A stretch of DNA of 64,000 nt. Source: Allorhodopirellula solitaria (GTDB taxonomy: Bacteria > Planctomycetota > Planctomycetia > Pirellulales > Pirellulaceae). The DNA is taken from NCBI RefSeq assembly GCF_007859855.1, contig NZ_SJPK01000002.1, positions 253,934 through 317,933 of the forward strand, given 5' to 3'. The translations under genes and the position numbers were made by a program. Below the pieces are notes generated by a model that was given only the letters and a program-made list of their open reading frames with translations, ran no database searches and was not told where the DNA came from. Numbering within the stretch: position 1 is the first letter of the stretch; each line of letters opens with the position of its first letter. Positions 1 to 64,000 of the stretch are shown in pieces.

Positions 1-219
1 CACAATCGCAGCTTGTTGATGAGCATCCAAAATGGCGTCTGTTGTGATTGCGGGATTTTTGGCAACACGATAGAGCGCTTCCAAATCGGAATCCCCCATA
101 CATGCGCCGGGTTGGGACTCAGCGATTTTCGAAAACTGCTCGACAATCGTTTTAACGCGTTTTTCTCGTCTCAGGTCGCCTAATTCAAGCCAAGCGAACT
201 CCGATTCAATCCATTCCAT
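1..219 (-). CDS. IS4/Tn5-type transposase, N-terminal fragment cut by window edge
   Basis: Reading the minus strand from an ATG at 219 gives 73 codons that stay open to the window edge. The peptide begins MEWIESEFAWLELGDLRREK and continues with a conserved-looking block around residues 30-60 (ESQPGACMGDSDLEALYRV), then a segment ending in DAHQQAA. This matches the DNA-binding N-terminal domain of Tn5/IS4-family transposases, where a GD-x-R-R-x-K-R helix is followed by a YR motif. The catalytic DDE core lies outside the window, so integrity cannot be judged. It marks an insertion sequence at the left edge. Family recognition is from pattern memory, not a search. Confidence 0.75.
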   Translation of the reverse strand, partial: MEWIESEFAWLELGDLRREKRVKTIVEQFSKIAESQPGACMGDSDLEALYRVAKNPAITTDAILDAHQQAAIV

Positions 220-439
220 CGCCACAGCCCTCCCTGAGCACACTGAGATCCTTTATGTGCCTGTGTATCTACCCGAAAAGATGTGTAGGATAAAGAGGGC
301 GTTGCCTGGGGCTGTCGTAGGACTGCCCCGTTGGGGCGTTGTCATGAGCTATCTTCAGCAATCGATAGAATGCTGCAATCGTTCAATCGACGTCCCGAAG
401 CGAGGCTGAGGTGCTCAGCACGTATCGTCCCCGCGTTCC
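220..439. other. Intergenic stretch left of the operon, probable IS end
   Basis: No gene is supported here. The short string TGTGTAGGATAAAGAGG near 282-298 loosely recalls the TGTGTATAAGAG ends of Tn5-like elements and would be the right distance upstream of the transposase start, so the IS boundary may be near 300. A small GCCCC-GTT-GGGGC hairpin follows near 326-338. The IS end assignment is a guess. Confidence 0.3.
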
Positions 440-2317
440 TTACTGGGCCTCGGACTTGTCGCGGAGTTCGTGGCGGTAATAGGTCTCCAGGCACAGCGTG
501 GCCATGGCGGTGGTGTAGACCGAGCCCCCATAGCCGCCCCACAATGAGGTGTCGGGCCAACTTCCATCTTTCTGCTGGGTCGAGAGCAGTCGCTGTTTCA
601 TGGCCTGGTTCCAGCTTTTCCAGGCGTCGTCTTGGAGTTGGTGCAAGGCGAGCGAGGCGTAGTACCAGTAGTAATAGTTGTCCGGTCCGATCTGATGGCC
701 GGGGAGGGAGGCGAGTAGTGCGGTTTCAGCTTCCTGAACGGTATCGGGTGGCACCTTTTCGCCGATGAGCAATCGCACGGCGAGGGCTTCGGCGGTCATT
801 GTGGGGGTCGTTCTCTCGCCCGGGCGATAGCACGCCAAACCTCCTGCCCGGCCGCTACGCACGGTCGTGAGAAACCGCTCAACACCTCGCTGCATCGACT
901 CCTCGCCGTCGAGCGCACCGGCCCGCCGAGCTCCGTCGATTAGCAGTGCCTGCCAACCGAGCTGGCTGAGGTCTCCCCTGTCACCACGTGTGTAACGCCA
1001 GCCTCCGGTGACCGGATGCTGGGTTGATTTGGAGTACGCGATAGCGCGGCGGGTTGCCTCGATGGCTGCCGGGTCCTGAGTCATGGCTGCCGCTTCGGCG
1101 AGTGAGAGTGATGCCATCGCATGGCAGTAATGCGCAGCATAGACAGAGGCGTCTCCGGCCAGGGATCCATCATCGCGTTGACGGCCGAGCAGGTAGACGA
1201 GACCCCGATACACCGCTTCGGGATACTCGCCGGATTGATGCGTATTGCCTGCACCGAGGAGCGCGAGGAGTGCCAGACCGGTCAATCCGGTTTCGGCGCG
1301 TTTGCCCGCTGCCCCACGCTGCAGACCCAATGGTGCTCGTTCGCGGCCGGCGCCGCTCGAGAGCGGGTCCCAGGCGCCGTCGGCACGCTGGTGTTTGGTG
1401 AGATAGCGGAGTGCTGCCGCGACGGCGGCTTCGGTACTCGCATCGCCGCCGGTTGTCTCGATCGCTACCGATTTCGCGGCCCCTTGTCGGGCAGCGAAAT
1501 CAGAATCGATCTCTCCCGGGATCAACCCCTTGGCAGCGGGCGATGCCGGGGGCTGCTCCGCGGCTGGGTCGACTGTCGGCGACTCGACCGCAGTGGCCGC
1601 GACTGCCGGACGCTCGACCGCTGGAGTCTTCGCCGCGACCGGTTCGGCAGGTGCATCGGCAGGCATTTTAGGAGTCGGTTCAGCCGGCGGTGGGGGCTCG
1701 GCAGAGGCCAGCGTTTCGTTCAACCAATCGCCCAACGCATCGATATCGCTGCCCGCGTCGGTGGGCGAAGGCATCTTTGCGGCCGCCAGCGTGGTGGGCA
1801 TCATGTCGCTCAAAGACGTCGCGGCAGGCTTGGACGCCGTTTCCTGCGGGGAATCGCTGGGGTTCTCGCTCGCTGTCTTTACTGGCGGAGGAAGTTCCTC
1901 GATAGGACGCGCTAGCGAAAGCGGTGCGATTGCCGCGGGCCGCGTATCGGAGTCCACGTCTTGGTCCTGTTCCCCCTGTGCATCGTCGGGAGAATCTGCG
2001 GCGGCGGTATCGGCCGACGTGAGGCTGGGGTCGAAAACAGCGACAGAAACCTCTTCGCTACCCCGCTCCGCGGTGGAATCGTCAACACGCTGGCCGCCTG
2101 AAAAGAACAGAGACATGCGGGGCGTGAAAATAAGAATGGCTGCGTGCAATCCAATCGAGATCAACAAGCAGATCACCGCCGCAGCGCGACCGCTGCTCTT
2201 GCGGCGGCGCAGCAGCATCACCGTTGCGATTAGCAGACCTACCGCGAGCAGAGCAATCATCCGCACGGCGGTCGGATTGTGCCAGAAGTAGTCCGTATTG
2301 AGTAACGGCGTATTCAC
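440..2317 (-). CDS. Membrane-anchored prenyltransferase/squalene-oxidase-repeat protein
   Basis: A 625-aa protein. Two membrane segments lie at about residues 17-36 and 49-66, followed by a long Ala/Pro/Glu-rich linker (about 100-290). The C-terminal half (about 300-610) has several repeats of the type YLTKHQRADGAWDP, YLLGRQRDDGSLAG and RLLSTQQKDGSWPD. These QxxDGSW motifs are the helical alpha/alpha-barrel repeats of prenyltransferase and squalene-cyclase families. The catalytic DXDD of cyclases was not seen, so a binding or scaffolding role is as likely as an enzyme. It is the last gene of an operon with ExbB- and ExbD-like proteins, 12 bp after exbD, which suggests that it is coupled to a proton-driven envelope complex. 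The substrate is unknown. Confidence 0.8.
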   Translation of the reverse strand: MNTPLLNTDYFWHNPTAVRMIALLAVGLLIATVMLLRRRKSSGRAAAVICLLISIGLHAAILIFTPRMSLFFSGGQRVDDSTAERGSEEVSVAVFDPSLTSADTAAADSPDDAQGEQDQDVDSDTRPAAIAPLSLARPIEELPPPVKTASENPSDSPQETASKPAATSLSDMMPTTLAAAKMPSPTDAGSDIDALGDWLNETLASAEPPPPAEPTPKMPADAPAEPVAAKTPAVERPAVAATAVESPTVDPAAEQPPASPAAKGLIPGEIDSDFAARQGAAKSVAIETTGGDASTEAAVAAALRYLTKHQRADGAWDPLSSGAGRERAPLGLQRGAAGKRAETGLTGLALLALLGAGNTHQSGEYPEAVYRGLVYLLGRQRDDGSLAGDASVYAAHYCHAMASLSLAEAAAMTQDPAAIEATRRAIAYSKSTQHPVTGGWRYTRGDRGDLSQLGWQALLIDGARRAGALDGEESMQRGVERFLTTVRSGRAGGLACYRPGERTTPTMTAEALAVRLLIGEKVPPDTVQEAETALLASLPGHQIGPDNYYYWYYASLALHQLQDDAWKSWNQAMKQRLLSTQQKDGSWPDTSLWGGYGGSVYTTAMATLCLETYYRHELRDKSEAQ

Positions 2318-2329
2318 GTCGATTGCTCG

Positions 2330-2734
2330 CTACCTCCGCTTGGTCGCCACCCCGATTTGCTGCACGCCCGACGCACGGACCATTTGCAGGACGCCAGCGA
2401 CCTGTCCATAGGGAATGCTGTCGTCAGCGCGCACGGCAACCTTGAGGGCTGGATAGCTGTCGTGTTGAGATCGCAGAACACTAGTGAGTTGATCCGGTGA
2501 GACAGCATTGCCGTCGAGAGTGAGAGTGCCAGCAGCAGTGAACTCGACGATTCGTTCGTCGGGGAGTCGGGCCATCGAGTTCAACTCGCCCACACTCGGT
2601 ACGTTGACCTGCAGGTGGCTTTCCCCATTGTCGAGCTTGCTGCCGACCATGAAAAAAATCACGAGCAGAAACACCACATCAATCATGGGCGTGAGGTTGA
2701 TCGTCGCCGTTTCAGGATTGGACCGTCGAATCAT
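2330..2734 (-). CDS. ExbD/TolR-family biopolymer transport protein
   Basis: A 134-aa protein with a short cytoplasmic N-terminus, one membrane helix at about residues 18-35 and a periplasmic domain. The motif NLTPMIDVVFLLVIFFMV carries the conserved membrane Asp (D19) that ExbD and TolR use for proton coupling. The length is typical for the family. It directly follows the ExbB-like gene: the start codon at 2734 abuts the upstream stop at 2735. In known systems ExbB/ExbD form an inner-membrane motor that energises envelope processes. The partner here is probably not TonB, since none is visible; the neighbouring prenyltransferase-repeat and TPR proteins are the candidates. Confidence 0.92.
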   Translation of the reverse strand: MIRRSNPETATINLTPMIDVVFLLVIFFMVGSKLDNGESHLQVNVPSVGELNSMARLPDERIVEFTAAGTLTLDGNAVSPDQLTSVLRSQHDSYPALKVAVRADDSIPYGQVAGVLQMVRASGVQQIGVATKRR

Positions 2735-3739
2735 CTATGCGGCTTTGCGTTTGCGTGGTGCTCGGCCAGCACCGGAGTTCTCAAGACCCTCGGCAGAAAT
2801 ACAGTCGATCACTCGCTGGCAAAGCTTATCGATCTCGCCGAGATACCGATCTGATTTGGCGCTGAAGTACATATATGCGAGATAAGCGGGAATCGCCACA
2901 CTGAGTCCGCCGGCCGTGGTCATCAATGCGGTGCTGATTCCAGCGGCGAGTAGATCGCTCTGACCTCCGGTCTGTGAACCAAGGTTTTCGAACGCTTCAA
3001 TCATTCCGAGCACGGTGCCGAGTAGCCCAATCAATGGGGTGACGTTACTGATCGCATGGAAGACACGCAGGAATCGGCGGAGGGATTCACCCACCCGATC
3101 GCCCGCATCGATTACGGCCTGTTCAATTTCCATCATCGGCCGGCCCCAACGCCGCACAGCAGCATGAAAGACTTCCGCGACCGGGCAATCGAATTCATCA
3201 CAGATCGATGTGGCTTCTTCGTAACTGAGTTGTCCATCTTCGACACACTCGGTGAATCGCCGAACAAAGGGTTTGGGGATTACTCGCGAGCGTCGCAGTG
3301 CGATCATGCGTTCGAGTGACAAACCGATAACGATCAGCGACCCGATCGCCAGGGGGATCATCAGCCAACCGCCCTCACTGAACTTGCGGATCATCTCGGG
3401 CATCTCCCAAGCGGACGATTCCTCCGTTTCGGCAGCCACCTCGCTCGCTGCCTCCTCAGGAGCTGCTGGGATCGAAAACTGGTTGGCCGAACCGCTCTGA
3501 GATTTCGGTGCGTTGGCAATTCGGGCGGCGGGGCCCGAGGACGCTCCAAAGCCGCCGGGGTAGGTACTGGGCGCCGATGAGCTCGAAAAACCACCTGAGT
3601 TGTAGCCGTAGTTCGGTGCCGATCGCTGGTTCTGGGCCGCTGCGGGAGTTGTCGTAGCAGCGAGCACAAGCGAGCAGCAGAAACGGGCCACCAAAGGCAT
3701 CGGCAAGGCGAATGGGGTGAGAAGTCGAAGATTCATCAT
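2735..3739 (-). CDS. MotA/TolQ/ExbB proton-channel family protein
   Basis: A 334-aa protein. The N-terminus is a signal-like hydrophobic segment (about residues 12-36, ending TPAAAQ), then a Gly/Ser/Ala-rich low-complexity stretch to about residue 110. The channel domain follows, with membrane helices near 125-142, 231-251 and 268-295. The block SNVTPLIGLLGTVLGMIEAF is the family signature. The long N-terminal extension is common in planctomycete ExbB-like proteins and unlike the short enteric ones. Its start overlaps the stop of the upstream TPR gene by 4 bp (3736-3739), which indicates translational coupling. Function is inferred to be proton-motive energisation together with the ExbD gene downstream. 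Confidence 0.9.
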   Translation of the reverse strand: MMNLRLLTPFALPMPLVARFCCSLVLAATTTPAAAQNQRSAPNYGYNSGGFSSSSAPSTYPGGFGASSGPAARIANAPKSQSGSANQFSIPAAPEEAASEVAAETEESSAWEMPEMIRKFSEGGWLMIPLAIGSLIVIGLSLERMIALRRSRVIPKPFVRRFTECVEDGQLSYEEATSICDEFDCPVAEVFHAAVRRWGRPMMEIEQAVIDAGDRVGESLRRFLRVFHAISNVTPLIGLLGTVLGMIEAFENLGSQTGGQSDLLAAGISTALMTTAGGLSVAIPAYLAYMYFSAKSDRYLGEIDKLCQRVIDCISAEGLENSGAGRAPRKRKAA

Positions 3740-5910
3740 CGTCGTAGGGTGCCTGGGGACGAGGTGCCGTCGGTCGTCATCGCAGCGAGGCGACGGCGAG
3801 CACCGTTGGCGTGTGGCGAGTCACCGAACCGGCTAACGAGTGCGGAATAGCAAATGGTCGCCTCGCGTGTCCTCCCCAATTGCTCGAACGATTTTCCCGC
3901 CTGAACGAGCGCGGCGGCTGTCCATTGGTCACAATCGCCGATCCCCTCGACCTGTCGGTAGGCCGTGATTGCCTCGTGAAAGTTTTCCTGCATGAAGAAC
4001 GTTTCGCCAATCATCCACTGAGCCCGTCCACGCAGATCCGATTCCGCTCGGCCGGACCGAACAATCTGTTCTAGTAAGGCGCGTCCGCGATCGAAACGCA
4101 ATTCACGGATCTCCAAACTCGCCGAGAGTAGATCCGTCATGGCCACGCTACCGGCTCCATCACCGTCTCGGTCAGACTGCATCGCGGCTGCTCGGGCAGC
4201 TGCGATCCGCGTTTTGGCCTGGGGTATATCGCCCACCTCTGTCGCCGTCTCCGCAAGACGAAGTAATGTGGCGAAATCGTCGGCACCATCGTCATCGACG
4301 ATATGTTCCCAGAGTTTTAACGACCGCGCCGTCTTGCCGTTCTGCAAGAGCGCCTCGGCAAACAATCGTTTGACATGCAGAGTGCGTCCCCGGGCAACGG
4401 TTTCCTGTTTAGCGGCCTCGGTATTTTGCCGTTCGTACAGCCCAGGCTCCTCCTCGGCCGCCATGGCCAGCATGGACCACTGGCCCGTCCGACCGGCCCA
4501 GCGACAGGCTGCCTCGCGGACCCCACCGGTGACCAGTTTTCCCGATTTGGTTTGCATTCGAGCACTGAGGCTGTCGGGGCTGCGTTGGCTTTCGTCTCGA
4601 GCCGTTAACCAACCCATTGCGATCCTTTGGGCGGCGGCATCGTGACCGTCCGTGTGGAGTTGGTGAAGTGTTTCTGTGGCAACTTTCCCGTGTTCGTCAA
4701 TCAGCGAAAGAGCCGTCGCGTAGGCGACTTCGGCATCGGGCGCACCAGCGGAAGCCGCCGCCATCAACCCGGCTTGCAGGATGCTGAGATCACCAGCAAC
4801 GAGTGGTGACATCAGCACGTAATCGTGCTGCTCAATCAAGTACGTCCGCAGTTGCTCGGAGAGCTCGCCGTCCGAGCCACAGGCGGTCTTGACGACCTCG
4901 CATGTGGCCGAGGATCGGGGGTGCTTGTTCAATAGTGCGGCGCGTGTTTTCTCGACTCCCTCTTCGTCGTCCAAGCGAGTCTGGCAACTGATCTTCAGCA
5001 GCAGCGCCGATGGGGCATCGGAGTGGTCGGGGTGATGGTCCAAGAACTTTTGGACCGCATCGAGAGATTTTTGGATATGCTCCGGGCTGCCGCTATCGTT
5101 GGCGGCCATCACGAGTGTCCATGCATAACCGAGTCTCGCCGTGGCGATGTCCGGACCGGCCTGACGCGAGGCATGGTTGCTGAACATCTCAACAGCCAGC
5201 CGGTAGGCTTTCCCAGCAGTCAGCTTGTCGTCGCTATCGAGCGCTCCCGCAGCGATCGCCAATAGCGTGTCTCCGGTGCGGCTGCTCGTGGATGCTTGAT
5301 CGGCCGACTCTGCTGCGAGTGTTGCCCAACGCAGAGCGTCGGCGTGCCGACCGTTCGCTGTCAGGCTGGATGCGGCTGCATTCCAGATCACATCGGCTTT
5401 CTCAACGGCGAGTTCGTCGGCCTGCTCGCCGACGAGTCGCTCACAGATCGCCGAGGCGGTATGGTAGATCTCGGCGGCATCGTCACGGCGTTGTTCTTGT
5501 TCACAGCGGCGTGCGATGCGAACGACTGCCGCGAGCGTGCGAAGAGACTGCTGATCACGGAGATCGATTTCCGCTACGGCGGCGACAGCCGCACCCAGGT
5601 CTTCACTATCGACCGCCGCGATCAAGTTCGTAGCGGTAGTATCGGGGCTTTCGGCTCGCGAGACCGCCGCAGGCACGGCGAGCAAGATGCATAGGGCGAC
5701 TGCTCCGATTCGGACTCGGCGAAAGTGCCGAGGGGTTCCTGGAGCTTGCCGATCTTGCTCGACGCCACCGCGAGACTTGACGAGACCACCCCACGTGCGC
5801 ACCCGGTGCTCAGCACTGGCGAGGCGCCAATGCCAGCGGGAAGTTAGGTGGTCGTGGGAGGATTGGTCCGTTCGCGCCATCGTGGTTACTCGCGGAGTGA
5901 GAGAAGTCAT
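3736..5910 (-). CDS. Secreted or membrane-anchored TPR-repeat protein
   Basis: A 724-aa protein with a hydrophobic segment at about residues 68-87 (IGAVALCILLAVPAAVSRAE) after a long basic N-terminus, so it is probably exported or anchored. An internal start at residue 11 is possible. The remainder is helical and Ala/Leu/Asp-rich with TPR-like units, clearest at the C-terminus, where QWMIGETFFMQENFHEAITA and the following AALVQAGKSFEQLGRTREAT repeat each other in register. This resembles the TPR region of outer-membrane assembly and tol-pal proteins (YbgF-like). It lies between the aminotransferase (14 bp gap) and ExbB (4 bp overlap), so it is presumably the periplasmic part of the ExbBD-linked system. 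Confidence 0.75.
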   Translation of the reverse strand: MTSLTPRVTTMARTDQSSHDHLTSRWHWRLASAEHRVRTWGGLVKSRGGVEQDRQAPGTPRHFRRVRIGAVALCILLAVPAAVSRAESPDTTATNLIAAVDSEDLGAAVAAVAEIDLRDQQSLRTLAAVVRIARRCEQEQRRDDAAEIYHTASAICERLVGEQADELAVEKADVIWNAAASSLTANGRHADALRWATLAAESADQASTSSRTGDTLLAIAAGALDSDDKLTAGKAYRLAVEMFSNHASRQAGPDIATARLGYAWTLVMAANDSGSPEHIQKSLDAVQKFLDHHPDHSDAPSALLLKISCQTRLDDEEGVEKTRAALLNKHPRSSATCEVVKTACGSDGELSEQLRTYLIEQHDYVLMSPLVAGDLSILQAGLMAAASAGAPDAEVAYATALSLIDEHGKVATETLHQLHTDGHDAAAQRIAMGWLTARDESQRSPDSLSARMQTKSGKLVTGGVREAACRWAGRTGQWSMLAMAAEEEPGLYERQNTEAAKQETVARGRTLHVKRLFAEALLQNGKTARSLKLWEHIVDDDGADDFATLLRLAETATEVGDIPQAKTRIAAARAAAMQSDRDGDGAGSVAMTDLLSASLEIRELRFDRGRALLEQIVRSGRAESDLRGRAQWMIGETFFMQENFHEAITAYRQVEGIGDCDQWTAAALVQAGKSFEQLGRTREATICYSALVSRFGDSPHANGARRRLAAMTTDGTSSPGTLRR

Positions 5911-5923
5911 GCCGTCGGCAAAA

Positions 5924-7114
5924 TCAGGCAGCGGCTCGGGCCGCTGCGGCGTAGAACGATGCGATCGCGTCGACGACGCGGCCCTGTTCCGCTTCGGTGA
6001 GCGACGGGAAGACAGGGAGGTTGAGCACCTCGCGGCTGGCTCGCTCTGTCTCGGTCAGGCCGTTGTGACGGAACTCGATGTCCTGGAAACATTCCTGTTC
6101 GTGCATCGGAACGGGGTAGTAGATCTCCGAACCGATACTGCGTTCGGACAGATAGCTGCGCAGTTGATCGCGACGACCACCATCTACGCGAATCGCGTAT
6201 TGGTTCCACACGTGTGTCGCGTTGGCGTCACGTGTGGGAAGCGTGATCGCCTCACTGCTGACGACGCCGGCCTCTTGGAGCAAGCGGTCATAGCGATCGG
6301 CGACTTCCGTCCGCGCATCAATCGCAGCGCTGAGGTGACGTAGTTTGACCCGTAGGACTGCGGCTTGGAATGTATCGAGTCGGCTGTTGATACCCACAAC
6401 TTGGTGGTAGTAGCGAGGTCGCATGCCATGACCAGCGAACAGTCGCAGCCGATCGGCGAGAGCAGCGTCGCGGGTCGTGATCATCCCGCCATCGCCCATC
6501 CCGCCAAGGTTCTTGGTTGGATAGAAGCTAAAGCAACCGATCTCGCCCCAGCTTCCAGCAGGACGTGAGTGATACGCCGCACCGATTGCTTGAGCGGCGT
6601 CCTCGATCACGGGAATGTCGTGTTTTCCCGCGATCTGGCAAATGCTATCGATTTGCGCACATTGGCCGAACAGGTGAACAGGAATGATCGCTTTGGTCTT
6701 CGTCGAGATCAGCGATTGAATTGATTGCGGATCGACATTGAAGGTGTCCGGGCAAATGTCTGCGAAGACGGGCGTGGCACCGAGCCGAGTGATGCAGCTC
6801 ACCGAGGCAAAAAAGGTGAACGACGGCACAATGACTTCATCGCCGGGGCCGATATTCAGCGCCATCAGAGCGAGCAGCAAGGCATCACTGCCCGATGCAC
6901 AGCCGACGGCATTGTCGACCTGGCAGTATCCGGCGACCTCGCACTCGAGTTCCGTTACGTCGGGGCCGAACAGAAAACGACCGCTGTCGACGACGTCGGT
7001 CAGGGCCTCAATGAATTCTTCCCGGTGTGGCCGGTTGTCGCGGTTGACATCGAGAAGGGGAACACCGGCGGGGGTGGGTTGGGTGGTGGGCTGTTGGGCC
7101 ATCAGAGTTATCAT
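5924..7114 (-). CDS. DegT/DnrJ/EryC1/StrS-family PLP aminotransferase
   Basis: A 396-aa protein, the usual length for sugar aminotransferases of this family. The cofactor-binding core is visible: GCASGSDALLLAL near residue 71, VIEDAAQAIGA around D172, and FSFYPTKNLGGMGDGG with the Schiff-base lysine at K201. Family members transfer an amino group to a keto sugar nucleotide for surface polysaccharides. Alternative starts are residue 1 (7114) and residue 5 (7102, MAQQPTT); neither has a convincing ribosome-binding site. It stops 14 bp before the TPR gene and is probably the first gene of the operon, which would link glycan modification with the ExbBD envelope module. The exact sugar cannot be told. 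Confidence 0.92.
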   Translation of the reverse strand: MITLMAQQPTTQPTPAGVPLLDVNRDNRPHREEFIEALTDVVDSGRFLFGPDVTELECEVAGYCQVDNAVGCASGSDALLLALMALNIGPGDEVIVPSFTFFASVSCITRLGATPVFADICPDTFNVDPQSIQSLISTKTKAIIPVHLFGQCAQIDSICQIAGKHDIPVIEDAAQAIGAAYHSRPAGSWGEIGCFSFYPTKNLGGMGDGGMITTRDAALADRLRLFAGHGMRPRYYHQVVGINSRLDTFQAAVLRVKLRHLSAAIDARTEVADRYDRLLQEAGVVSSEAITLPTRDANATHVWNQYAIRVDGGRRDQLRSYLSERSIGSEIYYPVPMHEQECFQDIEFRHNGLTETERASREVLNLPVFPSLTEAEQGRVVDAIASFYAAAARAAA

Positions 7115-7309
7115 CCGTGAAATTGAGCGAGAAAACCCGAAATTCCATTTTCGGCTTGCTCAGCCGGCCGCGGCAGCCGTGAGCACTCAATGTCCTGTGT
7201 ACGACTCTGCGGCTGCATGGGTCAAGAGAAGAAATAACCCCGTGACCCCTGCCTACCCGAACCCCGCAGCCGACGCCCTGTTCATTGAGCGGCGTCCCAA
7301 ATCAGCGAT

Positions 7310-8830
7310 TTACTTCGCAAATGTCAACGTCATCCGCTCGATGATCGGTTTGGACTTGTTCTCGGTGGAGTCGTTCAGACGCAGTTGGACTTGGAATCCA
7401 TAACCTGCTGGCAGTTCAGAGAGCTCCAGTTCCGCTGGGGTTTTCGCGATTTGCTTTGGAAATCCCGGGATGTAGTCGTAACTCTCTTTGATCTCGGTCC
7501 AGTCCGTCCACTGATCAATCTTGCCATCTTGGTCGGTATCGACGCCGACGCGAGCCTCGACGGTCTCCACCCAGGGACCGGGGCTGACATAGTCGGTCGC
7601 TTGTTGAGTAGCGAGGTAAAACTGTCCTTCGGCGAACGCGATATCCGGGTCTGGGTGACCGTTGCCAATATTGTCGCACCATGTGAACGGCTCATCGATG
7701 GACGGTGATGTGAACCAACCCACACTCATCTGATGGCCGCCCACGGGGTCGAAGTCACCGAAGAGGTAGTACTGCCCACCGATGCAAATCGCGGCCCAGT
7801 CGCCGTAGGCCTCCTGTTCCGGTTCATGCACCTCGTATTCGGCGACGTTCGTTGGGTAGTTCTGAGGATCCTCTTTGGTCCAGTGTGGGTGTCTGTACGT
7901 GGCGATCTTTCCGGTCGGTTCGGTGCGGTTGTCTACCGGCGGGGCGCGGAATTCGAAACCGTCGATGCCGTTCGGGCTGACCGCGTGTCCGGCGAGCGGC
8001 GAATCCCACGAACGTTTGTTCGCAGAAATCGGACTCCAGTCCTCGATGATGACGTGCATGTTTCCATCGAGATCACGGATGAAGCCAGCATCGCTACCGT
8101 GAGACGGATCCTTCACCGCCATCCCCATGTTCTTCCCAGGGACACCGTCAAACAGGTCCTCGTCAACATAGACATGAGGGTCTTGGTCGTTGGGAAAGTC
8201 ATAGTAGATCAGCGCCTTGCCATCGACCCATTCCGCGCTAGTGACCCACTTGGAAAACCCCTCAGTGACGGGACCGTGATGGACCCAGTTTTTCATGTCA
8301 CGGCTTTGCCAGGCATGGTAACCACCCTTGCTGGCTTTCAATCCGCCCGGTGCATTGTACTGGTTCGGAAACTGAGTTGTTTGCAGCGGGACGTCAAACC
8401 CTTCGAGGGTCGCTTCTTCCGGTTCAAACTCGGTCGTTGGTTCGGACGCCTGTCGACGTTTGTCTCCGCCATAGCGCCCGAACATCCAGTAGTTGTCGGG
8501 GGCAACCGTCAACAAGACCGGCGCGTCACGCAAGTTGACGGGACCGAGATTCTCAATCGGATTCCAGTTCTGCCAGATCGCTGATTGTGAGACCACGAGC
8601 GACTTGGCCGAACGCTTGTTATCGGTCGAGTGAACTTTTGTCGAGATCGTTGCCGATTCTGCTTGAGGTGAAACCGAGCCGTCTGCGACTGCAGCTCCTT
8701 CGGTGGATTCAAGGTTTTCCGCCCAGTCCGCGGCGCTGTCGATCGTCCAATCCTCTGCCTGCAATTCCGCGTTGGACGTCGGAATCACGACGAGCAGCGT
8801 GGCGAGTGAATAGAAGAATATCTTGAGCAT
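7310..8830 (-). CDS. Exported glycoside-hydrolase-like protein (GH43-like propeller)
   Basis: About 506 aa from the ATG at 8830. This start is chosen because it begins a clean signal peptide, MLKIFFYSLATLLVVIPTSNA, whereas the longer frame upstream to 8998 adds unlikely sequence. The body shows motifs of five-bladed propeller glycosidases: NYWMFGRYGG, GGYHAWQSRDMKNWVHHGPV, WAAICIGGQYYLFGDFDP and GHPDPDIAFAEGQFYLATQQ. A DTDQDGKIDQW segment near the C-terminus looks like a dockerin/EF-hand calcium loop. Neighbouring sulfatases suggest work on a sulfated marine polysaccharide. The subfamily and the catalytic Asp/Glu residues could not be fixed, so it could also be a non-catalytic binding protein. 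Confidence 0.75.
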   Translation of the reverse strand: MLKIFFYSLATLLVVIPTSNAELQAEDWTIDSAADWAENLESTEGAAVADGSVSPQAESATISTKVHSTDNKRSAKSLVVSQSAIWQNWNPIENLGPVNLRDAPVLLTVAPDNYWMFGRYGGDKRRQASEPTTEFEPEEATLEGFDVPLQTTQFPNQYNAPGGLKASKGGYHAWQSRDMKNWVHHGPVTEGFSKWVTSAEWVDGKALIYYDFPNDQDPHVYVDEDLFDGVPGKNMGMAVKDPSHGSDAGFIRDLDGNMHVIIEDWSPISANKRSWDSPLAGHAVSPNGIDGFEFRAPPVDNRTEPTGKIATYRHPHWTKEDPQNYPTNVAEYEVHEPEQEAYGDWAAICIGGQYYLFGDFDPVGGHQMSVGWFTSPSIDEPFTWCDNIGNGHPDPDIAFAEGQFYLATQQATDYVSPGPWVETVEARVGVDTDQDGKIDQWTDWTEIKESYDYIPGFPKQIAKTPAELELSELPAGYGFQVQLRLNDSTENKSKPIIERMTLTFAK

Positions 8831-9004
8831 TGCAAAGTTCCTGGAATGAGTGCCTGAAGTGATCAGTGATGTTTGCCTTGTCCTGCGATCGTAACAGAAC
8901 GGGCAGTTGAGCAGGTGCGGGATAGTCACTCGGTGCAACCTAACAACCGATCCAGCGATAGCCGAGTACTGTTTATTTTGGCCCCGCATTAAACACACGA
9001 GGTA

Positions 9005-9114
9005 GGTAACCCGATGCGTCAGCGAGGCAAATGCAACGTTTTGCTCAGTCAGCAGAGGAAAATGCAGTGCTTTGCGTGGTCAAGAGATGATCCTCGCTCA
9101 CGCGTCGGGTTACC
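9005..9114. repeat. MITE-like element with 23-bp terminal inverted repeats
   Basis: GGTAACCCGATGCGTCAGCG... at 9005-9027 is matched by its reverse complement at 9092-9114 (ending GCGTCGGGTTACC), 21 of 23 bases pairing. The arms enclose 64 bp with no ORF. It lies in the 456-bp gap between the GH43-like gene (start 8830) and the convergent end of the first sulfatase. Otherwise the gap shows nothing clear. It could be a nonautonomous mobile element or a transcript-ending structure. Confidence 0.7.
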
Positions 9115-9286
9115 AAAACCGCTTCGCAATCGAAAGCAAGCGGCATTCGGCGATAGCCCGGTTCACCCACTCCAAGCACGCGGGAGGACGATTTCATACC
9201 TGACGTTTTTCGGTCGGTTTGCATGGTCCCCAACGCGCAGCGCCCTGGGTCGGGTTGCGGTGATGCGCTGTTTATTGAGCCCGGAA

Positions 9287-10696
9287 TCATTGATCGTCTG
9301 GACTCCGCCGCAGAGACGAGAAGGTTGATGGGTCTGGACCTTCGGGAAGGCTTGCTTTCCAGGTTTCCAGTTTCTCGAGCAGTCGCGAAACCACCGCGGT
9401 CTCTTGGGTGTGTCGGTCTTCCCGCTCGTAAGGATCCTCGACGACGTTGTACAGCTCGACGTGGTCCCCGTCTTCGCTGGAAAGCAGTTTCCAGTCCTGG
9501 TCGACGATCACGAACGATACCCAATGAAACGGTCGAGACTTCGGTGCCGGGTAACGCGACGCCATCTTCCAGAACAAGGGTTGCGAACGGCCGGTGGACG
9601 GATCCCCGGTCAGCCCGGTGAGTTGACTGATGCCATCGGGATGGTACCCCGCGGGCAGTTCCACGCCAGCGATTTCGCAGAACGTTGGCAACAGATCCAC
9701 AGCCGAGATCATCAGCGTCTCGTCAGATTGATTGGCAGCGATTTTGCCTGGCCAACGGGCGATGAACGGAACATTGATGCCGCCTTCATACAACGATGCC
9801 TTGTAGCCCTTGCGGCCAGCGGTGATTCCCTTGGCCGCACCGATTCCATAGCCCACGCCAGTCGCGGAGTCGTGCGTCAACGTTAACTCACCAGATGCTC
9901 CACCGCGTGCCGGTCCATTGTCGCTGCTGAAGATGACGAGTGTGTTGTCGGTGACTCCTAGCCGATCGAGCGCGTCGAGCACGTCACCGATGCGATCATC
10001 GGCGTGCGCGAGTACCGAGGCATAGATCTCATCGGCTTCCTCCAACTCGCTCTCCCGAAACCGCCAACGGTATTTCGGAACGGTGTGAAAGGGCGTATGA
10101 GGCTCGTGCATCCACAGGTTGACGAAGAACGGGGTGCCCGAATGATGGCTGGTTTCCATGAACTCAATCGCCTGGCGAGCATCCTCGTGAACCGGCATCT
10201 GTTCGCCCGAACAGTTGAATGCCCCATAGGTGTCATAGCCATATTCGGCGGGTGTGGGCGAGTCGGGGATCATGTTGTTGGACAGGTGCCACTTGCCGAA
10301 GTGTGCCGTTGCATAGCCACCCGATTGCAGCAGTTTCGGGAGCGTTGTGACGCCCGGATCCAACCAATCGGGCATATTGCGTCGAGCGTTGCTGGGGACC
10401 CACGCGAAATGACCGTCGATGTTGTAGCGAGCCGGATAGTGCCCCGTCATCACCGCCGTGCGACTCGGTGAACACACGCCACTGGCGACCGTGAACCGAT
10501 GAAAATCTGTGCCCTCACGCGCCAACCGGTCGATGTTCGGTGTTTTCACGTAGGGATGGCCGTGGCAGCTCAGATCGCCCCATCCCCAATCATCGGCAAA
10601 GATGAAAACGATGTTGGGAGGTGAATGCTGTGCAGTCGCGGTATGGCCGCCACAAAGAAACGCCAGGACGACGACGCGAAAGGTCAAGGTATGCAT
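9287..10696 (-). CDS. Exported sulfatase (arylsulfatase A-like)
   Basis: A 469-aa protein with a signal peptide (residues 1-22, ending HTATAQ). The metal-binding DD pair lies at 35-36 in FIFADDWGWGDL. The sulfatase signature CSPSRTAVMTGHYP places the formylglycine cysteine at C75, followed by GGYATAHFGKWHL and the VIFSSDNGPARGG metal-binding block. All hallmarks of a type I sulfatase are present, so hydrolysis of a sulfate ester is well supported. Activation needs a formylglycine-generating enzyme, not present in this window. It faces away from the second sulfatase, with a shared 142-bp divergent promoter region. The natural substrate is unknown, probably a sulfated algal glycan. Confidence 0.95.
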   Translation of the reverse strand: MHTLTFRVVVLAFLCGGHTATAQHSPPNIVFIFADDWGWGDLSCHGHPYVKTPNIDRLAREGTDFHRFTVASGVCSPSRTAVMTGHYPARYNIDGHFAWVPSNARRNMPDWLDPGVTTLPKLLQSGGYATAHFGKWHLSNNMIPDSPTPAEYGYDTYGAFNCSGEQMPVHEDARQAIEFMETSHHSGTPFFVNLWMHEPHTPFHTVPKYRWRFRESELEEADEIYASVLAHADDRIGDVLDALDRLGVTDNTLVIFSSDNGPARGGASGELTLTHDSATGVGYGIGAAKGITAGRKGYKASLYEGGINVPFIARWPGKIAANQSDETLMISAVDLLPTFCEIAGVELPAGYHPDGISQLTGLTGDPSTGRSQPLFWKMASRYPAPKSRPFHWVSFVIVDQDWKLLSSEDGDHVELYNVVEDPYEREDRHTQETAVVSRLLEKLETWKASLPEGPDPSTFSSLRRSPDDQ

Positions 10697-10838
10697 GGGA
10701 AGTCACTGAAGAATCATGATGGGGAAGAATCTGGTCACTTAAATGATAGCTGGTGGTGGCCACTCGCACCAAACGGCCCGACATCGGCTATAATCTCCGG
10801 CTTGCTGAACGCTTCTCAAGACCCAATCGAAATCAACC

Positions 10839-12419
10839 ATGAACACAAGTGCACCAGTACATCGAAGTGACTCCCTGAGGCGGCGGGCCGCGGTTGGTCT
10901 TTACGCGGCTTCGATGGGCTTGTTTTTGATCCTCGCCGGCGACGCGACTGGGCAAGAGGCGGGGGAGAAAGGGCATCCCAATGTGGTGTTGGTCATGGCG
11001 GATGATATGGGCTTGGGCGATATCAGCCCGACCAATCCGGACTGCCAAATCAAAACGCCCAACCTGCAGCGGTTGGCAGATCAGGGGCTGACGTTTCTGG
11101 ATGCACATACGCCCAGTTCGGTTTGCACCCCCACTCGCTATGGCCTGTTGACGGGACGCTACAACTGGCGATCGCGTCTTGCCAAGGGTGTGCTCAGTGG
11201 CAGGAGCGAACAATTGATTCCCGCCGACCGGCCCACGCTAGGCCATTTGTTGCAATCGGCTGGATACCACACGGGGATGATCGGCAAGTGGCACCTGGGT
11301 TGGGATTGGCATAAGGACGGTAATGAAATCGACTTCTCCAAACCTGTCGAGAACGGTCCCGACATCAACGGATTCAACCAGTACTATGGCCACTGCGGTT
11401 CGCTCGACATGCCTCCGTACGTATGGGTGGACACTGGGAAGCCGACTTCCATTCCTACTCGTGAGGAAGGCGTGACGAAGAAGGAATCGCCATACGGTTG
11501 GTATCGCAAAGGACCGATTGGGGATGATTTCGAGATCGAGCAAGTACTTCCACATCTCTTTGACAAGTCGATTACTTACATCGACGAACGGGTTAGCAGT
11601 GCCAGTGCCGAGGACGAACGCAAACCGTTTTTCCTCTATCTGCCGCTGCCCGCACCGCACACGCCCATCGTGCCCGTGCCCCCGTTTCGGGACGCGAGTG
11701 GAATCAACCCCTACGCCGATTTTGTCATGCAGGTGGATCATCACATGGGTGAGCTGATGAAGAAGCTCGACGAACTGGGCGTGGCCGATGAAACGCTCGT
11801 CATCTTTACCAGCGACAATGGGTGTTCACCGGAAGCGAATTTTTCGGTTTTGGCCGAACACGACCATGACCCCAGCGCTGGATTTCGCGGCCACAAGGCT
11901 GACATTTACGAAGGCGGTCACCGCGTTCCGTTAATCGTTCGCTGGCCAGGACACGTTCGCGCCGGAGAGCAAACCGATGCCACCGTTTGTTTGACAGACG
12001 TCTACACGACGTTGCAGTCGATTACAGGCCAACCCCGTGAGCCTGCCGGTGGCGAAGACGGTTTTGACCTGTCGGTGTTGTTCCAAGATCCTTCGGCGAA
12101 CCCTCGAGATTCGTTGGTTAGTCACAGCATCGGTGGCTTCTTCGCGATCCGTCGTGGGCCCTGGAAACTCTGCCTGTCACACGGCAGTGGCGGTTGGAGC
12201 AAGCCGCGTGAACCGGACGCCAAAAAACGTGGCCTGCCCCCGATGCAGCTCTTTCATTTGGGCAACGATCCAGGCGAGACGACCAACGTCGCCGATCAGC
12301 ATCCCGAGAAGGTTGCTGAGCTCAAAGCGTTGCTAGATCAACAAGTCGCCGAGGGGCGTTGCACCCCCGGCCCGCGTCTGAGCAACGACCGAAAAGTCGA
12401 TGTCGGCGGCAGGAAGTGA
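10839..12419 (+). CDS. Exported sulfatase, CTPTR-type
   Basis: A 526-aa protein. The N-terminus has a basic patch and a hydrophobic run (about residues 18-36, VGLYAASMGLFLILAG) that serves as a signal or anchor. Metal ligands appear in LVMADDMGLGD (D55-D56), and the formylglycine motif is CTPTRYGLLTGRYN with C96. GMIGKWHLGWDW and VIFTSDNGCSPEA complete the active site. The insertion between the first and second halves differs from the other two sulfatases in the cluster, which suggests a different substrate position. It is divergently transcribed from the 9287 sulfatase. Confident as a sulfatase; specificity is not determined. Confidence 0.95.
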   Translation: MNTSAPVHRSDSLRRRAAVGLYAASMGLFLILAGDATGQEAGEKGHPNVVLVMADDMGLGDISPTNPDCQIKTPNLQRLADQGLTFLDAHTPSSVCTPTRYGLLTGRYNWRSRLAKGVLSGRSEQLIPADRPTLGHLLQSAGYHTGMIGKWHLGWDWHKDGNEIDFSKPVENGPDINGFNQYYGHCGSLDMPPYVWVDTGKPTSIPTREEGVTKKESPYGWYRKGPIGDDFEIEQVLPHLFDKSITYIDERVSSASAEDERKPFFLYLPLPAPHTPIVPVPPFRDASGINPYADFVMQVDHHMGELMKKLDELGVADETLVIFTSDNGCSPEANFSVLAEHDHDPSAGFRGHKADIYEGGHRVPLIVRWPGHVRAGEQTDATVCLTDVYTTLQSITGQPREPAGGEDGFDLSVLFQDPSANPRDSLVSHSIGGFFAIRRGPWKLCLSHGSGGWSKPREPDAKKRGLPPMQLFHLGNDPGETTNVADQHPEKVAELKALLDQQVAEGRCTPGPRLSNDRKVDVGGRK

Positions 12420-12454
12420 GCTTCCCGCGCTGCGTTGAAACGCGCGAATAATAA

Positions 12455-12772
12455 GGGCTCATCCGACGGAAGCGTGCGCGCGAGGTTTTCAAGGCATGGC
12501 TCCAGTATCCAAGGATTCATTTGTGGGATGTGATTATCAATGTTAGACCGGCACTGCCGGGAGAAACGGAGCCGAGCTCTGCAGAGGTGCTGGCTTGGCA
12601 AGGGATATCTCGGTCGCCAGCGTTTCCCTGCAAAAGCGGTACGCCAATGGTGTTGTCGGTCCCTGGCGAGCGTTTGTTCGCCAGGGACGCATTTTTGAAC
12701 GATCATTGGATACGAGAGCCATGCCACAAAAAACCTTCCGCTGTGCTCTGCGCACGCTTCCGTCGGATGAAC
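12455..12772. mobile_element. MITE-like element with ~21-bp inverted ends and internal hairpin
   Basis: The left end (12455-12479, GGGCTCATCCGACGGAAGCG...) and the right end (12750-12772, ...CTTCCGTCGGATGAACC) are inverted copies over about 21 bp. Between them lies a strong hairpin (12659-12688). No transposase is encoded. A further 46-bp copy of the left end, 45 of 46 identical in inverted orientation, sits at 18182-18227. This fits a small nonautonomous element that has spread in this genome. It fills most of the 620-bp gap between the second and third sulfatases. Confidence 0.6.
12659..12695 (+). terminator. Strong hairpin followed by T-run
   Basis: GTCCCTGGCGA and TCGCCAGGGAC form an 11-bp perfect stem around an 8-nt loop (12659-12688), followed by GCATTTTT. 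This is the shape of a rho-independent terminator on the plus strand. It is 240 bp after the sulfatase stop at 12419, inside the inverted-repeat element, so it could equally be a part of that element. Confidence 0.5.
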
Positions 12773-13041
12773 CATAGTAAGTGAGGCATAGTTATTCACC
12801 CTTCCAGAACGACATGTCGCGCAGTCGTCAGTGATTGTGACCAAGAACGAATTCCTTCACCCGCCCGGCGAAGCTGAGAGTGTCGGATATCGAGCCTTCA
12901 GCGACTTATCCGGGAGGGGCGACAGTGAGAAAAGAAGCCCCAAACCAGCGCGATCCCCCGCTCCGAACCTTGCCTTGCTCGGTCCGACCCTCGAATCCCC
13001 CCAACATTGGCCTTGAGACCTCCCTGTTAAAAGTGAAACCT

Positions 13042-14523
13042 ATGAAAACACGGAACCCGCTCCCAATCGTTCGCCTCGCGGTCGCGATCGCTGCTGCCAT
13101 CGGTTCTTGTCTGCCGCTCGCGCGATGTGCGGCTGAGCCCGCCGTTCGGCCACCCAACGTGCTAGTCTTTCTGGTCGACGACTTAGGGTACATGGACATC
13201 GGCGCGAACAATCCAGATTGTTTCTACGAGACGCCTCACATCGACGCGTTCGCCGATTCGGCGATGCGGTTCACCGATGGTTACGCCGCGAACCCGGTCT
13301 GCTCGCCGACGCGGTACAGTTTGATGACGGGGCGTTATCCCAGCCGCGTGGATGCGACGAACTTCTTCTCTGGCAAGCGCGCAGGCAAGTTCCGACCCGC
13401 GCCGCTGAACGACAAGATGCCGCTCGAAGAGATGACGCTGGCAGAGATGTTGAAAACCAAAGGCTACGCGACCTGTTTCGCTGGGAAATGGCACCTGGGT
13501 CCGGATGAGGAGTACTATCCGCAGAACCAGGGTTTTGATGTCAACTATGGCGGGTGGACACGCGGCGGCCCCTACACAGGCAAAAGATACTTCTCGCCCT
13601 TTGAGAACCCTCAGTTGCAGCCGGACAGCCCCCCTGGTGATCACTTGCCCGATCGACTCGCTCGCGACACCGCCCAGTTCATCGACTCGCATCGTGATCA
13701 ACCGTTTCTAGCCTGCCTGTCGTTTTATTCGGTTCACACGCCGTTGATGGGGCGGCCTGATTTGGTTGAAAAGTATGAAGCCAAGGCCAGCCGTATTGTG
13801 GGTGAGGAATTCGCCAGAGAGGAACAGGTTCTCGGCGACAAGCCGCGTCGGGTGCGAATCTTGCAGAAACACGCGGTCTATGCCGCGATGGTCGAAGCGA
13901 TGGATGAGGCCGTGGGCAAAGTGCTGCAACAACTCGATGACTCAGGAGTCCGTGACAACACGATTGTCGTGTTTACCTCCGACAACGGAGGCCTGTCGAC
14001 TTCGGAGGGCTCGCCGACGAGTAACTTGCCGTTGCGAGGTGGGAAAGGATGGGTCTACGAGGGTGGTATCCGTGAACCTTGGATCATTCGCTATCCCGGC
14101 ATCACGCAGGCCGGAGCTGTTGAATCAACGCCGATCTGTTCGGTAGACCTGCTGCCGACGGTTGCGGCATCGGTTGGGTACGAGTTGCAGCACGACGTCG
14201 ATGGCGTCGACATTGGTCCCCTGCTGCATGGTGAATCCCTCGCCGACCGCGACTTGTTTTGGCATTACCCGCATTACAGCAATCAAGGCGGCATCCCCTC
14301 GGGGGCGATCCGCCACGGCGACTTCAAACTGATCGAACGGTACGAGGACGGACGTGTCCACCTCTACAACCTGAGCGACGATATCGGCGAGCAGAACGAC
14401 CTCGCCTCCGAGCAGCCTGAAAAGGTCGACCAGCTCCGGGATCGTTTGCATGCATGGTACCAGCGAGTCGACGCCAAGTTTTTGCAAGCCAAGCCCGACG
14501 GCCCCGAGCCCTGGAGGCCCTAA
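13042..14523 (+). CDS. Exported sulfatase, third of the cluster
   Basis: From the ATG at 13042 the product is 493 aa and begins with a good signal peptide (MKTRNPLPIVRLAVAIAAAI then GSCLPLARCAAE). The frame is open further upstream to 12880, but that part is Pro/Arg-rich and lacks export features. The DD metal pair is in VFLVDDLGYMD (D46-D47). The formylglycine signature CSPTRYSLMTGRYP has C87. FAGKWHLGPDEE and VVFTSDNGGLSTSEG finish the catalytic set. The C-terminus carries the usual sulfatase closing domain (HYPHYSNQGG). It lies in the same orientation as the second sulfatase but behind a repeat element and possible terminator, so it is probably transcribed separately. Confidence 0.95.
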   Translation: MKTRNPLPIVRLAVAIAAAIGSCLPLARCAAEPAVRPPNVLVFLVDDLGYMDIGANNPDCFYETPHIDAFADSAMRFTDGYAANPVCSPTRYSLMTGRYPSRVDATNFFSGKRAGKFRPAPLNDKMPLEEMTLAEMLKTKGYATCFAGKWHLGPDEEYYPQNQGFDVNYGGWTRGGPYTGKRYFSPFENPQLQPDSPPGDHLPDRLARDTAQFIDSHRDQPFLACLSFYSVHTPLMGRPDLVEKYEAKASRIVGEEFAREEQVLGDKPRRVRILQKHAVYAAMVEAMDEAVGKVLQQLDDSGVRDNTIVVFTSDNGGLSTSEGSPTSNLPLRGGKGWVYEGGIREPWIIRYPGITQAGAVESTPICSVDLLPTVAASVGYELQHDVDGVDIGPLLHGESLADRDLFWHYPHYSNQGGIPSGAIRHGDFKLIERYEDGRVHLYNLSDDIGEQNDLASEQPEKVDQLRDRLHAWYQRVDAKFLQAKPDGPEPWRP

Positions 14524-14652
14524 GACAGCGAAGCCCCGATCGCGGGTGAGGCCTGTTCCATGCGCGGACCCTTGACCTTACCGGGCGACGTTGTGAAGCA
14601 TTTTCGTTATCCGTTTTGGCGTTCCTTCCAGTCACATGACCAATGACGGCGG

Positions 14653-14676
14653 GTAGTGGACGAGGCGACGAGTCCT
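14653..14676 (+). repeat. Dispersed 24-bp repeat, GTGGACGAGGCGACGAG family
   Basis: The 24-bp word beginning GTAGTGGACGAGGCGACGAG is identical to 34357-34380 and recurs in slightly changed inverted form at 34408-34431 and 34447-34470. All copies lie in gaps between convergent genes. Confidence 0.8.
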
Positions 14677-14722
14677 CGATTACCCACCAGTTTTCCTGCG
14701 CCGAAGGCGTTATCGAAAACCA

Positions 14723-14793
14723 CCGGTGGTTTGAGCGTAAGCGAACACCACCGGGTACGACGCGAGACGAAAGAGCCAACCCCGCATGGGGTT
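14723..14793 (+). repeat. Dispersed ~70-bp double-hairpin repeat, copy 1
   Basis: CCGGTGGT...ACCACCGG forms one stem and AACCCCGCATGGGGTT a second. Nearly the same sequence occurs in inverted orientation at 28219-28288, including the shared words TTTGAGCGTAAGCGAACACC and AGAGCCAACCCC. Neither copy lies in a gene. Confidence 0.75.
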
Positions 14794-14997
14794 AAAGATC
14801 ATCCATGACGGGGGCTGCGACCCACTTCGGGGTCGACGCTCTATCGTTAACGAAACACCGTAGGTGGCGCTGCGCTGACCTACGACTTTCTGTCATCCCT
14901 AACAGGATACTTGTGAGTAACTAACGGGAGGCGTCGAGTCCTGGGCTGGTCGCGTCGCCCACGACAATTACCCGAACGCTGACGCTGATCGGCTGAT

Positions 14998-17232
14998 TCA
15001 TTCTGCGTCCGAGGTCTCGGCTGCTTCGGCTGAGAGCACGCGTAGTTCGACCACGTCGAACCAAGGTATTTCAGCGAAGTGGCCCTGTTGCGTTTCCGCA
15101 TCGGAAATCTCCGAGACCACTTGGCTCGCCCGGCGTCGTTGTTCTTTGGCTTCCTCGCTGTTGCCGATTGCTTGGTAGGCGATCGCCAGGGGAGCGTGCA
15201 CCATGAACGGATTGGGCCATTGCATCTGCGATGCTTCACGGAGCTGTTCGATGGCCTGTTCGTATCGCTGGGCTCGCAGTTGCGCTAACGCGGTAACATA
15301 GTGCTGCACCGGTCGCGGCGTTCTTCCGTCCAGTTCGGGGAGAGGTGGGCGACGATGCCGCTCGGGTGGGCCGAAGTCATCCGGGACACTGTCGCCTGGA
15401 GGCGGGGGCCGTCCGGGGTCGAAACGTGGGCGTCCGTGTTGCATCAGCTTCTGCTGCGCGAGCTCTGCCAGCCAATTGTACTGGCCGGCACTCAAGGCAT
15501 CTTTTTTGATCATTCCATTGCGGATCCACTCCCAACGCACGCCCTCAGGCGGCACCTCATCTTGGATCGTCAAGAGTCGTTCGCGATACTGTCGGTAGTA
15601 CCGCTCGCAGGCTTCGTCGTGATTGGTCCATTCCAGCAGCGCAGGGACGCCCCACCACTGCGGCGTGTCCGTTGGCGCCCCAAGATTCAGCGCTTTGGCG
15701 AAATCGCTCGCCGCGGCATCCCAGTAGGATTGGCGTGCAAAAAACTGTCCGCGGCTGACCCATGGCAAGTAATAGCTTGGTTGTTGCGTCACCGCCTCGC
15801 CGAAGGTTTGCTCGGCGGCCTGCATCTGATCCGCCTCGGCTAAGGATTGCCCGCCGGCGACCAGTTCGTTTGCCCGCGTCACCTGCCCTGCAAACTGTTC
15901 GATCTCGCGCACCAACGCTTCCTTCTCATCTCGTTCCCGAGCCACGCGTTGCATCTGCCACAAACTCGCAACCAACCCACCGGTCAGACTCAGTAGGACA
16001 AGCGCTGCGGTCGTGAAAGCGACCCGGTTGCGGCGAGCAAACCGGGACATCTGATAGATGGTACTGGGCGGTCGAGCTTCGATGGGCTCTTGTTGGAGAT
16101 AGCGTCGAACATCTTCAGCGAGCGCCATTGCCGAGGCATAACGCCGGTTCCGATCCTTCTCCAAGGACTTCATCACGATCCAATCCAGGTCCCCTCGCAG
16201 CGTCGACGACAACCGCGACGATTCCGCCTTTCTCAATGCTGAAACGGTGGTGGCTCGTTCACCCATCGTCGTCAATCGCCGGCTCGGTGTGGGCGGTTCC
16301 TCCTCGCGAATGATCTGTCGCAGTTCGTCCAGTCCCACGGAGTTGAGACGGTCTCGATCAAAGGGAGTCGCACCGGATAACAGTTCGTACAGCATCACGC
16401 CGAGTGAATAGATGTCGCTGCGAGTATCCACGTCCAATCCGCTCATCTCCGCCTGCTCCGGGCTCATATAGAGCGGCGTGCCGATCATGGCCACGAATCG
16501 GGTGTAGATCGTTTGGTCGGTCAGCGAATGGCCGATCGCTTTGGCGACACCAAAGTCGATGACTTTCACAACCGGGCGGTCGCCATGCAGCGTTACCAGC
16601 ACGTTCGACGGCTTGATATCACGATGAATCACAGCCTTTTGATGGGCGTGGTGAACCGCATGGCAAACGTCGATGAACAGCTCCAATCGCTCCGGAATCG
16701 TCAACCGATGGGCGTCGGCGAATTCGTTGATCGGCACGCCGCGGACGAGTTCCATGGCGAAGAACGGGCGTCCGTCGTCGGTGACACCTGCATCGAACAC
16801 CTGAGCAATGTTCGGGTGGTCCATCATCGCAACCGCCTGTTGTTCGGCTGAGAAGCGCGCGATGACCTCCTTCGTATTCATGCCAGGTTTGACGACTTTC
16901 AAGGCGACCTGACGCCGCACAGGTTGGTCCTGTTGAGCCACGAAGACGAGCCCGAAACCACCTTCGCCGATCTGCTCCATCAATCGATAGCAGCCGATCC
17001 GTTTGCCGATCCAATCGTTGTCGATCGCCATCGTGTCGGCCATCTCGATCAAATTGACAGGCGGACGATCGATCATATGATCCGATTGGTCACTGGCGAG
17101 CAACAACGCCTCGACGCTCGCGCGCAGCGATGAATCGCCCGCACAGGCTTGATCGAGGTACTGCTGGCGAGCTGCTGGATCGTCGATCTCCGATGCGTCG
17201 AAGAAAATCGTTCTTTCCGAAGGTTCATTCAT
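14998..17232 (-). CDS. Transmembrane Ser/Thr protein kinase with C-terminal TPR-like region
   Basis: 745 aa from the ATG at 17232 (MNEPSERTIFFDASEIDD); the frame extends upstream to 17406, but that part is Arg-rich and overlaps the sigma-factor gene. The Hanks kinase domain spans about 79-345: Gly loop GEGGFG at 89-94, lysine K112 in VALKVV, catalytic HRDIKPSN at 203-210, DFG at 226-228, and MSPEQ in place of APE. One membrane helix lies at about 404-425, followed by a coiled-coil/TPR region in which work-unit repeats can be seen. It directly follows an ECF sigma factor, a pairing frequent in planctomycetes. It is probably a signalling kinase acting with that sigma factor; the ligand is unknown. 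Confidence 0.92.
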   Translation of the reverse strand: MNEPSERTIFFDASEIDDPAARQQYLDQACAGDSSLRASVEALLLASDQSDHMIDRPPVNLIEMADTMAIDNDWIGKRIGCYRLMEQIGEGGFGLVFVAQQDQPVRRQVALKVVKPGMNTKEVIARFSAEQQAVAMMDHPNIAQVFDAGVTDDGRPFFAMELVRGVPINEFADAHRLTIPERLELFIDVCHAVHHAHQKAVIHRDIKPSNVLVTLHGDRPVVKVIDFGVAKAIGHSLTDQTIYTRFVAMIGTPLYMSPEQAEMSGLDVDTRSDIYSLGVMLYELLSGATPFDRDRLNSVGLDELRQIIREEEPPTPSRRLTTMGERATTVSALRKAESSRLSSTLRGDLDWIVMKSLEKDRNRRYASAMALAEDVRRYLQQEPIEARPPSTIYQMSRFARRNRVAFTTAALVLLSLTGGLVASLWQMQRVARERDEKEALVREIEQFAGQVTRANELVAGGQSLAEADQMQAAEQTFGEAVTQQPSYYLPWVSRGQFFARQSYWDAAASDFAKALNLGAPTDTPQWWGVPALLEWTNHDEACERYYRQYRERLLTIQDEVPPEGVRWEWIRNGMIKKDALSAGQYNWLAELAQQKLMQHGRPRFDPGRPPPPGDSVPDDFGPPERHRRPPLPELDGRTPRPVQHYVTALAQLRAQRYEQAIEQLREASQMQWPNPFMVHAPLAIAYQAIGNSEEAKEQRRRASQVVSEISDAETQQGHFAEIPWFDVVELRVLSAEAAETSDAE

Positions 17233-17369
17233 TTCATTCCCGTCGTCTTCTGCACTGGCGGTTTCGCTCAATCGGTCGATTCCCTTTCTGTTCTCCGTTT
17301 TTGATGCGGAAGCTGTTTCAAGAAATAGCCGGTTGTTGCAGCTTCGTGAACACCACCGGCGATTTCTCC

Positions 17370-18002
17370 TCACGCGTCGCCGCCACCCATTTCCCGCTTC
17401 AACCAAGCCCGCGCGTAGGCCCAGTTCCGTTTGACCGTACGGGGAGACACGTCGAGCAACTCAGCGGTTTGGTCAATCGTCAGTCCGGTGAAGTAGCGGA
17501 GCTGGACCAGCCGCGCCAGCTCCGTATCCATCGACTCCAACTTCGTCAGCGCGTCGTCCAGTGCCAACAAGGTTTCCGAGTCGTCGGGGTCGATCGCGGC
17601 TGCGTCATCTGCCAATTCGGCTCGCTGGAAATGACCGCCCCTTTTCTCTGCGTTACGCCGGCGGGCCGATTCGATCAAAATCCGCCGCATCGATTCGGCT
17701 GCCGCCGCAAAGAAATGACCGCGACCCTCCCATGCCTGCGAATTCTCGCCACCCACGAGCCGTAGAAACGCCTCGTGGACGAGGGCGGTCGGCTGCAGGG
17801 TATGGCCAGCCTTCTCGTGTGTCATTCGCCGCGATGCCAATTGCCGCAGCTCCTGGTAGACGAGTGGCAGTAATTGCTCCGTGGCTTGCTGGTCGCCGCC
17901 TTCGATTTGATTCAGGATTTGGGTGACTTGGCTATTCAATGAAGCATCTCGGGGGGGCAATTCAACCGGTACACTCGCGAAAGGTCGTACTTGATTTCGC
18001 AT
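17370..18002 (-). CDS. ECF-type RNA polymerase sigma factor
   Basis: 210 aa from the ATG at 18002 (MRNQVRPFASV); an earlier ATG at 18062 adds 20 residues and cannot be excluded. Region 2 is visible as ATEQLLPLVYQELRQLASRR and HTLQPTALVHEAFLRLVG, and region 4 as LVQLRYFTGLTIDQTAELL followed by DVSPRTVKRNWAYARAWLK, a helix-turn-helix. This is the planctomycete ECF group usually found beside Ser/Thr kinases. There is no anti-sigma factor next to it, so kinase control (gene at 14998-17232, 137 bp downstream) is the likely regulation. Confident on family; target promoters are unknown. Confidence 0.92.
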   Translation of the reverse strand: MRNQVRPFASVPVELPPRDASLNSQVTQILNQIEGGDQQATEQLLPLVYQELRQLASRRMTHEKAGHTLQPTALVHEAFLRLVGGENSQAWEGRGHFFAAAAESMRRILIESARRRNAEKRGGHFQRAELADDAAAIDPDDSETLLALDDALTKLESMDTELARLVQLRYFTGLTIDQTAELLDVSPRTVKRNWAYARAWLKREMGGGDA

Positions 18003-18181
18003 GAAAATGAGATTGTACCCGACGAGAAACTCGGCGAGCGTCCACCACCGACGCTCGTCCATCTCCTCATGCGTCTCGGCAGAGCGGGCAGGGCCAAGAT
18101 CTCATTGAAACAATGAGGTGCCGTGATTTCTCGGCGGATTTCTGGCCCTCGCGTTGTTGCTGATACGCATTCTGATGTAGC

Positions 18182-18227
18182 GCCATGCCTTGAAAACCTC
18201 GGGCGCACGCTTCCGTCGGATGAGCCC
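18182..18227 (-). repeat. Isolated end of the 12455-12772 element
   Basis: A 46-bp sequence ending ACGCTTCCGTCGGATGAGCC is the reverse complement of 12455-12500 with one mismatch. No matching second end was seen nearby, so it is a solo end or a decayed copy. It lies in the gap before the efflux operon. Confidence 0.75.
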
Positions 18228-18345
18228 AATAATTCCCGATGGACCTAAAAAATCTCCCGTGTTGGCGTGGAATTGCTCTGAAAATACGTCTCTTAGTCAT
18301 TTTGGCCCCGGTTTGGACGCGTTCTCGCATTAGTATTCTAGACCC

Positions 18346-19689
18346 ATGTCCTCCGAAATGAATTCGATGCTAAAAACACCAGCCCCCACCCCAATGACCG
18401 ATCGCCAATCGCGACAAACCCAGAAATCGATCGTCACGGTCCTGTCAGTTTGCCTGACTGCCTTCTTACTCGGGGGGCTGGTTTGCTATTTAGCAATGTC
18501 GGGATTCAAAGATTCCGCTGAGGCGTCGGCCGCCAGTGGACCGGCCGTCGGGAAACCGCGAGGTCCGCAAGCTCAACTGGTTCGGGTCGGCTCGGTTCAA
18601 CGCAAGCCGATCCTGCCAACCAAGACGCTCGTCGGCGACTTGGTCGCCGTCCGCAGCGCCACGGTCGCGACCGAGGTGGCTGGCAAGGTGCTGATCCTGC
18701 CCGTCGACGAAGGTTCCCGGGTCACCGGCGGCGAGACACTACTCGCCCGCATGGACGACACCTGGTTGAAGCTGGAAGAGGAGAAGATTACCACGCAGAT
18801 TGCCGAGAAGAAAGCGACGCTCTCCTTCGAGAAGTCAGACCTCGAGCGGTTCGAAAAACTGTTCCAAGGCAGCGCGATGTCGGCGAGCGAGGTCGAACAG
18901 AAGCGTTCCTTGATTGAAGGGCACGAAGCTTCTCTTGCTAATCTGAGGGTCCTCCTCGACGAAGCAAACAAACGCAACGAGAGGCTCGAGATCTTTGCCC
19001 CTTTCGACGGCAGTGTCGTCGCCAAGCATGCCGAGATGGGCGAGTACCTGCCCATTGGCTCTCCGATCGTTGACGTAGTTTCCACCGGTCGCATCGACGC
19101 CAGGATCATGGTTCCTGAGGAATCCCTGCCGCTGTTGCATATCGGAGATTCTGTCGACCTCTTAGTCGCCGGTTTGAACATGGAGTTGCAGGGCAAGGTG
19201 TTTTCGATCAATGCCCAAGGCAGCGTCGGCAGCCGCACGTTCCCTGTCCGAATTGAACTCGATGATCAAGACGGTCAACTGTTGCCCGGGATGGGTGTGT
19301 CCGTCTTCGTCCCGGTGAGGAAAGAGTCGACGGAGCTACTGGTGCCTCGCGATGCCGTCCTGACGGAGCCTGACGAATCGACGATCTGGATTCTCCAGCC
19401 CAACAGTAAGACGGGAGTCCAGCCCGTCGCGAATTCGCGCCAGCCTGACAAGGGGCCAAGCCTCGTAGCGCAACCGATTCCCGTGCGAGTGCTTTCGCAT
19501 ACACGCGAATCCTACGCGATCGCATGCGTCCGTGAACAGGATCGCGAACGAGTCCGTGAGGGCGTGCAAGTGGTTACCGAAGGCTTGGAACGTTTGATCC
19601 CGGGCGCGACGGTCCGTATCGATGACGATCGTTCGGAGTTGTCAGCCGTTCCCGGTACCTACCGGACGGGTCAACAAGTCGTGGACTAG
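18346..19689 (+). CDS. RND efflux periplasmic adaptor (membrane fusion protein)
   Basis: A 447-aa protein with one N-terminal membrane anchor (about 30-51). The lipoyl/barrel-sandwich halves flank a coiled coil: GDLVAVRSATVATEVAGKV, then IDEGSRV-like VDEGSRVTGGETLLARMDD, a long charged helical hairpin (about 145-215), and FAPFDGSVVAKHAEMGEYLP. The beta-barrel follows with LVPRDAVLTEPDESTIWIL. This is the HlyD/AcrA architecture. It forms a bicistron with the RND permease 123 bp downstream, and together with an outer-membrane factor would span the envelope. No TolC gene is adjacent; the only TolC-like gene in the window is in the copper cluster at 28502. Confidence 0.93.
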   Translation: MSSEMNSMLKTPAPTPMTDRQSRQTQKSIVTVLSVCLTAFLLGGLVCYLAMSGFKDSAEASAASGPAVGKPRGPQAQLVRVGSVQRKPILPTKTLVGDLVAVRSATVATEVAGKVLILPVDEGSRVTGGETLLARMDDTWLKLEEEKITTQIAEKKATLSFEKSDLERFEKLFQGSAMSASEVEQKRSLIEGHEASLANLRVLLDEANKRNERLEIFAPFDGSVVAKHAEMGEYLPIGSPIVDVVSTGRIDARIMVPEESLPLLHIGDSVDLLVAGLNMELQGKVFSINAQGSVGSRTFPVRIELDDQDGQLLPGMGVSVFVPVRKESTELLVPRDAVLTEPDESTIWILQPNSKTGVQPVANSRQPDKGPSLVAQPIPVRVLSHTRESYAIACVREQDRERVREGVQVVTEGLERLIPGATVRIDDDRSELSAVPGTYRTGQQVVD

Positions 19690-19812
19690 CCCACCGGGAC
19701 ATTCGTCCTTGTCCTGATCGCTGTCGACACAGCTCAACCTACCGCGAAGAGTCCGAGCCGCATCACCACGCTCTGCGACCGATCGAAGCAGAATCATCAC
19801 GAGACCTACATC

Positions 19813-22800
19813 ATGGACCCCATTCAATTCGCGATCGCCAATCCAGTCAAGACTGCTGTTGGCATGATCCTGGTGCTGCTCTTTGGCATCATCGCGTTCG
19901 CCCGCATTCCGGTACAGTTGACGCCCGACGTCGATCGCCCCGTGATCACGATTCGCACGAACTGGGCCGGCCGCAGCCCCGAGGAAATCGAGAAATCGAT
20001 CATCATCGAGCAAGAGGAGAAACTGAAGTCGGTTCAAGGGCTTTGGAAGATGACCTCGGTAGCGAGCCTCGGCTCGGCGCAGGTCACACTCGAGTTCAAT
20101 GTGGGGGCGTCGCCGGAGCGGATCCTGCAAGAGGTCTCTAACAAGATCGACGAAGTCCCGGAGTACCCCGAAGACGTCGACCGCCCGATCATCGCGGTGG
20201 CCGATACCGCCGGAGACAATGCGATCGCCTACCTGCTCCTGCAGGCCGAAGATCCTGATTTCGAAGTCGCTACGTTCTACGATTTCTCCGACCGTTTCAT
20301 GACGCCCAGCCTGGAGCGTATTGAAGGTGTTGCGGAAATCGACATCAAAGGCGGCCGCACGCATCAAATCCAAGTGCGCTTCGATCCCGAAGCTCTCGCT
20401 CGGCGGGGGATCACGATTTCGCAAATGAACTCCGCCCTTCGCCTCGACAACGTCAACGCGTCGGCGGGCGATTTTGCCAACAGCCGACAAGATGTCCGTT
20501 ACCGGGTACTCGGACAATACGACTCGCTGCAGCCACTACGCGACACGATCATTAAGTACGACGACCAGGGCAGTCCGGTACGCGTTGCCGATGTCGCCGA
20601 AGTCAAACTGGCGTTGGAAAAGACCGTGCACTTTGACCAGTGCAAAGGCAAGACGTCGATGACGATTTTTGTCAAACGCAAAACCGGCAGCAACGTGCTC
20701 GATATCATCGACCAAGTCGAAAAGGTCGTCGATGAAATGAACGCCGAAGGAGGCGTACTGCGTAGCTTCAAGAACGATCGCTATGGATTGCGATTGCGGA
20801 TGGCCTTTGACGATTCCCTGTACATCAACAGTGCGATCGGACTCGTCCAACAAAATTTGTGGATCGGGGGCGGGCTCGCCGCGTTGGTGTTGCTGCTCTT
20901 CCTGCGCAGCGTGCGGTCGACCCTGATCATCGCGATCTCAATACCGATCTCGGTCATCGGTACCTTCGTGGTGATGTGGTTGGCCGACCGGAATCTAAAC
21001 GTTATCTCGCTGGCCGGTCTGAGCTTCGCGGTCGGCATGGTGGTCGACAACGCGATCGTGGTGCTGGAGAACATCGATCGGCATTTGAAGCTCGGGGCGA
21101 GTCCGGCCCGCGCGGCCTATGATGGAACACGCGAAGTCTGGGGTGCGATTCTAGCGTCGACGCTGACGACGATCGCGGTGTTCGCTCCCGTGTTGACGGT
21201 TCAAGACGAAGCTGGGCAGTTGTTCTACGACTTGATCCTGGCGATCTGTGCAGCTGTGGCATTGTCGTTTGTGGTTTCGATCACTGTCATCCCCACGGCT
21301 GCGTCGCTCTTGCTCAAAGCTCCCAAAAATATCGTAGCGGGCGACGAGGTCGAGGCTGCTGCACAGGCCCGGAGCGGTCGCCGGAACGCACCCTTTGACT
21401 GGATCTTGCGTCCGTTTGCCTGGCTTAACAACGCTTGGGCTTCATTCATTCATCTGTTGACCTTCCGCAGTCTTTCGAGTGTCTGGCTGCGGATCATGTT
21501 GATCGCAATCACCATGGTCGCTTCAATCGTCATCAGCCTGATGCTGATGCCACCGGCCAGCTATCTGCCCAACGGCACCAAAAACTTCACGTTTTGCCGG
21601 ATGTCGACGCCGGCGGGCTATTCGGTCATGGAGAACTTCTACGTCGGACAGCGTATCGAGCAGGAGTTGAAACCGTTTTGGAATGCCAAGGATTCCGCCG
21701 AGGCGTCGCAGTTCGGACCCGTCGTCGACCGGCGATCGGGCAAGGAGTACACCGACATCCCCGCTATCAAGGAGTTCTTCTTCGTCGTCGCACGCGGCAG
21801 CGTCTTCATGGTCGGCATCAGCCAAGATCCTGAGAATGTGGAACCGATCGCCGCGGTGTTCAATAAGTCGTTCGACGTGATCCCAGCCAGTAAAGGCGTG
21901 ACTTCGCAAGCGTCGATCTTTGGCCGCGGTGCCGGCAGTTCCAACGCTGTCGATCTGGAGGTGAGCGGCAACGATCTGACGCGGTTGAAGAACGCCAGCA
22001 CCTACCTCGAGCGAGAGCTTCAAGATGCGTTCTCGAAATTCTCGGTGCGTTCCTCACCGGATAATTTCAACGAATCCGGTCCTGAACGGCAGCTGCAAAT
22101 CAAACAGGAAGTCGCCAAGCGGTTGAACCTGAGTGTCAGCGATCTGGCGATGTCGGCGCGGGCCATGATCGATGGTTCCTTCGTTGGCGATTTTGATTTT
22201 CAAGGTGACAACATCGATTTGATCCTGATCCGAGACCCTGCAGCGGAGATCGTGCCCGAGGAGATCGAAGATCTGCCCATCGCTGTCCGTGAATCCAACG
22301 GCGAAGTCCTGATGGTCCCGTTGGGGCAGATCGCTGATTTCGTTACCACCGAGGCATCGCAGCAAATTCGCCGTGTCGAGCAGCAGCGGGCGATCTCGCT
22401 GTCGGTGACGCCACCCGACGATGTGGCGCTCGAGCAAGCCCAAGCTACCATCCTTGAAGTCGTCGACAGAGCCCGCGCCGAAGGGCATCTCGGCAGCGAT
22501 ATCTTTGTCTCACTCTCAGGCAATGCCGACCGCTTGTCGGAGGTTCAAGCCTCGTTGATGGGGCACTGGAGCGGCTGGAATTGGGAATCGATCGGTAGCG
22601 TTTCACTCAGCCGTTTCTTTTTGGCGCTCGTCATTACCTACCTATTGATGACAGCGCTCTTTGAGAACTTTCTCTACCCACTCGTCATCATGTGTACCGT
22701 GCCCCTGGCGACCGTCGGCGGGTTCGTCGGCCTGTGGGTCGTGCGGCAAAGCGATCCGACACAACAGATGGACGTGCTGACAATGTTAGGTTTCGTGATC

Positions 22801-23148
22801 TTGGTGGGCGTGGTCGTTAACAATGCGATCCTGATCGTTCACCAGGCGCTCAACTACATGCGGGGCCACGCCAGCGGTGCCGATGGCGCCGTCGCGCCCA
22901 TGTCCCCACGCGATGCGATCCGCGAATCAGTACGGAGCCGAATGCGTCCTATTTTTATGACAACGTGCACCAGCGTCTTCGGTATGTTGCCACTGGTGTT
23001 GGCCCCCGGCAGCGGCAGCGAACTCTATCGGGGTCTCGGCTCGATCGTTGTCGGTGGATTGGTATTTTCAACCATCTTCACCCTGCTCGTCATCCCGCTC
23101 CTGTTTAGCCTCGTTCTCGACGCGACTTCGCGACGTGCTGTAGAATAA
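19813..23148 (+). CDS. RND-family efflux permease (AcrB/MexB-like)
   Basis: An 1111-aa inner-membrane pump, close to the family length. It starts MDPIQFAIANPVKTAVGMIL with the first helix, then a large periplasmic loop, helices 2-6 including GLSFAVGMVVDNAIVVLENI with the proton-relay Asp, a second periplasmic loop, and helices 8-12 (LVITYLLMTALFENFLYPLV, VILVGVVVNNAILIVHQALN). The symmetry of the two halves is visible. It exchanges protons for export of hydrophobic compounds or metals. The motif set resembles the hydrophobe/multidrug type more than the metal (CusA) type, because the Met-rich CusA sites were not seen. The start follows a short gap after the adaptor. Confidence 0.95.
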   Translation: MDPIQFAIANPVKTAVGMILVLLFGIIAFARIPVQLTPDVDRPVITIRTNWAGRSPEEIEKSIIIEQEEKLKSVQGLWKMTSVASLGSAQVTLEFNVGASPERILQEVSNKIDEVPEYPEDVDRPIIAVADTAGDNAIAYLLLQAEDPDFEVATFYDFSDRFMTPSLERIEGVAEIDIKGGRTHQIQVRFDPEALARRGITISQMNSALRLDNVNASAGDFANSRQDVRYRVLGQYDSLQPLRDTIIKYDDQGSPVRVADVAEVKLALEKTVHFDQCKGKTSMTIFVKRKTGSNVLDIIDQVEKVVDEMNAEGGVLRSFKNDRYGLRLRMAFDDSLYINSAIGLVQQNLWIGGGLAALVLLLFLRSVRSTLIIAISIPISVIGTFVVMWLADRNLNVISLAGLSFAVGMVVDNAIVVLENIDRHLKLGASPARAAYDGTREVWGAILASTLTTIAVFAPVLTVQDEAGQLFYDLILAICAAVALSFVVSITVIPTAASLLLKAPKNIVAGDEVEAAAQARSGRRNAPFDWILRPFAWLNNAWASFIHLLTFRSLSSVWLRIMLIAITMVASIVISLMLMPPASYLPNGTKNFTFCRMSTPAGYSVMENFYVGQRIEQELKPFWNAKDSAEASQFGPVVDRRSGKEYTDIPAIKEFFFVVARGSVFMVGISQDPENVEPIAAVFNKSFDVIPASKGVTSQASIFGRGAGSSNAVDLEVSGNDLTRLKNASTYLERELQDAFSKFSVRSSPDNFNESGPERQLQIKQEVAKRLNLSVSDLAMSARAMIDGSFVGDFDFQGDNIDLILIRDPAAEIVPEEIEDLPIAVRESNGEVLMVPLGQIADFVTTEASQQIRRVEQQRAISLSVTPPDDVALEQAQATILEVVDRARAEGHLGSDIFVSLSGNADRLSEVQASLMGHWSGWNWESIGSVSLSRFFLALVITYLLMTALFENFLYPLVIMCTVPLATVGGFVGLWVVRQSDPTQQMDVLTMLGFVILVGVVVNNAILIVHQALNYMRGHASGADGAVAPMSPRDAIRESVRSRMRPIFMTTCTSVFGMLPLVLAPGSGSELYRGLGSIVVGGLVFSTIFTLLVIPLLFSLVLDATSRRAVE

Positions 23149-23204
23149 GACGTTTCAGCAATCGCCCGCTGCTGCGCGAAAACCTCTCCCAAAAAGGAAA
23201 TCTC

Positions 23205-23927
23205 ATGGACCATCGCAAACCGTTATGGGGACGACGCGGAGTGATTCAAGGTGGCATGGCGCTGGGGGCCTGCTCGTTGACCACGCCCGGTCTCTTTGCC
23301 GAGCAAATTGCGACGCCGCCCCAGACCGAAGGGCCGTTCTACCCCAACAAACTGCCGCTCGATACCGACAATGACCTGCTCGTGATCAATGATTCGATCA
23401 CCCCTGGCGTGGGCGAAATCACTCATTTGAGCGGCCGTGTCCTCGACCTCAGCGGCAAGCCGATCCGCAACGCCTTCGTCGAAATCTGGCAAGTCGACAA
23501 TAATGCGGTCTACCTTCACACCGGCGATACCACCAACCGCGCCAACCAGGATACGAACTTTCAAGGGTACGGGAGGTTCCTCACCGATTCGAAGGGACAG
23601 TACTACTTTCGCACGATCAAACCGGTGCCCTACCCAGGCCGCACGCCACACATTCATGTTGGCGTCAGCCGAGGTGGCAAGCGAATCCTGACGACGCAGC
23701 TCTATGTCAAAGGACATGAGAACAATCAGCGAGATGGAATCCTGCAGCGGATCGATCCCAAATCGCGTGATACGGTCCTGTGCGACTTCAAACCACTCAA
23801 GGGATCGACGATCGGTGAACTCGAAGTCAACTGCGACATCGTGGTAGGGCAAACCGCATTCGAGGACAGCGACGGAAAAATGCACGGCATCGGCCAATCT
23901 GCACGCCAACGCCGACGACGCGGCTAG
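23205..23927 (+). CDS. Intradiol ring-cleavage dioxygenase-like protein, exported
   Basis: A 240-aa protein. The first 35 residues look like a Tat-type leader (WGRRGVIQGGMALGACSL). The core TEGPFYPNKLPLDTDNDLL, the HLSGRVLDLSGKPIRNAFVE strand and IWQVDNNAVYLH are typical of protocatechuate/catechol dioxygenases, and the iron ligands are provided by YYFRTIKPVPYPGRTPHIHV (Tyr and HxH). The protein is shorter than full PcaH and has no partner subunit nearby, so it belongs to the single-chain, often exported, intradiol-like group. It follows the RND pump by 56 bp; a link to aromatic compound detoxification is possible but inferred only from position. Confidence 0.88.
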   Translation: MDHRKPLWGRRGVIQGGMALGACSLTTPGLFAEQIATPPQTEGPFYPNKLPLDTDNDLLVINDSITPGVGEITHLSGRVLDLSGKPIRNAFVEIWQVDNNAVYLHTGDTTNRANQDTNFQGYGRFLTDSKGQYYFRTIKPVPYPGRTPHIHVGVSRGGKRILTTQLYVKGHENNQRDGILQRIDPKSRDTVLCDFKPLKGSTIGELEVNCDIVVGQTAFEDSDGKMHGIGQSARQRRRRG

Positions 23928-24011
23928 GCTTTGCGTGATCCATCGGTGTGAACGGATCGTCGATGCCGCGGCATTCCGCGTCGCCCCCCTACACCTCACA
24001 GACACATCAAA

Positions 24012-24407
24012 ATGACTTGGCGAGACTGGTACGACGCTCTTGATAAGCCCGGCTGGACGCCTGAGCCAGCGACGATCAGTTTGATTTGGCAGCTTCTCTA
24101 CCCGATCATCTTGGTCACGTTCGGTTACGTCTTCTACCGGGTTGCGCGCCGGCGGATCCCGTGGCCGGTCGCGATCCCCTTTGCGATCAATTTAATCGCC
24201 AACATCGCCTTCACTCCGATTCTGTTCGGATTGAGAAACCTCCCCCTAGCCGCGATCGACATCACGATCGTTTGGTTCACCATTCTCTGGTCGATGAAAT
24301 CCATCTGGCCCCATCACCGCTGGGTCGCCTACGCGCAAATCCCCTACCTCGTCTGGGTCACCATCGCCAGCACCCTGCAATTCGCGATCACTTGGAACAA
24401 CGGGTGA
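24012..24407 (+). CDS. TspO/MBR-family membrane protein
   Basis: A 131-aa, tryptophan-rich protein with about four or five membrane helices. MTWRDWYDALDKPGWTPEP at the start corresponds to the WY...KP-x-W-x-P motif of TspO proteins, and the later helices hold WFTILWSMKSIWPHHRW. It is slightly shorter than typical TspO (about 150-160 aa), and some conserved residues differ, so it may be a divergent member. TspO proteins bind porphyrins and stress ligands. It lies 85 bp after the dioxygenase in the same orientation. Confidence 0.8.
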   Translation: MTWRDWYDALDKPGWTPEPATISLIWQLLYPIILVTFGYVFYRVARRRIPWPVAIPFAINLIANIAFTPILFGLRNLPLAAIDITIVWFTILWSMKSIWPHHRWVAYAQIPYLVWVTIASTLQFAITWNNG

Positions 24408-24659
24408 GGCAGTTCATTGCCGCGGGCGCATCTGGCGTGAGCCGCGATCACATTGACGCGGGCGAGGTTGACTGCAGTTTTTTCTAACAGGGAAGCACGG
24501 ATTCCTTCCCGATAAGCCGGTCGTCGATCGAATCGATGCTGTTGGCGAATTGTTGAGCCGAGGGCTGTAAGGCCCCCGGAAACGCCGCCCACTCGGCCGC
24601 CAGGGCGGCTCGGCTCACTGAATTGAGAAGGCCGCCGTTACCGCGATCCTGGCGACGGA
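24408..24659. other. Convergent gap, no gene seen
   Basis: The 252 bp between the ends of the TspO-like and copper-storage genes hold no supported ORF. No obvious strong hairpin with T-run was found. Confidence 0.4.
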
Positions 24660-24992
24660 CTATGCGGCCATCGATGAGCAGCTTTCGTGGCACCTGCGGC
24701 AGCACTCGACGCAGCGGTCCATATTGCCGACCTTTTCGCAGCTGTCGGCGCAGGCCTTGCAAATTTCTGCGCAGGCTCGGCAGTAATGCGAATGGTAGTC
24801 ACTATTGCGGGACATGAAGCTAATACAGGCGTTGCAAGCGGCGGCACAATCGAGCATCAGTTTGACGTGAGTTTGCTCGACGTGGGCGCCGCCTTCGGCG
24901 AGGCAGGTGGCGGTCAACATGTCGTTGATCGTTGTCTGGCACTCTTGGCAGTTTTCAAGACAGTCTTGCTTGGTTGCGGTGGCAGTACTCAT
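24660..24992 (-). CDS. Four-helix-bundle cytosolic copper-storage protein (Csp-like)
   Basis: A 110-aa protein with about 14 cysteines spaced every three to four residues along predicted helices: QDCLENCQECQTTINDML, LDCAAACNACISFMSRN, HYCRACAEICKACADSC and RCVECCRRCHESC. The inward-facing Cys ladders are the hallmark of Csp/DUF326 proteins that store many Cu(I) ions in the bundle core. No signal peptide is visible, so this would be the cytosolic (Csp3-like) type. It is divergent from the copper ATPase gene, and the two share a 131-bp region with a CsoR-type palindrome at 25071-25087. Confidence 0.88.
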   Translation of the reverse strand: MSTATATKQDCLENCQECQTTINDMLTATCLAEGGAHVEQTHVKLMLDCAAACNACISFMSRNSDYHSHYCRACAEICKACADSCEKVGNMDRCVECCRRCHESCSSMAA

Positions 24993-25070
24993 GGGAGTTC
25001 TCCTGTTAATATGAAAGGGTCGAGGAAATCGCGGACACGTCGCCGCTGCGGAGAACGGAATGCAAGTTGC

Positions 25071-25087
25071 ATACCACTATGGGGTAT
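25071..25087. promoter_or_regulatory. CsoR-type operator upstream of copper ATPase/Csp genes
   Basis: ATACCACTATGGGGTAT has the inverted-repeat arms ATACC and GGTAT separated by 7 bp, the typical form of CsoR DNA sites. It lies 37 bp before the ATPase start (25124) and 79 bp before the divergent csp start (24992), so it could control both. Identification is by motif and context. Confidence 0.75.
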
Positions 25088-25123
25088 ATTGCGACTTGCC
25101 AGAATGACAGCACAGGATTCAAC

Positions 25124-27520
25124 ATGGACACCACGGAAACCACAGCGACAGATCCGGTATGCGGCATGAAGGTGGATTCAGGGGATTCGCGGCGTAGCGA
25201 ATACCAGAGCAACGCCTATTTCTTCTGCAGCGCCGGGTGTCAGAGCAAGTTCGACGACGATCCCGTGGGTGTACTGGCAGCGCGGGCGGAGAAAGACGCG
25301 CAGAAAGAGGCGGGGCAGCAACGCGCCGGTGGCGAAGGGACGTCGTGTTGTGGAGGTGGTGGTGGCTCAGCGTCCAAGGCGACGGACAAGGCCGCAGATC
25401 CGGGGGCTGTGTATACCTGCCCAATGCACCTCGAGATCGAGCAAGTCGGCCCCGGGGATTGTCCGATCTGTGGGATGGATTTGGAACCGAAGTTCGTCGA
25501 CGCGGCGGACCAGCGCGACGATAGTCAGTACACCGATATGAAGCGGCGGTTCTGGGTGGGGGTGGCTTTGTCGGTGCCGCTATTGGTTATCGCGATGGGG
25601 CCGATGGTTGGTTTGCGTATCGACGATTGGATCGGCAATACCGCATTCGGATGGTTGCAGTGGGCCCTTGCCACGCCGGTCGTGTTCTGGTGTGGATGGC
25701 CGCTCTTAGTGCGTGGGGTGAAGTCGTTTCGCAGCCTGAACCTGAATATGTTCTCCTTGATCGCCGTGGGTTCCTTGGCGGCGTATCTGTTCAGTCTCGT
25801 TGTCGTCCTGATGCCCGGTGCGATCCCCGAAGCGTTTTACGAACATGGTGTCCCGCCTTTGTACTTCGAAGCGGCTGCCGTGATCATCACGCTCGTGCTG
25901 CTCGGCCAGGTCCTGGAGCTGCGGGCTCGGCAACAGACCAGTGGCGCGATCCGCGAGCTGATGGAGCTGGCGCCGGCGACCGCGACGCGCATCGATGGCG
26001 ATGACGAGGAGGAAGTCTCGCTCGACGAAGTTCAACAGGGCGATCGCCTGCGGGTTCGCCCGGGCGAGAAAGTGCCCGTTGATGGGCGTGTGCTGAGTGG
26101 TTCGAGTAGCGTCGATGAGTCGATGTTAACCGGTGAGCCGATCCCGGTTCAGAAGGGCGAGGGCGATGACCTCACCGGTGGTACGCTGAACCAGACCGGG
26201 GCGCTAGTGATGGAGGCGGTTGGCGTGGGCGGGGACACTGTTTTGAATCGCATCGTGCAGATGGTCGCTGATGCGCAGCGGAGTCGTGCTCCGATTCAGA
26301 AACTCGTCGATGTGGTTGCACGCTATTTCGTCCCAGCGGTGATCGCATGCTCGATCGCTGCCTTCATCGGCTGGGCCGTGTGGGGCCCCGAGCCCCAGTT
26401 GGCGCATGCGTTCGTTGCTGCGGTGGCGGTGTTGATCATCGCTTGTCCCTGTGCTCTGGGCTTGGCGACGCCGATGTCGGTGATGGTGGGTGTCGGACGC
26501 GGCGCCCAGGCAGGCGTGTTGATTAAGAATGCGGAAGTCTTGGAGGTGATGGAGAAGGTCGACACGATCGTGGTCGATAAGACCGGCACACTGACACAGG
26601 GCCGGCCTGAGGTCACGGCAGTCGAAACGTTTGGGCAGTGGAACGAACGCGACATCTTGGCGATGGCGGCGGCCGTGGAGGCTCCGAGCGAACACCCGCT
26701 CGCCCAGGCCGTCGTGCGGCGAGCCAAAGCAGATGACATCCACTGGAGCGCGGCGGCTGATTTCAACAGCATCACCGGCGGCGGCGTTCGCGCTCGTGTG
26801 GACGAGCGCGATGTGCTAATCGGCAATGCGGAGTTACTGAGCGAGCAGGGCGTGGAGAACATGGAGGCGGGGCGAAGCCGGGCGGAGGCACACCAATCTC
26901 AAGGAGCGACGGTGGTGTTCGTTTCGGTCGGCAATCAACTGGCCGCGATTCTTGCGATCACCGATCCGATCAAAGAAAGCACCCCCGCAGCACTGAAAAC
27001 ACTGCACGAGCTCGGCTTGAAAGTGGTGATGTTGACCGGCGATGCTCAGCCGACGGCCCGATCGGTGGCCACCGATCTAGGCATTGATGAGTTCCATGCC
27101 GGTGTGTCCCCTGAGGACAAGCACGCCTTTGTTAGCAAGCTGAAAGAGGAGGGGAAAGTGGTGGCGATGTGTGGCGACGGCATCAATGACGCCCCCGCAT
27201 TGGCCGAAGCGAACGTGGGCATCGCGATGGGCACGGGAACCGGCGTTGCAATCGAATCGGCTGGCGTGACACTGGTCGGCGGTGACCTACGAGGCGTCGC
27301 AGCAGCGGTGCGCCTCAGTCGCAAGACCATGAGCAATATCCGGCAGAACCTATTCTTCGCATTCATCTACAACGCCTTGGGAATTCCGATCGCGGCGGGG
27401 GTGCTGTATCCCGTTTTCGGCGTCCTGCTCAGCCCGATGATTGCCGCCGCCGCAATGAGCATGAGCAGTGTCTCGGTGATCGCCAACGCCCTGCGATTGC
27501 GCTCGGCGGAACTCGAGTAA
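25124..27520 (+). CDS. copA: Cu(I)-translocating P1B-type ATPase with YHS domain
   Basis: 798 aa from the ATG at 25124 ([19 protein letters not shown]). The frame is open upstream to 25067, but that would run through the operator palindrome. Order: YHS domain (about 9-50, DPVCGMKV with CSAGC), a Cys/Gly linker with a heavy-metal-binding motif ([20 protein letters not shown]), membrane helices, the MLTGEPIPV actuator, the metal-site motif [10 protein letters not shown], the phosphorylation site DKTGTLT, and [16 protein letters not shown] with a YN/MSSxS ending ([16 protein letters not shown]) supports copper export. It has no N-terminal HMA fold of the CxxC type. Predicted to pump Cu(I) out of the cytosol, induced through CsoR. 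Confidence 0.95.
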
Positions 27521-27661
27521 GCAATGCGGGAACAAAGCAGTTGCCGGGAAGCCATTCGGTGCAACCCGATGAGCCGGCGGGCGATGGCCGAATACAGCTT
27601 AATCTAGATGTGAAACGGTATAGGCAGCTGGACGCGTGAGCGCGGCGACGACACGCGTTCC

Positions 27662-27682
27662 CCTGTCAGCTTGTCTGACAGG
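27662..27682. terminator. Hairpin after the copper ATPase
   Basis: CCTGTCAG and CTGACAGG form an 8-bp perfect stem around a 5-nt loop, 142 bp downstream of the ATPase stop. No T-run follows, so its role as a terminator is uncertain. Confidence 0.35.
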
Positions 27683-27711
27683 AGACCAAGCCGACCAATC
27701 ACAAAGCTAAA

Positions 27712-28176
27712 GTAGGGCCGGTTCCCACCGGCCATCCACACCAGCACACCCACCGCAACGGAACAACCGACGCATATGGCCGGTGGGAACCGGCCCTACG
27801 ACGACCGGCGGTCGCTACGAATGCTACTTTCACCGCCAATTCCTCGAGGAAACCATCGGCCAAGCAAGTAGGGCCGGTTCCCACCGGCCATCCACACCAG
27901 CACACCCACCGCAACGGAACAACCGACGCATATGGCCGGTGGGAACCGGCCCTACGACGACCGGCGGTCGCTACGAATGCTGCTGTCACCGCCAATTCCT
28001 CGAGGAAACCATCGGCCAAGCAAGTAGGGCCGGTTCCCACCGGCCATCCACACCAGCACACCCACCGCATCGGAACAACCGACGCATATGGCCGGTGGGA
28101 ACCGGCCCTACGACGACCGGCGGTCGTTACGAATGCTACTGCCACCGCCAATTCCTCGAGGAAACCATCGGCCAAG
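27712..28176. repeat. Three-copy 156-bp tandem repeat with perfect 24-bp palindrome arms
   Basis: Copies start at 27712, 27868 and 28024, exactly 156 bp apart, and are almost identical. In each, GTAGGGCCGGTTCCCACC... (24 bp) is followed after 40 bp by its perfect reverse complement (27776-27799 in copy 1), so each transcript could fold a long stem. The rest of the unit (GGCGGTCGCTACGAATGCTA... to GGCCAAG) is also conserved. Reading frames through it on both strands encode only repetitive peptide and are not genes. The array fills the gap between copA and the TolC-like gene. Spacers are repeated too, so it is not a CRISPR. Confidence 0.9.
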
Positions 28177-28218
28177 ATCGCCACGTCAAATTCCAAACCG
28201 GAGAATTATATCGCTTCC

Positions 28219-28288
28219 ACCCCATTCGGGGTTGGCTCTTGCGTTTCGCGACGTATCCGGTGGTGTTCGCTTACGCTCAAACCACCGG
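28219..28288 (-). repeat. Dispersed ~70-bp double-hairpin repeat, copy 2
   Basis: This is the inverted counterpart of 14723-14793. ACCCCATTCGGGGT and CCGGTGGT...ACCACCGG are the two stems. It directly follows the 156-bp tandem array. Confidence 0.75.
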
Positions 28289-28433
28289 AAAAGACAATTC
28301 GTCCACGCCTGCTTCGCAATGTCTTAGTAGACGCGTTAACAGGCCCGGCAGGGCCACGGTCTCAGTTGATCTTGCCTAACCGGTACAGCCTGAACAAGGA
28401 ATGAATCCGTGGGCACTCCAGTCTGTCGATCCT

Positions 28434-28450
28434 ATACCCTGCATGGGTAT
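28434..28450. promoter_or_regulatory. CsoR-type operator upstream of the TolC/multicopper-oxidase operon
   Basis: ATACCCTGCATGGGTAT has 6-bp perfect arms (ATACCC/GGGTAT) around 5 bp, the best of the three copies in the window. It lies 52 bp upstream of the ATG at 28502. Its position argues against the longer start at 28409, which would place the operator inside the coding region. Confidence 0.8.
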
Positions 28451-28501
28451 GCGGCCGATGGAATGGCTAGGAAACGGCATCATTCCAGGGACACGGATCG
28501 T

Positions 28502-29956
28502 ATGAATCGAAATTTAATACACTCGTTGATCGTGACAGCGGTGGCGGCAACTCATCAGGGAGTCAGCGCCCAAGATGGATCGATGACGGAGCGGATGTCG
28601 GTGGACCTGTCGGTAACACGACCGCTCAGCGATTCGGGAGGACAGGTACTCGCTGAGAGTGAGCTACCGCCACTGCCAAAGATGCCGGGTGGACTGGTTG
28701 ATTTTGAATCGACCGATGGTTTGGCGAACAATGTCGTCATCCCGACGCACACACTCGAGAGTGTGCTGGCGTTCGCTGCGGGAAACAATCCGACGATTCG
28801 GCAAGCGAGACTGCACGTTTCGGCTGAGATGTCCAAGGCGTTGCAGGCAGGTCTGTATCCCAACCCTGTCTTGATGTATGTCGGCGAGAAGATCAATAGT
28901 GATGGCACAGCGGGCGAGTTCCAGGGATTCGAAATTTCTCAGCGATTCGTGACTAGAGGGAAGCTCCGGCTAAGTCGGCAGAAGTACCGCGAGCGTGCTC
29001 ACGTGGCCGAGCATCTCGCGATCGCACAAACGTACCGCGTTACCAACGAGGTCGAAGTGCAGTTCATCGAGGCATTGGCAGCCTCGATGCGCCTCGGGCT
29101 TCAGCGGGAGCTTGAGAAGACGGCTGAGGACGGCGCCGTGACGACTCGTGAACAGTACAACCTGGGACAAGCCAATCTGACAGCGGTGCGACGGGCCAAT
29201 GTGATGCTGCAGAAGCAACGATTGGAACGGATGGCGACCGAGAATGAATATCACGGTGCTTTGAGGCGGTTGTCCGCTCTCGTGGGGGCGCCACTCGGGA
29301 TTGGGCCCATCGGAGGTGAACTGCGGCCGAGCCAAGCGTTGGATTCGTTCGATGATGTGCTCTCACGCCTGGTACTGGAAAGCCCCGAAGTGCTGGCGGC
29401 GCGTGCGAAGCTGCGCGTGGACCAAACGACGGTGCACCGCGAGCGGGTCCAATGGATACCCGATATCACCATTCAAGGTGGCCCCGGATACAACTACACC
29501 AACAACGACGACGTGTACAACGCTGCCGTTAAAGTGGATTTGCCGATTTATGATCGCAACCAGGGCACGATCCGGCAGGCATGTCAGGACCTACGGCGTC
29601 AGCAGTTTGAGATCCAGCGATTGGAATTGCATTTGAAAGAGCGGTTGGCCTCCGCGTACCGAAGTTACGCCACGGCGCTGCAGCATGCGACTGAGTACGA
29701 TCAAGTCGTGATTCCTGAGCTACGGGAGAGTTATCGGCAGTTGCTTGTCAGTTACCAGGACAACCGGATTGCCTGGCCAGACGTCTTGGAAGGTCAGCGT
29801 GACTACTTCCAGGCGAGAATGGAGCAGATTGATCAGTTCAAGCAGGTTCGGCAGCAGGAGACGATGATCAACGGCTATCTGCTCGATGGCGGTTTGATGG
29901 CGGCCGCGGGCCCTGTCCCACCGGGTCACATCGATTCGGTCGCGAAACCTCGATAG
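28502..29956 (+). CDS. TolC/CusC-family outer-membrane efflux protein
   Basis: 484 aa from the ATG at 28502, which begins a signal peptide (MNRNLIHSLIVTAVAATHQG, ending VSAQ). Two similar halves of long amphipathic helices follow: LESVLAFAAGNNPTIRQARL with LNPVLMYVGEKI-like beta segment, and VLESPEVLAARAKLRVDQTT with PDITIQGGPGYNYTNNDDVY. This is the duplicated outer-membrane factor architecture. It lies 87 bp upstream of the multicopper oxidase under one CsoR-type operator, so it is assigned to copper export, as for CusC. No adaptor or RND pump is adjacent; the RND genes at 18346-23148 are a possible partner. Confidence 0.9.
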   Translation: MNRNLIHSLIVTAVAATHQGVSAQDGSMTERMSVDLSVTRPLSDSGGQVLAESELPPLPKMPGGLVDFESTDGLANNVVIPTHTLESVLAFAAGNNPTIRQARLHVSAEMSKALQAGLYPNPVLMYVGEKINSDGTAGEFQGFEISQRFVTRGKLRLSRQKYRERAHVAEHLAIAQTYRVTNEVEVQFIEALAASMRLGLQRELEKTAEDGAVTTREQYNLGQANLTAVRRANVMLQKQRLERMATENEYHGALRRLSALVGAPLGIGPIGGELRPSQALDSFDDVLSRLVLESPEVLAARAKLRVDQTTVHRERVQWIPDITIQGGPGYNYTNNDDVYNAAVKVDLPIYDRNQGTIRQACQDLRRQQFEIQRLELHLKERLASAYRSYATALQHATEYDQVVIPELRESYRQLLVSYQDNRIAWPDVLEGQRDYFQARMEQIDQFKQVRQQETMINGYLLDGGLMAAAGPVPPGHIDSVAKPR

Positions 29957-30043
29957 ACGCGATCGGAAGTCGAAATTCAAAGCCGGCGAGACCATCGGCG
30001 GTGTCCTTGAGAAATATCCAACAGACAACCTACGGAAGATGCC

Positions 30044-31582
30044 ATGTCCAGTACCGAAGACCGTCGACGTTTCCTGACCACCGGATCTCTCGCGGCCACG
30101 CTAGGTGTCGTCGGTAACCTGTTCGGCCGAAACACGCACGCTCAGTCCCCGATGATGACCGATAACAGCGCAGCACCCACTCGCCAACAGGACGGGCAGG
30201 GGACTCCGCCCATGCCGGCTGACTCGACCGTCCAAGCTGAGTACGATGGGTATTCACGGTTCCGGCCCTCGCGCGGCAACGATCCCAACAGCGATTACTA
30301 CCTTGGCAAATTGATGCCAGGGTTTCGGCCGGCGGCCGCAGGGCCCGCTCCTTTCGAAGCTCCTGATTTGGACAAGTTACCGTACAAGACCGTCGGCGGG
30401 GTGAAGGAATTTCAGCTCGTTCCGATGGCGGTCAAACGGGAGTTCCTGCCGGGCTATGACATGAACGTGTATGGCTTCAACGGCAGCATGCCGGGGCCGA
30501 CAATCGAAGTTACGCAGGGCGATCGCGTGCGGATCGTTGTCACCAATGAACTGCCGGAGGATACGGTTGTGCATTGGCATGGTTTCGAGTTGCCGATCCA
30601 GTGGGATGGTGCTTCGGAATTGACTCAAGAGCCAATCAAGCCGGGGGAGACGTTTGTCTACGAGTTTGACGTGCACGAGGAGGGCACCTTCTTCTATCAC
30701 TCGCATGTGCCCATGCAGGAGGCCTTCGGCATGGTGGGATGGTTCATCGTCCAACCCAAGCAGGTCTTTGATCCACCCGTCGATCGTGACTTTGGTTTGA
30801 TCTTTCAAAACTTCTTCATCGACAGTTCGCAGGACATCGCGGACAGTTGGAAGATGGATTGGAATTGGCATACGATCAACGGCCGCAGCGGCCCGTACAC
30901 GACACCTCTCGTGGTCAAGCACGGCGAACGTGTTCGAATTCGGATCATGAACTTCGCACCGATGCAGCACCATCCGATCCATCTTCACGGACACACGTTT
31001 TGGCTAACCGGTCGCGAGGGAGCGCGGACTCCCCACTCGGCATGGGTACCTCGCAACACCGAGTTGATCGGCATCGCTCAAGCAACTGATTTTGAGTTCA
31101 TCGCTAATAACCCGGGCGATTGGATGTTCCATTGTCACATGGTTCATCACATGATGAACCACATGACCGAGCAAGTCGGTCCGAGGATTCGCGAAGACGC
31201 GTCGGTCGCCCCCTACCTCGCCAATCTCGATTCCAGACCTGCCGTGGATGCGACCCGGCAAGCCCCTGGTTTCGCAACACCCGGGTACCCGCAGCTGATG
31301 AAGGGTATGCAGATGTCGGAGGAATTCATGAAAACGATCTGGAACCGCAAACAGGTCCGCGGCATGCGAGCCAACTATCCGATGAGCGTGATGGGATTGA
31401 TGACAGTGCTGCGGGTACTACCCGAAGACCTGTATGAGGTGGTGATGGGCGGTGAGGAGGATGTTGAAAAAGGGGCCGTTTTCGCGGAGATTGTACGGCG
31501 GTTCGGTAACCCTGATGCCTATCAAGCCGCGCCCAAGATGAAGATGGAAAGCGGTCTAACGGCGGGGCCGTTTCCAGGGTAA
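30044..31582 (+). CDS. Multicopper oxidase (CopA/CueO-like), Tat-exported
   Basis: A 512-aa protein. The leader has the Tat pattern DRRRFLTTGSLAATLGVV. The four copper-binding blocks are all present: HWHGFE (H177, H179), YHSHV (H219, H221), HHPIHLHGHTF (H310, H313, H315) and HCHMVHH with the type-1 cysteine C364 and a later Met. All ligands expected for the type 1 site and the trinuclear centre are present, so it is likely active. It probably oxidises Cu(I) to the less toxic Cu(II) in the periplasm. The second gene of the TolC operon, it is followed 43 bp later by csoR. Confidence 0.95.
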   Translation: MSSTEDRRRFLTTGSLAATLGVVGNLFGRNTHAQSPMMTDNSAAPTRQQDGQGTPPMPADSTVQAEYDGYSRFRPSRGNDPNSDYYLGKLMPGFRPAAAGPAPFEAPDLDKLPYKTVGGVKEFQLVPMAVKREFLPGYDMNVYGFNGSMPGPTIEVTQGDRVRIVVTNELPEDTVVHWHGFELPIQWDGASELTQEPIKPGETFVYEFDVHEEGTFFYHSHVPMQEAFGMVGWFIVQPKQVFDPPVDRDFGLIFQNFFIDSSQDIADSWKMDWNWHTINGRSGPYTTPLVVKHGERVRIRIMNFAPMQHHPIHLHGHTFWLTGREGARTPHSAWVPRNTELIGIAQATDFEFIANNPGDWMFHCHMVHHMMNHMTEQVGPRIREDASVAPYLANLDSRPAVDATRQAPGFATPGYPQLMKGMQMSEEFMKTIWNRKQVRGMRANYPMSVMGLMTVLRVLPEDLYEVVMGGEEDVEKGAVFAEIVRRFGNPDAYQAAPKMKMESGLTAGPFPG

Positions 31583-31625
31583 AATCATGGATTCAGCCAA
31601 CTCGGCCTGGTGAAAGTCACGACGA

Positions 31626-31904
31626 ATGCTCTCAGACGAAGAGAAGAAGAAGCTCAAAAATCGACTCCGACGTGTCACCGGACAGGTCGATGCAGTGAGC
31701 CGTATGATTGAAGAAGACGAATACTGCGTCGATATTTTGATGCAGTTGTCGGCCGCCAGGGGAGCACTTGATAAGGTCGGCCAGATCGTCTTGGAACAGC
31801 ATCTGAAGACGTGCGTGGCCGAGGCGATCGAGGGCGGTGACGCGACCGACCGAGACGAGAAGATCGAAGAGCTGATCAAAGTTTTCCGCAAGTATTCCAC
31901 TTGA
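31626..31904 (+). CDS. csoR: Copper-sensing repressor of the CsoR family
   Basis: A 92-aa all-helical protein. KLKNRLRRVTGQVDAVSRMI is the family's N-terminal basic helix. The Cu(I) ligands match the Cys-His-Cys triad: C34, H59 and C63 in YCVDILMQLSAARGAL and LEQHLKTC. Family members release DNA on binding Cu(I). Three ATACC-N7-GGTAT palindromes in this window would be its targets. It lies 43 bp after the multicopper oxidase, probably cotranscribed, so it would be part of its own regulon. No separate operator is seen before it. Confidence 0.93.
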   Translation: MLSDEEKKKLKNRLRRVTGQVDAVSRMIEEDEYCVDILMQLSAARGALDKVGQIVLEQHLKTCVAEAIEGGDATDRDEKIEELIKVFRKYST

Positions 31905-32047
31905 AGTGGATCCAGCTCGCCTGAGATTGACCCAGTTTAAAGAAAAATCGTACAGGCCCAATATTCTGCGGCGGTGTGCAACGCTCAATGACCATTTGTC
32001 AGAGAGTTTCTCCGCGAATTGCCAGCGTTCTCCCAAAATCGTGCACC

Positions 32048-32446
32048 ATGAACTGTCGCCGTAGTAAAACGACTGCTGGAATTGTCGCTGTTTTTGCGGC
32101 AATGGCAGTCTTGCTGCTCGCTTCACCGGTGACTCGAGCAATATGGCATTCCGCAGTCCCTTGCCCTGTCTCGATTCACAGCGAGTGCCGGCAATCGCAT
32201 CACGCCCACCAGGCCTGCTGTGGTTGTGGTTGTGAAACGTCGCAAGAATGCCCCGCGATGGGCTGCTGGGAAACAAAACGCTGGCTGCCGCCGCGTACCT
32301 CCTCTGGCGACGTGACGCCGGCCGGAATGTCCTCCGGCAATTTCTCCACGATCGCGTGGCAGATCGAATCTGTCTTCGTAAGCCAACCGCTCGGGGTTGT
32401 CCGGACCCACTCTCTGATGGAACAGCGCGTTCGTCTTCAAGTTTAG
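32048..32446 (+). CDS. Small exported Cys/His-rich protein, unknown
   Basis: 132 aa from the ATG at 32048; an in-frame start at 31976 would put a poor leader before the signal peptide. The N-terminus (about 1-30) has RRSKTTAGIVAVFAAMAVLL, a clear export signal. The mature part contains a dense metal-binding cluster: CPVSIHSECRQSHHAHQACC then GCGCETSQECPAMGC. The remainder is polar. I do not recognise a family. Its place after csoR and the cluster of Cys and His suggest periplasmic copper binding. Compare the other Cys-rich protein at 35856-36467. A role in copper delivery or sequestration is inference. Confidence 0.65.
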   Translation: MNCRRSKTTAGIVAVFAAMAVLLLASPVTRAIWHSAVPCPVSIHSECRQSHHAHQACCGCGCETSQECPAMGCWETKRWLPPRTSSGDVTPAGMSSGNFSTIAWQIESVFVSQPLGVVRTHSLMEQRVRLQV

Positions 32447-32656
32447 GAATTGGCAGAGCTTCGATTTGTGAAGCCAGATCAAACCTTGATAGAAGATGTT
32501 CCCTGTTCGTATCCCAACCGGTGTTAGTCGATCTCGGCTGCGCCTGCGGGAGCTGGAGTTTTTAGTATGTCGCTGAATGCATTCTCTGCCGTATTGGCTT
32601 GCCGCACCGCTCTCTTTTGCGGGCTCAGGCGTCGCGACTGATTCAGTCGCACGCTC

Positions 32657-34207
32657 GTGTCCTTTGAATCGTCCACCTGCCGAGTGAGAGAACTTTCTCG
32701 CTGCGTCGGTGGCGTCTGTTCCCACCGCAATAAAGAGAACCGGAAGTTGTCATTTACACCGAAATACATCAATAGCCGTTGGCATCGTTTGCCGATCAGT
32801 CGCCAGCTCTTGATCCTGGTCAACGCGATCTTGGTGGGGTTGGTCACGTTCTTTCTCGTCGTCGACTACCGCATCCGCATGTCGCGGCGGATCAACGATA
32901 AGCAAATTGCACTGACTGAAGAAGCCAAGACCATGTACGAATCGCTGTTGATGACGGAGGCGGGTGGAGGCAACGCGATCCAGAGCTTGGTCGACAACGT
33001 TTGTGCACGCATGAATACCGATGATTCACCGGGGCATCACATCGCCGCCGACTGGCGAGGGCTTCCGTACCAGGCCGTTTCCCACGGCCATGCATCGGAG
33101 CAAATCTTGGAGTCCATGAGGGTCCAAGCGGAGGGAGTGGGCGACGAGATGGCTGGGATGCCGACAATCGTGGTCGGTTCGTTTAGCGGAGGGGCCGGAA
33201 CGGTTTATATCTCCGAGCTTCGCTCAGCCGTCGTCGACGCAACCCGCCATTCGTCACTGCGGCAAACGCTGGCGGTGATGACACTAGCGGCAATCGCCGC
33301 CGTGATCGTGAGTGTCATGCTGCGCCAGCTAATCGCCAAGCCGATTGAAAAACTCGTTGCGGCCCTGCGGCTGGTGGCATCGGGAGACCTTGGTGTGATC
33401 GCCCATACGCGGAGCTGCAAAGAATTGAGCTATCTGGCTGATCAGATCAACTGCATGACGGGAGCACTCGATCATGCTCAACGAGATCATCGTGTTCAAA
33501 TGGACAAAGCTCGGCAGATTCAGCAGAACTTGCGACCTGATTTAACGGATTGCAACAATCTCGATGTCGCGGAGTTGTTTCTGCCAGCCGATGACGTTGG
33601 CGGAGACTACTACGATGTGATTTCAATGCCAGGTGATCGCTATTTGCTTTGCGTTGCCGATGTATGCGGACACGGCGTGCCTGCAGCAATGGCGGCAACA
33701 TTGTTGAAGGCATTTGTCTCTGAAGCTGCGAAGCGGTCATCCAGTCCTGGCGTGATTCTGACCGATGTCAATCAACGGTACTGTGAGTACGTGGTGCCGG
33801 GGCACTTCGCGACCATGACCCTGCTGCTCATTGATCCCAAGAACCGAAAGATGACCTACGCCAACGCCGGTCACGAGCTGCCGTTTGTTCAGATAGGCGA
33901 CGAACCACCGATGCGTCTCAACATTGGTGATCTGATCCTCGGTGTCGAGGAGGAAACGCGATACGAGGAGGAGACGATTCTACTCGCCGATGCCGCACGC
34001 ATTGTGATCGTCAGTGACGGGGTGACCGAAGCGTTCGATCCCCGGGAAGAACAATATGGAACTGCACGAATCGAGCAACTGATGAGCGAGGTCTCCGTTT
34101 CGACGGCGCGCGAGTTGGTCGAACGATTTGAGGGTTCACTCAAGGCGTTTCGAAAAGGCCAGAAGGCGTTCGATGATACGACACTCCTCGTTGCCCAGCT
34201 AAACTGA
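32657..34207 (+). CDS. SpoIIE/RsbU-type PP2C phosphatase with HAMP domain
   Basis: A 516-aa protein. After a basic N-terminus, membrane helices flank a periplasmic sensor part at about 50-70 and 200-225 (LAVMTLAAIAAVIVSVMLRQ), followed by a HAMP region (LIAKPIEKLVAALRLVASGD). The C-terminal domain (about 285-515) has DVAELFLPADDVGGDYYDV and VADVCGHGVPAAMAATLLKAF, the Asp-containing metal motifs of SpoIIE phosphatases, with GVTEAFDPREEQYG towards the end. Such proteins dephosphorylate anti-anti-sigma factors. No partner is adjacent. The start could be later. It stands between the csoR/Cys-rich genes and the convergent YHS gene. Confidence 0.88.
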   Translation: MSFESSTCRVRELSRCVGGVCSHRNKENRKLSFTPKYINSRWHRLPISRQLLILVNAILVGLVTFFLVVDYRIRMSRRINDKQIALTEEAKTMYESLLMTEAGGGNAIQSLVDNVCARMNTDDSPGHHIAADWRGLPYQAVSHGHASEQILESMRVQAEGVGDEMAGMPTIVVGSFSGGAGTVYISELRSAVVDATRHSSLRQTLAVMTLAAIAAVIVSVMLRQLIAKPIEKLVAALRLVASGDLGVIAHTRSCKELSYLADQINCMTGALDHAQRDHRVQMDKARQIQQNLRPDLTDCNNLDVAELFLPADDVGGDYYDVISMPGDRYLLCVADVCGHGVPAAMAATLLKAFVSEAAKRSSSPGVILTDVNQRYCEYVVPGHFATMTLLLIDPKNRKMTYANAGHELPFVQIGDEPPMRLNIGDLILGVEEETRYEEETILLADAARIVIVSDGVTEAFDPREEQYGTARIEQLMSEVSVSTARELVERFEGSLKAFRKGQKAFDDTTLLVAQLN

Positions 34208-34485
34208 AACGCCGTCTGCTGCAACCGACGCGGGACGCTTAGGATGAGTCCGGTTCGTTGACAAGAAAAACAGGCAGGGGCGGCGTGGTGACTTCATCAC
34301 TTGCGTGAATCCGACGCGACACCGCCCCCGCGTGAATCGAAAGGAGCGCCTTTCTTGTAGTGGACGAGGCGACGAGTCCTTTCAGCCAGTCGATCCCGAG
34401 ACGTGAAAGGACTCATTGCCTCGTCCGCTACTGTGCTTATTGTGAAAGGACTCGTGGCCTCGTCCACTACGGCGTTTCTTGTTGC
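34208..34485. terminator. Convergent-gene gap with stacked inverted repeats, possible bidirectional terminator
   Basis: Between two convergent stops lie three copies of the GTGGACGAGGCGACGAG repeat: 34357-34380 direct, 34408-34431 and 34447-34470 inverted. The first pairs with the second or third to give long alternative stems that read the same on both strands. No T-run follows, so termination is inferred from place and folding only. Confidence 0.45.
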
Positions 34486-35616
34486 TTAGCGGATCGTGGG
34501 AGCTTCGACTCCTTGTGACTTCAATACCGCCAGATACCGCTGTGGTTCGGCGGCAATCTTTTTGGCACAGCCGGGGCAGCAGATATAGATCGCTTTGCCA
34601 GCCGCGTTGACTTTGTAGGGGCCGCCCATCGTGCCGAGTGGCTCATCCATAACGGGGCACTTCTTTTGAGCTGCAATGAATGGGCTGTCAGCGGCAACCA
34701 CTTGGAAGACCCCTTCACGCACCTGCTCGGTTCCAGCGGGCACCGCAGCGGTGTCATCGTCGCGGTAGACCATCGCGAGATACTTCGCCGGTTCGGCTTG
34801 CACCTTCTTAACGCAGCCCTTGCAGCACAAAAAGATCGGTTGCTCGCCCACCATCACCTTGACGGGCGTGCCCATGCCGCCGAGCGGTTCATCCATGACG
34901 GGGCACGTTTTCTGAGCAGCGATCGCGGCCGCGTCGGCTGCGGTTGCTGCCGCGACGGTGATCTGGGGGCGGCTGACTGCGTACTTGCTCGGGTTGGACT
35001 TGACCGTATCGGTGCAGCCAGCGCAGCAGACGTAGATATTCTCGCCATTGATGTTGACGGCGACTGGATCGCCCATGCTGCCAAGCGGTTTGCCGCTAAC
35101 GGGGCACGTGCTCTGGCGGGCGATCGCGGCGGCGGCACGCTGCTGTTCACTACCGGGGACGGTTACGATTTCCTGGTACTGCACTGTGCGGGCGGTGATG
35201 CCGACAAGCTGTACGTCAAGGTTGATCTGCCGACCCGCAACCTGCGACAGGTCCACGTGAGCGTTCAGGGATCCTTTGCTGTCGGGTAGCAAGTCGTATC
35301 GGTATCGCTTTGCCACGCCTTGGACGCGCACCGAGACGACACCGCGGCTTTGATCGATCGACACTGGCTCGCCGGCGCGATCGTAGACAAACATCTGCAT
35401 CCCATCGTGGGATACGATTGTCTCGATCTGCAGATTGCCCGTCTGCGCGAGATGGCCTCCTCGTGGACCTGCCGGCGCGATTTCGCCAGCCGTCGGGACT
35501 CCGGACGCCACCTGATCGAGGCCGGCATGGTCTCGGTGCGAGTCTGTGGTCTGCGCAAACGCTGACGATGCGGTTAACGCGAGCGAGCATGCGGTAATGA
35601 TTGCGATTCGTTTCAT
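34486..35616 (-). CDS. Exported protein with three YHS-like metal-binding repeats
   Basis: 376 aa from the ATG at 35616, with GGAGTTTTCC just upstream as a likely ribosome site and a signal peptide (MKRIAIITACSLALTASSAF, then AQ). The frame is open to 35772, but that part lacks export features. The C-terminal part repeats three times: CPVSGKPLGSMGDPVAV... YVCCAGCTDTV, CPVMDEPLGGMGTPVKV... FLCCKGCVKKV and CPVMDEPLGTMGGPYKV... YICCPGCAKKI, each with CP plus CCxGC cysteines as in YHS domains. The repeats look like recent duplications. It is probably a periplasmic copper-binding protein. No CsoR-type site was seen before it, unlike its neighbours. Confidence 0.8.
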   Translation of the reverse strand: MKRIAIITACSLALTASSAFAQTTDSHRDHAGLDQVASGVPTAGEIAPAGPRGGHLAQTGNLQIETIVSHDGMQMFVYDRAGEPVSIDQSRGVVSVRVQGVAKRYRYDLLPDSKGSLNAHVDLSQVAGRQINLDVQLVGITARTVQYQEIVTVPGSEQQRAAAAIARQSTCPVSGKPLGSMGDPVAVNINGENIYVCCAGCTDTVKSNPSKYAVSRPQITVAAATAADAAAIAAQKTCPVMDEPLGGMGTPVKVMVGEQPIFLCCKGCVKKVQAEPAKYLAMVYRDDDTAAVPAGTEQVREGVFQVVAADSPFIAAQKKCPVMDEPLGTMGGPYKVNAAGKAIYICCPGCAKKIAAEPQRYLAVLKSQGVEAPTIR

Positions 35617-35820
35617 AGGAAAACTCCGTTGGGAAGGGTTGGACACCATCCGTTGGGTCCATCGAGTTGGGTGAGAATGTGTAACGAGATGCGGCACTCG
35701 CAGCTCGAGTTGATCGTTCGCGGTGTACGGCCATTCGCGAGCGCACTTCGGGTTGAAAGCAGGGTTGCCCAACTGCGGGCGCGCAGCTTCTTCCGAGGGG
35801 AAGTCAGCAGGGAATGGTAA

Positions 35821-35838
35821 AGCTGCGAGCGCGCAGCT
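35821..35838. terminator. Short palindrome downstream of the Cys-rich gene
   Basis: AGCTGCG and CGCAGCT form a 7-bp stem around 4 nt (35821-35838), 18 bp past the end of the minus-strand gene at 35856. A related GCGCGCAGC word occurs at 35779-35790. It may be a weak terminator; no strong T-run. Confidence 0.35.
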
Positions 35839-35855
35839 CTCCTAGAAAGACGACG

Positions 35856-36467
35856 CTAGATGCGCCAGATACAAAGGAACCGCTGGGAGAAATGCGGTGC
35901 GAGGTCGCCAACCGGCTGACGTGAGGTGGCCGGCTTCGGCGAACAGGACAGAGCACTGTCGGCGGCGAGGTGATCGAGATAGGCAATCACGACCAATTCG
36001 CGTGGTTGCGACACAGGAACACGCTGGACCGGTGGCGCAGCTGGCTCGGAATGGACGCCACACCTGCAGGCAGACCGTGCGATCGGTGGCTGCGCCGGTA
36101 CTGCGTTGATTGCGGTAGACGGCTCGTCGACGATATCGAATTTCCTACCGACCTGCTCCTTCATGCCGTGTGCGTCCCTGCCGCTATCGTCTGCATCCTG
36201 TTCGTCTGCGTCCGGCGCGGCGGGCTGTTTCGTGTTCGGATCGCTTGCCTCATGGTCGCCTTCGTTGCAACAACCACACCGATCGCCCGCGGCCGCGACT
36301 TCGCAGCATTGGCATGAGCTGCAGACCGATTTGGCGTGGCAGCAAGATTCGTTTTCAGCGTTTTGAGCACAGGTTCCCTGCGCAGCGACCATTGCTGTCG
36401 GCTGAACCACGATGGTAGCGATCAGACAGAAATGGATGGCGGTGCGAATGAGAGGGAAGTTGCTCAC
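35856..36467 (-). CDS. Exported Cys-rich protein with CsoR-type operator, unknown
   Basis: About 203 aa from a GTG at 36467. This start gives a good signal peptide (SNFPLIRTAIHFCLIATIVV, then QPTAMVAAQ), whereas the ATG at 36590 adds 41 unlikely residues and includes the operator. The mature protein begins with a Cys cluster: CAQNAENESCCHAKSVCSSC followed by QCCEVAAAGDRCGCC, then an acidic Asp/Pro-rich linker, and CRCG near the C-terminal third. No known family was recognised. The 17-bp CsoR-like palindrome 21 bp upstream ties it to the copper regulon. Probably a periplasmic Cu(I)-binding protein, by inference. Confidence 0.68.
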   Translation of the reverse strand: MSNFPLIRTAIHFCLIATIVVQPTAMVAAQGTCAQNAENESCCHAKSVCSSCQCCEVAAAGDRCGCCNEGDHEASDPNTKQPAAPDADEQDADDSGRDAHGMKEQVGRKFDIVDEPSTAINAVPAQPPIARSACRCGVHSEPAAPPVQRVPVSQPRELVVIAYLDHLAADSALSCSPKPATSRQPVGDLAPHFSQRFLCIWRI

Positions 36468-36487
36468 GATGACCTTGCGAAAGAGGA

Positions 36488-36504
36488 TACCCTTACCCGG
36501 TATG
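36488..36504. promoter_or_regulatory. CsoR-type operator upstream of the Cys-rich protein
   Basis: ATACCCTTACCCGGTAT has arms ATACC and GGTAT with 7 bp between them, matching the two other sites at 25071 and 28434. It lies 21 bp upstream of the GTG start at 36467, read on the minus strand. Confidence 0.7.
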
Positions 36505-36582
36505 GTACCAGTATCGTGAATCGGGCGAAAAAGTTCAATAGGAAAGTCCGGCGATTGGATCCGATCGACATTGCCCCCGGAT

Positions 36583-36633
36583 GACCCCATTTGACAGATG
36601 GCCCCATTTGACGGACGGCCCCATCTGACAGCG
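36583..36633. repeat. Three 17-bp direct repeats
   Basis: GACCCCATTTGACAGAT, GGCCCCATTTGACGGAC and GGCCCCATCTGACAGCG follow each other without gap. They lie between the Cys-rich gene and the end of the mannitol dehydrogenase. They could be a protein-binding array for the copper gene promoter or a decayed repeat. Confidence 0.7.
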
Positions 36634-36654
36634 CGGGACTGCCCGTGGGGTGTT

Positions 36655-38157
36655 TCATTTGTCAGGACTATTCTTGATCACACGGTCCATCTCGGCGGCA
36701 ATGCCCTGGTTGGCGTAAATGCGATCGATCATTTCACTGTAGGTTTTTGAGAATTGCGGATGATTTGCGAGTTCGCCGAAAACGGGCTTGAACTTGATAA
36801 AAGATAGTTTGTCAGCGGTTGTGCCGCGCGCGGCCGCGTGCAGTTCGTCTTTCAGGTCGTCGACAATTTCCAGCGGTTTCCCATTTTCATCGGCTTGACG
36901 GTCGCAGAACAAGCACCAGGTCGCGATGACCAGAGTGGCGAGGTTGATACTGCGGCCAGCGTTCAAATTTGCGTTGATCGTGGGAAGCAAAAACACCGGC
37001 AACTTACTCGAACTCTGCAGGCAGATGCGAGCGACGCTGTCGCGGATGTTGGGATTGCCAAAACGTTCGATCAACGTGTCTTTGTAATCGTTGAGCTCAA
37101 TGCCGGGGACCGGATCGAGTGTCGGCGTGGCCTCGACATCCATGAACCTCCGTACGTAATGAGCGAACCGATCGTCGGCGATGCAATCGTTGATCGTCTG
37201 GTGTCCATGGACGGCACCGAGGATGCCGAGAACCGAGTGGCCAGCGTTGAGCAACCGAAGCTTCATCGTTTCATAGGGAACGACATCGGGCACAAATTGA
37301 GCACCGACTTGTTCCCACGCAGGCCGTCCGGAGGCGAAGTTATCTTCGATCACCCACTGGCAAAACGGCTCACAGGTGACTGGCCACCGGTCGTGGAATC
37401 CGTGCTCCGACTTGAGAAACTCGATATCTGCATCGGTCGTGACCGGGGTAATCCGATCGACCATCGCGTTGGGGAAGCTTGCTCGCTCCTCGATCCATTT
37501 GGCGAGTTCAGGGTCCTGGTGGCGGGCGAAGCCGAGCAACATTCGCCGCGTCAGATCCCCATTGTGTTGAATATTGTCACACGATTGGACCGTGAATGCC
37601 GGTAGCCCGAGTGCGCGTCGCCGCCGAAGTGCTTCGGTCAGGTAACCGAAAACGAGCCGGGGCTTCGTCGGATGAGTCAGGTCGTGCTGAGCGTCTGGGC
37701 TGGACAAGTCAAACTCGCCGGTGTCCGCAGCGACGTTGTAGCCACCCTCGGTGATCGTCAATGAAACGATCCGTGTGTCTGCGTGAGCCATCCGAGCGAT
37801 CACGGGCTCAGCGTCCTCAACACCACAAACGAAGTCTACGATCGCACCGAGTACGGACGTTTCGATCCGGCGATCCGGATACTTGACCATCAGCGTGTAC
37901 AGGTGGTCCTGCTGCTCCAGCGCCTCCTGCATTGGCAGGTCTCCCTGACGAATGCCCACTCCGCAGATGCCCCAATCGTTCGCCTGGCCGGTGCTGAGCA
38001 ATCGGTCTGTATAGGCGGCTTGGTGCGCCCGGTGAAATCCGCCCACGCCGACGTGGACGATACCCGTTTTCACCCGAGTGCGATCATAGTTAGGCCGAGC
38101 AACCGAACCGAGGATCTCGGGCAGGTTAGTTTGGTTGAGTTCGAGGATTTCGCTCAT
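36655..38157 (-). CDS. Mannitol dehydrogenase-family oxidoreductase
   Basis: A 500-aa NAD(P)-dependent polyol/uronate dehydrogenase. The N-terminal nucleotide fold shows GIVHVGVGGFHRAHQAAYTD. RIVSLTITEGGYNV, the TVQSCDNIQHNGD block and ASFPNAMVDRITPVTT are the family's conserved segments. The catalytic lysine and partner residues lie in KLRLLNAGHSVLG (K...N..H). The sequence resembles mannitol 2-dehydrogenase more than UxuB mannonate oxidoreductases, so fructose/mannitol is the first guess. Its start overlaps the end of the upstream permease by 4 bp, which suggests that the permease imports the substrate. Confidence 0.9.
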   Translation of the reverse strand: MSEILELNQTNLPEILGSVARPNYDRTRVKTGIVHVGVGGFHRAHQAAYTDRLLSTGQANDWGICGVGIRQGDLPMQEALEQQDHLYTLMVKYPDRRIETSVLGAIVDFVCGVEDAEPVIARMAHADTRIVSLTITEGGYNVAADTGEFDLSSPDAQHDLTHPTKPRLVFGYLTEALRRRRALGLPAFTVQSCDNIQHNGDLTRRMLLGFARHQDPELAKWIEERASFPNAMVDRITPVTTDADIEFLKSEHGFHDRWPVTCEPFCQWVIEDNFASGRPAWEQVGAQFVPDVVPYETMKLRLLNAGHSVLGILGAVHGHQTINDCIADDRFAHYVRRFMDVEATPTLDPVPGIELNDYKDTLIERFGNPNIRDSVARICLQSSSKLPVFLLPTINANLNAGRSINLATLVIATWCLFCDRQADENGKPLEIVDDLKDELHAAARGTTADKLSFIKFKPVFGELANHPQFSKTYSEMIDRIYANQGIAAEMDRVIKNSPDK

Positions 38158-39893
38158 GATGTTTCTCCTTGCTCAAAACCCCAGGACTTCTTGCGACGCA
38201 GCGCGGCGTACGCAGCGGCAAAGTAAGTGATCGTGCAAACAAAACCCCAGGTATGAAACAGGGCCACGTTGGATTCGTATTGCCGAAGGGTGGCACTGGC
38301 GAACATGACTCGCATCGCGAGCACGAGGATGACCGCCAGGCTGATCCACGCGGTGACCTGCAAGCCTCGCGTCAGCGGTGTCCTGTCCTGGACCGGTTCG
38401 CCCTGCTGGTTCGCTTGATGGGCATGGTAGTCGGCGATCTGACGATTCAGAATTTGGTCGGCCGCTTCTTCTTCCGGGTACGCGGAGGTTGCTCCGTAGG
38501 CTCGCGCCATGACGGTGTACAACAGAATGGTGAACGCCCATGTCGGCAGGAACAAGTAGTAGAAGGGCATCACGTTGAGTGCGTTCAGACCGAATCCGAA
38601 CACCAAGCCGGCAATCCAGGAAACGATCGCGGGAACGCTGTGTTCAAGCTTGCGGTAGTTTGCCCAATACCTTGTCATCCCGAGACGCGGGAATAAGAAA
38701 TGTTCGGCGAAAACGATACCACCAACAGGGACCACCAATAGTCCCGCATAGGTCAACAGCGGCAGCATTTGACTAAACACGAACGGAAAGCAGGCAATCA
38801 AAACGGTGATGCACCCCACCGTCAGGGTCACTTTGCCGCGAGAGCGATTGTGAAAAATTGCTTGCGCGGCCAAACCGGCTCGATACAGGTTTGCGTTCGC
38901 TGTCGTCCAACCGGCGACGATCACGATGATGTACCCCGACCATCCCAGGGCTCGGTACGCGACGTCGCCCGGATCAAGTTCGACGATGGTGGTTTTGAGC
39001 AACGCAGCAGTTCCAGCACCCATGATGCCCGCAGCGATCCAGGCGATGTAATGGCCGAACAACATCCCCGCACTAGTGCATATCCCGTACATCGAACTTT
39101 TCGCGTAACGGAATAACGCCATGTCGATCAACCCAAAGTGCGTTAGCGTGTTGGCTGCCCAGGCGAATCCGATCACTTCGAACAGACCAACACCCGGTTG
39201 ACCCTCGCTATTGATTCCCGTCCAGATCGATTGGTCACCGATCGTGATGAAGTCAGCGAAGCTGTTCAGGTGCGTTCGACCGAGCACCGATTCCGCCAGA
39301 GCCGGCATGAGAACGAGGGCGCCGCTTGTGAACATCACGACCAACCATGGACCACAAATACTGGAGAACTCCGCCACGGCGCTGAACCCATACATCGCGA
39401 CCAACACCACGATCGCGCCGACGCACAACACCACCAGCACGAACAAGCTATTGGTCGGATACCACTGCAACTGAGCTGGGATGCCAAATAACAAACGCAC
39501 GGCGGTACTGGAGACCGTGATCATCGCCGCCGAGATGACGGTAAAGATGAGCACGTTGGCCCAGTTGTAGAGATTCGTCATGGAATCGCCAGCGATCTTG
39601 TGCAGATACGTGTACAAGCTCAGCCGCGTCTGGACGGCGATCGGCGCGGTGATCAGCGTCCAGCTGGCGATCGCCAGCAAATTGCCGACCAGCAGACCGA
39701 TCAGAATGTTGGTTGTGGTCGCGCCGAGTGCAACAAACGTTGCTCCGATGACGAACTCGGTCGCCGCCACATGCTCGCCAGCATACAAGCCAAAGAAATG
39801 CTTCCAGCCATGCAGTTGATGGTCGCCAACCGGTATCTGTTCCGCTTTCAGATCGGAGACTTCCGTCGGACGACTCGGTGAGGCGTTGGGCAT
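38154..39893 (-). CDS. NCS1-like (cytosine/purine-type) permease
   Basis: 579 aa from the ATG at 39893 (MPNASPSRPTEVSDLKAEQI); the frame continues upstream to 39965 without clear support. About twelve membrane helices are visible, for example TTTNILIGLLVGNLLAIASW and VVLCVGAIVVLVAMYGFSAV. The first helix region HFFGLYAGEHVAATEFVIGA resembles the substrate-binding part of NCS1 transporters. Classic NCS1 proteins import nucleobases, hydantoins or thiamine, so pairing with a mannitol-type dehydrogenase (4-bp overlap) is unusual and may point to polyol or sugar-acid transport. Family call is moderately sure, substrate unknown. Confidence 0.75.
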   Translation of the reverse strand: MPNASPSRPTEVSDLKAEQIPVGDHQLHGWKHFFGLYAGEHVAATEFVIGATFVALGATTTNILIGLLVGNLLAIASWTLITAPIAVQTRLSLYTYLHKIAGDSMTNLYNWANVLIFTVISAAMITVSSTAVRLLFGIPAQLQWYPTNSLFVLVVLCVGAIVVLVAMYGFSAVAEFSSICGPWLVVMFTSGALVLMPALAESVLGRTHLNSFADFITIGDQSIWTGINSEGQPGVGLFEVIGFAWAANTLTHFGLIDMALFRYAKSSMYGICTSAGMLFGHYIAWIAAGIMGAGTAALLKTTIVELDPGDVAYRALGWSGYIIVIVAGWTTANANLYRAGLAAQAIFHNRSRGKVTLTVGCITVLIACFPFVFSQMLPLLTYAGLLVVPVGGIVFAEHFLFPRLGMTRYWANYRKLEHSVPAIVSWIAGLVFGFGLNALNVMPFYYLFLPTWAFTILLYTVMARAYGATSAYPEEEAADQILNRQIADYHAHQANQQGEPVQDRTPLTRGLQVTAWISLAVILVLAMRVMFASATLRQYESNVALFHTWGFVCTITYFAAAYAALRRKKSWGFEQGETS

Positions 39894-40034
39894 GCGAAAG
39901 GGTAGCTCGGCGGGACAGGAGGACCGGTGGTCTAGAAAAGAGACGATACAGCTAGCCAGCCGCACCGTTCACACGCGTGAACTAGAACCCGATCATACCA
40001 AAACTCGCCGAGCGAGGCAGAAGTACGCCGAACG

Positions 40035-40892
40035 CTAGCGATCCGAATCGCGATCGGCTGTTTTCCGCAGTGCTGCAACTATTTCGGACAGGTCTTTGAC
40101 GACGTAGTCCGGCTCGCTGAGGAGTGGGTAGAGCGTTTTGCCAGGTCGTTTGATGAAGGCGGTCTGCAAACCGACATTCTTGGCGCCCGCCAAATCCCAC
40201 GCATGAGCGGCCACCATGAGAACGTCTTCAGGTTCGACGCCGAGATCGTCTAGCACGAATCGATAGGTAGCTGGATGGGGTTTGAATTTTTGGATGCTAT
40301 CGACGCTGTAGCGCTTCTGGAAAAAATCGGTCAGGCCCGCATTTTGAAATTGTGTTTGGACACCGGCGTCTGAAGAGTTCGTCAGACTGACGATTTGATA
40401 ACCGTCTTGCTGGAGCGCCTCGAGTCCGGCCACGACATCGCCGTGTGGCGGGAGTGATCGCAAGGGCGTCACGATCGCTGCCTTTGCCTCGTCATATTCG
40501 AGTTCGATGCCTTGGGTCTCGGCCACCATCATCAGGGCCGCTGAGCCGATCTCGCCAAAGTGGTGGTGTTCCTCGCTCAGTGTTTCCACCAAGGAGTAGT
40601 GCAGCATCGTCGAGAACCAAAGCGGCAACAGATCTTCGCGACCACCGAGTGCTTTCCCGACGGAAGCCTTCAGCGGAGCGAGATCGAGCAGCGTCTCGTT
40701 GACGTCGAAAATGATGACTTTCGGACGTCGCAGCGGGGCATCGGAGGCTGTCTTGGCTTGATTTTTCTTGGGCGTTGCATGCGGTGTTTGAGCACTCACT
40801 ACCATCGCCGGGCATATCCAAGCCATGGCAAGAAGCGGCAGGGTCAAACGCAGGGACTTCATCATCATCTTTTCCATCGTAGAGAAGGTCAT
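40035..40892 (-). CDS. Exported HAD-superfamily hydrolase, haloacid dehalogenase type II-like
   Basis: A 285-aa protein with a signal peptide in the first 35 residues (SLRLTLPLLAMAWICPAMVV, SAQ). Several ATGs cluster at residues 1, 6 and 9-11, and the real start could be any of these. The HAD core follows: VIIFDVNETLLDL with the nucleophile Asp, VSLTNSSDAGVQTQ (motif II), DSIQKFKPHPATYRFVLDDL (motif III Lys), and VLMVAAHAWDLAGAKNVGLQ (motif IV). These match L-2-haloacid dehalogenases. An exported member is unusual; most are cytosolic. The substrate is not evident. Confidence 0.88.
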   Translation of the reverse strand: MTFSTMEKMMMKSLRLTLPLLAMAWICPAMVVSAQTPHATPKKNQAKTASDAPLRRPKVIIFDVNETLLDLAPLKASVGKALGGREDLLPLWFSTMLHYSLVETLSEEHHHFGEIGSAALMMVAETQGIELEYDEAKAAIVTPLRSLPPHGDVVAGLEALQQDGYQIVSLTNSSDAGVQTQFQNAGLTDFFQKRYSVDSIQKFKPHPATYRFVLDDLGVEPEDVLMVAAHAWDLAGAKNVGLQTAFIKRPGKTLYPLLSEPDYVVKDLSEIVAALRKTADRDSDR

Positions 40893-40956
40893 CGAGCATG
40901 GTGGTTTCAGTCAAAGATGGCGAACGAGTTGACTGTTCCGCCGCAGCGGTCGTGGC

Positions 40957-41703
40957 TCAGAGCTCGTCCTGCATATCTGCTTCGACGACGTTTTCAGCAA
41001 AGCTTTGATAGGCTGCCCCGACTTGCTCGGCCATTGGATCGGGCCAGGCGAGGAAGTCTCCGGCGGCGATCGCGTCGAAGATGGCGTTGGCGACCAGTGC
41101 CGGGGATGCGGCGGCGTCGCCGAAGCCTGCTTCTCGACCCATGTCAGTCTGGATCGGGCCGGGATGCACGCTGACGACGTGGGTGTGCTGTTCCTTCAGC
41201 GACTCGCGCAAGCCCTGCGTGATCGCGTAACTCGCTGCTTTGGACGCGCAGTAGGTCGCCATGTTGGGAAACGTCTTCACCGACGCGACGCTGTTGATCT
41301 GCACGAACACACCGCCACCACGGGCTTTCAAGACCGGTGCGAATGCCTGGGCGACTCGCATCAGCCCGTAAACGTTGGCGTTGATCTCAAAATCCAATGC
41401 CTCGATCGCCCCCTCGTCGAGCGCGGCCTGTTGTTTGAGCACCCCAGCGTTGTTGATCACCACATCGACGTCGGTTGCCGTTTCGGCGGCTGCCGTGATC
41501 GACGCAGGCTCGTCCAGGTCGAGACGAATCGGCACGACGCGGTCACCGTGTTCCTTCACGAGTGGGGCGGCCGAGTCGGTATCGCGGACCGCTGCATAGA
41601 CCTTCGCTGCCCCACGCTCAATCGCCTCTTCCAGAATCTTTTTGCCGATCCCACGGTTGGCACCGGTTACCAAAACGGTCTTGTTCTCTACCGAAGATGT
41701 CAT
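40957..41703 (-). CDS. Short-chain dehydrogenase/reductase (SDR)
   Basis: A 248-aa classical SDR. It has the cofactor motif TGANRGIGKKI, the NNAGVL structural motif, a catalytic serine in QINSVASVKTF, and the YxxxK pair in YCASKAASYAI. The SVHPGPIQTDMG block after it is typical. RDTDSAAPLVKEHGDRVVPI suggests the cofactor pocket (Arg after the second strand, so NADP is possible). Substrate unknown. It stands alone 64 bp upstream of the dehalogenase-like gene in the same orientation, so it may be cotranscribed. Confidence 0.9.
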   Translation of the reverse strand: MTSSVENKTVLVTGANRGIGKKILEEAIERGAAKVYAAVRDTDSAAPLVKEHGDRVVPIRLDLDEPASITAAAETATDVDVVINNAGVLKQQAALDEGAIEALDFEINANVYGLMRVAQAFAPVLKARGGGVFVQINSVASVKTFPNMATYCASKAASYAITQGLRESLKEQHTHVVSVHPGPIQTDMGREAGFGDAAASPALVANAIFDAIAAGDFLAWPDPMAEQVGAAYQSFAENVVEADMQDEL

Positions 41704-41953
41704 CTGTTTATCCTTGAGTGGTCAGAAAATTGCGGCATGCTCGACTCAGAGTTCTGACGAGCGAAGACAGGACGCTGCCGGGAGGATCCCGTCTCCTTCA
41801 CTGTCCTCGCGTCGGCCCGGGAAATCAAGGTGATGGGCTGCTGAAGAGTCGTCTGCCAAGCCAATTTCTCGAGTTCGATCGAGCCGCACCGGAACGCTGC
41901 AGAATGCGTTGGGTTGTCTCAGCAAGCCCGACTTGCTAAAAATTTTCCATCAC

Positions 41954-42027
41954 GCGCCCGTAGCTCAGCTGGATAGAGCATCGCACTTCTAATGCGACGG
42001 TCGCAGGTTCGAATCCTGCCGGGCGTA
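41954..42027 (+). tRNA. tRNA-Arg (anticodon TCT)
   Basis: The 74-nt cloverleaf has acceptor arms GCGCCCG and CGGGCGT (first pair G-U), a D-arm AGCTCAGCTGGATAGAGCA, an anticodon stem TCGCA/TGCGA around the loop CTTCTAA (anticodon TCT), and the T-arm GCAGGTTCGAATCCTGC. The discriminator is A and CCA is not encoded. The 3' half is duplicated at 51150-51196, and the gene is the integration site of the following island. Confidence 0.95.
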
Positions 42028-42030
42028 TCT
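41984..42030 (+). other. Left attachment repeat (attL), tRNA-Arg 3' half
   Basis: A 47-bp stretch, from the anticodon stem to 3 bp past the tRNA end, is identical to 51150-51196 in the same orientation. It is the normal 3' half of the intact tRNA-Arg gene. This is the signature of site-specific integration into a tRNA gene; the crossover was probably in the anticodon loop. Confidence 0.9.
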
Positions 42031-42298
42031 AGAAGAAACCACGCGAATAACGAGACCAGGCTGCTCGGAGAGTGGATCTTAGAACGCCATCTTCCTTCTG
42101 GCGATCTTGGACATCACGTCCCTTACGTCTCGACTGGAGACTGTTTCGCTGAAGATTCCAAAGTCTTCTCGGCGCTCCATTGGTTAAGCTCGCGTGGGAC
42201 CAAGTCTCGCCACTCGTCACGGTAGCCACACTCACACCGGGAGTCGCAAGCTACGCAGATGAGAAGGGATGACAAGGGAGGGGCGGTACGGCTCGAAA

Positions 42299-42538
42299 CT
42301 ACCAGAACCGTACTTCAGGGCATCCGATCTTTACGCCATCCATTAGGATCACGGTTTCAGTGGAAATTTTCCCATCCACAGAAATTTCTAAATCTGCCGG
42401 ACCAGCAGGCAATTCAATCGGATCGCGAAGAATACAGCGGTTAGCGTCCACCTGCGCGACCTCCAGAACGTGTTCATCAACGCGTAAACTGAGGCGTACG
42501 TCGGACGAATAGCTCGCAGGGAAAGCGGATCGGATCAT
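42299..42538 (-). CDS. Small hypothetical protein of the island
   Basis: A 79-aa ORF with ordinary amino-acid composition (SSDVRLSLRVDEHVLEVAQV, then DLEISVDGKISTETVIL), consistent with a small beta-rich protein. No family recognised. It is divergent from the RM operon, beside the left attachment repeat, a position where small regulators are often found, but no helix-turn-helix is visible. The remaining island DNA from 42539 to 42919 has no other supported gene. Confidence 0.4.
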   Translation of the reverse strand: MIRSAFPASYSSDVRLSLRVDEHVLEVAQVDANRCILRDPIELPAGPADLEISVDGKISTETVILMDGVKIGCPEVRFW

Positions 42539-42919
42539 GGGAGACCGGATATGGTGACATCGGAAGGGGCTAGACGAACTCTTCGAGCACTTGTCGGGTC
42601 TGCCATTCTTGACCTAAAGCTCCTTGGCATCAATTACCTGGACGTGAAGCCAGCAAACATTCGCGTGCGTTGAAAGAGAGAGCGTCCAATTTGCCACGCT
42701 GCACAAATCCGAAGCTGCTCCGCGAGCACAGCCGCGGCTGCGGGATCGGTCTGGCGGATCTCGATTCTAGCGGTGGTATGGCCGTTCCTGTTCCCAGCAG
42801 CGAGATTGGCGTCGCCAACGGTCGCCTGCTTGTTTGCTGGTAGGGGGTGTCGTAGGCTGCTGGCAGCTTTTTTGGCACCAAATGGACGTCTTTTGACGAG
42901 AAGGAATAGATCGAACGGC

Positions 42920-44629
42920 ATGGCGAACAACCACACTGATACGGAAAGGCGACTCTGGGACGCCGCCGACGACTTTCGAGCCAACTCGGACCTGAAGTCG
43001 TCCGAGTACGCCGTACCCGTCCTCGGCCTGATCTTCCTTCGCTACGCCGACCATCGGTTCTCCGTCGCCGAAGAGGAACTCAAGGGCAAGGGATCGGGGC
43101 GCCGCAAGATCGGCAAAGAGGACTACCAAGCCAAGGGCGTGATGTACCTGCCAGCGGAAGCCCGCTTCTCGCACCTGCTGTCGCTGCCTGAGGGCGAGAA
43201 CATCGGCAAGGCGATCAACGAGGCGATGAAGGCAGTCGAGGCCGAGAACGTCGACCTCAAGGGCGTCCTGCCGCGAACCTATACCAAGATCGACAACGCC
43301 ATTCTGGTTTCGCTGCTGAAGAATTTTTCACAGATCGAAATGGATACCGAAGGGGACCAGTTCGGCAAGATCTACGAGTACTTCCTCGGTAATTTCGCCC
43401 GTGCCGAAGGACAACGGGGTGGCGAGTTCTTCACGCCGACCTCGCTGGTCAAGCTGATCGTCGAGATTATCGAACCGTACCACGGACGCATCTACGACCC
43501 GGCGTGCGGCTCGGGCGGCATGTTCGCTCAGAGTGCCGAGTTCATCAAAGCCCACCAGATGAAAAAGGGGTCGGACCCCGATAGTGCAAAGCACCCGCAG
43601 GGCCGTTCCGGCTATCGGGGTCCCACCCCTTTTTCAAACGACCCATCGCGGGAAATCTCCTGCTACGGTCAGGAGCGAGTCGGCGAGACCCGGCAACTGT
43701 GCATGATGAACCTCGCTGTGCATTCGCTCTCCGGCGACATTCGTTTGGGGAACAGTTATTACGAAGACCCTCACGAGAGTCTCGGCAAATTCGACTTCGT
43801 GATGGCCAATCCCCCGTTCAACGTGGACAAGGTGGATAAGGAAAAGATCAAAGACGATCCCCGCTACCCGTTCGGGATGCCACGCGCCGACAACGCCAAC
43901 TACCTCTGGATCCAACGGTTTTACAGCAGCCTCAGCGCTCGCGGCCGAGCCGGTTTTGTGATGGCGAACTCAGCCGCCGACGCTCGCCAGTCCGAAATGG
44001 AGATTCGAAAGGCGCTGCTCCAGTCGCACGCGGTCGACGTAATGGCGGCGATCGGTCCCAACTTCTTCTACACGGTGACGCTCCCTTGCACGCTGTGGTT
44101 CTTGGACAAAGGTAAAACCTCATTGCCTGGCTCTGGCTCCCCTCGCCCCGCTTCGGGGAGAGGGGCTGGGGGTGAGGGGCCGCGGCGCAAAGACACCGTG
44201 CTGTTCATCGACGCCCGTCACACATTCCGACAGGTGGACCGGGCACACCGCAAGTTCAGCCCCAAGCAGATCGAGTATCTGGCCAACATCGTCCGGCTGT
44301 ATCGGGGCGAGAAGCCAGAGTTCGTGGCAGGTGAGGATGAACAAGTCCCCGGCGATGATCCCGATTTGAAAGCCGCCTTCCCGAAGCTGAAGTACGCCGA
44401 CGTGGCGGGGCTTTGCAGAGTGGCCACGCTGGCGGAGATCGAAGAACAGGGCTGGAGTCTGAATCCCGGTCGGTATGTCGGCGTGGCGGATCGAGAGGAA
44501 GACGATTTTGTCTTTGCCGAGCGGTTGGAAGAACTCAACGAAGAGTTGGAGGTCTTGAACAGCGAAGCGGGTGAACTGGAAGAACGGATTGCAAACAACG
44601 TCGCCAAGTTGTTGGAGGCTTCGGTGTGA
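42920..44629 (+). CDS. hsdM: Type I restriction-modification DNA methyltransferase subunit (HsdM)
   Basis: 569 aa from the ATG at 42920 ([20 protein letters not shown]); the frame is open to 42773 but adds unlikely residues. The N-terminal helical HsdM domain is followed by [20 protein letters not shown], the AdoMet motif [10 protein letters not shown] near residue 193 and the catalytic NPPF near 296. It methylates adenine within the site set by HsdS. Two inserts break the family pattern: residues about 215-239 ([19 protein letters not shown]) and about 404-424 ([20 protein letters not shown]), both translated palindromic repeat elements. Its stop overlaps the hsdS start. The inserts lie outside the visible motifs, so activity is possible. 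Confidence 0.95.
43562..43634. repeat. 73-bp palindromic element inserted in frame in hsdM
   Basis: AAAAAGGGGTCGGACCCCGA... (43562-43584) and its reverse complement (43612-43634) pair over 22 of 23 bases, with 27 bp between. The element adds about 25 codons without a stop or frame change, between AEFIKAHQ and the [14 protein letters not shown] block that in other HsdM proteins follow closely. Confidence 0.75.
44139..44165. repeat. Second hairpin element inserted in frame in hsdM
   Basis: CCCCTCGCCCCG-CTT-CGGGGAGAGGGG forms a stem of six plus five pairs with one mismatch and a 3-nt loop. It is followed by CTGGGGGTGAGGGGC. This Gly/Pro/Ser-coding repeat (read on the opposite strand as [11 protein letters not shown]) is a common dispersed repeat of GC-rich bacteria. 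It interrupts the link between LWFLDKGK and [11 protein letters not shown]. Confidence 0.75.
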
Positions 44630-45885
44630 GCGATCAATGGCGACAACTACATCTAGGTGACGTAGTAAACTTGAAGAGAGGTTACGACCTCCCCAAACGG
44701 CTTCGAAGGCCCGGCAACGTCCCAATCGTTTCGTCGTCAGGCGAATCGGGAATGCACGACGAAGCCAAGGTGAAAGGACCGGGTGTCGTAACGGGACGCT
44801 ACGGCACGCTGGGAGAAGTGTTTTACGTCGAGCATGATTACTGGCCGCTCAACACCACCCTGTACGTGCAAGATTTCAAAGGGAATCACCGGCGTTTCAT
44901 CAGTTACTTTTTGCAGACTCTCGGCTTTGCCAGCCAAAACGCTGCCGGTGCGGTTCCCGGCGTAAATCGAAATCACCTGCACAAGTTGGACGTCAAAGTT
45001 CCCGGTGTGCCGACCCAGCGCAAAATCGCTTCGATCCTGTCGGCGTACGACGATCTGACTGAGAACAACACCCGTCGGATTGCCATTGCCGAAGAGATGG
45101 CTCAGGCGATTTACCGGGAATGGTTCGTCAACTTCCGCTTCCCCGGCCACGAAAACGTCAAGCTCGTCGATTCACCACTCGGCCAGATTCCGGAGGGATG
45201 GGAGGTGGCCACGTTGGAAACGGTCCTTGAGTTTTTCATCGGTGGCGGATGGGGAAAAGCAGCGGAGGAGGAAGGATTCACGGAAATAGGGGCGGTGATC
45301 CGAGGCACTGACATTCCCAATGCGAAACACATGAACGTCTTGTCTTGTCCTGTTCGTTTTCACAAACAATCAAACATTCGATCCCGTCGCGTGCAGGATG
45401 GCGACATTGTCTTTGAGGTTTCAGGCGGCAGCAAAGGTCAACCCGTCGGACGTTCGTTGTTCGTTTCGGACCGCCTTCTCGCCTGCTTCGAGGACGATGT
45501 GATTTGTGCCAGCTTCTGCAAACTGATTCGTCCCAACGGCGAAAAACTCCGTTCGTCACTGTTCTTTCATTATCTGCTGGAGTCCTACACGAACGGTGTC
45601 ATTGAGCAGTATGAGGTCCAATCGACTGGAATCAAGAATTTCAAGTTCACAGAGTTTCTAGCGAGAGAACACATCGCTGTGCCACCATCTGTAATTCAGG
45701 ATGAGTTCGATACACAGTTCCATACGATCCAGTCTCAGATCGAAGTCCTTGGAAGAAAAACGGCGAACCTTCGCACCACCCGTGATCTGCTTCTCCCCAA
45801 ACTAATCTCCGGCAAACTGGACGTGGAAGACCTCGACATCGACGTGGGACTGGCCGCCGACGCATTGGAGGAGGCAACGGCATGA
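44626..45885 (+). CDS. hsdS: Type I restriction-modification specificity subunit (HsdS)
   Basis: A 419-aa protein starting with GTG at 44626, 4 bp before the end of hsdM. It has two target-recognition domains of about 150-190 residues (roughly 1-120 and 185-350), each followed by a helical conserved region: [20 protein letters not shown] and [20 protein letters not shown]. The first recognition domain ends with [17 protein letters not shown], the family's proline-rich end pattern. Together they set a bipartite target sequence that cannot be predicted here. Overlaps at both ends indicate tight coupling with hsdM and the GNAT gene. Confidence 0.93.
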
Positions 45886-46547
45886 CTGAACGCGGCCAGT
45901 TCATCTTCAGTGTGCAAGGTAGCAACGGCGATCGGTTCGCGTTGGATTTTCGCCCCTTCGACTCGTCAGCCCAACCTTGGTTCTCAAGTGTTTGGCAGCG
46001 AATGAGTCTTGCCTTGCAAGCGGCGCACAAAGAAACCGGGAACCCGGTCCCCGATTGGGTTCACTGGCAGCCTTGGAAATGGTGCGAAAAGACGAGGCCC
46101 GGTTACGAAAATAGACAGACGATTATCGCCTGGTGCGGTCCGCAAATCGCCGGTTTTCTCAACGTTTGGCGCGGGTTTGAGTCCCAGTTTGCGGCGGGGA
46201 CACCAACGCTTTACATCGAACATTTGGCCGCCTCACCCTGGAATATGAACACCGAACTTTGGCGGCGCCAGTACGGTCAGATCGGTACCGCTTTACTTGC
46301 TTATGCCGTGAAAGTGAGCCAAGATGACGGGTGTGACGGTCGCGTCAGTTTGCACGCTTCGAATGATTCGGCCTTGTTGTTTTACCGCAATGTTGGGAAA
46401 AACCGCGTGCCAGCGTTGTACCACGACGAAAAAACTGGCGTTTTGGGGCCGACTCCTCACGCCGATCGCAATGATCCACGACTCACTTACTTAGAATTGA
46501 CTCCTCAAGGTGCGATAGACTTCTTGGAGGATTATCGCCATGAATGA
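45882..46547 (+). CDS. GNAT-like acetyltransferase inside the RM operon
   Basis: A 221-aa protein. The acetyl-CoA fold is suggested by QIAGFLNVWRGFESQF, TLYIEHLAASPWN, the RRQYGQIGTALLAYAV loop (R/Q-x-x-G-x-G/A pattern) and VSLHASNDSALLFYRNVG, the usual last strand and helix of GNAT proteins. No substrate is evident. Its start overlaps the hsdS stop by 4 bp and its end overlaps the next gene by 8 bp, so it is a fixed member of the operon, not a bystander. Acetylation of protein, RM subunit or nucleobase are all open possibilities. Confidence 0.72.
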   Translation: MTERGQFIFSVQGSNGDRFALDFRPFDSSAQPWFSSVWQRMSLALQAAHKETGNPVPDWVHWQPWKWCEKTRPGYENRQTIIAWCGPQIAGFLNVWRGFESQFAAGTPTLYIEHLAASPWNMNTELWRRQYGQIGTALLAYAVKVSQDDGCDGRVSLHASNDSALLFYRNVGKNRVPALYHDEKTGVLGPTPHADRNDPRLTYLELTPQGAIDFLEDYRHE

Positions 46548-47421
46548 ACCGACTAAAACGGACTTCGTACCACGCTGGGCTCGCAACGCCACGCCTGAGT
46601 TCCTCGAATCATTGGCAGAGACTCCGGTGACCGGCTCGGCTCCGCTGGAATGGCCACGAATCGTGACGCGAATCCTGCCGTCGAGCGGTTCCAGTTCGCT
46701 GGGCGCCAACACCGTTAGCGAAGTCATCGAACTAACCCAAAAGCTGGCAAACTACGCTGCCTACGACGCGGTTCGCGGCATCAATCCTGACTTTGCCGAC
46801 ATGCGTTCGATGGGTGCGGAACTTTTGGCATTCAGCCGTTTGACGATCGAACCGTTCGAAGAAGGCAGTTTCGTGATTCCAGCGAGGTTCGAGTCACCTG
46901 ACCTCATTGAAAACGACGAGCGAGAGTCGGCCATCTCGGCGGAACGAATCGCGAATCGGTTCGGCAATATTTTTGAAGATGTCGGCAGCCAAAATGCCTC
47001 AGCATCAATCAGCATCGGGGCGTTGCAGACCATACAGCAACTCAACCGGACGTTGAACCGCGAGGCGAGCGCGATTGAGTTTTCGACCTTCGACCGATAC
47101 GAGAGACGATCCGGATTTCAGCGAGTCGATACGGCATTCGTGAAAAGAGTAGATTCTGTCGTCAAGAATCGCCAACCATCAGTCTTGAAAATGGAATCGC
47201 TGCGAGGAAATGTCACGGCACTCGATATTGAAAAGGGTGAGTTGCGACTCAGCGTTTCGACTCAAAAAGATCGTGTCAAAGGTACGTTTCCGATGATGCT
47301 GCACCCAACCATACTGGAGTCTTTAGGCCGTGAGATCGAAGTGTATGGCAGAGTCAGTTTCAAGAATGGTCGTCCTGAGAGCATTTCGATTCAACAGGCC
47401 GACATTCTCGATTCGGAATAG
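46540..47421 (+). CDS. Unknown 293-aa protein inside the RM operon
   Basis: No family recognised. An N-terminal third with WPRIVTRILPSSGSSSLGAN and EVIELTQKLANYAAYDAVRG precedes a helical middle (ESAISAERIANRFGNIFEDV, SISIGALQTIQQLNRTLNRE). The C-terminal 100 residues look like a beta-barrel: LRGNVTALDIEKGELRLSVS, KGTFPMMLHPTIL, and EVYGRVSFKNGRPESISI. No membrane segment or signal peptide. It overlaps the GNAT gene by 8 bp and ends right before hsdR (start 47422), so it is translated with them. It may form a pair with the GNAT protein or modulate HsdR; both are speculation. Confidence 0.7.
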   Translation: MNEPTKTDFVPRWARNATPEFLESLAETPVTGSAPLEWPRIVTRILPSSGSSSLGANTVSEVIELTQKLANYAAYDAVRGINPDFADMRSMGAELLAFSRLTIEPFEEGSFVIPARFESPDLIENDERESAISAERIANRFGNIFEDVGSQNASASISIGALQTIQQLNRTLNREASAIEFSTFDRYERRSGFQRVDTAFVKRVDSVVKNRQPSVLKMESLRGNVTALDIEKGELRLSVSTQKDRVKGTFPMMLHPTILESLGREIEVYGRVSFKNGRPESISIQQADILDSE

Positions 47422-50400
47422 TTGCTAGTGAATACCGACTACTCCGAAGATACCCTCGTCGAACAACCGGTCATCGCCCTTTTCTCGGAACTCGGCTACG
47501 ACACGGCCAACTGCTTCTACGAAAAGGTCGGCGTCAGCGATTCGACGCTGGGTCGGGACACCACCGAAGAAGTCGTGCTGGTTCCGAAGCTGCGTTCGGC
47601 GCTCAAGAAGCTGAATCCCGATCTGGACAGCGAAGCGATCAATCTGGCCATCGAGAAACTGACCCGTGATCGCGGGGCGATGGGGCTGGTGCAGGCGAAT
47701 CGTGAGGTTTACAAGCTGCTCAAAGATGGCGTGAAGGTCGCTTTCGAGAATGACGAGGGCGAAGATACCGACGAGACGGTTCGCGTCATCGACTGGAGTG
47801 ATCCCGAAAACAACGACTTCTTTCTCGCCTCGCAGTTCTGGATCACGTCACCGAGCGGTATCTACAAGAAACGCCCCGACCTGATCGGCTTCGTCAACGG
47901 TTTGCCTCTGATCTTCATCGAACTGAAGAAGAGCCACGGCAAGATCGAACACGCCTACAAGCACAACCTGAAGGACTACAAGACCACCATTCCGCAGGTG
48001 TTCTGGTACAACGCCCTTGTCATCCTGTCCAACGGCTCGCAGGCGAAGGTCGGCAGCATGACGGCAGGCTGGGAACATTTCGCCGACTGGAAACGCATCA
48101 ACTCTGAGGGCGAACAGGGCGTCATCTCGCTGGAGACGTTGATCCGAGGCACGTGCGGCAAACAGCAACTGATTGATCTGGCCGAGAATTTCACCGTCTT
48201 CGATGAGTCCCAAGGAGGCGTTGCCAAGATCACAGCAAAGAACCACCAGTACCTCGGCGTGAACAATGCGATCGATGCATTGGCGGAGATCAAAGAGAAC
48301 CAGGGGCGGCTTGGCGTGTTCTGGCACACACAGGGCAGCGGTAAGAGTTTTTCGATGGCGTTCTTCTCTCAGAAGGTGCTGCGGAAGTTGACGGGTAACT
48401 GGACGTTTTTGGTGATCACCGACCGGAACGATCTGGATTCTCAGATCTACAAGAACTTCGCCAATACCGGCGTGGTCACCGAGGATTGCCAGGCCGAAAA
48501 CGGCGCCCACCTGAAACAACTTCTCAGGGAGGATCACCGGTTCATCTTCACGCTGATTCAGAAGTTTGGCACGAAGCCAGGCGAGACGTACCCAATGCTG
48601 TCCGAACGCAGCGACATCATCGTGATGACGGACGAAGCTCACCGCAGCCAGTACGACACGTTGGCCCTGAACATGCGGAACGCGCTGCCCAATGCTGCGT
48701 TCATCGGCTTCACCGGCACGCCTTTGATGGCGGGTGAAGAGAAGACCAAGGAAGTCTTCGGCGACTACGTCAGCATCTACAACTTCCAGCAGTCGATCGA
48801 GGACGGGGCGACGGTCCCACTGTTCTACGAGAACCGGATTCCCGAACTCCAACTCGCCAATGAAAACTTCAAGGAGGATTTGGAGGCATTGGTCGAGGAC
48901 GCCGAACTCGACGAGGAGCAGGAAAAGAAACTGGAGCGAGAGTTCGCCCGCGAGTACCACCTGATCACCCGCGACGACCGTTTGGAAAAGGTCGCCGAAG
49001 ATTTGGTGTCGCACTTCATGGGCCGCAAACAAAGCGGCAAAGGCATGGTCATCTGCATCGACAAGGTGACCGCGGTGAAGATGTACGACAAGGTGCAGAA
49101 GTACTGGAAGGCGTACCTGGGCGGGCTCCAGGCACAACTGGCGGCGATGCCGGGATCACGCAGCCCTGCATCAGAAGCGACGGCCACGGGTCATACCGAT
49201 CTTGTTTCGTTGGCAGCGGATGAGCCTGCCGACTTCGATCACGCCAAACGGCAGGAATTGCAGAAGCAAATCCGCTTCATGGAGGAGACCGACATGGCCG
49301 TGATCGTGTCGTCCCAGCAGAACGAGGTTGAAGACTTTCGATCGAAGGGGCTCGACATCGAGCCGCACCGGACACGGATGGTCAAGGAGGATATGGAGAC
49401 GAAGTTCAAAGACGCCGAGGATCCGTTCCGACTGGTGTTTGTGTGTGCGATGTGGTTGACCGGCTTCGATTCGCCATCGGTGTCGACGATCTATCTCGAT
49501 AAGCCAATGAAGAATCACACGTTGATGCAGACGATTGCGCGGGCGAACCGGGTCTTCCAGGACAAGCACAACGGGCTGATCGTGGACTACGTCGGTGTCT
49601 TCCGTAATCTGGAGAAAGCACTGGCGATCTATGGTTCATCCGCTGGCGGCGGCGTCGAGGATGGCGAGTGCCCCATTGAGAAGAAGGAGGAGCTAGTCGC
49701 AGACCTGCGACTGGCGATCGCCGAGGCGGTTGACTTTTGTAAAGAGCGAGGAGTCGACTTGGATGCGATTCTCGGATCAGACGGTTTCCAAAAGATTGCT
49801 TTCCTGGACGATGCCGCTACCAGTTTGGTCGACAAACAAGTCGAGGAGGCGGTCGACGACGCAGTGGAGCAGGTCATCATCAACGATGAATTGAAAAAGA
49901 AGTACCTGTCGCTCGCGAACCAAGTCATTCGCCTCTACAAGGCGATCCTGCCCGATCCATCGGCCAACGAATTTGCCCCCATCAAGACGTGCCTTGCTGT
50001 CTTGGCCGACAAGATTCGCAATTTCACTGGTGAGGCGAACATCGATGACATCATGGACCAAGCGGGGGAATTGCTCGATGAGTCAATTGCGACGAAAGGC
50101 TACGTCATCCACAACACCGAGAAGACCTCGCTCCTCGACCTGAGTGCAGTCGATTTCGATGCACTGAAAGCCCATTTCGATAAAGGCCGAAAGCGGACAG
50201 AAGCCGAGAAACTGAAACGTGCCGTCGGAGCCAAACTGACCAAAATGGTGACGCTCAATAAGACACGCACAGACCTTTTGGAAAAGTTCAAAAAGCTTAT
50301 CGACGAATACAATCAAGGACTCGACGTCGACGGATTCTTCGCCAAGCTGACCAACTTTGTGAAAGAGCTCAGTGCAGAGGAGCAGCGTGGTGTCTCACAA

Positions 50401-50712
50401 AAATTGACCGAGGAAGAGCTGGCTCTCTTCGATATCCTAACCAAGCCGGAATTCGATATCACAGCCAAAGAGCGGAAAGAGGTCAGGAAGGTTGCTCGTG
50501 GGCTACTGCAAACACTGAAAGAGGCAAAATTAGTCCTCGACTGGCGGAAGAGGCAAAGCACGAGAGCGGACGTTTACACGACCGTGAAAACGGTCCTCGA
50601 CGAACTCCCTCGCGTCTACACGACTGAACTGTACGATCAAAAATGCGACACCGTGTACCAACACATTTACGACAGCTACCAGGGAGAGGGCCGCAGCATC
50701 TACGCTTCCTAG
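47422..50712 (+). CDS. hsdR: Type I restriction-modification endonuclease/translocase subunit (HsdR)
   Basis: A 1096-aa protein beginning with TTG at 47422 (GTG at 47428 is an alternative), one base after the stop of the preceding gene. The N-terminal PD-(D/E)xK nuclease is seen as PDLIGFVNGLPLIFIELKK (D about 153, ELKK about 167-170). The superfamily 2 motor has Walker A FWHTQGSGKSFSMAFF near 300-315, DEAH near 404-407, GFTGTPL, and later MQTIARANRVFQDKHNG (motif VI). A helical C-terminal domain binds the other subunits. It is complete and appears intact. It cleaves unmethylated DNA after translocation, dependent on HsdM/HsdS. Confidence 0.95.
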   Translation: MLVNTDYSEDTLVEQPVIALFSELGYDTANCFYEKVGVSDSTLGRDTTEEVVLVPKLRSALKKLNPDLDSEAINLAIEKLTRDRGAMGLVQANREVYKLLKDGVKVAFENDEGEDTDETVRVIDWSDPENNDFFLASQFWITSPSGIYKKRPDLIGFVNGLPLIFIELKKSHGKIEHAYKHNLKDYKTTIPQVFWYNALVILSNGSQAKVGSMTAGWEHFADWKRINSEGEQGVISLETLIRGTCGKQQLIDLAENFTVFDESQGGVAKITAKNHQYLGVNNAIDALAEIKENQGRLGVFWHTQGSGKSFSMAFFSQKVLRKLTGNWTFLVITDRNDLDSQIYKNFANTGVVTEDCQAENGAHLKQLLREDHRFIFTLIQKFGTKPGETYPMLSERSDIIVMTDEAHRSQYDTLALNMRNALPNAAFIGFTGTPLMAGEEKTKEVFGDYVSIYNFQQSIEDGATVPLFYENRIPELQLANENFKEDLEALVEDAELDEEQEKKLEREFAREYHLITRDDRLEKVAEDLVSHFMGRKQSGKGMVICIDKVTAVKMYDKVQKYWKAYLGGLQAQLAAMPGSRSPASEATATGHTDLVSLAADEPADFDHAKRQELQKQIRFMEETDMAVIVSSQQNEVEDFRSKGLDIEPHRTRMVKEDMETKFKDAEDPFRLVFVCAMWLTGFDSPSVSTIYLDKPMKNHTLMQTIARANRVFQDKHNGLIVDYVGVFRNLEKALAIYGSSAGGGVEDGECPIEKKEELVADLRLAIAEAVDFCKERGVDLDAILGSDGFQKIAFLDDAATSLVDKQVEEAVDDAVEQVIINDELKKKYLSLANQVIRLYKAILPDPSANEFAPIKTCLAVLADKIRNFTGEANIDDIMDQAGELLDESIATKGYVIHNTEKTSLLDLSAVDFDALKAHFDKGRKRTEAEKLKRAVGAKLTKMVTLNKTRTDLLEKFKKLIDEYNQGLDVDGFFAKLTNFVKELSAEEQRGVSQKLTEEELALFDILTKPEFDITAKERKEVRKVARGLLQTLKEAKLVLDWRKRQSTRADVYTTVKTVLDELPRVYTTELYDQKCDTVYQHIYDSYQGEGRSIYAS

Positions 50713-50970
50713 AATACAGCATGGGAGCGGTTTGTGATCGATGCCGCGCCCGGCACTGATGCCCCCCGAGCCAGCAACGGTCTGAAGCCTGAACTGCCCC
50801 GCGATGGCACCAGCCGTATCTAAATCAGGCTGGAGAAGTTTCAAGGTGGCAGCCGCCCCGTGTTTCCCGACTCCGTGGCACCGCGTCGGACGAGATCGGC
50901 CGGAAAGAATATGCCAGGACGGTGGGGGCGATTAGTCCGGCCACGTTGTTGGTTGGTGGTCAGCGAGGGG

Positions 50971-51012
50971 GGACAGTTTGGACAGTGTGTCCACTGTCCA
51001 TGTCGACTGTCC
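50971..51012. repeat. Two direct and two inverted GGACAGT heptamers
   Basis: GGACAGT at 50971 and 50980 is followed by ACTGTCC at 50993 and 51006. The inner pair makes an 8-bp perfect palindrome arm set TGGACAGT-N6-ACTGTCCA (50979-51000). It lies 140 bp from the right attachment site, so it could be a recombinase arm site or the operator of a regulator. Confidence 0.65.
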
Positions 51013-51149
51013 ATGACAGCGGCGGACGTCCTGTCTGGGAGCCCTGCGTTTTGCTGCTCTCGTTGGTACGCTCTTGCAGCAGTGAGAACGGTTGCCGTCG
51101 TGCGGTTTCATCGAAGGAAAACGACGGTAAATCGTTGTTTTGCTGACGT

Positions 51150-51196
51150 CACTTCTAATGCGACGGTCGCAGGTTCGAATCCTGCCGGGCGTATCT
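51150..51196 (+). other. Right attachment repeat (attR), orphan tRNA-Arg 3' half
   Basis: A perfect 47-bp copy of 41984-42030, from the anticodon stem to beyond the T-arm. It has no 5' half (the bases before it, GCTGACGT, do not continue the tRNA), so it is no functional gene but the displaced tRNA end left by integration. Confidence 0.9.
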
Positions 51197-51213
51197 GATC
51201 GCGTGCATCTTGT

Positions 51214-54200
51214 TCAATCGCGTGCACCTCGATAGAGCCGCGCGAAGGCGGGGACATCGGCGACGCCTTGCTCCGCCAAGAATTGCTCGAGCTTGGTGGG
51301 ATTTTCTTCGCCGCCGAGGAGAGCCAGCTCATCCTGGGCGGCCAGGGCGGTTGGGGTGAGACCCTGGTTTTCGGCCGACTCGGCCGCCCGGACGAGACGC
51401 CGGTGGGCTTGGTCGCGTACCTGCTGGTGTTGGCGTGAAAAAAGAGACGGGTAGTGGACCATGGCGATCCCTTCGATCAAATCCGCTTTGACTTCCGCAG
51501 CATCGAGGCGTTGGCGGCGAAGCGAGGTGATCAGTTGGTGAAACCGACGGTGTTGTTTCTCGCGCCGCTGGGATAGCAAGGACAGGTTCGCGATGGCGCT
51601 CAGTTCGGCCAGCAGGATCTGCACCATTTGGCTGCGGTGGGTGGTGGATCGCCGGCACTCCATTTCAACACGCGCGATGACCGCTTCGGTATCGCTGCGG
51701 CGGTTCCGATAGATCGCGCGCAGCAGCGTCTCTGTGGGGGCGGCCATGGCGAAGGCATCGTTGCCGATTTTTTGCAGACGCGGGATCAACTGATCATACA
51801 GATCATGCAGCGCTGCCAGGTCGCCACGCATGAGAAATGCGGTGGAGCTGTAGCCGAGCGACCCCATCGCGAGCACGAAGAAATCGTTGGTAAGGGTTCC
51901 TTCGAGCTGCATGTCGTCGACCATTGACGCCAGAGCGGTCAGGTTACCCATTTGGAAATAGCACACCGCTTCGAGACAACTCGCGTGGGCGACTTCGAAA
52001 CCATGGTGTCGCTCGCTATCGGCATAGCATCTGCGAGCCTGTTCGATGTACTCGAGCGCTTCGCGAAAGCGACCGCTCATCCCGGCTGCCCAGGCCGCAC
52101 CGCTCCGGACATCGCCATGGCAGCCAGGGGAATCGTCATCGGTGAGTTGTGAGCCGAGTTTGGCGAAGGCGTTGGTCGCGGCATCTCGTTTGCGACCGGG
52201 CCGGTAGGAAGCGAAGACGGAGGTGCCGATGATCCATTCAATTTTTTCCGCACGGGAGCCGTACTTGTTCACCAATTCGCTACTGAACACATTGAGCTCG
52301 GCAGACAGCAAATTGTCCAACATGCTCAGGGGGCGGACGAGGGCGCCGCAGGCCGCGATCTGGTTTCCCTGCAGGTCCGGGCGCGGCGGCGTCAATTGCG
52401 AAGCGGGGAGTTCTAGATTCGGCTTGGAGACCGACCGCCGCAGCAGCATCCAGGCGATCGATAGCTTGGCCGCCAACGGCGATTTGCGTCGCGGCAGGTT
52501 TAAACGCGCTAACAGCGGATCGAGATACTCGACCGCTTCGGCAAACCGCCCCGAGCGAATGAAACAATCCACCTGCTCGAGCTCGATATCCAAGCGGGGT
52601 TGCCCATCGAGCAGTTCGGAGAGTTCGTGATAAATTTGGCCGGCTTCGAAGGGCCTGCCTGAACGCTGCAGGCTCTCGGCGGCCAGACGCAGCGCATCGA
52701 TGCGATCGGCGCCGTCGCAATGGGCAGCCACGCTCCGGTGCCACCGCGCCGCTTCGAGATGCGCGTAGACCTGTTGGGCCTGCTCGGCGGCCCGTTTCGC
52801 CCACTTGACGAACTCGTTGATATCACCGGCTTGCTCGTAGTGCTCAGCGATCCGGCCGGCGGACAGCGGAAACTCGGTAAGGCTCACTGCCCACTGGCGG
52901 TGCAATCGATGACGCTGCTCGGCGGGGAGCGCCGATCGCAACTGATTGGCCAATCGATCGTGCCAAACGCGGATGAACTGACCATCGGATCCATCGCGAA
53001 CGATGAGTCTCTGTTCGACGAGTTCCTCGAGTTGCGTATCCAAGAGCGCCGCATTGGGCTCGATTGCACACAGATGTTGGAAGGTGACTTGACGTCCGGC
53101 GACCACGATCGCGTTGAGCAGATCGGCAACGGGTTGGCTGAGTCTGTCGCTGCGGTGTCGCCAAACGTCTTCGATCGATGGAGCTTCTCGGTTAGTGGAG
53201 GCTTGTTGGCTCGAAGGCACTTCGTTGTTCGATAATGCCTCGTGGCTTGCGAGGGGGCCCTGGCCTGCCGGTGGTGGAGGGACGCCATTGTTTGACGGTG
53301 TCGCCACGTCAGCTGGGAGCGGATTGTTTAACAGACCTGAGGGGGATAGTTCGCTGAGGTAGGCATCGAGACGGTAGGGTTGCCCTTCGATCTGCTCGTT
53401 GAGCGCGTCGAGTTGGGTGTCATTGATGTCGACACCCTGCAGGCTCGCTTCACTGAGGATGGCCTGGGCAATGATGTCGCGGGTGAGCGGGCGGAGGGAA
53501 ATATTGGCATCCGGCGGGAACTGCTGGCGGTCCCCTCCCGAGCGTGAGACGGTGATCAGGCCAAGGCCTTGGTGCAGCGGCGTGCTAACACGCGTACCGG
53601 CACTGGATTGCATGTGGTCGAGCGTGTGCAGCGTATCTTGGTCAGCCCACTGCACGTCGTCGATTACAAAGAAGACCGGGCCGATCTGTCTCAATTGGTC
53701 GCAGACCTTCAAGGCGGCTTCGAGTCCACCGGGGCGTTTCTCCGATGTGACGATCGGAGGTTGCGACCAGTCGACTTCCAGGACCTCGCCGAATCCAGGT
53801 AAGGCGCGTTGCAGGATCGATTCACTCACCGAGTCGACCGGGAGCTTGTCAAAATCACCCCGGCGATGGCGGATCACAATCTCGTCAGCGATTTGGCTAA
53901 ACGCTTGCAGCGGTATCTGTTCGAAACGTTGGCACCGTGCCACAAAGACGAGCGGCCACGATTGAGAGCGGAGGTGTTCGATCGCCAACTGTAGAAAGGT
54001 GGATTTGCCGATCCCAGAGGTGCCGTCGATGTGGAGGCGTTTGACCTGTCCGCCCATGATCAGATGGCACCAGCGACGAAACTCGGCCAACTCCTTCTCG
54101 CGGGCGCTTTCGGTGATTTTTGCCGCCCGGGCAGAGGCGCGGTTTTGCAGAGCGAGGGGGGGGATCGGGATGCCGGAGCTTCCCACACGCGCTACCGCCA

Positions 54201-55200
54201 TGGCGGTGGGCCGGTCGCAAACTTGAGGGGATAGCATTTCATGGACAATCTCCAGCAGGCTGCTCGGGATTTCGGAGTGCAGTCCCACCATTGCTGAAAG
54301 AATGTATTCGCGATCGCAATCGCTGCTTTTATCGTCTCGAGGGATCTCCTCCTCGTCGGTCTCCAACGCTGCCGGATCGGTATTTGGGGCGGCGGCCTCA
54401 TGCAGCTGGCGATCTCGCCGTCGCTGCGCCGAGGAGAACATCCGCAGCGCTTCGAGAGCGACCATGCCGAGGCTAAAAATGTCGCTGGCTGGACAATAGG
54501 ATTGACGGAAGAGAACTTCGGGGGCCACGTACATGGGCGTCCAAAGCAGGTATTTACGTGTGTTTTGGGGGTCACTCTCGGCTTCGAACTCGCCCGCGAG
54601 ATCACAGTCGACGATGACAAATCGCGAGCCATCGTGAGTCATCATCAAATTGGTCGGCTTGATGTCCCGGTGCACGAGCTGATAGGCGTGCAGCCACGCC
54701 AAGGCGGCACCGACCTGCCGCAGCATCTCCAGCAATCGCTCACAGCCTTCCTGCAGCGGCAGCTTCTTCCAGCGTCGCAGGACCTGGACCAAATTTTCGC
54801 CATCGATCAGTTCCATCGAGAAGGCGACGGCGTCCTCTTCCTGCAGGATGCGGTGGAGTCGAACCAGCCCGTGGTGCTGCAGTTTTTTCATCCGGCGGAA
54901 GCCGGTCTTCGATCGCACGGCGGCCTTGGGGGTGGCCGAAGGAACCAGCTTCAACGCAACCGTTTTGTCTGTCGCGATCTCGAGAGCTTCATACACCCAG
55001 CCTTGGGAGCCGTACCCTACCATCTGAATCAATTTGAATCCCGAGACAACCTCGCCCACCGTCCACGGCGAATTGCCGAGCCTGGGACGCTGAGCGTGGT
55101 CGCGAGTGGCGTCGTCGCGATCGGTCTTACTCTGCTCGGTGTCACGGGAGCTGATTGGATCCAACCATCCCCTACCGCTGAAGTCGTCCCCTTGGGCCAT
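51214..55200 (-). CDS. Large Ser/Thr kinase-AAA ATPase-TPR signalling protein (PknK-like layout)
   Basis: A 1328-aa protein. The kinase domain (about 55-330) has a Gly loop VGYGSQGWVY, lysine K84 in VALKLV, catalytic HRDIKPTN (177-184) and APEVL, but the DFG motif is replaced by DCD (198-200). The ATPase/STAND part starts near 390 with Walker A DGTSGIGKSTF (about 394-404) and a Walker B-like VFFVIDDVQWAD. The remainder, to 1328, is a helical TPR-like repeat array (KWAKRAAEQAQQVYAHLEAA). This order is that of PknK and related signal proteins. It ends 18 bp from attR and is transcribed toward the island. Inputs and targets are unknown. Confidence 0.9.
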   Translation of the reverse strand: MAQGDDFSGRGWLDPISSRDTEQSKTDRDDATRDHAQRPRLGNSPWTVGEVVSGFKLIQMVGYGSQGWVYEALEIATDKTVALKLVPSATPKAAVRSKTGFRRMKKLQHHGLVRLHRILQEEDAVAFSMELIDGENLVQVLRRWKKLPLQEGCERLLEMLRQVGAALAWLHAYQLVHRDIKPTNLMMTHDGSRFVIVDCDLAGEFEAESDPQNTRKYLLWTPMYVAPEVLFRQSYCPASDIFSLGMVALEALRMFSSAQRRRDRQLHEAAAPNTDPAALETDEEEIPRDDKSSDCDREYILSAMVGLHSEIPSSLLEIVHEMLSPQVCDRPTAMAVARVGSSGIPIPPLALQNRASARAAKITESAREKELAEFRRWCHLIMGGQVKRLHIDGTSGIGKSTFLQLAIEHLRSQSWPLVFVARCQRFEQIPLQAFSQIADEIVIRHRRGDFDKLPVDSVSESILQRALPGFGEVLEVDWSQPPIVTSEKRPGGLEAALKVCDQLRQIGPVFFVIDDVQWADQDTLHTLDHMQSSAGTRVSTPLHQGLGLITVSRSGGDRQQFPPDANISLRPLTRDIIAQAILSEASLQGVDINDTQLDALNEQIEGQPYRLDAYLSELSPSGLLNNPLPADVATPSNNGVPPPPAGQGPLASHEALSNNEVPSSQQASTNREAPSIEDVWRHRSDRLSQPVADLLNAIVVAGRQVTFQHLCAIEPNAALLDTQLEELVEQRLIVRDGSDGQFIRVWHDRLANQLRSALPAEQRHRLHRQWAVSLTEFPLSAGRIAEHYEQAGDINEFVKWAKRAAEQAQQVYAHLEAARWHRSVAAHCDGADRIDALRLAAESLQRSGRPFEAGQIYHELSELLDGQPRLDIELEQVDCFIRSGRFAEAVEYLDPLLARLNLPRRKSPLAAKLSIAWMLLRRSVSKPNLELPASQLTPPRPDLQGNQIAACGALVRPLSMLDNLLSAELNVFSSELVNKYGSRAEKIEWIIGTSVFASYRPGRKRDAATNAFAKLGSQLTDDDSPGCHGDVRSGAAWAAGMSGRFREALEYIEQARRCYADSERHHGFEVAHASCLEAVCYFQMGNLTALASMVDDMQLEGTLTNDFFVLAMGSLGYSSTAFLMRGDLAALHDLYDQLIPRLQKIGNDAFAMAAPTETLLRAIYRNRRSDTEAVIARVEMECRRSTTHRSQMVQILLAELSAIANLSLLSQRREKQHRRFHQLITSLRRQRLDAAEVKADLIEGIAMVHYPSLFSRQHQQVRDQAHRRLVRAAESAENQGLTPTALAAQDELALLGGEENPTKLEQFLAEQGVADVPAFARLYRGARD

Positions 55201-55418
55201 AATCTATCAGATGAGTTTGGAAGTGGATGGTGAATCACTATTCAAACATATTTTCCACTGAGCCGTGCCTGTTTTGGGCAACAAAATGAGAGAATTGGCG
55301 GAGACTTCCCTATTTTTTCGTCTCTCTCCGGCATTGACCGCTTGGGGAACACTCGATATCGTCTGTGGCGTCTTTGAACCGGCGGTTTTCAATCGCTGGT
55401 TTGAGAGATCGAAACGCG

Positions 55419-55492
55419 GTGGCTATAGCTCAGTTGGTTAGAGCGTCGGATTGTGATTCCGAAGGTCGAGGGTTCGAGCCCCTTTAGCCACC
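55419..55492 (+). tRNA. tRNA-His (anticodon GTG)
   Basis: The arms GTGGCTA and TAGCCAC form the acceptor stem. The D-arm is AGCTCAGTTGGTTAGAGC, the anticodon loop ATTGTGATT (GTG) sits on the stem TCGG/CCGA, and the T-arm is GAGGGTTCGAGCCCC. A G at 55418 could pair with the final C as the G-1 that marks tRNA-His. CCA is not encoded. Confidence 0.95.
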
Positions 55493-55546
55493 CTCTCTCA
55501 AAATCACGTGATTTCCCGGCTGGAACGCTCGTCAGACCAGGTGACG

Positions 55547-56746
55547 ATGGCTCCCATTGGCAAAATTCTGCTCGCCCTGGTAACGGTGACGGTGCTGCAT
55601 GCCCATTTCAATTTGGGCATTTTTCATTCGGTCTCCGAGATTGCCCAGCCCGAGAAGAGCGGGGCACGCAAATCACTCCGCATTGGACATCTGCCGGTCA
55701 CCTGCCATCTGACCTGCCCCGTGACTAGTTGGGTGAGTCGTCATTCTCCGGAGCACTCGCAGTTTGTCTCCTGGCGGTACACCAACTTCCCCGCCATGAC
55801 CGAAGACATCGACGCGGGGAACCTCGATGCAGCATTTCTATTGGCGCCGTTGGCGATGGTGATGCAGCGACAGGGCACGCCGGTCAAGATGGTCCATTTG
55901 GGGCACCGCGACGGGACCGCGATCGTCGTCCGGACCGATTCGCCCTACCAAACTTTCGCCGATCTGCGCGGCGGTCGGATCGCGATCCCTCATCGGTACT
56001 CCAATCAACGGATCTTGATCGAGAAACTCAAAGATCAGTTTGATTTCGACGACGATGACATCACGTTGATCGACTACCCACCCCCGGAGATGCCCGCCGG
56101 GCTGCGAGCGGGCCAGTTCGACGCGTATATCGTTGGCGAACCCTTTGCTGCGAAAGCTGAAATGGATGGGTTTGGACGGATTCTCTATTTCACGAAAGAC
56201 ATTTGGCCCGAGTTCATCTCCTGTGTATTGGTGGTGACCGAACGGTTGATACAGCGTGACCCAGAGTTGGTAAACGAGCTCGTGCAGGGGATCTCAGCGT
56301 CGGGAAAATGGCTCGACGAGGGCGATGACCAGCTGATCGTGGGGTTGTCCCGCGGCGAGGAAGCTGGCTCTCACGATACCGACCAACTCGTGATCCCACC
56401 TGGGTTCGGCCACACGCCGCGGTTGCAGGCAGCCTTGATTGCAGCCCAACAGGAGTATTACAACCAGGATCCCGAGCTACTGAAGTTTGTCCTGACCCGG
56501 CCCCCAGATCGAGTTCGTTACAGCCAGCTCGATTTGGCACGCGAGGATTTTGAGGAGATCCAAGGTTACGCCGAACGATTGGGTTTCTTCCGTTTTCGCC
56601 CGATCACAGCCGATGATCCATTCGGCTTTGACGATTATGCCGACGACTCTTTTGAACGGTCCGGCACATGGGCCCTGCCTGTTCAGGCGGGCGCGGTCGG
56701 TGATGCAGGAACGGTTGATGATCTCGGACCCGAGACGCAGCCGTGA
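55547..56746 (+). CDS. ABC transporter substrate-binding protein, nitrate/sulfonate/bicarbonate type
   Basis: About 399 aa from the ATG at 55547 (MAPIGKILLALVTVTVLHAH), which begins a signal-anchor; the ATG at 55508 is possible. SLRIGHLPVTCHLTCPVTSW, DIDAGNLDAAFLLAPLAMVM and DLRGGRIAIPHRYSNQRIL are typical of NrtA/CmpA/SsuA proteins. The binding protein of such systems captures small anions in the periplasm. The ligand cannot be decided. Its stop is overlapped by the permease start, so the three genes make one operon. Confidence 0.9.
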   Translation: MAPIGKILLALVTVTVLHAHFNLGIFHSVSEIAQPEKSGARKSLRIGHLPVTCHLTCPVTSWVSRHSPEHSQFVSWRYTNFPAMTEDIDAGNLDAAFLLAPLAMVMQRQGTPVKMVHLGHRDGTAIVVRTDSPYQTFADLRGGRIAIPHRYSNQRILIEKLKDQFDFDDDDITLIDYPPPEMPAGLRAGQFDAYIVGEPFAAKAEMDGFGRILYFTKDIWPEFISCVLVVTERLIQRDPELVNELVQGISASGKWLDEGDDQLIVGLSRGEEAGSHDTDQLVIPPGFGHTPRLQAALIAAQQEYYNQDPELLKFVLTRPPDRVRYSQLDLAREDFEEIQGYAERLGFFRFRPITADDPFGFDDYADDSFERSGTWALPVQAGAVGDAGTVDDLGPETQP

Positions 56747-57519
56747 GGCGGGTTCGCAAGTTTCTGCTGGGGTTGGCTGGCATCGGACTCTTTGTGCTCT
56801 GTTGGCAGTTGGCTACGTGGGGCAATGGCCGCACGGACGTCCCCGGACCGTGGCTCGCCCTTTCGGGGTTGAGGGATCTGGCCCGTGAGGGATTGCTCTG
56901 GCGTTACATCATTGCCTCGGTCTTCCGCGTCATGTGGGGGTTTGCTCTGGCGGTGCTAGCAGGCGTTCCGCTGGGGCTCGCGATCGGCTGGTCAGGGTGG
57001 GTTCGTGACTTGCTGAACCCTCTCGTGCAGCTGCTCCGCCCCATCTCGCCCATCGCCTGGTTACCGATTGCTGTCTTGATGTTTGGCGGTGTGAGGTGGT
57101 GGGAGCCGAGCGATCTGTCTGCGATTTTTCTGATCTTTCTCGCCTCCATTTTTCCGATCATCACGGCAGCAACGTCTGCCGTCGAAGGGATCGACGCGAA
57201 GTATCTCCGGGTGGCGACGAATTTCGAGATCGGTGGGATGGCGATGCTATTTCAGGTGATCTTGCCCGCGGCACTCCCTCAGATCTTGACGGGGCTGCGA
57301 CTCGCCCTGGGGATCGCTTGGGTGGTGTTGGTTGCTGCCGAGATGCTCGGTGTGCAGTCCGGACTGGGGTTTCAAATTAATGATTCTCGCAACAATTTGC
57401 GTTACGACCTCGTGGTCGCTGCGATGATCGTGATCTCCATCATCGGAATCTGCTTGGATTCGGCGATGGCGAGAATCGAGAGTTCGGCGTTGTCGCGGAG
57501 AGGAACAGCAAAACGATGA
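56743..57519 (+). CDS. ABC transporter permease, NrtB/SsuC type
   Basis: A 258-aa inner-membrane protein starting with GTG at 56743, 4 bp inside the upstream gene. Six helices are visible, for example LLWRYIIASVFRVMWGFALA and VVAAMIVISIIGICLDSAMA. The EAA-like loop is EGIDAKYLRVATNFEIGGMA followed by VILPAALPQILTGLRLALG. This is the BPD-transport permease family used for nitrate, sulfonates and taurine. Partner of the ATPase whose start overlaps it by 4 bp. Confidence 0.92.
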   Translation: MRRVRKFLLGLAGIGLFVLCWQLATWGNGRTDVPGPWLALSGLRDLAREGLLWRYIIASVFRVMWGFALAVLAGVPLGLAIGWSGWVRDLLNPLVQLLRPISPIAWLPIAVLMFGGVRWWEPSDLSAIFLIFLASIFPIITAATSAVEGIDAKYLRVATNFEIGGMAMLFQVILPAALPQILTGLRLALGIAWVVLVAAEMLGVQSGLGFQINDSRNNLRYDLVVAAMIVISIIGICLDSAMARIESSALSRRGTAKR

Positions 57520-58328
57520 GCGTTGCCCGCCCCAAGATCGAGATTGAGAATCTATCGCTCGACTTCGCTGCCGACGGCGGATCGCCGATTTCGGTGCTCC
57601 ACGAAATTGATTTGAGCGTCAGCGAGGGCGAGTTCATCTGCATCGTCGGCCCGTCGGGCTGTGGCAAGTCGACGCTGCTCAACATTGCCTGCGGATTTCT
57701 CGAGCCGACTCATGGCCAGGTTCGCATCGATGGTGTGCCTGTGGAGCGGCCAGACCGGCGGCGCGTGTTCATCTTTCAAAACACCGCCGTCTTTCCCTGG
57801 CTGTCGGTCGAGCAAAATATCGGTTTCGGGTTACGCAGTTCGACTGCGGATGAAAACGCCGCGACGGTTCAGCGGTACATCGAGATGATCGGTTTGGCGG
57901 GATTCGAAAAGGCGTACCCCCGTGAGCTTTCGGGCGGCATGAATCAACGTGTCGAAATCGCCCGCGCCCTGGCGTCAAATCCGGACGTGTTGTTCATGGA
58001 CGAACCACTCGGTGCGCTGGACTACCTGACCCGGTTGAAGATGCGCGCCGATCTAATCGAGATATGGCGTCAGGAACGCAAGACGATCCTGTTCGTGACT
58101 CACGACGTGGACGAATCCGTGCAGTTGGCTGACCGGATTGTTGTCATGAGCAAGCGGCCGGCAAGCGTGAAAGCCGTGATCCCCGTCGACCTACCTCGAC
58201 CACGCAGCCTCGACGACCCAGAATATTTGAGAATCCGCGATGAGATTTTTCATCTGATGGGGATCGATCATTTCGGTAGAAACGAGGACGCCCCATCAGA
58301 TTCTCGAGCGCGTCCATCTGCGGAATGA
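57516..58328 (+). CDS. ABC transporter ATP-binding protein, NrtD/SsuB type
   Basis: A 270-aa cytoplasmic ATPase. Walker A is VGPSGCGKSTLLNIACG, the signature is ELSGGMNQRVEIARAL, Walker B is VLFMDEPLGALDYLTR, and the switch histidine is in LFVTHDVDESVQLADRI. All parts are intact. It overlaps the permease start and powers the same importer. The C-terminus is short, with no sensory domain. Confidence 0.95.
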   Translation: MSVARPKIEIENLSLDFAADGGSPISVLHEIDLSVSEGEFICIVGPSGCGKSTLLNIACGFLEPTHGQVRIDGVPVERPDRRRVFIFQNTAVFPWLSVEQNIGFGLRSSTADENAATVQRYIEMIGLAGFEKAYPRELSGGMNQRVEIARALASNPDVLFMDEPLGALDYLTRLKMRADLIEIWRQERKTILFVTHDVDESVQLADRIVVMSKRPASVKAVIPVDLPRPRSLDDPEYLRIRDEIFHLMGIDHFGRNEDAPSDSRARPSAE

Positions 58329-58520
58329 ACTAGAACGATCGGCTTTGGCTGTTGAGCGTTTGCGGCACGTCACTCTTTTTGGAAGACTCGCTGCAGGATC
58401 GTCGTTCGACTCTCCCAGCATCGCCGTGATCGCGAAGTGCGTCGGGTCTGGGTAGCGTTCCAGAAACGACAAGACCTCACTGCTACGAGACGGTTTCAGG
58501 TCTATCGCATCGAGTGGCAT
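58296..58520 (-). CDS. Doubtful small ORF after the ABC operon
   Basis: A 74-aa minus-strand ORF (MPLDAIDLKPSRSSEVLSFL...) with ordinary composition for 50 residues, then Arg/Ser-rich. Its end overlaps the ATPase gene by 33 bp. It has no recognisable domain. It may be a real small protein or chance; no other feature lies between 58329 and 58593. Confidence 0.25.
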   Translation of the reverse strand: MPLDAIDLKPSRSSEVLSFLERYPDPTHFAITAMLGESNDDPAASLPKRVTCRKRSTAKADRSSSFRRWTRSRI

Positions 58521-58593
58521 CGCTGCTCGGAATTTGATTGCCGGGCAGTCGCTAAAGAGCGAATTGTCGCGGCACGTTTGACTACCGCCCCGC

Positions 58594-59172
58594 CTAAGGT
58601 GCTACTTGGTCACTCTGGCGGTACTCGAATCTTTGGAGGCTGGCCGGTCCGGTGGTCTTGAGCGAACGCTGGGCTTCGTCCAGGCGAGGCGGAGTGCTGG
58701 CGACGATCACCAAGATCGCCCCGTCGTGAATCCGTTGTTCATACTCGGCGGCCGAATGGGAATTGATCTCGTAGTGATTCGCCATCGCATAAAGACCCCG
58801 CGAGTCCGCCCCGTCGGTACCGTCACGCTGTGGGTTGTCTTCTTCGCCAGCCTCCGAGACCACCGCGCCGAGGGCAGCACCACCGATGAGGGACGCCAAC
58901 GGCCCCGCGACCATGATCGGGCCGATTACCGATCCGATGGCTAAAGGGGTACCGACGAGTGCACCGATTCCAGCCCCGATTTCTGCCGATGTCTTTACGT
59001 CGACGTCGTTGGGGTCGTCCGGACGCCGGTCGACTTTGTCCAGAGCCCGGGTGTGTCCTTTCCAGGCAACGGACACCGCATCGGCTTTGAAATCTGACTT
59101 TCGCAGCACTTCCATGCCGACTTCTGCTTCCTGCTGCGATTCATATTCTGCAACTAAACACGCCGCTTTCAT
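58594..59172 (-). CDS. Small stress-type protein with glycine-zipper membrane segment
   Basis: A 192-aa protein. The N-terminal 60 residues (MKAACLVAEYESQQEAEVGM, then DAVSVAWKG) resemble the alpha/beta fold of general-stress/DUF1269-like proteins. The centre (SAEIGAGIGALVGTPLAIGS and ASLIGGAALGAVVSEAG) is a Gly/Ala-rich zipper membrane segment. The rest is polar. No enzyme function is suggested. It is paired with the small membrane protein 25 bp upstream (59198-59413). Confidence 0.7.
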   Translation of the reverse strand: MKAACLVAEYESQQEAEVGMEVLRKSDFKADAVSVAWKGHTRALDKVDRRPDDPNDVDVKTSAEIGAGIGALVGTPLAIGSVIGPIMVAGPLASLIGGAALGAVVSEAGEEDNPQRDGTDGADSRGLYAMANHYEINSHSAAEYEQRIHDGAILVIVASTPPRLDEAQRSLKTTGPASLQRFEYRQSDQVAP

Positions 59173-59197
59173 GATTTCGTCTCTTTTGTTCGAGTTA

Positions 59198-59413
59198 TTA
59201 CTTTACGTAATACAGGTAGTACCACAGGCCGATGCCGATGGCGACGAGCAGCAAAACCACCAGGTAGCTTAAGCCGACAATTCCAAAAACGCCGCCGGGA
59301 GTCCGCTCTTCAAACGGCATGGTTTCACCTTTACCGCGTTCACTCGTCGGTATGTTTGGATCCTCATCGCGCTGTTGTGGATCCTCTTCACCCTGTTTCG
59401 TCGTTTCGACCAT
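59198..59413 (-). CDS. Small single-pass membrane protein
   Basis: A 71-aa protein with a charged N-terminal half (ETTKQGEEDPQQRDEDP) and one membrane helix at the C-terminus (FGIVGLSYLVVLLLVAIGIG, then LWYYLYYVK). No family recognised. It lies 25 bp upstream of the glycine-zipper gene and is probably cotranscribed with it. Small tail-anchored proteins like this often accompany stress proteins. Confidence 0.65.
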   Translation of the reverse strand: MVETTKQGEEDPQQRDEDPNIPTSERGKGETMPFEERTPGGVFGIVGLSYLVVLLLVAIGIGLWYYLYYVK

Positions 59414-59929
59414 GGTATTGACCTTTCAATTCTCGGTTCTCAGCGTCGTGCAGCAAGCACCGTTTCGCCGTTCGCGGTCCGGGGCTCCCAGACGCTTCAC
59501 GCTCGGCGTCCACGTCGGACTGCTTAAAAAACTGCCCGCGAACATCCTACGATGAGCAAATGCAGTGCCGTTCCTGGTCAGGGCCGTGGTCAACGATGCG
59601 GACACCGGCAATGTTCACGTTTCTGCAACCTCCCCCGTTGTGACCTCGAGCAGCCGGGAACTCGAAGGTCATCGCGTGCAGCCAGCGACAGAGATCGATC
59701 ATTCCAAGCGGAACGGTTGTTCCAACGGGCGAAAAACCGCGATTTGTTCTCCGGACGACCACCTTGGTGGAAGAACGTTCACGTTAGTTTGTTTGGCGAC
59801 GAAATGTACGTTTCATGAGGCTGGGGCCGGTCTGTTTCCGGCGACACCGTTGACCGTGCTCGAAGGTTCGAGCGGACTGCCGGTCCGGCAACTTGTTCGG
59901 CCTCCCGCCCAATCGGCCGGAGTAGCTAT
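59414..59929. other. Intergenic stretch before the 85-bp repeats, nothing seen
   Basis: No gene, tRNA or strong hairpin is supported in these 516 bp. Short ORFs lack plausible composition or starts. Confidence 0.4.
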
Positions 59930-60439
59930 GTAGCCAGACGGCTCCGCCCGTCTGAGCTGAGGGGGCTTGGGGAGTGGTGAGTTCTCGCGACGGTCGGAGC
60001 CGTCGGTCGACTATGTAGCCAGACGGCTCCGCCCGTCTGAGCTGAGGGGCTTGGGGAGGGGTGGGTTCTCGCGACGGTCGGAGCCGTCGGTGGACAAAGT
60101 AGCCAGACGGCTCCGCCCGTCTGAGCTGCGGAGGCTTGGGGAGTGGTGGATTCTCGCGACGGTCGGAGCCGTCGGTCGACAATGTAGCCAGACGGCTCCG
60201 CCCGTCTGAGCTGCGGAGGCTTGGGGAGTGGTGGATTCTCGCGACGGTCGGAGCCGTCGGTCGACAATGTAGCCAGACGGCTCCGCCCGTCTGAGCTGCG
60301 GAGGCTTGGGGAGTGGTGGATTCTCGCGACGGTCGGAGCCGTCGGTCGACAATGTAGCCAGACGGCTCCGCCCGTCTGAGCTGAGGAGGCTTGGGGAGGG
60401 GTGGATTCTCGCGACGGGCGGAGCCGTCGGTCGACTATG
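59930..60439. repeat. Six-copy 85-bp tandem repeat with internal palindromes
   Basis: Copies start at 59930, 60015, 60099, 60184, 60269 and 60354, 85 bp apart (one 84). Each contains AGACGG-CTCCGC-CCGTCT, a small hairpin, and GACGGTCGGAGCCGTCGG, the arms of which (GACGGCTCCG/CGGAGCCGTC) also pair with the next hairpin. The middle copies are nearly identical. ORFs through it on both strands are repeated peptides and not genes. Spacers are repeated too, so it is not a CRISPR. It lies between the small membrane gene and the oxidoreductase at 60512. Confidence 0.9.
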
Positions 60440-60511
60440 ACTCCGCCATCAATGCGGACGCTGAGGCATCGTGGCTTGATTTCAACGCGCCGCAGCACTC
60501 GGCTGCATGGC

Positions 60512-61729
60512 TCAGAGCTGCCGCGTTCGCTGACCGCTCTGGATTGCCGCTTGGCCGAGCAGGACAGCGTTGGTGCTGGCGATCGCCTGATCGAGCTGCC
60601 AGGGTTTCTCGCCAGCTCGCAGGCTTGCGATCAATTCATTGAATTGACGCTGCCAACCCTTGCCTCGGATCTCTTTGGCCTCACTGCGCCAGATGACTTT
60701 GCCGCTGCGGTCACGGATCGAGCCATGGGCCATGTCGCAGCTGCCGAGGGTTCCATGAAAGTACTCCCCGTGCTGTCGACCGCCACGGTGTTTTCGGTAC
60801 TGAGAGATCAACGGGAAATCGGTCTCGTAGGTGTACTCGACGAGGTGGTAGGGGACATTGTCCTCGTTGACGCCGCCGAAGCCGCGAGCCGCCCGCGGTG
60901 TTTGATCGAGAACCCAGTTCACGATATCGAGGCGATGGACTTGTCGATCATCGTGGAGATCACCTCCAAACGTTCGTGCGTAGGTCAGTTCCCCCAACAT
61001 GCCGCCCCGCAATCTCTCCACGCACTGGCGAGTCCGCAGCTCATGTCGCCGTTGGTGCCCAACAGCGACTGCGAGGCCTGCCGATCGAGCGCGTACCCCA
61101 GCTTGCGCGATACGCTGCACGCCGGCAGCGTCGGACGCGATCGGACATTCCATGAAGACATGTTTGCCCGCTTCAACGGCATTCTCGAAATGCAACGCGC
61201 GAAACTCGGGCGGAGTTGCCAAGATGACCAAATCCACGTCACTGGCGAGGACCCCACGCCAGCCGTCGGGACCGATAAAACGTCGCCCGGCTACTTCCAC
61301 GCCATGACGTTGCCGCCCTCGGATGGTCCGGTAAGCGGTCTGCAGTTGGTTGCTTTGCGTGTCTGCCATGGCCACGAGTTCGACGCCCGAGGCGGCGCTG
61401 GCATCGTTCGTAGCGTCGCTGCCCGCTGCGATGGCTTCGACGGCGGCCGCCTTCCCGCGGGCACCGCAGCCGATCAGGCCAATTCGAATGCGGTCGCTAC
61501 CGCCCGCGTGCACACCGATACGGTTCGCGCGGGGGTCGGCCACGGCCGCCTCGCCCGCGGCCACGACAGCCGATCCACCGAGGGCCACGGTGCTGCCAAG
61601 AGCCATGGTGCTGCGGGCAAAAAACTCACGACGGTTCCCAGCCGCGCGAGCGACATGGGCGGCCAAGGGCGAGCCCGCAGGCTGCGACGGGGGCTTGCGG
61701 GCGCCGGTAGAGGCTGATGGCTTGGTCAA
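60512..61729 (-). CDS. Gfo/Idh/MocA-family oxidoreductase, Tat-exported
   Basis: A 405-aa protein with a Tat leader (NRREFFARSTMALGSTVALG) near residues 32-51. The Rossmann fold follows with IRIGLIGCGARGKAAAVEA, then DVDLVILATPPEFRALHFEN and GKHVFMECPIASD (with the family's conserved E-P/C-P block), and a C-terminal domain (VHRLDIVNWVLDQTPRAARG). Members oxidise sugars or inositols with tightly held NAD(P). Exported versions are typical of planctomycetes. The substrate is unknown. The upstream epimerase gene lies 100 bp away in the same orientation. Confidence 0.9.
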   Translation of the reverse strand: MTKPSASTGARKPPSQPAGSPLAAHVARAAGNRREFFARSTMALGSTVALGGSAVVAAGEAAVADPRANRIGVHAGGSDRIRIGLIGCGARGKAAAVEAIAAGSDATNDASAASGVELVAMADTQSNQLQTAYRTIRGRQRHGVEVAGRRFIGPDGWRGVLASDVDLVILATPPEFRALHFENAVEAGKHVFMECPIASDAAGVQRIAQAGVRARSAGLAVAVGHQRRHELRTRQCVERLRGGMLGELTYARTFGGDLHDDRQVHRLDIVNWVLDQTPRAARGFGGVNEDNVPYHLVEYTYETDFPLISQYRKHRGGRQHGEYFHGTLGSCDMAHGSIRDRSGKVIWRSEAKEIRGKGWQRQFNELIASLRAGEKPWQLDQAIASTNAVLLGQAAIQSGQRTRQL

Positions 61730-61829
61730 TTGACTGGCGTCGGGGTGGGGAGGCAGGCGAGGAGAGCACTATTCTATTCTACCCGAAAACAGCATGGTTG
61801 AGCAAAGAATTGTTGAGCATCGAAACGTT

Positions 61830-62765
61830 TCAAAGTATTTTGCTGAGCCCTTGATCGAGCGGGGTCAGCGGGCGGCCAAGAATCCTCTTCATTTTGGTGA
61901 TATCGGGGCAGCGACGGGTCATGTCGCCCTCGGCCAAGGGGTCGACATGCACGATCTGCGAGCGACTGCCGACCGCCTCCACGATTCGCTGGGCCAATTC
62001 CAACACGGTGACCTCGACGTCGCTGCCGATATTGATGGTTTCACCCGCGAGTGACTCGTCGGCCAGCACCTCCTCGGTCGTGTCGAGATTGTCGTCGATA
62101 TAGCAGAACGTCCGTGTTTGGGATCCGTCCCCGTAAATGGTGATGTCTTGATTCGCTCGGGCAGCCTCGATGAATTTCGGGATGACGAAATCCGTTGTCT
62201 GTTTCGGACCATACGTATTGAAGAACCGAAACACGTTGAAGGGCAATCCAAATTCTTGGTGGTAGGCCCGGAAGTACGATTCACCCAAGTTTTTGATAAT
62301 GGCGTAGGGCAGTCGCGAGTTCAGTGGTGTCGTCTGTTCGTGCTGCGGCAGTTCCACCGGTTCACCATAGACCTCACTGCTGCTGGCGTAGAACACCCGC
62401 CGCACACCTGTGTTCTTCGCTAAGAGCAACACGTTGCGGATCCCATCGATGTCACGCAGTACGGCCACCGGATTGGCCAACGTCCGCTGCACACCGACCA
62501 GGGCGGCATAGTGAAACACCGCGTCAAACTGGTGGGCTGTCATGATCGGCGAGAGATCATTGAGGTCATTGACGTCGGCTTTGATGAACCGAAAGTTCGG
62601 CGTCGAAGGCGGGGGCAGTTTCTGCATGCTCCCGGTCACCAGATTATCCACCACGACAACATCGTTGCGTGGCGACGCCGCCAAGCGACAGGCTAGCGAT
62701 CCGCCCACGTTGCCCGCTCCACCAGTGATCAATATTTTTCGTCGAGCGGTGGGCGTGTCAGGCAT
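61830..62765 (-). CDS. NAD-dependent sugar-nucleotide epimerase/dehydratase
   Basis: A 311-aa extended SDR. ILITGGAGNVGGSLACRLA holds the GxxGxxG cofactor loop, the catalytic Ser/Tyr/Lys are in YASSSEVYGEP and PYAIIKNLGESYFRAYH, and FNTYGPKQ is the usual UDP-sugar contact. Length and motifs fit UDP-glucose 4-epimerase or UDP-glucuronate decarboxylase-like enzymes for cell-surface polysaccharides. The upstream region 62766-63085 separates it from the divergent hypothetical gene. Confidence 0.9.
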   Translation of the reverse strand: MPDTPTARRKILITGGAGNVGGSLACRLAASPRNDVVVVDNLVTGSMQKLPPPSTPNFRFIKADVNDLNDLSPIMTAHQFDAVFHYAALVGVQRTLANPVAVLRDIDGIRNVLLLAKNTGVRRVFYASSSEVYGEPVELPQHEQTTPLNSRLPYAIIKNLGESYFRAYHQEFGLPFNVFRFFNTYGPKQTTDFVIPKFIEAARANQDITIYGDGSQTRTFCYIDDNLDTTEEVLADESLAGETINIGSDVEVTVLELAQRIVEAVGSRSQIVHVDPLAEGDMTRRCPDITKMKRILGRPLTPLDQGLSKIL

Positions 62766-63085
62766 CGATAGAGGGCTCTGCAGGAGAGGGATCAGGTTGG
62801 TAGTGGATCTTACGCAAGCGGTCCGTTTCTAACTGCAACACGCAGGTCTCTCGGTGACGAGCACACGAGGGAGCGAACATGCGGTGAAATGACAGCGTTC
62901 ACGAGGTCCACTGAGGAACCGTGAAGTTACCAGATGGCTGCGGCCAGTCGAATGAGGGGCATCGCAGCGATGAAGCGGAAGCGTCGATCGTGTCCAGGAT
63001 CCTCTCAACCCGGCTATACATCCCGGTGCCAGCGACTATTTTGGGCACTTCGTTTTCCACCTCCTGAATCGCCTGGTGATTTCAC
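62766..63085. other. Divergent intergenic region, nothing specific seen
   Basis: These 320 bp separate the divergent epimerase and hypothetical genes and must contain their promoters. No hairpin, operator or small gene could be identified. Confidence 0.4.
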
Positions 63086-63916
63086 GTGTCCCTCCCCTCT
63101 GCACCTGCGCTCTCGCGACGCCTCCGGGTGACTCTCAGCCTATTGGTTTTGATGCATTTGGCTGCTGTTTTCACGCCTCCGATGGCGTTTCAAAGCCGCG
63201 GTCCCCGCGGGTTGTCGCCCTCGGTGTCGAAACTGCTGGCGCCGTTGGCTGCCTACGGTCAGTTCCTCTATCTGGATCGCGGCTATGCGTTTTTCGCTCC
63301 CGATCCCGGTCCCAGCCACCTCATGCGAGCCGTCGTCGGAGGCGATGATGATGGCGATGGCGATGGCGACTCGAACCAGACTTCTCGCTCCGACTTGGGC
63401 GCAGGGGAGGGGGGGGCGGATGATGTGGACGTCCACTGGTATCCGGACCTGAACGAGCAGTGGCCGCGACTGCTCTACCACCGTCACTTCATGTTGGCTG
63501 AATTCCTCAATGACTCTTACCATCCCAAATTGCCTGCCAATGCAGCCCAGTGGGTTGGCCCGGATCTGCCCCTGGAGGAGCTCAAGGCATGGCGGCTCGG
63601 GCGGGAACGGTATGACAGCATCTTGGGTTCGATGACCGACCACTTGCGAGCCCAGTTCGGTGAACGAAGTGTGCGGATTGACCGGGTCGAGCACGGGTTG
63701 CCTGATTTCGTCGTCTATGCCAGTGACCCCACACCGCTCGACGACCCTTCGACTTACATCGTGATCGAAGACATCTCGATCCCCTTGGAGAGCCTGCTCG
63801 ACGTCCGTCCTGAATCGCTACCACCTGGGCCGCCGCCGGGGTTGGGTTCGGATCTGTCTGTTCCTGCGGTGCAGCCGTTGGATGCGCCCGGTGTCCAGGG
63901 AGGACCTGTGCGATGA
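63086..63916 (+). CDS. Unknown planctomycete-type membrane-associated protein
   Basis: A 276-aa protein. A hydrophobic N-terminus (LRVTLSLLVLMHLAAVFTPP) is followed by an aromatic segment (LAAYGQFLYLDRGYAFFAPD), then a low-complexity acidic stretch (DDDGDGDGDSN) coded by GATGGC repeats and prone to slippage, and a polar C-terminal part. I do not recognise the family. Its stop overlaps the next gene's start by 4 bp. A membrane pair with the following, probably HTTM-like, protein is inferred from memory of planctomycete gene order. Confidence 0.65.
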   Translation: MSLPSAPALSRRLRVTLSLLVLMHLAAVFTPPMAFQSRGPRGLSPSVSKLLAPLAAYGQFLYLDRGYAFFAPDPGPSHLMRAVVGGDDDGDGDGDSNQTSRSDLGAGEGGADDVDVHWYPDLNEQWPRLLYHRHFMLAEFLNDSYHPKLPANAAQWVGPDLPLEELKAWRLGRERYDSILGSMTDHLRAQFGERSVRIDRVEHGLPDFVVYASDPTPLDDPSTYIVIEDISIPLESLLDVRPESLPPGPPPGLGSDLSVPAVQPLDAPGVQGGPVR

Positions 63917-64000
63917 ACGGCAAGTTTTCACAACGTCTCGCTGCAGAACGCGAGCGCGTCAAACGATCCGCAGCTGATTTCGTCCGGTCCTGGGACGCGT
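63913..64000 (+). CDS. Start of a gene cut by the window edge, probably membrane (HTTM-like)
   Basis: An ATG at 63913 overlaps the previous stop and is open to the end of the window (29 codons: MNGKFSQRLAAERERVKRSA, then ADFVRSWDA). The basic, amphipathic start and the coupling to the upstream gene support a real gene. The HTTM-domain guess comes from usual neighbours only. Confidence 0.5.
   Translation, partial: MNGKFSQRLAAERERVKRSAADFVRSWDA

Follow-up and report, generated by a model that had tools for sequence, protein, structure and literature searches.

Copper control by CsoR has been described in S. lividans, where the type 2 operator of this repressor has the consensus ATATACCCCTNAGGGGTATAT according to extracts of PMC3902906, and copper induction has also been reported for csp3 of this organism in part of the literature. 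In the extracts of the survey PMC10141476, no CsoR is reported for its few Planctomycetota, for which only two-component and ECF copper systems are given. Among the papers listed by our literature searches there was no study of a planctomycete CsoR regulon, and a search by title gave no Rhodopirellula copper study among the matches listed. Our study analyzed a stretch of 64,000 nucleotides from the planctomycete Allorhodopirellula solitaria (the window), in which three palindromes and a csoR gene are highly likely to constitute a CsoR copper regulon. The sequences show the sites, the genes, their conservation and their co-occurrence with csoR; the binding, repression, release by Cu(I) and feedback that a regulon entails are inferred. 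Copper control of this type is well known in bacteria, and the present case would place it in a planctomycete.

Palindromic sites and genes of the copper cluster

The first-pass annotation of this DNA had proposed matching palindromes before copA, a tolC/multicopper oxidase operon and a Cys-rich gene. Our scan located the motif ATACC-N7-GGTAT in exactly three copies in the window (25071-25087, 28434-28450 and 36487-36503), in agreement with that proposal except for the third coordinate, which had been given as 36488 and is 36487. Permitting one mismatch yielded no match in the window beyond these three exact sites, and all of them contain the TAC-N9-GTA inverted repeat given as the rule for type 2 CsoR operators in extracts of PMC3902906. 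The sites and the genes around them are the following:

24660 to 24992, minus strand: csp, Csp3-type copper-storage protein of 110 aa (phmmer: 3lmf, 1.9e-21; RkCsp3 6zif, 5.9e-15)
25071 to 25087, no strand: putative CsoR operator 1, exact match, between the divergent csp and copA
25124 to 27520, plus strand: copA, copper P1B-ATPase with N-terminal YHS and heavy-metal-binding domains (Pfam; TIGR01511)
28434 to 28450, no strand: putative CsoR operator 2, exact match, upstream of tolC-MCO-csoR
28502 to 29956, plus strand: tolC, TolC-family outer-membrane efflux protein (PF02321, 5e-28)
30044 to 31582, plus strand: multicopper oxidase, MCO (PF07732, PF07731, PF00394)
31626 to 31904, plus strand: csoR, copper-sensing repressor of 92 aa (PF02583, 3.9e-32; aligned with solved CsoRs)
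32048 to 32446, plus strand: small secreted Cys-rich protein, 3' of csoR (homologs beside csoR in six relatives' loci)
34486 to 35617, minus strand: TRASH/YHS-like multi-domain protein, after the Cys-rich gene (ATG at 35617 assumed)
35856 to 36467, minus strand: Cys-rich secreted protein, putatively under operator 3 (alignment of relatives, gene maps; likely GTG start)
36487 to 36503, no strand: putative CsoR operator 3, exact match, upstream of the Cys-rich secreted gene
36510 to 36538, minus strand: putative promoter upstream of the Cys-rich gene, TTGAAC-17-GATACT, with operator 3 located 6 bases after its -10 box

Operator 1 lies 36 bases from the copA ATG (25124), operator 2 51 bases from the tolC ATG (28502) and operator 3 19 bases from the GTG (36467) that probably starts the Cys-rich gene. 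These distances hold for the start codons of our choice; longer ORFs run across each site. Operator 1 is also 78 bases upstream of the divergent csp (24660-24992, minus). The csp product scores 20.2 bits with Pfam DUF326, just under the cut-off of 20.4, and, judged by eye only, apparently carries no signal peptide. CopA reaches 594 bits with TIGR01511, the model for copper P1B-ATPases (cut-off 397), and 644 against 1316 with the narrower CopA equivalog PRK10671. The tolC, MCO and csoR genes are co-directional, with gaps of 87 and 43 bases, and the gene at 32048-32446, whose product matched no Pfam family, is possibly the end of the same operon, if it is co-transcribed. The secretion of this product and of that of 35856-36467 was judged by eye, the latter having a hydrophobic N-terminus. 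The TRASH/YHS-type matches of the gene at 34486-35617 are weak (the whole ORF up to 35772 was searched), and its counterparts in relatives come after an RND gene.

The CsoR protein and its association with the motif

A csoR with a Cys-His-Cys triad had been placed within the cluster by the first-pass annotation, and it was found at 31626-31904 as the sole PF02583 match in the A. solitaria genome (3.9e-32, 110.9 bits, cut-off 22.8). Its Cys34, His59 and Cys63 align with the Cys, His and Cys of solved CsoRs (e.g. 2hh7 and 4adz), and the RLXR DNA-contact motif, as it appears in extracts of PMC3902906, is present as RLRR at residues 13-16. The NCBIfam models for RicR, FrmR and RcnR all match this protein below their cut-offs, RicR (NF052430) scoring best of the three with 74.8 bits against a cut-off of 175; it is important to note that NF052430 is a narrow "exception" model, and the shortfall says only that the protein is not RicR itself.

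Our scan of the whole genome (6.8 Mb, 62 contigs) identified four exact copies of the motif and one of the reversed control, so that the motif is not frequent at random positions, a possibility that would have counted against the original proposal. The fourth copy was rejected as a member of the regulon because it sits within a 930-aa frame (a membrane protein by eye). Among 19 relatives searched, 10 contain csoR-family genes, 15 in all, and in these genomes together with A. solitaria (11 csoR-bearing genomes), a csoR is at most 20 kb away from 37 of the 44 exact sites; the stretches within this distance make up 0.8% of the DNA. This limit was set after the coordinates were seen, and related genomes are not independent samples, so the binomial P calculated for this clustering makes it look stronger than it is. 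Of these linked sites, 35, including the three of the window, stand before known targets: copA and/or csp (14, operator 1 and its orthologues), tolC (7) and the Cys-rich gene (14). Of the remaining two, one precedes an ECF sigma-factor-like ORF (genome G007) and the other is near a csp site (G002). Operator 2 has six exact counterparts and one with a mismatch before tolC in relatives, where two further one-mismatch sites precede MCO-csoR, and operator 3 aligns with sites of 14 relatives' loci, 13 of them exact and one with a mismatch. The nine relatives without a csoR match contain 13 exact sites, 5 of them in a single genome, and reading frames enclose each of the three whose surroundings were read (two from G001 and one from G012). 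Every csp copy beside a cluster has an exact site 64-78 bases upstream (12/12), and none was present in the stretches scanned for the five csp genes located elsewhere (G004, G005 contig C32, G006 contig C90, G011 contig C4, and a G012 copy that was matched in two pieces). Parts of the system are missing in some relatives: G007, G009 and G015 have a csoR and no csp match, and G001 has neither a csoR nor a csp match.

The association extends to other phyla. Scanning a genome collection with a CsoR alignment gave 74 csoR loci from many phyla, 51 of which contain 68 copies of the motif with a spacer of 7, while spacers of 3-6 and 8-13 gave 0 to 5 copies each and the reversed control 2; no exact site was found in the other 23 loci. 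According to record titles, the motif occurs in 30 of 35 planctomycete loci and in 21 of 39 others, and it is located at most 300 bp upstream of the csoR match in 15 loci, 12 of them outside planctomycetes (spacer 8 is found at this distance in 5 loci and spacer 6 in 1).

These distributions bear on the ways in which the sites could be explained without a copper-sensing CsoR. That the three palindromes are a chance set is extremely improbable: when up to one mismatch is permitted, dinucleotide-shuffled windows contain a mean of 0.42 matches and three are reached in 2 of 100, but exact matches are restricted to four genome-wide, orthologous sites are conserved before the same genes, and, given the density in the remainder of the A. 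solitaria genome, at least three sites in 11.4 kb would arise by chance with a probability of about 8e-10. We also consider it very unlikely that another metal regulator (MerR/CueR-like, CopY-like or two-component) uses the palindromes and that the linked csoR is incidental. The systems given for Planctomycetota in the extracts of PMC10141476 would be in line with this explanation; however, the motif tracks csoR with the same spacer in the same genomes and in other phyla, and it equals the known CsoR operator as presented in extracts of PMC3902906.

A CsoR-family regulator could, in turn, respond to something other than copper. The family includes RcnR, FrmR and CstR, sensors of signals such as nickel, formaldehyde and persulfide. 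PF02583 covers such sensors, and the RicR, FrmR and RcnR models all stay below their cut-offs; the RicR model is nevertheless the best of them, the Cys-His-Cys triad aligns with that of solved CsoRs, and copper genes adjoin the sites. We rate a different signal as a shade less probable still than a different regulator. The reading of the sites as operators of a copper-responsive CsoR, already put forward in the first-pass annotation, gains support from their recurrence before orthologous genes, their association with csoR and their match to the published type 2 operator.

A Cus-type operon outside the window, promoters and operator centres

In all 14 relatives' loci that were read (9 genomes), the Cys-rich gene is followed on the same strand by an RND pump gene and the TRASH gene, and in the three relatives' loci viewed closely these two genes, Cys-rich and RND, are separated by a CusB-like gene. 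In the A. solitaria window, the Cys-rich gene and the TRASH gene have no pump gene between them. A pump of the CusA type that is 70-73% identical to that of the relatives is found on another contig of this genome (C6). Upstream of it come a CusB-like gene and a paralog of the Cys-rich gene, which shares 28% identity with a relative's and 25% with the one in the window; a TolC-family gene lies opposite. The operator of this operon, ATACCTCCAAGGGGTAA, deviates from the motif at one position, and a promoter-like TTGAAC-17-CATAAT is arranged in a similar way to that of operator 3. The operon is a probable fourth member of the regulon, judging by its operator and gene content, and it lends weight to the earlier description of the regulon as "dispersed". 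An exact-match scan alone was rejected as a means of defining the regulon because it misses this operator, which was found with the shorter core TACC-N7-GGTA. The shorter core alone is unspecific, with 36 matches in the genome and 79 for the reversed control; most of the 36 lie inside reading frames, and apart from those in the window the one on contig C6 was the sole match recognised before copper genes, the neighbours of the other 32 having been judged from the listing of frames.

The Cys-rich protein of operator 3 has no match in Pfam or NCBIfam. A scan of 16 Cys-rich members for relatives in Pfam gave only unconvincing candidates, DUF4769 (3 members, best E 0.1) and DUF4148 (1 member, 0.93). 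We tentatively suggest, with more doubt than confidence, that this protein might found an undescribed periplasmic copper-binding family and act as the first partner, capturing copper, in a Cus system under CsoR control, and that it was retained here though CusBA is no longer adjacent.

The -35 and -10 columns of the putative promoter before operator 3 are conserved at a spacing of 17 bp (column majorities of 14 sequences, including A. solitaria); other candidates in the same promoter scan score equally, some of them inside the gene. Toward copA and tolC (operators 1 and 2), the sigma-70 promoter scan gave no consistent candidate. Toward csp, a weak CTGTCA-16-TATACC overlapping operator 1 ranked within the top three candidates for 9 of the 12 sequences.

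Our alignment of 39 operator sites (the 35 linked exact sites plus four with one mismatch) shows CC and GG as invariant, and TACC and GGTA as invariant but for one base; longer G/C tracts are variable. The seven-base centres vary and often fall short of the complete G-tracts seen in the S. lividans consensus, and position 6 differs by target: A in 13 of 14 copA/csp sites, C in 10 of 10 tolC or MCO sites and G in 11 of 15 Cys-rich-gene sites. These target-specific centres may tune affinity, or they may merely reflect descent.

Proposed regulation and comparison with known systems

In the mechanism that we propose, apo-CsoR, encoded by the third gene of tolC-MCO-csoR, would bind the 17-bp type 2 operators and keep the copper genes off; operator 1 lies in the one intergenic region that separates csp from copA, and at operator 3 the repressor would cover the stretch just downstream of the -10 box. 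Rising cytosolic Cu(I) would bind Cys34-His59-Cys63 and release CsoR, so that the defences would be induced jointly: cytosolic storage by Csp3, export across the inner membrane by CopA, outer-membrane efflux by TolC and oxidation of Cu(I) by MCO, with the secreted Cys-rich protein and the TRASH protein as a further line. Because operator 2 heads tolC-MCO-csoR, CsoR would control itself, in a negative feedback. The CusBA operon on contig C6 would join the regulon through its one-mismatch operator.

For Planctomycetota, in which the extracts of PMC10141476 report two-component and ECF systems only, this model would provide a copper regulon derived from sequence. It would also place copper storage by Csp3 and export by CopA under a common putative operator, and link to copper a family of secreted Cys-rich proteins for which Pfam gave no entry.

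The closest systems known include the CsoR regulon of S. lividans (extracts of PMC3902906), where ATACC-N7-GGTAT forms the core of the consensus and fits TAC-N9-GTA, and where the targets are copZA operons and csoR, as copA and csoR are predicted to be in A. solitaria. In contrast with S. lividans, the inner G-tracts of the A. solitaria sites are shorter and differ by target, and the predicted targets also comprise Csp3, TolC, a multicopper oxidase and the Cys-rich secreted protein. RicR of M. tuberculosis is likewise a CsoR-family repressor over several operons, whose targets, in the extracts of PMC10141476, are alike in including a thiolate copper-binding protein, a putative multicopper oxidase and the repressor itself; the RicR set contains the metallothionein MymT, a lipoprotein, a permease and socAB, whereas that predicted for A. 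solitaria contains Csp3, CopA, TolC and the Cys-rich/Cus module. The extracts covered on Csp3 with CsoR describe no CsoR operator for Csp3. RkCsp3 of Methylocystis sp. Rockwell (6zif; extracts of PMC10155185) is matched by the csp product over nearly its full length at 5.9e-15, and, unlike RkCsp3, the A. solitaria csp is divergent from copA and shares a CsoR-type operator with it. Finally, the series of Cys-rich, CusB-like and CusA-like genes on contig C6 and in relatives resembles Cus (CusB/CusA) operons, from which it differs in being headed by a Cys-rich secreted protein without a Pfam family and by a CsoR-type operator.

RND and PP2C-type genes beside the copper cluster

The predicted CsoR copper regulon is flanked by RND adaptor and pump genes (window positions 18346-23148), for which multidrug-type RND models outscore the CusA model, the scores of the pump lying below the curated cut-offs; our motif scan of the window gave no match to the CsoR-type motif within this span. 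After csoR and the small Cys-rich gene, there is a gene (32657-34207) that was assigned by eye to the PP2C-phosphatase type, and the gene maps of several relatives show a PP2C-type gene in the same position.

A tandem repeat between copA and operator 2

The interval between copA and operator 2, the predicted CsoR site heading tolC, contains three tandem copies of a 156-bp unit (27710-28177), with a mutual likeness of 97-99%. The core of each copy is the 22-mer GTAGGGCCGGTTCCCACCGGCC, which is present 69 times in the genome when both strands are counted, frequently in arrays whose periods differ from 156 bp.

CsoR paralogs and a CsoR-type site in relatives

In loci extracted from two relatives, we identified second CsoR paralogs (L047:4300-4602 and L048:10057-10359); both have Ser in place of the Cys that is the third copper ligand, and both are adjoined by a multicopper oxidase gene. 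Relative G007 carries an exact CsoR-type site (L052:8746-8762) that is located about 11 kb away from csoR and 27 bases from a downstream frame, named by eye as ECF sigma factor-like.
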